Positions 1 to 37,183 of a stretch of 37,183 nucleotides of DNA are shown one piece after another (position 1 is the stretch's first letter; every line of letters begins with the position of its first letter). The notes under the pieces are model-generated. The model saw only the letters and a list, made by a program, of their open reading frames with translations. It had not been told where the DNA came from and ran no database searches. Source of the stretch: Sulfuritalea sp. (GTDB lineage Bacteria > Pseudomonadota > Gammaproteobacteria > Burkholderiales > Rhodocyclaceae); assembly GCA_030651305.1 (NCBI GenBank), contig JAUSCI010000062.1, positions 1 to 37,183 of the forward strand, read 5' to 3'. Position numbers and translations under genes: made by a program.

Positions 1-1361
1 ATGCCGGGGAAAGGCAGGGTGCAGGAACCGGGGACCAGCGGCGTGACGCCCGGCAGCGGCGTGATCATGTGACCGCCGGTCTCGGTCTGCCAGAAGGTAT
101 CGACGATCGGGCAGCGCGCGCCGCCGACGTTGTTGTAGTACCACATCCAGGCTTCCGGATTGATCGGCTCGCCCACCGTGCCGAGGATGCGCAGGCTGGT
201 CAGGTCGTAGTTCTTCGGGTGCGTTGCCGGCATGTTTTCACCGGACTTGATCAGCGAGCGGATGGCGGTCGGCGCGGTATAGAAAACGGTGACCTTGTGC
301 GTCTGGATGGTCTTCCAGAAACGTCCGGCATCCGGATAGGTCGGCACGCCTTCGAATACGATCTCGGTGGCGCCGCAGGCCAAGGGACCGTAGGCGATGT
401 AGGTGTGTCCGGTCACCCAGCCGATGTCGGCAGTGCACCAGAAGACGTCATCCGGCTTGATATCGAAAACCCACTTCATGGTCACGATCGCGTGCAGCAG
501 ATAGCCGCCGGTGCTGTGCTGGACACCCTTGGGCTTGCCGGTCGACCCGGAGGTGTAGAGCAGGAACAGCGGGTGCTCGGCGCTCACCCATTCCGGTTCG
601 CAGACGTCGGACTGGCCGGCAGTAGCGTCTTCCCACCAGATGTCGCGGCCGGCGACCATGTGGCACGGGCCGCCGGTGCGCTTGTAAACGATAACGGTCT
701 TGATCGACTCGCAGCCACCCATGGCGATGCCGTCGTCGACCGCCGGTTTCAGCGGAATGTTCTTGCCGCCGCGGCACTGCTCGTCGGCGGTAATGACGGC
801 CACGGCGCCTGCGTCCTGGATGCGCTCCTGCACGCTCTTGGCGTAAAAGCCGCCGAAGACCTCGGAATGGATGGCGCCGATGCGGGCGCAGGCCTGCATG
901 GCGACCACGCCTTCGATCGACATCGGCATGTAGATCAGGACGCGATCGCCCTTCTTGATACCCTGCGCATGCAGCGCATTGGCAAACTTGCCAACGCGGG
1001 CCAGCAGTTCCTTGTAGGTTACTTTGGTGGCCTGGCCGCCGTCCGCCTCGAAAATGATCGCAATCTTGTCGCCCAGACCGGCCTCGATGTTGCGATCGAG
1101 ACAGTTGTAGGAGACATTCAGCTTGCCATCGGCAAACCACTGATAAAACGGCGCCTTGGAATCGTCCAGCGACTTGGTGAAGGGCTGCTTCCAGCTGACA
1201 TGTTCCCGGGCCAGACGCGCCCAGTAGCCGGCGTAATCCTGCTCGGCTTCCTTGCACAGCGCCTCATAGGCGGCCATGCCGGAAATGGTGGCCTTCCTGA
1301 CCACGGCGTCCGCCGGGGGGAATACACGAAGTTCCGTGACATTTGATTCGATGCTGGACAT
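1..1361 (-). CDS. acs: Acetyl-CoA synthetase, 3' end outside window
   Basis: AMP-forming acetate-CoA ligase, converting acetate, ATP and CoA to acetyl-CoA in the cytoplasm. The frame is open from an ATG at 1361 to the window edge, giving about 453 of the usual ~650 residues. Seen: the N-terminal ACAS domain, the P-loop [11 protein letters not shown] near residues 268-278, the stretch [11 protein letters not shown], then [10 protein letters not shown] and the adenylation motif WQTETGG near 423-429. The C-terminal domain with the acetylatable lysine lies beyond base 1. The start is supported by AGGAG 8 bp upstream. The gene is divergent from the UPF0114 gene across 268 bp. Propionyl-CoA synthetase is the main alternative, but the motif set fits Acs better. 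Family known; substrate inferred. Confidence 0.95.
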
Positions 1362-1383
1362 TGACAACTCTCCTCTCGCATGT

Positions 1384-1402
1384 ATCCGGACGAAATCCGG
1401 AT
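1384..1402. promoter_or_regulatory. Palindrome in acs promoter region
   Basis: Perfect 7-bp inverted repeat ATCCGGA-N5-TCCGGAT. On the minus strand it follows directly after an AT-rich TAATAAT (1404-1410) that could serve as the acs -10 box, and it ends 22 bp before the acs ATG. That position fits an operator overlapping the transcription start, or a hairpin in the 5' leader. The regulator is unknown. The rest of the 1362-1629 gap holds only a possible -10 (TTAATATT, around 1592) for the plus-strand gene. Confidence 0.45.
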
Positions 1403-1629
1403 GATTATTATCTTCCGCACGCCGGCCGGGCGGCCCTGAATCGACCCCACCCGGTCTCCCGCCATCATTGGATACCGCCAACGGCGATGGCTACACTTGC
1501 TGATCCTGCCAATTTTATTTGCTTACGGATTAAAGCGAAAGAGCCTTACATGCGACTTACGCGCCCCGCAGGTTAAGGCCTTGCTCATGGGTTAATATTG
1601 CTGCTCCGCACCACGATTGCACGCCTGCC

Positions 1630-2157
1630 ATGAACAAAATAATCAAGCCGATGGAGTATTTCATTTTCTGGAGCCGCTGGCTGCAGGCCCCGCTCTATCT
1701 CGGGCTGATCATCGCCCAGGGCGTCTATGTGTACCAGTTCATGCTAGAACTGGCCCACCTTGTGACCAAGGCCGGAACGCTGACCGATTCCGAGGTCATG
1801 CTGATCGTGCTGGGCCTGATCGACGTGGTGATGATCGCCAACCTATTGATCATGGTCATCATCGGCGGCTATGAAACCTTCGTTTCGCGCCTCGATCTGG
1901 AGGGACATCCCGATCAGCCGGAATGGCTTTCCCACGTCAATGCCGGGGTGCTCAAGGTCAAGCTGGCGGTCGCCCTGATCAGCATTTCCTCGATCCACCT
2001 GCTGCGCACCTTCATCAATGCCCAGCACGTCGAAGACCGCGTCATCGTGGCGCAGGTCGCCATCCACGTCGCTTTCCTGCTTTCCGCCATCGCCATCGCC
2101 TACACGGACAGGATCATGATGCAGACCCTGAGCGCAGGCCAATCAGCCAAACATTAG
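1630..2157 (+). CDS. yqhA: UPF0114 (YqhA-like) inner-membrane protein
   Basis: Predicted inner-membrane protein of 175 residues, matching the UPF0114/TIGR00645 family in length and layout; the family has no established biochemical function. Seen: a conserved start (NKIIKPMEYFIFWSRWLQAP) running into a first membrane segment around residues 20-40, a second at about 58-80 ending in IGGYETFVSRL, and two more at about 110-127 and 140-160. The polar stretch after the second segment (LEGHPDQPEWLSHVNAG) is typical of the family. It stands 25 bp before fumarase and may be co-transcribed with it. No signal peptide apart from the first membrane helix. Confidence 0.85.
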   Translation: MNKIIKPMEYFIFWSRWLQAPLYLGLIIAQGVYVYQFMLELAHLVTKAGTLTDSEVMLIVLGLIDVVMIANLLIMVIIGGYETFVSRLDLEGHPDQPEWLSHVNAGVLKVKLAVALISISSIHLLRTFINAQHVEDRVIVAQVAIHVAFLLSAIAIAYTDRIMMQTLSAGQSAKH

Positions 2158-2182
2158 GACCCTAACCGCCACCGGAGCTGCC

Positions 2183-3703
2183 ATGACCACCATCCGCCAG
2201 GAAGATTTCATCCAGTCCATAGCCGACGCCTTCCAGTTCATCAGCTACTATCATCCGCTCGACTACATCACTGCCCTCGGCGCCGCCTATGAGCGCGAAG
2301 AATCACCCGCGGCGAAGGATGCCATTGCGCAGATCCTGACCAACAGCCGCATGTCGGCCGAAGGTCACCGCCCCATCTGTCAGGACACCGGCATTGCCCT
2401 GGTGTTCCTCAAGGTCGGCATGCAGGTGCAATGGGATGCCACGCTTTCGGTGCAGGAGATGGTCAACGAAGGCGTACGCCGCGCCTACGGCAATCCCGAC
2501 AACCCGCTGCGCGCCTCGGTCTTGGCCGATCCTGCCGGCGCCCGCAAGAACACCAAGGACAACACGCCGGCCGTGGTGCATTACGAAATCGTCCCCGGCG
2601 ACCACGTCGAAGTCATCTGCGCCGCCAAGGGCGGCGGCTCGGAGGCGAAAGCCAAGTTCGCCATGCTCAATCCTTCCGACGATCTGGTCGAATGGGTGCT
2701 CAAGACCGTGCCGACCATGGGCGCCGGCTGGTGCCCGCCCGGCATCCTCGGCATCGGCATTGGCGGCACGCCGGAAAAGGCCATGCTTCTGGCCAAGGAA
2801 GCCATCATGGCGCCGGTGGACATCCATGAGTTGAAAGCTCGTGGGGCCAAGACGCGCGCCGAGGAACTGCGCCTCGAACTCTACGAAAAGGTCAATGCCC
2901 TCGGCATCGGCGCGCAGGGCCTGGGCGGACTGACCACGGTGCTCGACGTCAAGGTGCTCGACTACCCGACCCACGCCGCCAACCTGCCGGTGGCGCTGAT
3001 CCCCAACTGCGCCGCGACGCGCCACATCCATTTCCATCTCGACGGCTCCGGTCCGGCCAAACTGACACCGCCCAGCCTCGAAGACTGGCCCAAGGTGACC
3101 TGGCAGGCCGATGCCGCCACCGCTACCCGCGTCGACCTCAACAGCCTGACCAAGGCCCAGGTCGCCGCCTGGAAGCCCGGCCAGAAGCTGCTGCTCAATG
3201 GCAAGATGCTGACCGGCCGCGACGCCGCCCACAAGCGCATCGCCGACATGCTGGCCAAGGGCGAAAAGCTCCCGGTCGATTTCACCAACCGCGTCATCTA
3301 TTACGTCGGCCCGGTCGATCCGGTCAGGGACGAAGTCATGGGCCCCGCCGGCCCCACCACCGCGACGCGAATGGACAAGTTCACCCGCATGATGCTGGAG
3401 CAGACCGGCCTGATCTCGATGATCGGCAAATCCGAGCGCGGCCCGGTCGCGATCGAGGCGATCAAGGACAACCAGTCGGCCTACCTGATGGCCGTCGGCG
3501 GCGCCGCCTACCTCGTCGCCAAGGCGATCCAGTCAGCCAAGGTGGTCGGCTTCGCCGACCTCGGCATGGAAGCCATCTACGAGTTCGACGTGAAGGACAT
3601 GCCGGTGACCGTTGCCGTCGATTCACTCGGCACTTCGGTGCACATCACGGGTCCTGCCGAATGGAAGGCGAAGATCGGCAGAATTCCGGTCACGCTAGCC
3701 TGA
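2183..3703 (+). CDS. fumA: Class I fumarate hydratase (Fe-S dependent)
   Basis: Reversible hydration of fumarate to malate in the TCA cycle. At 506 residues it is the one-chain class I form, with the alpha (N-terminal, Fe-S binding) and beta (C-terminal) domains fused. Three cysteines sit where the family holds its 4Fe-4S cluster: C66 in ICQDTG, C184 in GWCPPG and C276 in IPNCAATRH. The glycine-rich GGGSEAK (150-156) and the C-terminal block with GPAGPTTATRMDKF are also family marks. The ATG at 2183 follows a GGAG at about 2174. Clusters of this kind are oxygen-labile, which suits a facultative or denitrifying life; that is inference. The related tartrate dehydratase is less likely at this length. 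Confidence 0.95.
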   Translation: MTTIRQEDFIQSIADAFQFISYYHPLDYITALGAAYEREESPAAKDAIAQILTNSRMSAEGHRPICQDTGIALVFLKVGMQVQWDATLSVQEMVNEGVRRAYGNPDNPLRASVLADPAGARKNTKDNTPAVVHYEIVPGDHVEVICAAKGGGSEAKAKFAMLNPSDDLVEWVLKTVPTMGAGWCPPGILGIGIGGTPEKAMLLAKEAIMAPVDIHELKARGAKTRAEELRLELYEKVNALGIGAQGLGGLTTVLDVKVLDYPTHAANLPVALIPNCAATRHIHFHLDGSGPAKLTPPSLEDWPKVTWQADAATATRVDLNSLTKAQVAAWKPGQKLLLNGKMLTGRDAAHKRIADMLAKGEKLPVDFTNRVIYYVGPVDPVRDEVMGPAGPTTATRMDKFTRMMLEQTGLISMIGKSERGPVAIEAIKDNQSAYLMAVGGAAYLVAKAIQSAKVVGFADLGMEAIYEFDVKDMPVTVAVDSLGTSVHITGPAEWKAKIGRIPVTLA

Positions 3704-3710
3704 TCTTCCA

Positions 3711-4253
3711 GTGAGCCCGGCTCCTGCCGTTCCAGGGGACGAATCCGCCGCCTCGCCTTACGGCACCAGATGGACGAGATGGATCAGGCCCATCGGCCTC
3801 TCGCTCCTTCTGCTCATCCTCGACGCACTGGGCGTCTACGCTTTTCTGATTGGCGCCTTTCTGATCCTGGTCTATTTGCCAAGAAGCCTTCTGGCAAAGA
3901 AATTTGCGTCATGCCGAAAGGAGCGGCTGATTCGGTTTGCGATCTACCTGGCAGCCGTTGGTGTGGTCTTGAGCCTGATTCCAGTCAATAGGCAAGTCGC
4001 CGAAGAACGCGCCGAACGAATCATCGCGGCGGTTGAAAACTACAAGGCCGCCAACGGCAAGTATCCCGATCGTCTCGATCAACTCACACCGCAATTCATT
4101 GCAGAGATACCCGCCAAAGCCAGGGTCGCTTTAACGGATAGCGGCTTTCGCTATTTTGCGGGAAGCAGCCATACGCTCATGTACGTGGCCATGCCGCCGT
4201 TCGGCAGGAGAACCTACAACTTCGAGACGAAGTCATGGGGTTTCATGGATTGA
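3711..4253 (+). CDS. Membrane protein with pseudopilin-like C-terminal tail
   Basis: I do not recognise this 180-residue protein as a named family. Seen: a short polar N-terminus, two close hydrophobic stretches (about residues 27-60), a basic loop, a third membrane segment (about 74-93), then a soluble tail. The tail begins with an amphipathic helix and reads AIENYKAANGKYP-like (AAVENYKAANGKYPDRLDQL, about 107-126), much like the mature part of type II secretion or type IV pseudopilins (GspG type), but it follows three membrane spans and has no prepilin peptidase site. The GTG start lies 7 bp after fumarase; a later start is possible. Composition looks less GC-rich than its neighbours. Its 3' end faces the oadA-like gene 74 bp away. 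Function unknown. Confidence 0.6.
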   Translation: MSPAPAVPGDESAASPYGTRWTRWIRPIGLSLLLLILDALGVYAFLIGAFLILVYLPRSLLAKKFASCRKERLIRFAIYLAAVGVVLSLIPVNRQVAEERAERIIAAVENYKAANGKYPDRLDQLTPQFIAEIPAKARVALTDSGFRYFAGSSHTLMYVAMPPFGRRTYNFETKSWGFMD

Positions 4254-4327
4254 TCGCGTCGGCGCTCCCAATGCCTGCTGCTGAATGCAATTGGCACTGG
4301 CCGCTCATGGCCGGATGCACCAACGGG

Positions 4328-6406
4328 TCAAATCAACGTCAGCAAGACTTGCCCGACCGCAACCTTGTGGCCTTGCTGGACGAGGAGTTGCCCAACGACC
4401 CCGTCCCTTTCGGCAACGATCTCGTTCTCCATCTTCATGGCTTCGAGGATCAGCAGAAGGTCTCCCTCCTCAACGCGCTGCCCTTGCGCCACCTCTATCT
4501 TCCAGACGTTGCCGGCCAGTGGTGCGGTGATCCCGTTGGCAGGCTTGCCGGCCAATCCGCTTGCGACGGACGGCGCGGGAGCACCCGAGCCAAGTCCCGT
4601 TTCATCATGGAAATACAGCAGGGCGTGGCCGACGACAACCTTGTCGCCCTTCGCCACCAGGATATCGGCGATGACGCCTGACCGCTCGGCCAGGACTTCG
4701 CATTCCATTTTCATCGCCTCGAGAATAAACAGGAGGTCGCCCTCCTCCACGGACTGGCCTGCTTCGACTTCGACCTTCCAGATGTTTCCGGCCATCGGCG
4801 AGCCCATGGCCGCCTTCGCCACCGGGCCGGGCGCAGATCCGACCATGGCCGCCGCCGAAGTTGCGCCGGCAGCGGCTGAACCGCCGAGCGCGGAAACCTG
4901 AACCTGAAAGGTCTGGCCCCTGCCTGTCACGGTGAACACTTCCCCGACGGCGACCGGGGCTGCGTCGCCCCTCGGTGTCGCGGCCTCGACCGTGGGAAGA
5001 GGCTCGAATGCCGCCGGATTGTCGCGGTTCTCGAGGAACTTGAGGCCGACCTGCGGAAACAGCGCGTAGGTGAGCACATCGTCGACCTGGTTTTCGCCCC
5101 AGCGGATTCCCTTCTCGGCGACGATGGCACCAAGCTCGGCGCCGAGCTTGTCCATCTCCGGTGCGATCAGGTCAGCCGGACGGCAGGTGATGGGCTTGGC
5201 GCCGGCCAGGACTTTCTTCTGCAAGGCTTTGTTGACGGGCGCCGAGGTCGCGCCGTACTCGCCCTTGAGCACGGCGGCGGTTTCCTTGGTCATCGACTTG
5301 TAGCGTTCGCCGTTGAGGACATTCATGACGGCCTGGCTGCCGACGATCTGCGATGTTGGCGTGACAAGGGGAATGAATCCCAGGTCCTCCCGCACGCGGG
5401 GAATCTCGGCCAGCACCTCGGCCATCCTGTCGCTTGCGCCCTGCTCCTTCAACTGGCTCTCCATGTTGGTGAGCATGCCGCCGGGAACCTGAGCGATGAT
5501 GATGCGGGCATCGATGCCTTTCAGCGAGCCCTCGAACTTCGCATACTTCTTGCGGACTTCGCGGAAATAGTCGGCGATCTCCGCCAGCAATACCATGTTC
5601 AGCCCGGTGGCGCGGTCGGTTCCCTCCAGGATGGCCACCAGACTCTCGGTGGGCGAGTGGCCATAGGTCATGCTCATCGACGAGATCGCCGTATCGACGT
5701 TGTCGACGCCAGCTTCGATGGCCTTGAGGTAGGCGGCGGTGGACATCCCGGTCGTGGCATGGCACTGCATGTGGATCGGGATGGCAAGCGCCTGCTTGAG
5801 TTTGCCCACCAGTTCATAGGCCACATAGGGCGTGAGCAGGCCGGCCATGTCCTTGATGCAAATGGAATGGGAACCCAGGTCCTCGATACGCTTGCCCAGC
5901 GCCACCCATTTGTCGATGGTGTCGACCGGACTGACCGTGTAGGACAGCGTTCCCTGCGCATGTTTGCCCTGCTTGATGACGGCGCGGATCGCCGTTTCCA
6001 GGTTGCGCGGATCATTCATGGCATCGAAGACGCGGAACACGTCAATACCGTTGACGGCCGCCCGTTCGACGAACTTCTCGACCACGTCGTCGGCGTAGTG
6101 GCGGTAACCGAGAATGTTTTGCCCGCGGAACAGCATCTGCTGCGGCGTCCTGGGCATAGCCTTCTTCAAAGTGCGCAGACGCTCCCAGGGATCTTCGCCC
6201 AGATAGCGGATGCAGGTGTCGAAGGTGGCGCCGCCCCATGATTCGAGCGACCAGAACCCGACCTGGTCGAGCTTGGCCGCGATGGGCAGCATGTCATCGA
6301 TGCGCAGGCGCGTCGCCAGCAGGGACTGGTGCGCGTCGCGCAGGACGACTTCGGTGATGCCCAACGGCCGTTTCTTGGCTATTTCTTTCTTCATTTGCTT
6401 ACCCAT
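4328..6406 (-). CDS. oadA: OadA/PycB-type biotin carboxyltransferase with two biotinyl domains
   Basis: Carboxyltransferase of the oxaloacetate decarboxylase alpha / pyruvate carboxylase B family, moving CO2 between biotin and pyruvate/oxaloacetate. From ATG 6406 it has 692 residues against the usual ~590-620. The N-terminal TIM barrel shows the metal ligand D24 (LRDAHQS), K185 (CIKDMAG, the carbamylated lysine of the family) and H212/H216 (HMQCHATTG). A helical domain follows, then an Ala/Pro-rich linker. Two biotinyl domains come last, each with EAMKM: the acceptor lysines are K566 and K658. One domain is normal. No biotin carboxylase subunit or OadB/G is in the window, so pyruvate carboxylase subunit B and decarboxylase alpha cannot be told apart. 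ATG 6394 is an alternative start. Confidence 0.9.
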
Positions 6407-6535
6407 TCCGATGTGGTTCTGTCTCAAAGTTCCGTTGCAGGAGAGGCCGGTGCGCCTGGCCGCGATGGCCATCAGGCGCAACGACGAATTCGCCAATGTT
6501 AAAGGCAGTCGGTTCGAGCAGGGAAATATCCTGCG

Positions 6536-6563
6536 TTGATCAACGGACTTCCTTGATCAACGG
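6536..6563. repeat. 11-bp direct repeat at the nucleotidyltransferase stop
   Basis: TTGATCAACGG occurs at 6536-6546 and again at 6553-6563, with a 17-bp period. Each copy contains the palindrome TTGATCAA. On the minus strand the second copy read through is out of frame with the first and supplies the TGA stop of the nucleotidyltransferase. It may be a small tandem duplication that reset the C-terminus, or a paired protein-binding site in front of the oadA-like gene. Confidence 0.5.
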
Positions 6564-6995
6564 CAACTGTTCGAGATCGTCGATATCCCGAGGTCGACCA
6601 CTGGCGCGTTTATTTGCCCTGAGATCGGCAAGACCAACAAAATGGAGCGGCAGCCCATCGTGGATGGTGGTTTCGCGATTGGGCCAGGCGGCGTCGAAAT
6701 CCACGCCGTCGATGTCTGTCAGCAGGTCGATGCGAAAGGGCGGGTAGCCGAGCTGCACCACATTCTGGGGACTTTCGAAATCCTGCTGCGCGAGGCCCAC
6801 GTCGCCAAACCCGAATTCACTCAGCGCGACCATCAGTCGTCGGGCATTTTCCGGGCTGCGACGAATCCAGATATCGAGATCGCCGGTATGGCGCGGCCGG
6901 CCATGCAGTGCCATGGCATAGCCGCCCACCACGAGGTATTCAACCTTGTGAGCGTTTAGTAACGCGACAAACTCTTTGAAGTCCCTGGACAGCAT
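6540..6995 (-). CDS. Minimal nucleotidyltransferase (MNT/AbiEii-like)
   Basis: A 151-residue protein of the minimal nucleotidyltransferase fold. Seen: GGYAMALHG (24-32) followed by the catalytic pair D39-x-D41 in TGDLDIWI, a third acidic residue D90 in FRIDLLTD, and the C-terminal [20 protein letters not shown] block common to this subfamily. Members are often annotated as AbiEii-like or DUF6036 and appear in two-gene units; activity here is inferred (nucleotide transfer to a protein or RNA). The ATG at 6995 lies inside the upstream small gene, so the pair overlaps by 56 bp in different frames and is probably translationally coupled. The stop codon lies in a short direct repeat (6536-6563). 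No HEPN toxin is adjacent, so a classical MNT-HEPN module is not shown. Confidence 0.75.
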
Positions 6996-7128
6996 CGGGA
7001 TGGGATTCCAGCCAAGCCAGGCGCAATATCTCGACGGCGTCGAGCCGCTGCGAGGGAGAACGCGACAGCCAGTATTCGGTGTCACGCGGTTGCTGATGAA
7101 GCGGGTGGCGAGCCACGAACTTTTCCAT
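6940..7128 (-). CDS. Small protein paired with the nucleotidyltransferase
   Basis: A 62-residue protein from ATG 7128 to TGA 6940. I recognise its pattern (RDTEYWLSRSPSQRLDAVEILR, seen in part at residues 15-36, ending LQRV.RV) as that of short uncharacterised proteins commonly found directly upstream of nucleotidyltransferases like its neighbour; no function is established. It has no signal peptide or membrane segment and carries an amphipathic helix in the middle. Its last 56 bp overlap the start of the nucleotidyltransferase gene in another frame. The overlap, order and size fit an antitoxin/toxin-like or enzyme/adaptor pair, which is inference. The gene is divergent from murI. Confidence 0.65.
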   Translation of the reverse strand: MEKFVARHPLHQQPRDTEYWLSRSPSQRLDAVEILRLAWLESHPDAVQGLQRVCRVTKRSQG

Positions 7129-7278
7129 GGTGCAATTGTAACCCGACCAGGCAGTGACAATGCCGGCATCAAGCGGCCCGCGACAGGCTAAACTGCCGAG
7201 CATGAATGCTGCAATCGCTCCGGAATCGATGCTCCATCGCGCAGCCATCGCCGTATCACCAACGCCGACTCCTGCGCC

Positions 7279-8070
7279 ATGATTGGTGTTTTCGATTCCG
7301 GCCTGGGGGGACTTTCGGTGCTGGCCGCGCTGGTCGATGCGCTGCCACAGGCCGACTTCATCTACTTCGCCGACACTGCCCATGTGCCTTACGGCAACAA
7401 GAGCGAAGAACAGATTCAGTGCCGCGTGCTGGCGATTGGCGAACACCTGGCCAGCCACGGTTGCGACTTGCTGGTGGTGGCCTGCAACACCGCCACCGCC
7501 ACGGCGGTGCAGGCCTTGCGCGCCGCACATCCGCGCATTCCGGTGGTCGGCATCGAACCCGGCATCAAGCCGGCGGCGCAGGAAACGCAGAGCGGCCGCA
7601 TCGCGGTACTGGCCACGGAAGCCACGGCCCGAAGCCCGCGCCTGAAGCAGTTGATCCTCGAACACGCAAGCCATGTCGACGTTTTCGTCGAGCCGTGTCC
7701 CGGCTGGGCCACCCATGTCGAAAAGCTGCAACTGGACGATCCGGCACTCGCCGCCGATGTCCGCGCTCGCATCGAACCGCTGCTGGAACGAGGTGTGGAC
7801 CGCATCGTGCTGGGCTGCACGCATTACAGTTTTCTGGCGCCGCTGCTGAGCGAAGTCGTCGGCTCACGGGCGCAACTTGTGGACGTCGCCGCCGCGGTCG
7901 CGCGCCAGACACAGCGCCTGGCCGGACGCCTCGCTCACGGTTCCGGACGCCTGCAGTTGCATGCCTCTGCACATCCGGATCGTCTGCGTGCCGCCCTGCC
8001 GCAACTGCATCTGGGCCGGATCGCCGCGCGGGTTCAGGCAGTCCCGCCGCGCGGCGCACCATCGCCATAA
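7279..8070 (+). CDS. murI: Glutamate racemase
   Basis: Converts L-glutamate to D-glutamate for peptidoglycan; cytoplasmic, cofactor independent. At 263 residues it has the family length. Seen: VFDSGLGGL at 4-12, then the two catalytic cysteines, C69 in ACNTATA and C180 in LGCTHYSF with H182 beside it; D6/S7 and the PYGNK loop (37-41) complete the site. ATG 7279 is the only in-frame start, and no clear Shine-Dalgarno precedes it. A 26-codon ORF (7202-7282) ends in an ATGA overlap with this start and could couple translation. The 3' end overlaps the convergent cyclase gene by 37 bp. Confidence 0.95.
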   Translation: MIGVFDSGLGGLSVLAALVDALPQADFIYFADTAHVPYGNKSEEQIQCRVLAIGEHLASHGCDLLVVACNTATATAVQALRAAHPRIPVVGIEPGIKPAAQETQSGRIAVLATEATARSPRLKQLILEHASHVDVFVEPCPGWATHVEKLQLDDPALAADVRARIEPLLERGVDRIVLGCTHYSFLAPLLSEVVGSRAQLVDVAAAVARQTQRLAGRLAHGSGRLQLHASAHPDRLRAALPQLHLGRIAARVQAVPPRGAPSP

Positions 8071-9185
8071 ACCATCACCAGGTTTCGACCGTTCCGCTTC
8101 GCCTGATAGAGCGCCTGATCCGCGCATCGAATCAGGCCCTCCACCGAATCCGAATGCCCGGGCGTCGCTGCAATACCGATCGAAGCCGTGATGCGGATTC
8201 GCAAATCCCCATACGACACGACTGTCTCCTGAAAGATTTTCAGCAACTGCGCGGCGCGCTCGAAGGCGATATCCAGGGGCATTTTTGGCAATACGAGCAG
8301 GAACTCCTCGCCACCGTAGCGACACACAATGTCCTCGGCACGCGCATGTTCCAGAAGCAAGCGGCCGAAAACCCGCAGGACTTCGTCGCCCGCCTGATGT
8401 CCGTAGGTGTCGTTCACCAGTTTGAAGTGATCGATATCGAGCAGCACCATGCTCAGCGGCGCGCCTTCGCGCCTGCAGCGAGCCAGTTCGCGCTCAAGCG
8501 TACCCTCGAGGTAGCGACGATTGAAGAGGCCGGTAAGAGAATCGCGGTTGGCCTGTTCGCGCAGCTTCTCCTGCAAGTCATGAATCTTTCCGATCTGGTC
8601 GTGCAGGATTGCATTGGCCCCTTCGAGCGTCGTTCGCTGCTGATCCAGCGAATCCTGCACTTGATGCAGTTGCCTGATATAGGCGAAGAACTCGATGCCT
8701 ATCAACGACAGATAGGTCGCAAGCGCGATCATCGAAGACAGGGTCACCAGCCCATTGGTATCCGTGGAAACATGAAACGCGATCACCGTGGTGGAGGCCA
8801 GGGTGCCAGCGGCAAATGCCATGATGCAGATCAGGACGCCTGGTGCTCCGCGCGCTATCGTATGGTTCAGCAAGTTGGCGAGAAACAGGGCGGCGCTGAT
8901 CCACGACGGGAATCCCAGGCCTGCCGCCCATATGCCGCACATCACGGCATCAACAAACATGCTGTTGAGTTCGGCCCGTTCGGAGTGCGCGGCCTTTCGC
9001 GTACCCCAGTAAATCAAATGCGGATAGATCAGAAATTGCAGGACCAGCAAAGCCCAGACGCCGGGGCCATGGCCGTGCGGCAATATATGCAAGCCGATTG
9101 GCAGCGAGGCCAAGGCAAAGGCGGTTACCCGCACGCGGTAACCGTTGGCCACTACCCAGTGATGCGTTTTGCGAAGTTCGGTCAC
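8034..9185 (-). CDS. MASE2-GGDEF diguanylate cyclase
   Basis: Predicted inner-membrane enzyme making c-di-GMP from two GTP. The 383 residues begin with a multi-span membrane sensor (about 20-172) that resembles MASE2: RVRVTAFALASLPIG, then YPHLIYW and the ERAELNSMFVDA segment. A coiled-coil linker (about 173-213) leads to the GGDEF domain (about 214-372). The active site is GGEEF at 291-295, a functional variant, with DxDHFK upstream (250-254). The inhibitory I-site RxxD is intact as RAED (282-285), so product inhibition is expected. The start is GTG with a weak ribosome site. It converges on murI, sharing 37 bp of coding sequence in opposite directions, and lies 59 bp downstream of relA. Confidence 0.9.
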   Translation of the reverse strand: MTELRKTHHWVVANGYRVRVTAFALASLPIGLHILPHGHGPGVWALLVLQFLIYPHLIYWGTRKAAHSERAELNSMFVDAVMCGIWAAGLGFPSWISAALFLANLLNHTIARGAPGVLICIMAFAAGTLASTTVIAFHVSTDTNGLVTLSSMIALATYLSLIGIEFFAYIRQLHQVQDSLDQQRTTLEGANAILHDQIGKIHDLQEKLREQANRDSLTGLFNRRYLEGTLERELARCRREGAPLSMVLLDIDHFKLVNDTYGHQAGDEVLRVFGRLLLEHARAEDIVCRYGGEEFLLVLPKMPLDIAFERAAQLLKIFQETVVSYGDLRIRITASIGIAATPGHSDSVEGLIRCADQALYQAKRNGRNLVMVYGDGAPRGGTA

Positions 9186-9244
9186 GAGTTCAGTCTCTGG
9201 CTGTCATCAGTCGCGAGCACCATGCGCGTGCGATACGTCATTTC

Positions 9245-11476
9245 TCAGCGCCGCTCGGCACGAATCACGCCCGGCACTTCACTCAACAGGGACAATACTT
9301 TCTGCAGCACCAGAGTACCAGATAGTTCGACGGTAAAGCCCATGTGTGCGATGCCCGCCCGCGACTGCGTCTTTACCGCCGTGACGTTGATCTTTTCGCG
9401 CGACAGGACGTCGGAGATATCGCGCAGCAGCCCTTGCCGATCCCCCGCGTCGACCATCAGGTCTACCGGATAGACAGTACCTGACCTGGCGCCGTCCTGT
9501 TCGCCCCAGCCTTCACCCCATTCGGTGCTGATCACCCGCTCGGGATTGCGCGCCGCCATGTTGCGGAAGTTGATGCACTCGACCCGGTGGATGGAGATTC
9601 CCTTGCCGCGCGTGACGAAGCCGATGATGGCGTCCGGTGGCATCGGCTTGCAGCACAGCCCGACCTGCGTCAACAACTTGTCCACGCCGAGCACCAGAAT
9701 CCGGCTGTCGCCGGCCCGGCTCTTCTTTGTCTGAATCTCCGGCTCGGGCGGCAGCGCTTCCGCGCCGCCGCGCAAGGCGACATCGATGGCGCGCATGCCG
9801 ACTTCGCCGCGCGCCGCGGCGAGAAACAGGGCCTCGGCGCTCTTCAGCCCGAGCTTGACCGCCAGTTCGTCGAGATTGGCCTGGGTTTGTCCCTGACGCT
9901 GCAACTCGCGCGTAACCAGGGCGCGCCCCTGGGCCAGCAGTTCAGCTTCATCCTGCGCCGCAAACCACTGCTTCACCTTCGAGCGCGCACGCGGCGTGGC
10001 GAGATAGCCCAGCGTCGGATTCAGCCAGTCACGCGACGGGCCGCCGCTCTTGATGCTGACGATCTCCACCCGCTGGCCGTTTTGCAGGGCCGTGTTGAGC
10101 GAGGCCATGTGTCCGTCGATCTTTGCGCCGCGACAGCGATGACCGAGATCGGTATGCAGCCGATAGGCGAAATCCAGCGCCGTGGCGCCGCGCGGCAGGT
10201 CGATCACCTTGTCCTGCGGCGTCAACACATAGATCGTGTCATCCAGCGCGGCACGCTTGAACTGTTGCACCCATTCCGCGGAATCGGCGATTTCATCGCG
10301 CCACGACAACAATTGTCGCAGCCAGGAAATCTTGTCTTCGTAGGCGCCGCCGGCCTTTACCGACTTGCCGGACTCCTTGTAGCGCCAATGGGCGGCCACC
10401 CCCAGCTCGGCATGATCGTGCATCTCGCGGGTGCGAATCTGCACCTCCAGCGAACGACCGTCCTCGACCTCCACGGCGGTATGCAGTGACCGATAGAAGT
10501 TTCCCTTGGGATGCGAAATATAGTCGTCGAACTCGCCATGAATAGGCTGCCACAGGTGATGCACGATGCCCAGCGCCGTGTAGCAATCCTTGATTTCATC
10601 GACGATGATGCGCACCGCCCGCACGTCATACACCTTGGAGAAGTCGATATCCTTGCCGCGCATCTTGCTCCAGATGCTGAAGATGTGTTTCGGCCGGCCG
10701 TAGACCTCCGCGCGAACGCCGACTGCGGCCATCTCCGCCCGCAAGCGCGCCACTGCAGCGACGATGAAGCCCTCGCGCTCCAGGCGCTTTTCGTCGAGCA
10801 TGGTGGCAATGCGCTTGTAGGTTTCCGGCTCCAGATAGCGAAAGGAAAGGTCTTCGAGTTCCCATTTCACGTGCCAGATGCCCAGCCGGTTGGCCAGCGG
10901 CGCGTAGATGAGCTGGCTTTCCCTGGCCATTTCCTCGCGCACGGCGCCCGGCCGGTCGTTGAGGAAGCGCAAGGTCTGCACGCGACTGGCCAGCCGCAGC
11001 AGCACCACGCGAATGTCATCGACCATGCCCAGCAGCATCTTGCGCAGAATTTCGGTCTGTGCCCGCACCTCGGCAACGCCTTCACCCGACCCGGCGCCAC
11101 CGCCCGCCGCGGCACGCGTCAGCGGCCGCAAGCTGCCCAGCCGGCGCATGCCCGCCACCAGTGCGGCCACCGTATCGCCAAAGCCGACTTTCAGGCGCTC
11201 GCCGCAATCCTCGACGTGATCGCCGGCGGCAAACAACAGGGCGGCAATGCGGGCATCGGCATCGAGATCGAGCGAAGCGACGATCAAGGCCATGCCCAGC
11301 GCGTGTTGCAGGATGGGTTCGCCGGTGCCGAGCACCTTCTCGCCATAGGCTTCGCGGGCCAGCGTCAGCGCATCGCCGACACGGGCCGCGGCTGGCGCGG
11401 AAAGCCCCAGACAAAGGCGGGAAAGCGCGTCGGCTTCGCCATTCGACTGCTGCAGGGAATGCACTACGGAGACCAT
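9245..11476 (-). CDS. relA: RelA-type (p)ppGpp synthetase
   Basis: Ribosome-associated enzyme of the stringent response, transferring pyrophosphate from ATP to GDP/GTP. From ATG 11476 it has 743 residues, the usual RelA length. The N-terminal hydrolase domain is dead: the HD signature is replaced by LFAA near residues 81-84. The synthetase domain follows (about 240-365) with YGRPKHIFSIWSKM and the RelA-type acidic motif EFDD at 315-318, which separates it from bifunctional SpoT (RxKD). A TGS domain (about 415-475), a cysteine motif CCKPMPPDA and a C-terminal ACT domain complete it. An upstream in-frame start at 11533 would run into the divergent gene and is disfavoured. It shares a 37-bp promoter gap with the EamA gene. 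Confidence 0.93.
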   Translation of the reverse strand: MVSVVHSLQQSNGEADALSRLCLGLSAPAAARVGDALTLAREAYGEKVLGTGEPILQHALGMALIVASLDLDADARIAALLFAAGDHVEDCGERLKVGFGDTVAALVAGMRRLGSLRPLTRAAAGGGAGSGEGVAEVRAQTEILRKMLLGMVDDIRVVLLRLASRVQTLRFLNDRPGAVREEMARESQLIYAPLANRLGIWHVKWELEDLSFRYLEPETYKRIATMLDEKRLEREGFIVAAVARLRAEMAAVGVRAEVYGRPKHIFSIWSKMRGKDIDFSKVYDVRAVRIIVDEIKDCYTALGIVHHLWQPIHGEFDDYISHPKGNFYRSLHTAVEVEDGRSLEVQIRTREMHDHAELGVAAHWRYKESGKSVKAGGAYEDKISWLRQLLSWRDEIADSAEWVQQFKRAALDDTIYVLTPQDKVIDLPRGATALDFAYRLHTDLGHRCRGAKIDGHMASLNTALQNGQRVEIVSIKSGGPSRDWLNPTLGYLATPRARSKVKQWFAAQDEAELLAQGRALVTRELQRQGQTQANLDELAVKLGLKSAEALFLAAARGEVGMRAIDVALRGGAEALPPEPEIQTKKSRAGDSRILVLGVDKLLTQVGLCCKPMPPDAIIGFVTRGKGISIHRVECINFRNMAARNPERVISTEWGEGWGEQDGARSGTVYPVDLMVDAGDRQGLLRDISDVLSREKINVTAVKTQSRAGIAHMGFTVELSGTLVLQKVLSLLSEVPGVIRAERR

Positions 11477-11513
11477 GCTGCAATTATCCCATGGGGCGTA
11501 TATTCCACGGTCG

Positions 11514-12404
11514 ATGAAGCAACTGCCTCCCATTTCGCCCTATCTGCTGCTGACGCTGGCCAACCTGTTCTGGGCCGGCAACTGGATCATCAGTCGCGCC
11601 CTGCGCAGCGAATTGCCGCCGGTCGCGCTCTCCTTCTGGCGCTGGGTGGTGGCCCTGCTGTGCCTCTTGCCGCTGTCCTTGCCGCATCTGCGCCGCGACT
11701 GGCCGCAACTGCGCGCCGCCTGGCCCTGGCTGCTGCTGTATGGCGCGCTGGGCACCGGCGGCTACAACGTGCTGGTCTACGGCGGCCTGCAATACACCAC
11801 GGCGATCAACGGCACGCTGCTGAACTCCTTCGTGCCGATCATGATCGTGCTGATCTCCTGGCTGATGCTCGGCAAGCGCCTGCACGGCCGCGAGGCGGCG
11901 GGCATCCTGATCTCCTTCAGCGGCGTACTCGGCATTGTCGCCCACGGCGACCTGCAGCGCCTGCGCGATCTCACGCTGAATGTCGGCGACCTCTGGATCC
12001 TGGCTTCGGTGCTGGCCTGGTCGGCTTACACCCTGCTGCTGTCGCGCCGGCCGCAGGTCCATCCATTGGCCTTCCTCACCGCCATCAGTGTCACCGGACT
12101 GATCTTCCTGGTCCCGTTCTATGTTTGGGAAATGGCCCAGGGCCGTCATATCACGCCGACGCCGGGAGCGATTGCCGGCATTGTGTATACCGGTGTCTTC
12201 CCCGCCTTTCTCGGCTACATCGTATGGAATCGCGGCGTCGCCGAAGTCGGGCCGGCGCGCGCCGCACTCTTCATGCACTTGATACCGGCCTTCGGTATCC
12301 TCCTGTCGATGATCTTTCTCGACGAAAGACCTGCTCCCTATCACGCCATCGGCATCGGCTTGATCTTTGCCGGCATCTGGCTCAACACCCGACGCCTGAG
12401 ATGA
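11514..12404 (+). CDS. EamA/DMT-superfamily transporter
   Basis: Inner-membrane permease of the drug/metabolite transporter superfamily, 296 residues from ATG 11514. Seen: ten hydrophobic segments arranged as two EamA repeats of five. The first repeat opens with LTLANLFWAGNWIISRAL, and the second with WILASVLAWSAYTLLLSR and ends in FLDERPAPYHAIGIGLIFAGI, a typical last-helix pattern. Substrate unknown; relatives export amino acids or small metabolites. An in-frame upstream ATG (11475) would overlap the relA start and is less likely. The stop overlaps the mtfA start by ATGA, so the two are co-translated. Confidence 0.88.
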   Translation: MKQLPPISPYLLLTLANLFWAGNWIISRALRSELPPVALSFWRWVVALLCLLPLSLPHLRRDWPQLRAAWPWLLLYGALGTGGYNVLVYGGLQYTTAINGTLLNSFVPIMIVLISWLMLGKRLHGREAAGILISFSGVLGIVAHGDLQRLRDLTLNVGDLWILASVLAWSAYTLLLSRRPQVHPLAFLTAISVTGLIFLVPFYVWEMAQGRHITPTPGAIAGIVYTGVFPAFLGYIVWNRGVAEVGPARAALFMHLIPAFGILLSMIFLDERPAPYHAIGIGLIFAGIWLNTRRLR

Positions 12405-13168
12405 TCGGCAAACTCAGCACATGGTGGCGACAGCGCCAGGGTGATCGCCTTGAAATTCCCGCTGCGCTGTGGCCTGAAGTCGAAGCCGGCCTGCCCTTTC
12501 TCGGCCATCTGGCTGCGGATGAGCGCGCGCACCTGCGCCAGCTTGCCCGCGAACTCATTGCCGAAAAGCAATGGAGCGGCGCGCAAGGTCTGCAACTGAC
12601 TCCCCGCATGCAGATGACGATTGCCCTGCAAGCTTGCCTGCCGATCCTGCACCTGGGGCTCGACTGGTATGCCGGTTGGGTCGGCATCGTGGTCTATCCT
12701 GGCGATTTCCTGATTCCGCGCCGCATCATCGACGAAGACGGCGTGATGCATGAGTTCGACGACGAAGTCATGGGTGAGGCCTGGTACGGCGGCCCGGTGC
12801 TGATCTCCTGGTTCGAGCAGCCGGAAGACGCCGGCGGCATCAACGTGGTGATTCACGAGTTCGCCCACAAGCTCGACATGAAGAGCGGCGCAGCCGATGG
12901 GCTGCCGCCGATGCACGAGGGGATGTCGCGGCAGCACTGGATCGACGTCATGAGCAAGGCTTTCGACGATTTTCAGCAGCGTGTCGATGCCGGCGAAGAA
13001 ACCTTGCTCGATCCGTATGGTGCCGAGTTTCCGGGCGAGTTCTTCGCCGTTGCCAGCGAAGCCTTTTTCGAGGCACCGCTGATGCTCAAAGGCGAGTACG
13101 CGGATGTCTACGAGCAATTCAGGCTGTTCTACCGGCAGGATCCGGCGGGGCCGGCATTTCATTGGTAG
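12401..13168 (+). CDS. mtfA: MtfA-type zinc peptidase
   Basis: Cytoplasmic M90-family zinc peptidase of 255 residues; the E. coli protein binds the Mlc repressor and so affects glucose PTS expression. Seen: the zinc site HEFAH at 152-156 (IHEFAHKLDM), a YAGWVGIVVYP block (90-100) and the downstream SEAFFEAP segment with E220, the likely third ligand. No signal peptide. Start ATG 12401 overlaps the EamA stop. The ligand set is intact, so activity is expected; the local target is unknown, since no Mlc or PTS gene lies nearby. Confidence 0.9.
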   Translation: MIGKLSTWWRQRQGDRLEIPAALWPEVEAGLPFLGHLAADERAHLRQLARELIAEKQWSGAQGLQLTPRMQMTIALQACLPILHLGLDWYAGWVGIVVYPGDFLIPRRIIDEDGVMHEFDDEVMGEAWYGGPVLISWFEQPEDAGGINVVIHEFAHKLDMKSGAADGLPPMHEGMSRQHWIDVMSKAFDDFQQRVDAGEETLLDPYGAEFPGEFFAVASEAFFEAPLMLKGEYADVYEQFRLFYRQDPAGPAFHW

Positions 13169-13326
13169 CGCCTGCTTCGCGGCCGAGCGCCCGTGGAAAT
13201 CGGAGTAAGCTTCAGACTTCGGGGCTAAGGAAGCAGGGGGCCGACCGACTGCTACCATGCCTTGCTTGCTGTTTTGTCGCGTAGACGCGAAAATTCGCCT
13301 GGTCCGTCAGAAGAAAACGCATCCGT

Positions 13327-14523
13327 ATGAAGCTCGTCGAAATTCCGGTCGAAAATCTGCCCTTCGGGGCGTACATCTCCAGGCTGGACAGGCCGTGGAC
13401 GGAAACACCGTTCGTATTCCAGGGATTTGTCCTCAAAAGCGAAAAGCAGCTCGACGTTCTAAAGAAGTACTGCAAACACGTCTTCATCGACCCGGAGAAA
13501 GAGGAGCGCAGGGAAATCGGCAAGGTGACCGCGGAGGATCTGGCAAAAGTCCGCGGCACGACGGTCTACAAGGAGATCGCGACCGTCGAAGTCGAATTGC
13601 CTCAAGCGCAGAGTGCCTTTACGACGACGACCGTGGTGGTGAAAGAGCTTTCGCGAGCGGCGGAGGTCGGAAACTCGATCGACAGTTCGCGGTCCCACGA
13701 AGCGGCGGCACAGATTACCGAGAGCGTCGTGCGCAATCCGGATGCGATGGCTCTGCTGATCAAACTCCAGGAAAAGAGCGGCGCAACCCTCAGCCGGGCC
13801 GCGGAGATTTCAGTCCTGATGACCATCTTCGGGCGTTTCCTGCAGTTGCCGCCAGATCGACTCAAACTGCTCGGCATACTGGGGCTGCTGCAGGACGTCG
13901 GCCGCCTCCAGTTGCCCGCCGCGCTTGCCTCGCGCGGACCCATGAACCCGGCGGAAGTCGAACTCTACAAGACGCACGTGAACCACTCGGTGCGGATTCT
14001 CAGCAGCACACCCGGGCTTCCCGCGGAACTTCCAGGGCTCGCGTCCCTGCACCACGAGCGTTTCGACGGCAGCGGCTATCCGCGCGGACTGCGCGGCGAT
14101 GCAATCGCTTTCCCCGGCTTGATCGCGGGGATCGTCGATACCTTCGACATGCTTACGGCGCCGAAGCCATACGGACAATACCTGTCTCCGGCCAACGCGC
14201 TCAGCATCATGTACAAGGGGCGCGGCACGGAGTTTCACCCGGCACTGGTCGAACAGTTCATCCAGTGCATCGGCGTTTACCCGGTGGGCAGCGTGGTCGA
14301 ACTGAACAGCGGCGAAGTGGCAATCGTGATTGCCCAGAACATGGTGCGTCGCATGCAACCGCGCATCATGGTGGTCAAGGACGCCCGCGGCAACCCGCTG
14401 CCATCCTACAAGACGCTTGACCTGATGAAGGAGCCCAAATTCAGGGGGGACGAGCCTTACCGGATCCAGCGTTCCCTGGAATATGGCTCGGTCAAGATCG
14501 ATCCGCGCGAGATGTTCCTGTGA
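13327..14523 (+). CDS. DUF3391/HD-GYP-like protein with degraded active site
   Basis: A 398-residue relative of c-di-GMP phosphodiesterases. The N-terminus (about 1-110) looks like the DUF3391 domain that precedes HD-GYP. The HD-GYP region (about 145-330) keeps HHERFDGSGYP (242-252), a histidine at 217 and D271, but the first metal histidine is R157 and the core HD is Q189-D190, with the following K as R193. Without these ligands hydrolysis is unlikely; a c-di-GMP receptor or scaffold role is inferred. A C-terminal tail (about 330-398) lacks a known motif. It overlaps the next gene by GTGA, forming a two-gene unit. The 158-bp gap before it holds an imperfect inverted repeat (13272-13293). Confidence 0.85.
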   Translation: MKLVEIPVENLPFGAYISRLDRPWTETPFVFQGFVLKSEKQLDVLKKYCKHVFIDPEKEERREIGKVTAEDLAKVRGTTVYKEIATVEVELPQAQSAFTTTTVVVKELSRAAEVGNSIDSSRSHEAAAQITESVVRNPDAMALLIKLQEKSGATLSRAAEISVLMTIFGRFLQLPPDRLKLLGILGLLQDVGRLQLPAALASRGPMNPAEVELYKTHVNHSVRILSSTPGLPAELPGLASLHHERFDGSGYPRGLRGDAIAFPGLIAGIVDTFDMLTAPKPYGQYLSPANALSIMYKGRGTEFHPALVEQFIQCIGVYPVGSVVELNSGEVAIVIAQNMVRRMQPRIMVVKDARGNPLPSYKTLDLMKEPKFRGDEPYRIQRSLEYGSVKIDPREMFL

Positions 14524-15830
14524 GCGGGGATGCTTCCGCCGGGCAGGCGGCGGCCACCTCTGGCTCTGCCGCCGAAGCAATCCCGTTTCTGGACGCATTG
14601 CGCGGTCAAATCGAGGAAAGAAGGGGTGACGGCGAAAATCTGGCCGTGCTGCTCATCGACAGCGGCCTGATCAGCCGTATCGACGCGGCATGGGGCTACC
14701 ACGTCGGCGATGCGGTGCGTAACCGCGTGACAGAGTTGCTGCGCACCGATGTATTGCGCCCGGGTGATCTGGTCGGCGAGATGAGCCGCGATGGTTTTGC
14801 CTGCGTACTTTCGACCGTCGAAGGTCCCGCCGTAGCGCTCCTGGCGGCGAAGAAGTCACTGCGCGCGCTAAATGCACCGTTCTGGATCGGCGACGACGAA
14901 ATTTTTGCCAGTCCCGCCATCGGCATTGCAATGTATCCGGCGCACGCGGACCAGGCAGAAGTATTGCTGCAACAGGCCACCAGTGCCTGTGCCATCGCCC
15001 GCGACCTGACCGGTCGCATCGCCGACTACGCCGAAGACCGGGACAATTCGGCGGCATCAAAGCTGCTGTATGAAAACCGGCTGCGTACCGCTGTTGCCGA
15101 GGATGCTCTCGAACTCGCGTTTCAGCCGCAGTACGATCTGCGCCTCGGCCAGGTCATGGGCGCCGAAGGCCTGCTGCGCTGGCGCGACCCCGCGCTCGGC
15201 GTGATTCCGGCAATTGACGCATTCGCCGCGGCAGAAGCGGCGGACAAGGTCTCCGACCTGGTTTCTTCGATACTGAATCGCGCATTGCGCAATGTCTCCG
15301 AATTCCGCTACAGCGCCGGACTCGATTTGCGAATTGGCGTCAAACTTCCAGCGCGCGCGTTGCTCAACACCGAACTGGTCGACGTGGTGCAGCGTGCACT
15401 GGGCACATGGAGCCGACGGCCAGGAACCCTGATTCTGGAAATCGGAGAAACGTCGTTGCTGGGAACGAATACGGAGGCAAGAGAAGCGCTCGGCCGCCTG
15501 AAGGAAGTTGGTGTAAAGCTCTCGATCGACGACCCGAACATGGCGCTTTCATCTTTGTTCTGGCTCGCGCCGATGCCGTTTCAGGAAATCAAGATCGATG
15601 TTTCCGCGGCGCACGACCTGGCCGGTGTGCCGAAGTCCGAGCGCATCCTCCAGTCGATCATCGAACTCGCCCATCATCTGCGGCTTGAGGTCGTGGCCGT
15701 CGGTGTCGCCGATGACGCCGCGGCGGTGCGGCTCAAGGAACTCGGTTGCGATTATATGCAAGCCGACTACAAGGGTCCTGCTCTCGGCCCGCAGGAGTTC
15801 GTCGAACGATTCGGCTTCAACGATCGCTGA
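14520..15830 (+). CDS. Degenerate GGDEF-EAL domain protein
   Basis: A 436-residue protein with both c-di-GMP domain folds but altered catalytic motifs. GGDEF is SRDGF at 89-93, so no cyclase activity is expected. In the EAL domain (about 185-430) EAL reads EGL (216-218), the metal asparagine is K274, the DD pair survives (D337-D338) and K358 remains, but AEGVE has become AVGVA (393-397). Two essential residues are lost, so phosphodiesterase activity is unlikely; binding of the nucleotide or of a partner is possible. No membrane segment is seen. The GTG start overlaps the stop of the HD-GYP-like gene, which implies a linked role. Confidence 0.87.
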   Translation: MSGDASAGQAAATSGSAAEAIPFLDALRGQIEERRGDGENLAVLLIDSGLISRIDAAWGYHVGDAVRNRVTELLRTDVLRPGDLVGEMSRDGFACVLSTVEGPAVALLAAKKSLRALNAPFWIGDDEIFASPAIGIAMYPAHADQAEVLLQQATSACAIARDLTGRIADYAEDRDNSAASKLLYENRLRTAVAEDALELAFQPQYDLRLGQVMGAEGLLRWRDPALGVIPAIDAFAAAEAADKVSDLVSSILNRALRNVSEFRYSAGLDLRIGVKLPARALLNTELVDVVQRALGTWSRRPGTLILEIGETSLLGTNTEAREALGRLKEVGVKLSIDDPNMALSSLFWLAPMPFQEIKIDVSAAHDLAGVPKSERILQSIIELAHHLRLEVVAVGVADDAAAVRLKELGCDYMQADYKGPALGPQEFVERFGFNDR

Positions 15831-15976
15831 AATACAGGGGACAAGGCCGGCCGGAAAACGCCCGTGGGTTGCGCCCGCGGACGCCAGCGCAACTTTGAGG
15901 ATGATCAGGCTGCGCTGAGCCTTCGATTGGGCTGCCTTGCATGCCGGGAAGGCATCTTCGCCGCCGGCAATTCGGG

Positions 15977-16052
15977 TGGGGTGACCGATGGGGCTCGAAC
16001 CCACGACAACTGGAATCACAATCCAGGACTCTACCAACTGAGCTACGGCCAC
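15977..16052 (-). tRNA. tRNA-His (GTG)
   Basis: Read on the minus strand the segment starts GTGGCCGTAGCTCAGTTGG and ends GGTTCGAGCCCCATCGGTCACCCCA. The acceptor stem GTGGCCG pairs with CGGTCAC, allowing one G-T pair. The anticodon in GATTGTGATTC is GTG. The discriminator is C, as in bacterial tRNA-His, and the base at 16053 supplies the extra G-1. CCA is encoded. The flanking gaps (15831-15976 and 16053-16151) show no other gene. Confidence 0.97.
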
Positions 16053-16151
16053 CACCGAAACTGCGCGCCGTCCGGAAAGAAATTCCCGTTGGGCAGGGTG
16101 CGGATTATGGGAGATGGCAGCAAAAGAATCAAGCAATCGGTAATCCCGACC

Positions 16152-16180
16152 TTGTCACTCGGAATGAACTCGCGTAATAT
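16152..16180 (+). promoter_or_regulatory. Sigma70-type promoter of the first catabolic operon
   Basis: TTGTCA at 16152-16157 and TAATAT at 16175-16180 are separated by exactly 17 bp, close to the consensus at both boxes. It lies 85 bp upstream of the pimC-like gene, the first of the plus-strand operon. Expected transcription start is near 16187. Confidence 0.6.
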
Positions 16181-16188
16181 TCTTTGCA

Positions 16189-16199
16189 GAACGTTGTTC
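16189..16199. promoter_or_regulatory. Palindrome at the expected transcription start
   Basis: GAAC-GTT-GTTC, a perfect 4-bp inverted repeat directly at the predicted start site; a related GCAGTTC follows at about 16205. Position fits a repressor operator, but the sequence is short and no regulator gene is in the window. Confidence 0.25.
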
Positions 16200-16264
16200 C
16201 ACTATGCAGTTCTTTCGATTTTCCCCGACTCCTGCAACTGGAGTAAGCAAAGGACCCGAAATCC

Positions 16265-17482
16265 ATGGATCTCAATTTCACTGCCGAAGAGCAGTTGTTC
16301 AGAGAAGATGTGCGCAGCTTCCTGCGCGCCAAGCTGCCCGGCGAAATTAGCCGCAAGGTGCTCGGCGGCAAGCATCTGGCGAAGAACGACTTCGTCCGCT
16401 GGCAGCAGATTCTGCACGCGCAGGGCTGGGGCGCGGTGGCGTGGCCGGTAGCGCATGGCGGCACCGGCTGGAATCCGGTGCAGCAGCACATATTCGATGA
16501 AGAATGCGCCGACGCGGGGGCACCGCTGCAACTGCCTTTCGGCCTCAAGATGGTGGCGCCGGTGATCATGGCCTTCGGCAACCCGGCCCAGCAGCAGTAC
16601 TTTCTGCCGCGCATCATCGACGGCACCGACTGGTGGTGCCAGGGCTATTCCGAGCCGGGCTCGGGCTCCGACCTGGCGTCGCTGAAGATGCGCGCAGTCC
16701 GGGTCAACTCACCTGAGGGCGACCATTACGTGGTCAACGGCCAGAAGACCTGGAACACGCTCGGCCAGTACGCCGACTGGATTTTCTGTCTGGTCCGCAC
16801 CAGCAACGAAGGCCGCCGGCAGGAGGGCATCTCCTTCCTGCTGATCGACATGAAGACGCCGGGCATCACGGTGCGACCGATCATCATGCTGGACGGGGAA
16901 CACGAGATCAACGAGGTCTGGTTCGAGGACGTCAAGGTGCCCGTCGAGAACCTGATCGGCGAAGAGAACAAGGGCTGGACCTATGCCAAGTTCCTGCTCG
17001 GCCACGAGCGCACGGGGATTGCCGGCGTCGGCCGTTCCAAGCGCGAACTGAAAAAGCTGAAGGAGATCGCGGCGAAGGAAAGCAACCACGACCGGCCGCT
17101 GATCGAGGACCAGCGCTTTCGCGACCGCATCGCCCAGGTCGAACTGGAACTCATGGCGCTGGAAATCACCAACCTGCGCGTCATCTCCGCCGAAGGCGAG
17201 AAGCGCGCGCCGGGACCGGAAGCCTCGATCCTCAAGATCAAGGGCTCCGAAATCCAGCAACTGCTGAGCGAACTCAAGATGCAGGCACTCGGCCATTACG
17301 CTCTGCCCTACGTCGAAGAAGCGCTCGACGCAGGCTGGCCGGGCGACGCCCTGATGGACGGCTATGGCGACTATTCCGCGCCGCTTTCCGGCCAATACTT
17401 CAACATTCGCAAGACCACCATCTACGGCGGTTCCAACGAAATCCAGAAAAACATCATCTCGCAAATGATCCTGGGACTGTAA
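16265..17482 (+). CDS. pimC: Acyl-CoA dehydrogenase, PimC-like large subunit
   Basis: FAD-dependent introduction of the alpha-beta double bond into an acyl-CoA. The 405 residues closely recall pimeloyl-CoA dehydrogenase large subunits: WCQGYSEPGSGSDLASLK (124-141), the FAD region WTYAKFLLGHERTGIAGVG and YGGSNEIQKNI near the end. The usual C-terminal catalytic glutamate (YEGT) is Gly here, while E248 in GHERTG matches the alternative helix-G base of isovaleryl-CoA-type enzymes, so it should be active. Start ATG 16265 follows AAAGGA. It is 3 bp from the pimD-like gene, its likely heteromeric partner. The substrate may be a dicarboxylyl, alicyclic or side-chain CoA ester; this is inference. Confidence 0.88.
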   Translation: MDLNFTAEEQLFREDVRSFLRAKLPGEISRKVLGGKHLAKNDFVRWQQILHAQGWGAVAWPVAHGGTGWNPVQQHIFDEECADAGAPLQLPFGLKMVAPVIMAFGNPAQQQYFLPRIIDGTDWWCQGYSEPGSGSDLASLKMRAVRVNSPEGDHYVVNGQKTWNTLGQYADWIFCLVRTSNEGRRQEGISFLLIDMKTPGITVRPIIMLDGEHEINEVWFEDVKVPVENLIGEENKGWTYAKFLLGHERTGIAGVGRSKRELKKLKEIAAKESNHDRPLIEDQRFRDRIAQVELELMALEITNLRVISAEGEKRAPGPEASILKIKGSEIQQLLSELKMQALGHYALPYVEEALDAGWPGDALMDGYGDYSAPLSGQYFNIRKTTIYGGSNEIQKNIISQMILGL

Positions 17483-17485
17483 ATC

Positions 17486-18610
17486 ATGGACTTCAACTAC
17501 ACCGAAGAACAACTCGCACTGCAGAACACCCTGCGCCGTTTCATTGCCAGGGACTACCCTTTCGAACACCGCCGCGCCCTGGCCAAATCCGCCGACGGCT
17601 TCGATCGCGCGGCATGGAAAACTTTCGCCGATTTCGGCATCCTCGCCCTGCCATTCCACGAAGATTTCGGCGGACTGAATGGCAACGCCGTTGACACCAT
17701 GCTGGTCATGGAAATGCTCGGCCGCGGCCTCGCGCTGGAACCCTATGTGTCGACTGTCGTGCTCTGCGGCGGCCTGATTCGCGACGCCGGCAGTGCCGCG
17801 CAGAAGGAAGCGCTGCTGCCCGCGATTGCCGGCGGCGAACTGATGCTGGCGCTGGCGCACTTCGAACCTGGCGGCCGCTACGAACTCGACCGTGTCGCCA
17901 CCACTGCCAGCGCTACCGGCTCCGGCTGGCAGCTCGACGGCGCCAAGGCCGTCGTGCTGGGCGCACCGGCCGCCGACAAGCTGATTGTTTCGGCCCGCGA
18001 TGGCAGTGGCATCTCCCTGTTTCTGGTCGACGCCAAGGCTCCCGGCGTCACGCTGCGCACCTACCCGACGCAGGACGGCGCCCGCGCTGCCGACATCAGG
18101 CTGAGCAAGGTCATGGTCGGCGCCGACGCGCTGCTCGGCACCGCCGGCAACGCGCTGCCGGTGATCGAACGCGCACTCGACTACGCCAATGCGGCGTTCT
18201 GCGCCGAGGCCGTCGGCATCATGTCGGCGCTCAACGAAGTCACCCTCGAATACCTGAAGACGCGCAAGCAGTTCGGCCAGCCGATCGGCAAGTTCCAGGC
18301 GCTGCAGCACCGCATGGCCGACATGGTGATCGCCACCGAGCAGGCTCGCTCGATGGCCACGCTGGCCGCGGTGCGCGTCGATTCGGCCGATGTCGCCCTG
18401 CGCAACCGGTCGGTCGCCGCCACCAAGGCCTATGTCGGCGCCCAGGCCCGCTTCGTCGGCCAGCAGGCGGTGCAATTGCATGGCGGAATGGGCGTGGTCG
18501 ACGAACTCAACGTCGCCCATTACTTCAAGCGCCTGACCATGATCGGTCTCACCTTCGGCGACGCGGACTACCACCTCGGCCGCTTCAGCGACACCCTGCT
18601 CGCAGCATGA
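17486..18610 (+). CDS. pimD: Acyl-CoA dehydrogenase, PimD-like small subunit
   Basis: Second acyl-CoA dehydrogenase chain, 374 residues, resembling pimeloyl-CoA dehydrogenase small subunits. Seen: the N-terminal helical domain with LALPFHEDFGGL (51-62 region), a divergent middle domain, and the C-terminal FAD/helix region RKQFGQPIGKFQALQHRMADM and QLHGGMGVVDELN. By my alignment the helix-G position holding the base in PimC is an alanine here, and the C-terminal YEGT is absent. It is therefore probably a non-catalytic or FAD-sharing partner, as in the known alpha2-beta2 dehydrogenases of steroid side-chain breakdown. It is 3 bp after pimC, and its stop overlaps the next start (ATGA). Confidence 0.85.
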   Translation: MDFNYTEEQLALQNTLRRFIARDYPFEHRRALAKSADGFDRAAWKTFADFGILALPFHEDFGGLNGNAVDTMLVMEMLGRGLALEPYVSTVVLCGGLIRDAGSAAQKEALLPAIAGGELMLALAHFEPGGRYELDRVATTASATGSGWQLDGAKAVVLGAPAADKLIVSARDGSGISLFLVDAKAPGVTLRTYPTQDGARAADIRLSKVMVGADALLGTAGNALPVIERALDYANAAFCAEAVGIMSALNEVTLEYLKTRKQFGQPIGKFQALQHRMADMVIATEQARSMATLAAVRVDSADVALRNRSVAATKAYVGAQARFVGQQAVQLHGGMGVVDELNVAHYFKRLTMIGLTFGDADYHLGRFSDTLLAA

Positions 18611-20406
18611 CCAGCCAGATTGTCAATCGCAGGGATCTCGAATTCCAGCTCTTCGAGGTGCTCGATGTCGAATCACTGACGACCCGCCCGCGCTACGCCG
18701 AGCACAGCAGGGAAACCTTCCTCGCCGTGCTCGATACCGCCGAGGCAATGGCCACCGAGAAGTTCGCGCCACACAACCACAAGGCCGACGAGCACGAGCC
18801 AACCTTCGACGGCCAGCGCGTGCACATGATTCCCGAGGTCAAGGAAGCGCTGAAGGCCTTCTGCGACGCCGGTTTCATCGCCGCGGCACATGACTTCGAA
18901 CGCGGCGGCATGCAGTTGCCGGTGGTCATGACGCAGGCGGCATTTTCGATGTTCAAGAGTGCCAACGTCGGCACCGCGGCCTATCCCTTCCTCACCATCG
19001 GCAACGCCAACGTCATTCACCGCTTTGGCAGTGAGGCGCAGCACCGCAAGTATCTCGACGCCCTGCTCACCGGACGCTTCTTCGGCACCATGGCGCTGAC
19101 CGAGCCGCAGGCCGGTTCCAGTCTGTCCGACATCACCACCAGCGCCACGCCGAATGCCGACGGCACGTATTCCCTCAGCGGCAACAAGATCTTCATTTCC
19201 GCCGGCGACCACGACCTGTCGGAGAACATCATCCACCTCGTGCTGGCCAAGATTCCCGGCGGCCCACCCGGGGTCAAGGGCATTTCGCTGTTCATCGTGC
19301 CCAAGTTCCGCGTCAATGACGACGGCACACTCGGCCCGAAGAACGATGTGACCCTGACCGGCCTGATCCACAAGATGGGCTATCGCGGCACCACTTCGAC
19401 CATGCTGGCCTTCGGCGAAAAGGGGCAATGCCTGGGCGAACTGGTAGGCGAGCCGCACAAGGGCCTCGCCTACATGTTCCACATGATGAACGAGGCCCGC
19501 ATCGGCGTCGGCATGGGCGCCGTGATGCTGGGCTATCGCGGCTACCTGGCCTCGCTGGAATACGCGAAAGAGCGCCCGCAGGGTCGCGCGCCGACCAACA
19601 AGAATCCGGCCGACCCGCAGCTGCCGATCATCGAGCACGCCGACGTGCGGCGCATGCTGCTGGCGCAGAAAGCCTATGTCGAAGGCGGCTATGCACTGTG
19701 CCTGTATTGCTCGCGGCTGGTAGACGAGACGAAAGTCGGCGTTGGCGATACGGCGAAACAGGAAGCCGGCCTGCTGCTCGACCTGCTGACCCCGATCGCC
19801 AAGTCCTGGCCGTCGCAGTGGTGCCTCGAAGCCAACAGCCTCGCCATCCAGATCCACGGCGGCTACGGCTATACCCGCGAGTATCCGGTCGAGCAGTTCT
19901 ACCGCGACAACCGCCTCAACCCGATTCATGAAGGCACCCACGGCATCCAGGCGCTGGACCTGCTGGGGCGCAAGGCGGTGATGAATGGCGGCGCGGCGAT
20001 GAAGCTGTTTGCGCGCGAAGCGCGGCAGACCATCGCCGAAGCGCAAACCGACGCCGCCCTTGCCGGCTACGCGACGGAACTCGGCGCCGCGCTCGCCGAC
20101 GTTGCGGCCACGCTGCAGGCGCTCAGTCCCGTGCTGGCGAGCAACCCGACCCTGGCGCTGGCCAACGCCGTGCTGTTCCTCGAAGCCTTCGGCCATACCG
20201 TGCTGGCCTGGATCTGGCTCCACCAGGCGCTGGCGGCGCAGCGCGGATTGCAGCATGGCCTTGCGATCGACGCCGACTTCTATCGTGGCAAACTGGCAGC
20301 CTGCCGCTGGTTCTACCGCTGGGAACTGCCCAAGACGAAGCAGTGGCACGAACTGTTGCGCAGCCTCGACGACACTACCCTGACCATGCCTTCGGAATGC
20401 TTCTAA
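18607..20406 (+). CDS. Large DmdC-type acyl-CoA dehydrogenase
   Basis: FAD-dependent acyl-CoA dehydrogenase of the long (about 600 residue) class, 599 residues here, with an extra N-terminal helical segment and the C-terminal acetyl-CoA-dehydrogenase-like domain. Seen: ALTEPQAGSSLSDI (163-176), IFISAGDHDLSENIIHLVLA, HKMGYRGTTS (255-264) and the catalytic base E442 in NPIHEGTHGIQALDLLGRK. DmdC acts on methylthiopropionyl-CoA, but many relatives act on medium or long-chain acyl-CoA, so the substrate cannot be assigned. It is the third dehydrogenase in the operon and may act on a later intermediate. It overlaps the pimD-like stop by 4 bp and lies 4 bp before the crotonase. Confidence 0.9.
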   Translation: MTSQIVNRRDLEFQLFEVLDVESLTTRPRYAEHSRETFLAVLDTAEAMATEKFAPHNHKADEHEPTFDGQRVHMIPEVKEALKAFCDAGFIAAAHDFERGGMQLPVVMTQAAFSMFKSANVGTAAYPFLTIGNANVIHRFGSEAQHRKYLDALLTGRFFGTMALTEPQAGSSLSDITTSATPNADGTYSLSGNKIFISAGDHDLSENIIHLVLAKIPGGPPGVKGISLFIVPKFRVNDDGTLGPKNDVTLTGLIHKMGYRGTTSTMLAFGEKGQCLGELVGEPHKGLAYMFHMMNEARIGVGMGAVMLGYRGYLASLEYAKERPQGRAPTNKNPADPQLPIIEHADVRRMLLAQKAYVEGGYALCLYCSRLVDETKVGVGDTAKQEAGLLLDLLTPIAKSWPSQWCLEANSLAIQIHGGYGYTREYPVEQFYRDNRLNPIHEGTHGIQALDLLGRKAVMNGGAAMKLFAREARQTIAEAQTDAALAGYATELGAALADVAATLQALSPVLASNPTLALANAVLFLEAFGHTVLAWIWLHQALAAQRGLQHGLAIDADFYRGKLAACRWFYRWELPKTKQWHELLRSLDDTTLTMPSECF

Positions 20407-20410
20407 GAAC

Positions 20411-21193
20411 ATGAGCGATCCCCACATTCTCGTCACCGATAGCGACGGCATCGTCACCATCGAGATCAGCCGCCGCGAAAAGAAGAACGCCCTCACCGGC
20501 GACATGTATCGCGCGATGAGCGCAGCGCTGTGCCATGCGCGCGAGCAGCACCACGTCCGGGTGGTGCTGATTCGCGGCCAGGACGACCTGTTCACCGCGG
20601 GCAACGACCTTGGCGACTTCCTGCACCGCAAGGCCGGTGACCCCAGCGCCGCGATCCCCTTTCTGCATCTGCTGGCCGCCTTCGAAAAGCCGCTGGTCGC
20701 GGCCGTCGCCGGCAATGCGGTCGGCATCGGCACGACATTGCTGCTGCATTGCGACCTGGTTTACGCCGCCGAGAATGCGAAATTCCAGTTGCCCTTCGTC
20801 AATCTCGCACTGTGCCCCGAAGCCGGTTCCAGCCTGCTGCTGCCGCGCGTCGCCGGCCACCAGCGCTCCGCCGAACTTCTGCTGCTGGGCGAGCCCTTCG
20901 ATGCCGCCGTCGCACGCGAGGCAGGCTTCGTCAATCGCGTCGTCGCCGCCGACAAACTGATGGATACCGCACTCGCGGCTGCGACAAAGCTCGCCGCCCT
21001 GCCGGCGCAATCGCTGGCCGTCACCAAGTCACTGATGAAGCGTCCACCCGACCGCAGCGCGCTGGAAGCGATGGACGAGGAGGTGATCTTTTTTTCCGAC
21101 TTGGTAGCCGAGCCCGCCGCCAAGGAAATATTCAGCGCCTTCCTCGAAAAGCGCCAACCCGACCCCACGAAAATTCACGGACACAAAGCATGA
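20411..21193 (+). CDS. Crotonase-family protein, probable enoyl-CoA isomerase
   Basis: A 260-residue enoyl-CoA hydratase/isomerase superfamily member. The oxyanion-hole segments are present (FTAGNDLGDF at 61-70, and VAGNAVGIGTT at 99-109). Both glutamates of true hydratases are missing: T108/T109 and F129 take their places. A glutamate in CPEAGSS (E137) is kept, as in delta3,delta2-enoyl-CoA isomerase-like members. It is therefore more likely a double-bond isomerase than a hydratase; hydration could fall to the MaoC protein in the same operon. The stop overlaps the thioesterase start by ATGA. Confidence 0.83.
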   Translation: MSDPHILVTDSDGIVTIEISRREKKNALTGDMYRAMSAALCHAREQHHVRVVLIRGQDDLFTAGNDLGDFLHRKAGDPSAAIPFLHLLAAFEKPLVAAVAGNAVGIGTTLLLHCDLVYAAENAKFQLPFVNLALCPEAGSSLLLPRVAGHQRSAELLLLGEPFDAAVAREAGFVNRVVAADKLMDTALAAATKLAALPAQSLAVTKSLMKRPPDRSALEAMDEEVIFFSDLVAEPAAKEIFSAFLEKRQPDPTKIHGHKA

Positions 21194-21645
21194 GCACAGA
21201 CATCCCCGAAGGCTTCAAGCTGCTCAAGCGAGGCGGCGGCTACCTCTCCAGCCTCGGTCCCTGGTACTACCGCATCGACGAAACCAAAGGTGGCCAGCGC
21301 GGCCAGCTGGTGCTCGCCATCCGCGTCGAGGACCGCCACACCAACATCCGCCACATCGCCCACGGCGGCTTCCTCGTCACCATGGTCGATACCGCGCTGG
21401 GCATCGTCGTCTCCAGTTCGCGCGAGCCGCCGCAGCCCATCGTCACCGTCAGCCTCACCACCAACTTCATAACCAGTGCCGAGCCCGGCGACTGGGTCGA
21501 GGCCGACGTCGACATCGACCGCATGGGCGGCCGCCTGGCCTATGCCAGTTGCACGCTGCGGGTCGGCGCGCGCTGCGTCATGACCGCCACCGGCGTCTTC
21601 GCGCTGATGAAGCCCGTTATTCCGAAAGAACAGGCTGACGGCTGA
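21190..21645 (+). CDS. PaaI-type hot-dog thioesterase
   Basis: A 151-residue hot-dog protein, expected to hydrolyse an acyl-CoA thioester and free CoA. Seen: the HGG motif (58-60 in IAHGGFLVTMVD) with the acidic D67 that follows, and the ISLTTNF-like strand VSLTTNFITSAEPGDWVEAD typical of PaaI/YdiI relatives. ATG 21190 overlaps the crotonase stop. Within a catabolic operon it may relieve CoA trapped in dead-end esters. Next gene is 4 bp away. Confidence 0.85.
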   Translation: MSTDIPEGFKLLKRGGGYLSSLGPWYYRIDETKGGQRGQLVLAIRVEDRHTNIRHIAHGGFLVTMVDTALGIVVSSSREPPQPIVTVSLTTNFITSAEPGDWVEADVDIDRMGGRLAYASCTLRVGARCVMTATGVFALMKPVIPKEQADG

Positions 21646-21649
21646 GCAC

Positions 21650-22369
21650 ATGCAGAAGATCCACGTCCTGCTGAAGAAGGAAGAACTTGACGCCCAGCGC
21701 CTCGAAGGCAAAGTGGTGGTGGTGCTCGACATCCTGTTCGCCACCTCGTCCATCGTCACCGCACTGGCCCATGGCGCCACTGAAGTCATCCCGACCCTGG
21801 ATGGCCGCGCGGCGCAGGAAGCGGCAAAGCAATTCCCGGCCGGCTCCTACGTGCTGTCTGGCGAACTCAACGCCGAAACCCTGACCGGCTTTGTGCACCC
21901 GACACCCCAGGCACTGCTGAAGGAAGGCATCGCCGGCCGCCGCCTGATCTATTGCACCACCAACGGCACCGTGGCGCTGGCCAAGTCGAAGAGCGCCGCC
22001 CATGTCTATGCCGCGGCACTGCTCAACGGCCGCGCCGTAGTCGAGCGCATCGTCACGCAGCATCCGGACAGCACCATCCTGATCGTCTGTTCCGGCTCGG
22101 CCGACAATTTCAACCTCGAAGACTTCTACGGCGCCGGCTACCTGGTTTCGCTGTTCCGCCGCCGTGCCACCAGCGCCGACTTCTCAGATGCCGCGCTCGC
22201 GGCAGAACTGTTACACGACCACTGCGATGGCCTCGACGCCCTGCGCCGCGCCCGCGTCGGCCGCATGATGCTGGCGCGCAAGCTCGACGCCGAGGTGGCC
22301 TTCGCCGCGCAGGAAAGCTGTTACGACGTCGTGCCGCTGCTACAGGACGGCGCGCTGCGCCCCGTTTGA
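21650..22369 (+). CDS. Divergent ComB-family (2-phosphosulfolactate phosphatase-like) protein
   Basis: A 239-residue protein with the ComB fold pattern: VVVVLDILFATSSIVTAL (22-39), TTNGT (103-107) and CSGSADNFNLEDFYGAGYLV. Known ComB proteins remove phosphate from 2-phosphosulfolactate in coenzyme M synthesis. Here the family's arginine after the DV/DI motif is F30 and the usual GERGG is GELNA (71-75), so that activity is doubtful. No coenzyme M or sulfolactate gene is nearby. It lies 4 bp after the thioesterase and 25 bp before MaoC, with codon use like its neighbours, so it belongs to the operon. It may act on another phosphorylated acid; function unknown. Confidence 0.75.
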   Translation: MQKIHVLLKKEELDAQRLEGKVVVVLDILFATSSIVTALAHGATEVIPTLDGRAAQEAAKQFPAGSYVLSGELNAETLTGFVHPTPQALLKEGIAGRRLIYCTTNGTVALAKSKSAAHVYAAALLNGRAVVERIVTQHPDSTILIVCSGSADNFNLEDFYGAGYLVSLFRRRATSADFSDAALAAELLHDHCDGLDALRRARVGRMMLARKLDAEVAFAAQESCYDVVPLLQDGALRPV

Positions 22370-22394
22370 ATCCCACCAAAAAGAAACCCACCCC

Positions 22395-22880
22395 ATGAGC
22401 ACTCCCGAGAAAACCTATAAGTACTACTGGGAAGATTTTCCCGTCGGCCAGATCCGAGAATTCGGCGGCAAGACCATGAGCGCCGAGGAGATCATCGATT
22501 TTGCCCGCCAGTTCGACCCGCAGCCCTTTCACCTCTCCGAGGAGGCCGGCAGGAACAGCCTGTTCGGCGGGCTGTGCGCCAGCGGCTGGCATACCTGCGC
22601 GCTGGCGATGCGCATGATGTGCGACGCCTACCTGCTGGAAACCGCCAGCCTTGGCTCGCCGGGACTGGAGAACATCCGCTGGCTCAAGCCGGTGCGTCCC
22701 GGCGACACCTTGCACGTGCGTACGGTGGTGCTCGAAGCGCGTCCGCTCGACAGCAGGCCCGACGTCGGCCTGGTGCGCACGCGCTGGGAGATGCTGAACC
22801 AGAACAACGAAGAAGTCATGCAGATGGAGGGCTATGGCATGTTCCGCCGGCGCGATGTGACGAAGGTTCAAGCCGTCTGA
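22395..22880 (+). CDS. MaoC-like enoyl-CoA hydratase
   Basis: Single hot-dog hydratase of 161 residues. The hydratase-2 dyad is visible as D41 and H46 in FDPQPFHLSEE, followed by FGGLCASGWHT, the second family motif. It should add water to a 2-enoyl-CoA with R stereochemistry; the true substrate is unknown. It supplies a hydration step that the degenerate crotonase upstream may lack. The next gene begins 2 bp after its stop. Confidence 0.88.
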   Translation: MSTPEKTYKYYWEDFPVGQIREFGGKTMSAEEIIDFARQFDPQPFHLSEEAGRNSLFGGLCASGWHTCALAMRMMCDAYLLETASLGSPGLENIRWLKPVRPGDTLHVRTVVLEARPLDSRPDVGLVRTRWEMLNQNNEEVMQMEGYGMFRRRDVTKVQAV

Positions 22881-22882
22881 GC

Positions 22883-24439
22883 ATGCATCCGAGCCCGTTG
22901 ATCGAACAGCCCTTCGGCACCTATGGCGAACTGATTCGCGAGCAGGCCCGCAACCGCCCCGACCATCCCGCGCTGATTCAGGATCGGCGCACGGTATCCT
23001 TCGCCACGCTGGACGCCATGATGGATCGCGTCGCCGCCACGCTGCAGCGAAACCGCGTGCGGCCCACCGAGGCGGTGGCGATCTGCGCCGGCACCTCGCT
23101 CGAATATGCCGCTGTGTTTCTCGGCGCCTTGCGCGCCGGAGTGGCCGTGGCGCCGCTGGCGCCCTCGTCGATCGCACAAAGCATCGCCGACATGGCCGCC
23201 AACTCCGAAGCACGCCTGATGTTCGTCGATTCCGTCACGGCGGAACAACTCGCGCCGGTGCGTGCCGGCATTGCCGCGCGCTTCGTCGCCCTCGACGATA
23301 GCGCCGGCGGTGAATCCTTCAGAAAATGGCTGGCGCCCGCCGGATCTGTGCCGGCAGCGGTCGACGTCCGGCCCGAGTGGCCCTTCAACATCATCTATTC
23401 CTCCGGCACCACCGGCATGCCCAAGGGCATCGTACAACCCCACGGCATGCGCTGGGCGCATCTGCAACGCGCGCAGCCGCAGGGCTACGGCCCGGACGCG
23501 GTAACCCTGATCGCCACCCCGCTTTATTCCAACACCACGTTGGTCAGCTTCTTTCCCACCGTCACGCTGGGCGGCACCGTGGTACTGATGGCGAAGTTCG
23601 ATGCGGCGCAATACCTGGAGCTGGCGCAGAAGCACCGCGCCACCCACACCATGCTGGTGCCGGTGCAATACCAGCGCCTGATGGCGCATCCCGATTTCGA
23701 CCGCTACGACCTTTCCAGCTTCCGCATGAAGCTGTGCACCAGCGCGCCCTTCTCGGCCACACTCAAGGCCGATATCCTCAAGCGCTGGCCGGGCGGCCTG
23801 GTCGAGTACTACGGCATGACCGAAGGCGGCGGCACCTGCATCCTCGCCGCCCACGAGCGCCCCGACAAACTGGCCACGGTCGGCACTCCAGCCGAAGGCC
23901 ATGACATGCGCCTGATCGACGAGGCCGGCCGCGAAGTAGCGCAGGGCGAAATCGGAGAGGTCGTCGGCCATTCGCCGGCCATGATGAGCGGCTACCACCG
24001 CCAGCCGGAGCAGACCCGCGAAGCCGAGTGGCATGCGCCCGACGGCAAGCGCTTCATCCGCACCGGCGACGTCGGCCGCTTCGACGCCGACGGCTTCCTG
24101 ACGCTGATGGACCGCAAGAAGGACATGGTCATCTCGGGCGGCTTCAACGTCTATCCCAGCGATCTGGAAGCCGTGCTGATCCGGCACCCGGCCGTCGCCG
24201 AAGCCGCCGTGGTCGGCGTCGCCTCGGAGCGCTGGGGCGAAACGCCGGTCGCTTTCGTAACTCTGAGAGTCGGTGCTGGTGATACGGCGCTGCAGATTCG
24301 GAACTGGACCAACCACCAACTGGGCAAGACCCAGCGCCTCGCTGCCGTCGAGATTGTCGGCAGCCTGCCACGCAGCGCCATTGGCAAGGTATTGAAGCGA
24401 GAACTGCGAGAGACTTTCGTCCCCCCCACACCCCTCTGA
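22883..24439 (+). CDS. Acyl-CoA synthetase (AMP-forming)
   Basis: Class I adenylate-forming ligase, 518 residues from ATG 22883, activating a carboxylic acid with ATP and CoA. Seen: P-loop SSGTTGMPKG (173-182), the aromatic-end motif YYGMTEGGGT, the hinge RTGDVGRFDADGFL with DRKKDMVISGGFNVYP, and the C-terminal catalytic lysine K502 in SAIGKVLKRE. All adenylation residues look intact. Substrate cannot be read from sequence; the operon suggests a medium-length, alicyclic or side-chain acid. An upstream extension overlapping MaoC is excluded because it breaks the family start. Confidence 0.9.
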   Translation: MHPSPLIEQPFGTYGELIREQARNRPDHPALIQDRRTVSFATLDAMMDRVAATLQRNRVRPTEAVAICAGTSLEYAAVFLGALRAGVAVAPLAPSSIAQSIADMAANSEARLMFVDSVTAEQLAPVRAGIAARFVALDDSAGGESFRKWLAPAGSVPAAVDVRPEWPFNIIYSSGTTGMPKGIVQPHGMRWAHLQRAQPQGYGPDAVTLIATPLYSNTTLVSFFPTVTLGGTVVLMAKFDAAQYLELAQKHRATHTMLVPVQYQRLMAHPDFDRYDLSSFRMKLCTSAPFSATLKADILKRWPGGLVEYYGMTEGGGTCILAAHERPDKLATVGTPAEGHDMRLIDEAGREVAQGEIGEVVGHSPAMMSGYHRQPEQTREAEWHAPDGKRFIRTGDVGRFDADGFLTLMDRKKDMVISGGFNVYPSDLEAVLIRHPAVAEAAVVGVASERWGETPVAFVTLRVGAGDTALQIRNWTNHQLGKTQRLAAVEIVGSLPRSAIGKVLKRELRETFVPPTPL

Positions 24440-24460
24440 TCCGCCCCGAAAGGACTATCC

Positions 24461-25273
24461 ATGGAATTCACCACCCTCGAAGTCAGCCTCGACGCCGGTG
24501 TCGCCACCGTCGCGCTGAACCGGCCGGACAAGGCCAACGCCATGAGCGAGCCGATGTGGTACGAAATCGAGCAGGCCATGGAGTGGCTCGACGCCACGCC
24601 CGAAGCCCGCGTCGGCATCATCACCGGGCGCGGCAAATATTTCACCTCGGGTATCGATCTGACCATGCTGATGGGCGTCGGCGCCCAGATCGAAGACGAT
24701 TGCGACGGTCGTCGCCGCGAAAAGCTGCGCCGCCTGATCCTCAGGCTGCAGGACACCCTGACTTCCATCGAGCGCTGCCGCAAACCGGTACTGGCGGCCG
24801 TTAACGGCGCCTGCATCGGCGGTGGCATCGACCTCGTCACCGCCTGCGACATGCGCTACTGCGCGTCCAATGCCTGGTTCACCGTCAAGGAAATCGATGT
24901 CGGCATGACCGCCGACGTCGGTACCCTGCAACGCCTGCCGCGGCTGATCGGCGAAGGCATGGCGCGTGAACTGGCCTACACCGGCCGCCGCGTCGATGGC
25001 ATCGAGGCGCAGAAGATGCACCTGGTCAACCGCTGCTTCGAGACCCCCGACGCGCTCCACGCCGGCGTCATGGAAATCGCACGGACCATCGCCGCCAAGT
25101 CGCCGCTCGCTATCCGCGGCTGCAAGGAAATGATCACCTACGGCCGCGACCATTCGGTAGCCGACGGCCTCAACTACATCGCCACCTGGAACGCCGCGAT
25201 GCTGCTGTCGAAGGACCTGTTCGAAGCCGGCGCGGCGAACATGCAGAAGCGCGAGCCGGTGTTCAAGGACTGA
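24461..25273 (+). CDS. Delta3,5-delta2,4-dienoyl-CoA isomerase-like crotonase
   Basis: A 270-residue crotonase matching the ECH1 subfamily. The three acidic catalytic residues of rat ECH1 (D176, E196, D204) match D124 ([10 protein letters not shown]), E144 (VKEIDVG) and D152 (TADVG) with identical 20- and 28-residue spacing. [10 protein letters not shown] (61-70) gives the oxyanion hole. It should shift 3,5-dienoyl to 2,4-dienoyl-CoA, a step needed for odd-position double bonds, which suggests an unsaturated or ring-derived substrate. ATG 24461 has AAAGGA upstream. Five bp later the hydrolase fragment begins. Confidence 0.9.
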
Positions 25274-25278
25274 GCCGC

Positions 25279-25428
25279 ATGGAGCACTTGTTCGCCCCGG
25301 TCAATGGCATCCGCCTGCATTGCGTCGCGGAAGGAAAGGCCGACGCCCCGCTGATGCTTTTCGTCCATGGCTTTCCCGAGTTCTGGTACGCGTGGAAGAG
25401 CCAGCTCGACGAGTTCGGCAACTATTAA
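25279..25428 (+). pseudogene. Truncated alpha/beta hydrolase (epoxide hydrolase-like), 5' fragment
   Basis: ATG 25279 to TAA 25426-25428 encodes only 49 residues. They match the start of epoxide-hydrolase-type alpha/beta hydrolases: [11 protein letters not shown], then the oxyanion motif [10 protein letters not shown] (34-43) and QLDEFG. Normal members run on for about 240 more residues with nucleophile, acid and histidine. Here the sequence stops just where the APDLRGY-type strand should follow, and the opposite-strand hemerythrin gene begins. The start spacing (5 bp after the dienoyl isomerase) shows it was the operon's next gene. It cannot be a working hydrolase. Confidence 0.8.
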
Positions 25429-26069
25429 GCCGCCGGCGGCGACACCTTTTCCGCACGCATCTGTTCGACAAGCGCGGACATCTCGCGCAAATCAGCTTCC
25501 AGCTTGCTGTTCGCCTCGGTCAGGGCCCGCGTGCGCTCGTCAATCTTCCGCTCGAGTTCCTCGTTGACGCGGCGCAGTTCGGCGAGCAGGTGGCGCTCCG
25601 AATCGGTCAAATCGTCGGCAACGTGCTGCATCAGCGCCGCTGCGACGCGTGCCGCCAATGCGGGATCCGACGCATTGAGCTGATGCGCCATCGCCCGGTC
25701 GACGACGACGATGTGATGCAGGAACCAATGCACCAGGTACTCGATCAGGACCACCGAGACGTTGCGCCGTCCGGTCTCGAAATCCGCCGTCAGGTCCTTG
25801 AGTACGCTGCGAAAGTAAGCATGTTCGCCGCAATGGCGGGTAACCAGTTCGGGCGAGCAACCGCCACCGGCCATCAGGCGCTCTTCGAGGCCGAAATGAT
25901 CGCGCACGTAGTCGTTGAGTTCCGCCAGCAGCCTGCGCGTTGCCTCCGGCCGGTAATCGCCGTGAGTTTCGGCGTCGAGTCCGTTGATCATGCCGATCAG
26001 CTTGCGGTGCTGATCGTCGATCTCGGCAATTCCGACAGCGAATTCCTGTGTCCACTCAATGATGTTCAA
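25425..26069 (-). CDS. Hemerythrin-domain protein with coiled-coil tail
   Basis: A 214-residue protein read from a TTG at 26069, chosen because AGAGGAG stands 7 bp upstream and the family start ([12 protein letters not shown]) follows at once. The bacteriohemerythrin domain (1-130) has the diiron ligands: H21, H58 and E62 (HFGLEE), H79 and H83, H118 or H119 in HWFLHH, and D124. It should bind O2 reversibly, as sensor or carrier. Residues about 155-205 form a coiled coil ([20 protein letters not shown]) like the linkers before histidine kinase or cyclase domains, but no output domain follows. The stop codon abuts the hydrolase stub. It may be a cut-down sensor, or it may work through a partner. 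Confidence 0.85.
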
Positions 26070-26181
26070 GTCTTGTCTCCTCTGACCGGATGCGCATCCT
26101 TGTATGCGGGCTTTCAGGTGCTGCACCGTCCTGCCAATCACGGCATATGATGACATGGATTCGGGATTTGCAAAACCTCTG

Positions 26182-26222
26182 CAAGGTCCGACGCACAGCA
26201 AATTTTCGGCGCGCGGACCTTG
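26182..26222. repeat. 9-bp inverted repeat between OsmC and hemerythrin genes
   Basis: CAAGGTCCG (26182-26190) and CGGACCTTG (26214-26222) are exact reverse complements separated by 23 bp. It lies just after the osmC-like stop on the minus strand and upstream of the hemerythrin gene. The loop is long and only a short T run follows, so it is a weak terminator candidate; a regulator site is equally possible. Confidence 0.35.
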
Positions 26223-26242
26223 GCGAATGGTGCCATGCCGGC

Positions 26243-26722
26243 TCAGCCGGCGAGCACTACGGTCGGCTCGATCGAGACCGGGAAATTCACCGAATTGGCA
26301 ATGAAGCACAGCCGGTGCGCGTTCTCGTGCAGCACCGCCGCCTTTGCCGCATCGCCGCCCGCCGCCAGTGTCGCCACCGGTCGCAGCACCGCCTGCGTAA
26401 AGCGCCCGCCGCCATCGGCGTCTTCCACCATCGTGCCCACGGCGGCGTCGTGATAGGCCAGTACCGAAATACCTGCCTGCGCGCACAGGTGCAGATACCA
26501 AAGCATGTGGCAGGACGACAGCGAGGCCAGCAGCAAATCTTCCGGATTCCAGCGCGACCCGTCGCCGCGAAACGCCGGATCGGACGAGCCCGGCAGGTCC
26601 GGCCGGCCCGCTGCGGTGATCACATGGTCGCGGGCATAGGCGCGGTAATTCGTGGTGCCTTCGCCGAGGTTCCCGGTCCATTCGGTGCGGATGGCGTAGG
26701 TATGCTGTTTGTCGTGGGACAT
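26243..26722 (-). CDS. OsmC/Ohr-family protein
   Basis: A 159-residue OsmC-like thiol peroxidase relative. Seen: an N-terminal W/G-rich strand (EWTGNLGEGTTNYRAY), GDGSRWNPEDLLLASLSSCHMLWYLHLC with the peroxidatic-type cysteine in SSCHM, and a C-terminal half LRPVATLAAG...AHRLCFIANSVNFPVSIEP. The second cysteine lies in HRLCF, as in OsmC-type proteins. It would reduce organic hydroperoxides or protect against oxidative stress; substrate unknown. It lies between hemerythrin and HD-GYP genes on the same strand. Confidence 0.88.
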   Translation of the reverse strand: MSHDKQHTYAIRTEWTGNLGEGTTNYRAYARDHVITAAGRPDLPGSSDPAFRGDGSRWNPEDLLLASLSSCHMLWYLHLCAQAGISVLAYHDAAVGTMVEDADGGGRFTQAVLRPVATLAAGGDAAKAAVLHENAHRLCFIANSVNFPVSIEPTVVLAG

Positions 26723-26838
26723 GTGAGAAGTCGCTTGCGGTCACGGATCGGGAAATATTGTAATGCCGACCCGACTGGCTGATCGACCTGCGCACGCCGC
26801 GGCAACGCAACAGCTCAGCCGTTCCTGCGCCACCGCCG

Positions 26839-28074
26839 TCAAGCCGGATGCAGTTGCGCCAGGCGGTACACCTCTTGCAGATGTGCCGCGATGACGTCGT
26901 AAATGAATCGATCCAGAAGCCCGTCCTCGGTCATCTGCTTCATGTGGTCGAGGACCAGTTGTGCCGGCAGCGCGCAGCGGTATGGGCGATCCTGGGCCAA
27001 GGCCTGGAAGATGTCCGCCGCGCGCAGCACGCGAGCCTGAATCGGCACCTCGTCTCCTTTCAGTCGAAATGGATAACCTTCGCCGTTCGGCGTTTCGTGA
27101 TGGAACGAAGCCCAGCGCGCAATGTCCTCGAAGCCCGGGATGCGCGACAGGATGCGGTAGGTTTCGTAGGCATGGCCGGCGACCTGCCGCCGCTCACTTT
27201 CGGTGAGTGGCCCCGGCTTGTCCAGAATGAAATCGGGGATGCGCAATTTGCCCAGGTCGTGCAGATAACCGGCAAGTTCCAGCTTGGCGCAATCCTCAAC
27301 GTCAAGCTCGTTGCTTTGCCTGAGGATGCCGCAAAGATATCTGGCAATCCTGGCAACGCCCTCGGAATGCTCCACGGTGAAGCGGCTTTTTGCATCGACC
27401 ACATGCGAAAACAGGCTGGCCACGCCGCGCAGCACTTCGAGGCTGGCCTCGCTTTGGCGTGCCTGGCGAAAAATCCGATCCATATAGTCGCGAACCTGAC
27501 CGGCTTCCAGGGCGAGCCAGAATGCCTCCTTGCCGGAGACGTCGAGAAAGACTTTGACCAGATCGGGATCGAACATCCTGCCTGACTGTTCGACTATTTT
27601 CGCGGTTATCGCCGGGATCTGCTCCGTGAGTTCGTTGTTCAGCATTGCGACCGCCGCAAGAACGTCGACACGGTCAGCGAGGAAGATCAGGTTGCCAATC
27701 ATCTCGGCTCTTCCGTAGTGCTCCCTCAATTCGGTCCAGTGCGTGTGATGCAGGCGAATCGGCGTCGCCAGGTGAGCCAGCGGAGGAAACCCGGCGAGCA
27801 GGCTGGCCCCCAATTCGGCATGGCCCTCCGAGCCCTCCCAGTCAAACTCCTCGACAAGTTGACGATGGAGATCCGAAGATGAAACGCCAATGTCGTGGAG
27901 CAGGCAGGCGTCGAACACCATGTCCTGTTCGTCCTGGCCCCAACCGAGGCGCCGCACCATCTCGACCGCCATGATGCCGACGCGCTTGCCGTGGTGTACG
28001 TCGTTGATGCCAACCAGATCCAGGGAATCGGACAGGGCATGGACGACACTGCGGAGATTTACGAATAGAGGCAT
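26839..28074 (-). CDS. Tandem HD / HD-GYP c-di-GMP phosphodiesterase
   Basis: A 411-residue soluble protein with two HD domains. The N-terminal HD (about 20-150) has H28, the pair H60-D61 (LLHDIG), H85 and H109-H110. A linker (about 150-220) leads to the HD-GYP domain (about 222-400) with H236, H272-D273 (YLHDLGK), H301, H325-H326 and ETPNGEGYP (327-335), then D354. All ligands look intact, in contrast to the degraded HD-GYP gene at 13.3 kb. It should hydrolyse c-di-GMP (or cGAMP). It has no membrane sensor, so its signal is likely a ligand or partner such as the hemerythrin encoded downstream (inference). A TAAACT before the ATG is a possible -10. Confidence 0.9.
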   Translation of the reverse strand: MPLFVNLRSVVHALSDSLDLVGINDVHHGKRVGIMAVEMVRRLGWGQDEQDMVFDACLLHDIGVSSSDLHRQLVEEFDWEGSEGHAELGASLLAGFPPLAHLATPIRLHHTHWTELREHYGRAEMIGNLIFLADRVDVLAAVAMLNNELTEQIPAITAKIVEQSGRMFDPDLVKVFLDVSGKEAFWLALEAGQVRDYMDRIFRQARQSEASLEVLRGVASLFSHVVDAKSRFTVEHSEGVARIARYLCGILRQSNELDVEDCAKLELAGYLHDLGKLRIPDFILDKPGPLTESERRQVAGHAYETYRILSRIPGFEDIARWASFHHETPNGEGYPFRLKGDEVPIQARVLRAADIFQALAQDRPYRCALPAQLVLDHMKQMTEDGLLDRFIYDVIAAHLQEVYRLAQLHPA

Positions 28075-28119
28075 ACACGAGCGGGGTCACCGCCCACTAT
28101 TTTGAAACTCGCCGCCAGT

Positions 28120-28161
28120 TTACCCCTGCTTCGTCGGCAGCGGCGGCTGGTAGTCGCTCAT
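28120..28161 (-). pseudogene. Probable remnant of an acyl-CoA dehydrogenase start
   Basis: Three bp after the thiolase stop an ATG at 28161 opens a 13-residue ORF, MSDYQPPL followed by PTKQG and a TAA. The first eight residues look like the N-terminus of the acyl-CoA dehydrogenases that follow thiolase or FadB genes (MSxYxxPLRDMRF pattern). The match breaks after residue eight and nothing of the remaining ~590 residues follows. Evidence is short, so confidence is limited, but context and start spacing agree. Confidence 0.4.
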
Positions 28162-28164
28162 ATG

Positions 28165-29361
28165 TCAGCCGCTGACGCGCAACACCACCGCCATGCCTGA
28201 ATCGCCCGCGGCGCAGCCGCCGAACAGGCCAACACCGCCGCCGCGCATGGCCAGTTCCTCGATCAGTTCAATCACGCTGCGCAGGCCCGTGGGGCCCTGC
28301 GGATGGCCCCAGACCAGCGAGCAGCCGTAGTTGTTCATCTTCTCCAGCGGAAAGCCGGTGGCGCGGGCGAAGGCAATGTCGTTCACAGCGAAGGGATTGT
28401 GCGTCTTTACCGCGTCGACATCCTTGATCGTCAGTCCGGCATTCTTCAGTGCCTCCAGTGCGGCCGGCGCCACGGCCAGCGGCATGTGGCCCTTTTCCAC
28501 CCGCGCCTGGCCGAAGCCGAGCAGTTCCACCTGGATTTTCGGATCGGTCGAGAACTCACGCGCCAACTCGCGCGTGGTGACGATCATGCCGGCGTTGCCG
28601 TCGGCCGGATGCGTCTGCGAGCCGAAGGTTACGGTGCCGTTGGGCAAAACCGGCTTGAGCTTGGCGAGTCCCTCGGCGGTCGTCGCAAAAATCCCTTCAT
28701 CAGCCGACAACAGGCCGGTTTGCTTGCGAAAGCCGGCATCGGTGATCGGCACATCGACCATGTAGCGCCGCTGAAAAGCGCGGTCATTCGCCAGGGCATC
28801 CTGGTACTGGGCGTAGCGCGCCAACGCGACTTCGTTCTGCTCGGCCGTGCTGGCACCGATTCGGGCCACCGCGTTCTCGGCCGTCTCGATCATGGCATTT
28901 TTCGCGTAAGGATCGCGGGCGAAGTTGTCCAGCACCCAGCGCTCGGTGTGGCCGCTGCCGCCCGGCGCAGTAGCATCCGGGTAATACACGATGGGGCCGT
29001 TGGAACAGCGGTCGGTGGTAATCAGCAAGGCACATTGCGACGAGCCGTCGGCGACCTCGCCGGCAGCCATCTGCAGAACGCGGGCGCTGGTGGCGCAGGC
29101 CTGCTGCACCGTCGGTCCGGCCACATTTTCCAGGCCCATCAGGCCGGTTACATAGGGCAGGCCATAGAAGCTGCCAAGTTGGGGATTGGTGTGACCGAGG
29201 ATGCCCAGATCGATGCGTTCCAGCGGGAACTTCCTCGCTTCCAGCGCCTGCTTGCCGGTATTGGCAGCAAGTCGCAGGCTGTTGAGGTGGGCAATGGAAC
29301 CCTGCCACTTGGCAAAGGGCGTGGACCAGTACTGGCCGTAGGGAATGAATGCGTGTGCCAT
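28165..29361 (-). CDS. Thiolase (acetyl-CoA acyltransferase)
   Basis: Thiolytic cleavage of 3-oxoacyl-CoA to acetyl-CoA and a shortened acyl-CoA. The 398 residues show the nucleophile C89 (QQACATSARV), the catalytic H353 in GCSLVWGHPQGPTGLR and C383 in GGCAAGDSG, plus the THNPFAVND segment (320-328) equivalent to NEAFA. The GHP and C-x-G motifs vary from typical FadA (GGGC replaced), so this is a divergent clade. ATG 29361 follows AGGAG. It is 15 bp after the FadB-like gene. Substrate unknown; the operon suggests an aryl or alicyclic 3-oxoacyl-CoA. Confidence 0.9.
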   Translation of the reverse strand: MAHAFIPYGQYWSTPFAKWQGSIAHLNSLRLAANTGKQALEARKFPLERIDLGILGHTNPQLGSFYGLPYVTGLMGLENVAGPTVQQACATSARVLQMAAGEVADGSSQCALLITTDRCSNGPIVYYPDATAPGGSGHTERWVLDNFARDPYAKNAMIETAENAVARIGASTAEQNEVALARYAQYQDALANDRAFQRRYMVDVPITDAGFRKQTGLLSADEGIFATTAEGLAKLKPVLPNGTVTFGSQTHPADGNAGMIVTTRELAREFSTDPKIQVELLGFGQARVEKGHMPLAVAPAALEALKNAGLTIKDVDAVKTHNPFAVNDIAFARATGFPLEKMNNYGCSLVWGHPQGPTGLRSVIELIEELAMRGGGVGLFGGCAAGDSGMAVVLRVSG

Positions 29362-29376
29362 GGTGTTCTCCTGAAA

Positions 29377-31488
29377 TCAGCGGGATTGTTCGGCTTGGTA
29401 TTGCCCAAAGCTGGAGCCGGCCAGCGCCAGCTTTTTCAGCAGCGGCGCCGGCTGCCAATGCTGGGGATCGAGCGTCTTCTGGAACTCCATGATCTTGTCG
29501 TAGATCACCTTGAGTCCGACCGTGTCGGCGTAGAACATCGGGCCGCCGCGGTAGCGGGGAAAGCCGTAGCCGGCGGTATAGACCACATCAATGTCGCTGG
29601 CGCGCAGGGCGATGCCTTCTTCGAGCAGCAGGGCGCCTTCGTTGATCATCGAGTAAAGGCAACGCTCGACGATTTCATCGCGACCTGGCTTGCGCTGCGG
29701 AATGCCCAGCCGCTGACCTTCCTCGTGCAGCATCGCGATCACTTCCGGGTCCACCGCTCGCTTGCCTCCCGCGCCGTCATAGCGGTAATAGCCGCGTCCC
29801 GCCTTCTGGCCGATCCAGCCGCGCTCGGTCAGCATCGCCGACGGGCGGTAGAAACCCGGATCCCTGGGTAGCAGGTGGGCACGCGCGACCCGGGTCAGAT
29901 GGCCGATGTCGATGCCGGCCATGTCATACACGGCAAGGATGCCCATGGCCATGCCCCATGATTCCAGGGCGCTATCCACTTCTTCGGGTGTGGCGCCTTC
30001 GAGCACACAGTGTTCGGCCTCGCGCCCGTACGGATCCATCATGCGATTGCCGATGAAGCCGTAGCAGACCTTGGCGACGACGCCGGTCTTTTTGATGGTC
30101 TTGGCAATTTCCAGCGCCGTGACCACGACGTCGGCTGCGGTCTTGCTGCACTGGACGATTTCGAGCAATTGCATGACGTTGGCGGGACTGAAAAAATGCA
30201 GCCCGATCACGTCTTGCGGCCGTTTCGTGACGGTGGCGATCTCGTCGATGTCCAGCGTCGAGGTATTGGTACCGAGGATTGCGCCGGGCTTTGCCACCGC
30301 ATCGAGTTTGGCGAAGATGTCCTTTTTCAGGGCCATGTTCTCGAACACCGCTTCGATGATCACATCGGCAGTACCCAGCGCGGCGTAATCCAGGGTCGGC
30401 GTGATCAGGCCGAGGCGCTGGTCGCGCTGTTCCGGCTTGAGGCTGCCGCGCGACACCGAGCGTTCGTAATTCTTGCCTATCGTGGCCATACCGCGATCCA
30501 GATTCGCCTGGGCCGTGTCCAGAATGGTGACGGGAATGCCGGCATTGGCGAAGCACATGCTGATGCCGCCGCCCATGGTGCCGGCGCCGACGATACCGAC
30601 TCGGGTGATCGCCCGTGGCTTGACGTCCGCCGACAGCCCGGGAATCTTGCGCACTTCGCGCTCGGCGTAGAACAGGTGGCGCAGGGCGCGCGATTCGGTG
30701 GCCTGTTCGAGTTGTGCGGACAAGGCGCTTTCGACCTGCAAGCCTTGGTCGAAGGGTTTCTCGACGGCGGCCTGGACGGCGTCGAGCAAAGCCAGAGGTG
30801 ACTGCCGGTTGCGCATGGTTTTGGCGATCTGGGCGCGCTTCGCGGCGAAGAGCTCAACGACCTGCTCCACGCCCTTTACGGCTTGCTCGCGGGTGCGGCG
30901 CGGACCGGCGCCTTTGGCCACGAGTTCCTTGGCGAATGCCACGGCAGCAGCAACTACCTCACTACTCGCGACGCAATCGACGAGCCCGGCTTCCATGGCC
31001 TTTGCTGCCGGCAGCGGCTTGCCGGAGAGCATCATGTCGAGCGCAACGTCAAGCGGAACCAGGCGCGGCAGGCGCTGCGTGCCGCCGGCACCGGGAATAA
31101 TGCCGAGCGAGAGTTCCGGCAGGCCGAAACGAGCCCCCTCATGCGCGACGCGGTAGTGACATGACGAGGCAATTTCGGTCCCGGCACCCAGCGCGGTGCC
31201 ATGCACGGCGGCGATCACCGGCACGGGACTGTCTTCGATCAGGCGCAAGACTTCGTGATAGCCGGGCGCGGCGATGCCGGTGCCGAACTCCTTGATGTCA
31301 GCTCCGGCGACGAAGGTTTTGCCTGCACAGCCCAGAACGATAGCCTTGATTCGGGTCTGTCCTTCCAATTCGGTGAAGACCTGCTTCAGTCCGGCACGCA
31401 CTGCCTGGTTGACCGCGTTCACCGGCGGACTGTCGATGGTCACGACGGCGATATCGCCGGAAGTGGTATAGCTCACTGCATCGCTCAC
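29377..31488 (-). CDS. FadB-like 3-hydroxyacyl-CoA dehydrogenase / enoyl-CoA hydratase
   Basis: Fused multifunctional beta-oxidation enzyme of 703 residues. The N-terminal crotonase domain keeps both catalytic glutamates, E105 (LGAGTEIASS) and E125 (GLPELSLG), with AGADIKEF as oxyanion loop. The NAD site is VGIVGAGTMGGG (297-308) and the dehydrogenase catalytic histidine lies in GLHFFSPAN, with LLEIV following. A C-terminal helical domain ends in GGPMFYAD-type sequence. It would hydrate enoyl-CoA and oxidise the 3-hydroxyacyl-CoA. The GTG start has GGAG 8 bp upstream. It follows livF by 17 bp and precedes the thiolase, completing hydration, oxidation and cleavage. Confidence 0.92.
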   Translation of the reverse strand: MSDAVSYTTSGDIAVVTIDSPPVNAVNQAVRAGLKQVFTELEGQTRIKAIVLGCAGKTFVAGADIKEFGTGIAAPGYHEVLRLIEDSPVPVIAAVHGTALGAGTEIASSCHYRVAHEGARFGLPELSLGIIPGAGGTQRLPRLVPLDVALDMMLSGKPLPAAKAMEAGLVDCVASSEVVAAAVAFAKELVAKGAGPRRTREQAVKGVEQVVELFAAKRAQIAKTMRNRQSPLALLDAVQAAVEKPFDQGLQVESALSAQLEQATESRALRHLFYAEREVRKIPGLSADVKPRAITRVGIVGAGTMGGGISMCFANAGIPVTILDTAQANLDRGMATIGKNYERSVSRGSLKPEQRDQRLGLITPTLDYAALGTADVIIEAVFENMALKKDIFAKLDAVAKPGAILGTNTSTLDIDEIATVTKRPQDVIGLHFFSPANVMQLLEIVQCSKTAADVVVTALEIAKTIKKTGVVAKVCYGFIGNRMMDPYGREAEHCVLEGATPEEVDSALESWGMAMGILAVYDMAGIDIGHLTRVARAHLLPRDPGFYRPSAMLTERGWIGQKAGRGYYRYDGAGGKRAVDPEVIAMLHEEGQRLGIPQRKPGRDEIVERCLYSMINEGALLLEEGIALRASDIDVVYTAGYGFPRYRGGPMFYADTVGLKVIYDKIMEFQKTLDPQHWQPAPLLKKLALAGSSFGQYQAEQSR

Positions 31489-31505
31489 GCTTCTTTCTCC
31501 TTGGT

Positions 31506-32285
31506 TCAGGTTGCAACGGGTGCGGACCAGGAGGACGCCGCCTGTGCGGCACCACCCAAGCCCAGATAGGACTCAATGACCTTGGGGTCATGGGCGAGTT
31601 GATCGGCAGGCCCTTCGAGGGCGATCTCGCCGGTTTCGAGGACATAGCCGTAGTCCGCGACCTGGAGGGCGGCGCGGGCGTTCTGCTCGATCAGCAGGAT
31701 GGAGACGCCGGCCTGCTTGAGGTCGGCAATGACGTGGAAGATCTCCTTCACGATCAGCGGCGCCAGGCCCAGGCTCGGCTCGTCGAGCAGCAGCAGTTTT
31801 GGCTTGGCCATCAGCGCACGCCCGACCGCCAGCATCTGCCGCTCCCCGCCCGAGAGCGTGCCGGCCTGCTGCTCGCGTCGCTCCTTCAGGCGCGGGAAGA
31901 TAGTGAAAACCCGCTCCATGGTTTCCGCGTGATCGCGAAGGCCGAGCCGGTAACGCATGAAGGAGCCCATCAGCAGATTGTCGGCAACCGTCATGCTGCC
32001 AAACAGGGCGCGCGACTCCGGCACCAGACTCATGCCCTTGGCGACCATGCGCTCGACCTCGATTTCCGCTTGTGGCTCGCCGAGGAAACGGATGTCGCCA
32101 CGACTCTTCGGCAGCAGACCCATGATCGCGCCCAGCATGGTGGTCTTGCCGGCGCCGTTGGGGCCGATCACCGTGACGATCTTGCCGGCGCCCACCGTCA
32201 GGTTGGCATGGTGCAGGGCCTCGACCTTGCCATAGGAGACGCACAGGTCGGTGACTTCGAGGATGGGGGGGTGCTCGCTTTGCAT
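31506..32285 (-). CDS. livF: Branched-chain-type ABC transporter ATPase LivF
   Basis: A 259-residue ATPase of the HAAT transporter class. Seen: Walker A GPNGAGKTT, the LivF-type signature LSGGERQMLAVGRALM, Walker B LLLDEPSLGLAP and the switch histidine region in LIEQNARAAL. It drives uptake of the operon substrate with the LivH and LivMG proteins. ATG 32285 directly follows the livMG stop (TAAATG), so the two are co-translated. Named after amino acid systems, but relatives beside ligase genes import aromatic or organic acids. Confidence 0.92.
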   Translation of the reverse strand: MQSEHPPILEVTDLCVSYGKVEALHHANLTVGAGKIVTVIGPNGAGKTTMLGAIMGLLPKSRGDIRFLGEPQAEIEVERMVAKGMSLVPESRALFGSMTVADNLLMGSFMRYRLGLRDHAETMERVFTIFPRLKERREQQAGTLSGGERQMLAVGRALMAKPKLLLLDEPSLGLAPLIVKEIFHVIADLKQAGVSILLIEQNARAALQVADYGYVLETGEIALEGPADQLAHDPKVIESYLGLGGAAQAASSWSAPVAT

Positions 32286-34070
32286 TTACTCCACTCCGCC
32301 GAGATAGGCTTCCAGCACCGCCGGGTCCCTCTGCACTTCATCAGGCAAGCCCTCGGCGATCTTCTCGCCGAATTCCATGACGACTACCCGGTCGGCCAGG
32401 CCCATGACGAAGTCCATGTCGTGCTCGACCAGGAGGATGCCCATGCCTTCCGTCTTGAGTTTTCTGAGCAAATCGGCCAGGGTCTGTTTTTCCATGTAGC
32501 GCAGCCCGGCAGCCGGTTCATCCAAGAGCAGCAGACACGGGTCCGCGGCCAGTGCCCGGGCGATTTCGAGCGTGCGTTGCTGGCCCAGTGCCAGGCTGCC
32601 GGCCTGTTCGAACATGCTGTCCTTGAGACCGACGCGTTCTATCTGCCGGGCAGCTTCGGCGAGCAGGCGCTGTTCCTCGGCACGTTCCAGATGCAGTGTC
32701 GCCGGAAGCACACCCTTGGTACCGCGCAGGTGGGCGCCGATGGCGACGTTCTCCAGCACGCTCATGTTCGGCAACAGTCGCACGTGCTGGAAAGTGCGGC
32801 TCATGCCGCGGCGGGCGATCGCACGGGCGGTCAGGGAATCTATCCGTTCGCCGAGGAAACTTATTTCGCCTTCGCTGACCGAGCCGACGCCCGAGATGCA
32901 GTCGAACATGGTGCTTTTGCCGGCGCCGTTGGGGCCGATCAGAGCCATCACTTCGCCAGCACGCACGGTGAAGCTCATGTTGTTGTTGGCCACCAGCCCG
33001 CCAAAGCGCTTGAACACATTCCTGACATCAAGGATGTCGGCACTCGCTTGCGGCATGACATTCCTTGGCAGCGCGTCTCCTTGCGGCACAGTCCTGCTGC
33101 CGTGGTCCGCCGGCACCAGTCGGGCGAGGATCGGCCAGATGCCGTCGCGGGCGCGTTGCAGCACCAGCACCATCATCATGCCGAAGACGATCATTTCGAA
33201 GTTTCCCGAAGCGCCGAAGATCTTCGGCAGCAGGTCTTGCAGCCATTGCTTGAGGATGGTGATCAGTCCCGCCCCGAGCAGTGCCCCCCAGACATTGGCG
33301 GCGCCGCCGACCACAGCCATGAACAGGTACTCGATGCCGATGTGAAGGCCGAACGGAGTCGGATTGACGAAGCGTTGCAAGTGGGCGTAGAGCCAGCCAG
33401 AGAGCGCCGCGAACAGAGCCGCGATGAGAAAGATGATGATCTTCGATCGTGCAGTATCCACGCCCATGGCTTCGGCCATGACGGTGCCGCCTTTGAGGGC
33501 GCGGATGGCGCGACCTTCGCGCGAATCGAGCAGATTCCGGGTGATCCAGACCGCGGCCAGCAGCATCACCCAGATGACATAGTAGAAGGCACGTCCGCTC
33601 TTGAGCTCATGGCCGAACAGTTCGAGGGCCGGAATGCCGGAGATGCCGGTATGACCGCCGAGGAAGCCGAGGTTGCCGAACAGGAAGTAGATGCTGATGC
33701 CCCAGGCGATGGTTCCCAGTGGCAGGTAGTGCCCGGACAGCCGCAGGGTGAGCGCGCCAAGCAGCCAGGCGACGATGGCGGTGAGCAACAGTCCGGCGGC
33801 CAGGCCGATCCAGGGGGAACCCCCGGCCCAGGCCAGCCAATCCGGCAGCTCGGTCGCCGTGGTCAGGTAGGCAGTGGCGTAAGCGCCGAGGCCGACGAAG
33901 GCAGCCTGACCGAAGGAGGTCAGCCCGCCGACGCCGGTGAGCAGCACGACGCCGAGGGCAACCAGCGCGGAGAGGCCGATATAGTTGAGCAGGGTAATGT
34001 GAAACTCGGACAGGATCATGGGTCCGCTGCCGAGCAGGAGGAGAAAGAGGATCAGGATGGCGCGCTGCAT
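32286..34070 (-). CDS. Fused LivM-LivG permease/ATPase
   Basis: A 594-residue fusion of ABC permease and ATPase. The N-terminal half (about 1-320) has multiple membrane segments and the LivM patterns GGLTSFGQAAFVGLGAY and LFAALSGWLYAHLQRFVNP. The second half (about 350-594) is a LivG ATPase with GPNGAGKST, an atypical signature LALGQQRTLEIARAL in place of LSGGQ, Walker B LLLDEPAAGL and VEHDMDFVMGLADRV. LivM-LivG fusions are known in this family. ATG 34070 overlaps the livH stop (ATGA); an upstream start would overlap livH out of frame. It lies directly before livF. Confidence 0.92.
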   Translation of the reverse strand: MQRAILILFLLLLGSGPMILSEFHITLLNYIGLSALVALGVVLLTGVGGLTSFGQAAFVGLGAYATAYLTTATELPDWLAWAGGSPWIGLAAGLLLTAIVAWLLGALTLRLSGHYLPLGTIAWGISIYFLFGNLGFLGGHTGISGIPALELFGHELKSGRAFYYVIWVMLLAAVWITRNLLDSREGRAIRALKGGTVMAEAMGVDTARSKIIIFLIAALFAALSGWLYAHLQRFVNPTPFGLHIGIEYLFMAVVGGAANVWGALLGAGLITILKQWLQDLLPKIFGASGNFEMIVFGMMMVLVLQRARDGIWPILARLVPADHGSRTVPQGDALPRNVMPQASADILDVRNVFKRFGGLVANNNMSFTVRAGEVMALIGPNGAGKSTMFDCISGVGSVSEGEISFLGERIDSLTARAIARRGMSRTFQHVRLLPNMSVLENVAIGAHLRGTKGVLPATLHLERAEEQRLLAEAARQIERVGLKDSMFEQAGSLALGQQRTLEIARALAADPCLLLLDEPAAGLRYMEKQTLADLLRKLKTEGMGILLVEHDMDFVMGLADRVVVMEFGEKIAEGLPDEVQRDPAVLEAYLGGVE

Positions 34071-35107
34071 CACTCTTCCTCTTCGACGTGATGCGTGGTC
34101 AACGAGCGCCACACCAATACCGGAATTATCAGGGTGAAGACGATGACTTCCTTGAAGGCCGACGCCCAAAAGGACGAATACGATTCAAGCAAGCCGACCA
34201 GGATCGCACCGACGGCGGCGATCGGGTAGCTCGCAAGTCCGCCGACGATGGCGCCGACGAAGCCCTTGAGCCCGACCAGAAAGCCGGTGTCATAGTAGAT
34301 GGTGGTGATCGGCGCGATCAAAATGCCCGAGAGGGCGCCGATCAGGGCCGCAAGCAGGAAGGAAAGCTTGCCGGCCATCACGGTGGAGATGCCCATCAGC
34401 CTGGCTCCGGTGCGGTTGATGGCGGTGGCGCGCAAGGCTTTGCCATAGAACGTACGCTCAAAAAACTGGTAGAGAATCGCGATCAGGGTGACGGAGGCGC
34501 CGACGACCCACAGGGTCTGCCCGCTGATGACGATGCCACCGAGTTTGTAGCTGGCGTCCGAGAAGGCCGGTGTGCGCGAGCCTTCGGCGCCGAAGAAAAG
34601 CAATCCAAGTCCGACCAGGGCCAGATGCACTGCAACGGCGACGATCAGCAGTACCAGTACGGGCGCTTCGGCCAGTGGCTGAAAGGCCAGCCGGTAGATC
34701 ATGGGCCCCAGCGGTACGACCAGCATCAGGGTGAGGATGATCTGTAGCGGCATCGCCATTTCCGCCGGCTTGAGCAGGAAGATGGCGGCTGCCGCCATGC
34801 CCGGGTAGATCAGGTTCCAGGCAATGATTCGGGGCATGCGCCGGTGGCTGCCTCTCTGCAACGCCTGCACCAGATCCACCAGCGCCACGGTGACCCCTGC
34901 TCCGAGCAGCAGCCACAGTGTGCCGGGAGTCTTGCCGACCTGCAGGCTGGCCAGAGTCAGGGCGCCCAGGGCGACGAACTCACCCTGCGGGATGAAGATC
35001 ACCCGCGTTACCGCAAATACCAGCACCAGCGCAAGCGCCAGCAATGCGTAGATCGCTCCGTTGGTGATCCCGTCCTGCGCCAGCAGTATGGCGATCTGCA
35101 AGTCCAT
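34070..35107 (-). CDS. livH: Branched-chain-type ABC transporter permease LivH
   Basis: Inner-membrane permease, 345 residues from ATG 35107, somewhat longer than the usual ~290-300. Seen: the LivH start ([23 protein letters not shown]), [16 protein letters not shown], a basic loop after the second segment (RGSHRRMPR), the EAA-like loop [19 protein letters not shown] and [22 protein letters not shown] near the end. It pairs with the LivM half of the fusion to form the channel. The start lies 9 bp after the ligase stop. Substrate unknown. Confidence 0.9.
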
Positions 35108-35115
35108 CGCCGGCG

Positions 35116-36975
35116 TCAGGCTGACGTGGGTCGCAGGATGACCCCGTCTGCCGGCATGCCGGCATACAGGCGGTCCACCAGCGCGGCACGGCGCGTCAGC
35201 ACGGCACGCTGGTTGATATAGCCCTTGTCGGTGATTTCGCCGGCATCGATCGAGGCTGGTTCGTCCATCAGCACTGCCCGGTCGGCAACCATGGAACTGC
35301 CGCCGCCTTCGGCCACCAGTCGCACCATGCCGGCGCGCACATGCGCCACCACGCGCGGATCCGCCAGCACCTGTGCCAGCGGGGCATCCGCCGCCAGGTC
35401 CGGGCACAGACTGCGGCAACCCGCCGGATTGGCAAAAATCAGGAAGCCCACGGCCTCGCGATCGTGCCCGGCCACGACGATGTCCTGCGCCACCGGCGCC
35501 AGCAAGGAAAGAGCATGTATGCGCAAGGCGCCGACATGCACCCAGACCCCGCTCATCAGTTTGAAGTCCTCGGCGATGCGGCCGTCGAACTCGATGCCTT
35601 TGGCATGATCCAGAGGATCCGCGAAACGCCCGGCATCGCCCATCAGGTAGAAGCCTTCCTCATCGAATGCAGCTTTGGTCAGTTCCGGCTCTTTCCAGTA
35701 ACCGGGCATCACGTTCGGACCGCGCACACGCAATTCCATCTTGGTGGCATTCGGCACCATCTTTATTTCGCACCCTGGTGCCGGCAATCCGATGACACCG
35801 GCGCGGTCGATCTTGAAATGCACGTTGGTGATCATCGGTGCGGTTTCCGTCGCGCCCCATGCGGACAGCATCACCGTGGCATGACCGCGTTCCTGAACGG
35901 AAAGCTCTTCCAGGCGGCGCCACAGGTTCTGCGGCAACGCCGCCGCCGCATAGAAAATCATGTCCAGATCGGCAAAGAAACGCTTGCGCAGGGCATCGTC
36001 CCGTTCCAGATACGGAATCAGCATGTCGAAGCCGCGCGGCACGTTGAAATACATCGTCGGCGACACATCGCGCAGGTTGGCGACGGTCTTTTCTATCAGT
36101 CCCGGAGCCGGCTTGCCTTCATCGACATACAGCGTGCCGCCGTTCTTCAGGATCATATTGAAGTTGTGGTTGCCGCCGAAAGTATGGTTCCAGGGCAACC
36201 AGTCGACCACCACCGGCGGCCGGGCTTCGAGGAAGGGCCAGTTCTGGACAATCGCCTGCTGGTTGGAACAGAGCATCCGCTGGGTATTGACGACGCCCTT
36301 GGGCACACCCGTCGAGCCCGAAGTAAACAGGATCTTGGCGATGCTGTCGGGACCGACGGCGGCGAAGGCACGATCCACTTCCGCTCCGCCGGGCGTCGCC
36401 AGCAATTCGCCGAACGAGATGATGGGCAGCCCGTCCTGCGCCTCGCCGCTGTCGGTCACCAACAAGGCACCGTGCATGTCCACTGCCCGCATCGCCGGCG
36501 CGAACCTGGCGCCATCGCAGGCGTAGATCAGTCCGGGATTGATCTGGTCGAGGATGAACCGCAGCTTGACATGATCCCGGGACATCACCGAATAGGCCGG
36601 CGAGACAGGAGCCACCGGCACACCGACGTGCATAGCGCCCAGCATCAGCAGGGCGTGATTGACACTGTTGTCGGACAGGATCACCAGCGGCCTGTCGACC
36701 GAGAGTCCCCGCTGTAGCAGGCTGGCGCCAATCGCACGCACTGCCGCCAATACCCCGGCATAGGTAAGCCTGCGCCAGTCCGGCCCCTGACGCTCGGCGA
36801 GGAAGACTCGGTCCGGCGCGGCCTGCGCCCAATGTTCGAGATACTCACCAACGCAGCGCGCATAAGGTCCGAGGCTGCGTGGGCAACTCAACAGAATGCT
36901 GCCGTCGCCGCGCTTTTCGGAAATCACGGCAGCCGGCGCAAAGCCTTTCAGCATGGAACTGCTTTCCTGGTTCAT
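35116..36975 (-). CDS. Feruloyl-CoA synthetase-like acyl-CoA ligase
   Basis: AMP-forming ligase of 619 residues, of the class annotated as feruloyl-CoA synthase. Seen: P-loop [10 protein letters not shown] (about 217-226), [24 protein letters not shown], the MGDAGRF hinge, [14 protein letters not shown], and the family's C-terminal [13 protein letters not shown] in place of the usual PRT.GK end. It should activate a hydroxycinnamate-like or other aromatic acid; the exact acid is inferred. ATG 36975 is preceded by AAGGAG; an upstream in-frame start at 37173 would overlap the binding-protein gene. It precedes livH, linking activation to uptake. Confidence 0.88.
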
Positions 36976-37046
36976 CTCTTTGTCTCCTTCCGGTTTTGAC
37001 GTGTTTGATCGACTTCCGACCCCGTCCTCGATCCACACCAGCGCCC

Positions 37047-37063
37047 CGCCGCATGAAGCGGCG
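37047..37063. other. Stem-loop between binding protein and ligase genes
   Basis: CGCCGC-N5-GCGGCG forms a 6-bp hairpin 52 bp after the stop of the partial gene on the minus strand. No T run follows, so it is not a standard terminator; such hairpins often stabilise binding-protein mRNA over the downstream genes. The 36976-37114 gap holds nothing else. Confidence 0.35.
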
Positions 37064-37114
37064 AGGCCGATGATGTGACACAGCGGCCTTTGTCGGTCGC
37101 TGTTCAGACGAAAC

Positions 37115-37183
37115 TTACTTGAGCAGCTTCCAGTCGCCGTTCTCGACGGTGGCCATAACCGCGGCACGCGCATCGAAGCCGTT
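37115..37183 (-). CDS. Probable ABC substrate-binding protein, last 22 residues
   Basis: The window ends inside a minus-strand gene whose last 22 residues are visible, finishing MATVENGDWKLLK and TAA at 37115-37117. Tails of this kind (a V.NG.W.LL ending) are common in periplasmic branched-chain-type binding proteins, and such a gene is expected at the head of this livH-livMG-livF operon. Too short for a firm call. Confidence 0.5.
   Translation of the reverse strand, partial: NGFDARAAVMATVENGDWKLLK

Follow-up and report, generated by a model that had tools for sequence, protein, structure and literature searches.

The window, i.e., the whole stretch of DNA analysed here, is contig C51 (37,183 bases) at full length, one of 82 contigs in the draft genome G000 of a Sulfuritalea sp. 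(97.59% complete, contamination estimate 3.43%). It was compared with the genomes of the genus, 31 with G000 included; several of these are only 70–90% complete, so absences there are soft. On the plus strand lies a catabolic operon whose annotated genes include an acyl-CoA dehydrogenase, a MaoC-type protein, an AMP-ligase, and an enoyl-CoA hydratase. The hydratase (24461–25273, plus strand; Pfam ECH_1, 9.8e-46) is its last intact gene. Five bases behind it follows an alpha/beta-hydrolase stub of 49 codons (25279–25428, plus strand). Its TAA stop (25426–25428) overlaps the stop of a minus-strand bacteriohemerythrin gene (25425–25427), as the initial annotation had stated. The bacteriohemerythrin (25425–26069; Pfam 4.1e-13) has a long C-terminal tail, and its start codon is uncertain (TTG at 26069 was chosen by eye). 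Next come an OsmC-like protein (26243–26722, minus strand; Pfam OsmC, 6.3e-16) and a 411-aa protein with HD and HD-GYP domains (26839–28074, minus strand; Pfam HD_5, 1.5e-35). A 13-codon open reading frame (28161–28120, minus strand), of which the first 8 codons are acyl-CoA-dehydrogenase-like, separates these genes from a thiolase (28165–29361, minus strand). The thiolase is the last intact gene of a minus-strand operon, which continues beyond it with a FadJ-type protein, an ABC-transporter ATPase, and, further along, an AMP-ligase.

The hemerythrin, OsmC, and HD-GYP genes between the two short reading frames are all on the minus strand. This agrees with the initial annotation except in one point: what had been listed as HD/HD-GYP genes is a single gene, whose product has its HD domain at the N-terminus and its HD-GYP domain at the C-terminus. 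The gaps along the minus strand are 90 bases between thiolase and HD-GYP, 116 between HD-GYP and OsmC, and ~160–175 between OsmC and hemerythrin, and the GC content is even across the region, at 0.60–0.64. Within the plus-strand operon, the window also carries a gene of the 2-phosphosulpholactate phosphatase family (21650–22369; PF04029, 2.8e-57). A match to it at ≥50% lies upstream of the hydratase in 17 of 20 larger genus loci.

Three joins can be placed in this arrangement. The left join (25421–25429) was located from blastn blocks against the relative G004, with 7 bp between the matched blocks. At the middle join (26780–26853), a conserved block stops ~58 bp upstream of OsmC and the HD-GYP block starts. 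The right join (28074–28137) lies between the HD-GYP start and the putative dehydrogenase remnant.

At the left edge, the stub aligns (E 2.0e-23, 76% identity) with codons 1–50 of the 298-aa alpha/beta hydrolase found in a relative; on its own, it gives no Pfam match above the cut-off (best EHN, E 0.038). The hydrolase of G004 belongs to Abhydrolase_1 (PF00561, 4.4e-27), and the best NCBIfam matches of the hydrolase include haloalkane dehalogenase models, all far under their cut-offs. A match to the hydratase at E ≤ 1e-60 is present in 28 of the 31 genus genomes, G000 included, and the locus was read in 27 of these (G026 is without a read locus). Behind the same hydratase, 22 of the 27 carry a full hydrolase of ~298 aa. 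The remaining five are G021, where the gene is cut by the contig end after 286 residues, G012, G016, and G029, which are without a hydrolase there, and the window itself.

The window is collinear with G004 up to 25421 and again from 25429, and 785 bp of G004 (L051 3961–4745) are absent between these points. By this comparison, ~0.78 kb has been lost in the window, from hydrolase codon ~48 through the hemerythrin stop. In the window, hemerythrin ends one codon earlier than in G004 and G010 and is otherwise homologous to its end, which indicates that the deletion extended as far as the boundary of the neighbouring gene. G000 has no second hydrolase that is close to this one; the next best place has 31% identity over part of the protein. 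An intact orthologue at the same position, collinear flanks, and a gene that has not been relocated in G000 (97.59% complete) mark the stub as a deletion remnant.

Over its first 46 codons, the stub has a mean identity of 0.819, the 16th lowest of 24 sequences and on par with intact copies. As it is no more diverged than these, the deletion looks recent. The unique bases in the stub at codon positions 1, 2, and 3 number 1, 1, and 1, which are very small numbers. A tree built from 27 hydratase rows places the window with G004, G010, and G016 (support 90/87) and pairs G012 with G029 (100/98). Given this tree, in which 12 of 24 inner branches are open, the hydrolase was, with reserve, lost from its place behind the hydratase at least three times.

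The genes next to the stub belong to the usual surroundings of this hydrolase. Among the 22 genomes with a full hydrolase, a minus-strand hemerythrin stands behind it in 15 (2.3 kb farther away in G018). OsmC does so in 17, and 5 have OsmC but no hemerythrin. Altogether, 20 of the 22 have one or both genes there. In the other two, G003 and G007, neither gene lies within the ~600 bases read behind the hydrolase, and an OsmC match is found further along the same contig in both. Because hemerythrin and OsmC habitually stand behind an intact hydrolase, their sequence context marks them as old, inherited neighbours of this gene in the genus and not as an insertion.

Upstream of OsmC, the order departs from that of the relatives. 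In G004, a CZB-domain gene and further genes occupy this place, and the same genes are found in G000 on contig C35. The first gene on this contig is a CHAT-domain gene (PF12770, 2.3e-11), represented by its 3′ end, and the CZB-side genes lie behind it. In the gap that precedes OsmC in G004, ~40 bp have matches on either side of the break (window 26738–26780, C35 193–235). The two copies differ widely, as judged by eye, and the doubling may be a relic of the event or a coincidence. In the 17 loci surveyed (L038–L058), the longest reading frames on the upstream side of OsmC differ from one locus to another, with one gene of ~310 aa recurring in at least four, so the gap seems tolerant of rearrangement. 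Beside OsmC, only the HD-GYP gene and the right-hand operon are new.

The HD-GYP protein carries the motifs HDLGK and HHETPNGEGYP. The signature of HD-GYP c-di-GMP phosphodiesterases is HD plus HHExxxGxGYP. On motifs and Pfam domain, the gene is a predicted c-di-GMP phosphodiesterase. Its nearest relatives (72–77%) are in G007, G027, G001, and G015 (the last partial), at other places, and their surroundings in G007, G027, and G001 have nothing in common with the window except the gene itself. In G004 and G010, there is no match at E ≤ 1e-80. The relative in G007 (L107 3366–8526) has a chemoreceptor gene (MCPsignal, 9.6e-45) on one side and genes resembling those of homocitrate synthase and serine acetyltransferase on the other, a neighbourhood that is probably of a nitrogen-fixation type.

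At the right edge, the 13-codon reading frame runs from ATG 28161–28159 to TAA 28122–28120 (MSDYQPPLPTKQG). It opens with MSDYQPPL and continues with unrelated codons. Full dehydrogenase paralogues in G000 start with MSSYTAPLKDMQFVL and MGQYIAPLRDMQFVL. Of all 1278 ATG starts in the window, counting both strands, 1 fits the pattern M..Y.[AP]PL, namely the right stub; the pattern was written after the stub had been seen. Three dehydrogenase paralogues in G000 are full, with 54, 43, and 40% identity to the G035 protein mentioned next.

In G035, which belongs to another genus, a full acyl-CoA dehydrogenase of 593 aa follows the thiolase. In G004, a reading frame of 57 codons follows, and its first ~36 codons correspond to a dehydrogenase start (MWGHHPPLRDTRCILKELAGFNRIACLPGCEEP). 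In G010, a thioesterase (4HBT_2, 1.9e-13) stands there instead, and in G033 no dehydrogenase-type start was seen behind the thiolase. The blastn match between G004 and the window runs through the remnant to 28137. Eight codons are too short to prove ancestry by themselves, but the match through them, together with longer homologues at the same place, makes it very probable that they are the remnant of a dehydrogenase. The dehydrogenase similarity ends at one codon in G004 and at another in the window, and the sequence that follows is not the same in the two, so the dehydrogenase would have been lost either independently in the two or in steps that continued after they parted. We also surveyed the neighbours of the thiolase in 64 rows at ≥60% identity, taken from the best 80 loci of a longer list plus G004, G010, G035, and the window, with two records duplicated. 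The next gene varies; by eye, a thioesterase-like reading frame comes next in 10 of the 64 rows. The dehydrogenase-start motif appears only in the G035 record (two rows) and in the window, and the G004 remnant departs from the motif.

The initial annotation had read the short frames at both edges as truncated genes, and the relatives bear this out. Aligning the region with related genomes, as it had proposed, located the uninterrupted hydrolase at the same place in 22 of 27 genomes, and the dehydrogenase as ~36 codons in G004 and as 593 aa in G035. The 8-codon dehydrogenase-like start was correctly seen, although it forms the beginning of a frame of 13 codons.

The thiolase operon has a different location in the closest relatives. 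A thiolase at >90% identity is found, besides the window, only in G004 and G010 (97% in both), i.e., in 3 of the 31 genus genomes, some of which are incomplete; the other genus genomes have thiolase matches of ≤60% at E ≤ 1e-100. In G004 and G010, the end of the operon lies near smc (SMC_N, 1.5e-63 and 3.7e-64), with zipA behind smc in G004 (ZipA_C, 2.1e-30). The smc region of G000 is on contig C66, where homology stops at 20763 and the contig continues to 26412 (5.6 kb) without a thiolase; the thiolase matches in G000 are only on C51 and C70. As the dehydrogenase is also reduced in G004, where the operon adjoins smc, its loss need not have occurred at the window junction. Beyond smc, almost every genome of the genus has a different sequence, which does not fix the order of events or the direction in which the operon moved.

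Behind the remnant in G004, a stretch of ~175 bp (L089 7141–7314) is 73% identical to L216 1785–1958 (G000:C29:54284–54457). It is followed by the gene of a DUF1003 protein in G004 and, as judged by eye, by a different reading frame in C29. The stretch may be a shared leader or a cassette-like element. For the idea of an integron cassette behind the G004 remnant, the DNA fold of this sequence proved to be of modest stability (z −1.93, equalled by 12 of 200 shuffles).

When the window segment 25200–28250 was compared with the 31 genus genomes, the non-self matches listed end at 25421–25429, 26780–26853, or 28074–28137, or earlier. None of the matches listed from the 30 other genomes spans even one of the three joins, which makes the joins specific to G000 within the genomes compared. 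Each of them is seen in one draft assembly (82 contigs). The genes named at 24.4–31.5 kb include no transposase or integrase, and the repeats found are weak and short, with no clear target duplication, in line with the initial annotation on both counts. For the right join, the 77 bp at 28066–28142 were searched as a possible element end. In 61 genomes, they gave only weak, short matches (E 0.016–1), which did not exceed ~35 bases except in the window itself, and the 72,556 plasmids contained no match. Within these searches, no insertion-sequence end was found at the right join.

We consider it highly probable that the region is a rearrangement scar from at least two separate events. In the one, a deletion of ~0.78 kb removed hydrolase codons ~48–298 and the short gap behind them, stopping at the hemerythrin stop codon and leaving the hemerythrin whole; comparison with the relatives shows this loss. 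In the other, the gap upstream of OsmC was broken. The neighbour that precedes OsmC in G004 is now found on C35, with another gene ahead of it, and its former place is occupied by the HD-GYP gene together with the 3′ end of the thiolase/FadJ/ABC-transporter operon. The break is visible on both contigs, and its mechanism was most likely illegitimate recombination, which we favour since neither an element nor long homology was seen. The terminal dehydrogenase would have been cut to 8 codons before or during this second event.

Two truncated genes at two edges also suggest a single insertion, in which hemerythrin, OsmC, and HD-GYP entered as one 2.7-kb block and cut a gene on either side. The initial annotation had treated the block as such a unit, and here we depart from it. 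In 20 of 22 relatives, an intact hydrolase is already followed by hemerythrin, OsmC, or both. HD-GYP is distributed separately, G004 and G010 each carry the two operons on different contigs, and the repeats are short and weak. We give this explanation almost no credence. From the replacement, insertion, or deletion proposed earlier for the operon junction, deletion and rearrangement are retained, and insertion is dropped for hemerythrin and OsmC. A mobile element that brought the HD-GYP gene and the operon and was later lost would account for the different places of the operon in G000 and in G004/G010, and the ~40-bp stretch on both sides of the OsmC break might then be an old duplication. The two copies of this stretch differ widely, however, and no element end for 28066–28142 was found in the genomes or plasmids searched, which makes such an element unlikely.

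It is rather improbable that one or more of the joins are assembly errors. They come from a single assembly of 82 contigs with a contamination estimate of 3.43%, and among the matches listed they occur in none of the 30 other genus genomes. Yet the loss on the left is clean, internal, and ends at a gene edge, and the other half of the OsmC gap, which follows the end of the CHAT-domain gene within C35, likewise has new surroundings. With both halves in new contexts, the middle join would need more than one independent error. Preferring separate events, we regard the region as ordinary genome rearrangement, seen in one draft assembly.

Both operons lack their last gene, and the two stubs are likely non-functional. 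The HD-GYP, OsmC, and hemerythrin genes are oriented as the thiolase operon is. Because of this common direction and the gaps given above, read-through transcription from the thiolase operon into the three genes is possible. A simple scan of 25.0–28.5 kb gave 0 promoter-like sites, where shuffles lead one to expect 1.1, and 0 terminator-like sites, where they lead one to expect 3.0. It could be argued further that a c-di-GMP phosphodiesterase gene has been fused to the 3′ end of a catabolic operon, and that substrate-induced read-through lowers c-di-GMP in this one species. If true, the fusion would couple fatty-acid-type catabolism to motility or biofilm exit; we think this very unlikely. The finding is ordinary and of little weight in itself. 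It offers a worked case in which two stubs resembling the edges of one insertion turn out, once relatives are compared, to be separate events. It also adds to the losses of the last genes of both catabolic operons, each of which was lost more than once: the hydrolase also in G012, G016, and G029, and the dehydrogenase by reduction in G000 and G004.

The ends of bacterial operons can carry deletion remnants in the form of gene stubs. The window shares with such remnants a 3′-truncated gene, an intact orthologue at the same position, and a whole neighbour, and differs only in that two stubs, 2.7 kb apart, come from separate events. Compared with Abhydrolase_1 hydrolases (PF00561), the left stub corresponds to codons 1–48, and all after ~48 is gone, presumably including the catalytic parts, which we expect in the lost portion. 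The 8-codon remnant on the right resembles the starts of acyl-CoA dehydrogenases with a C-terminal Acyl-CoA_dh_C domain (PF12806), such as those of G035 and of the window at 18607–20406, and differs from them in that the rest of the gene is absent in the window.
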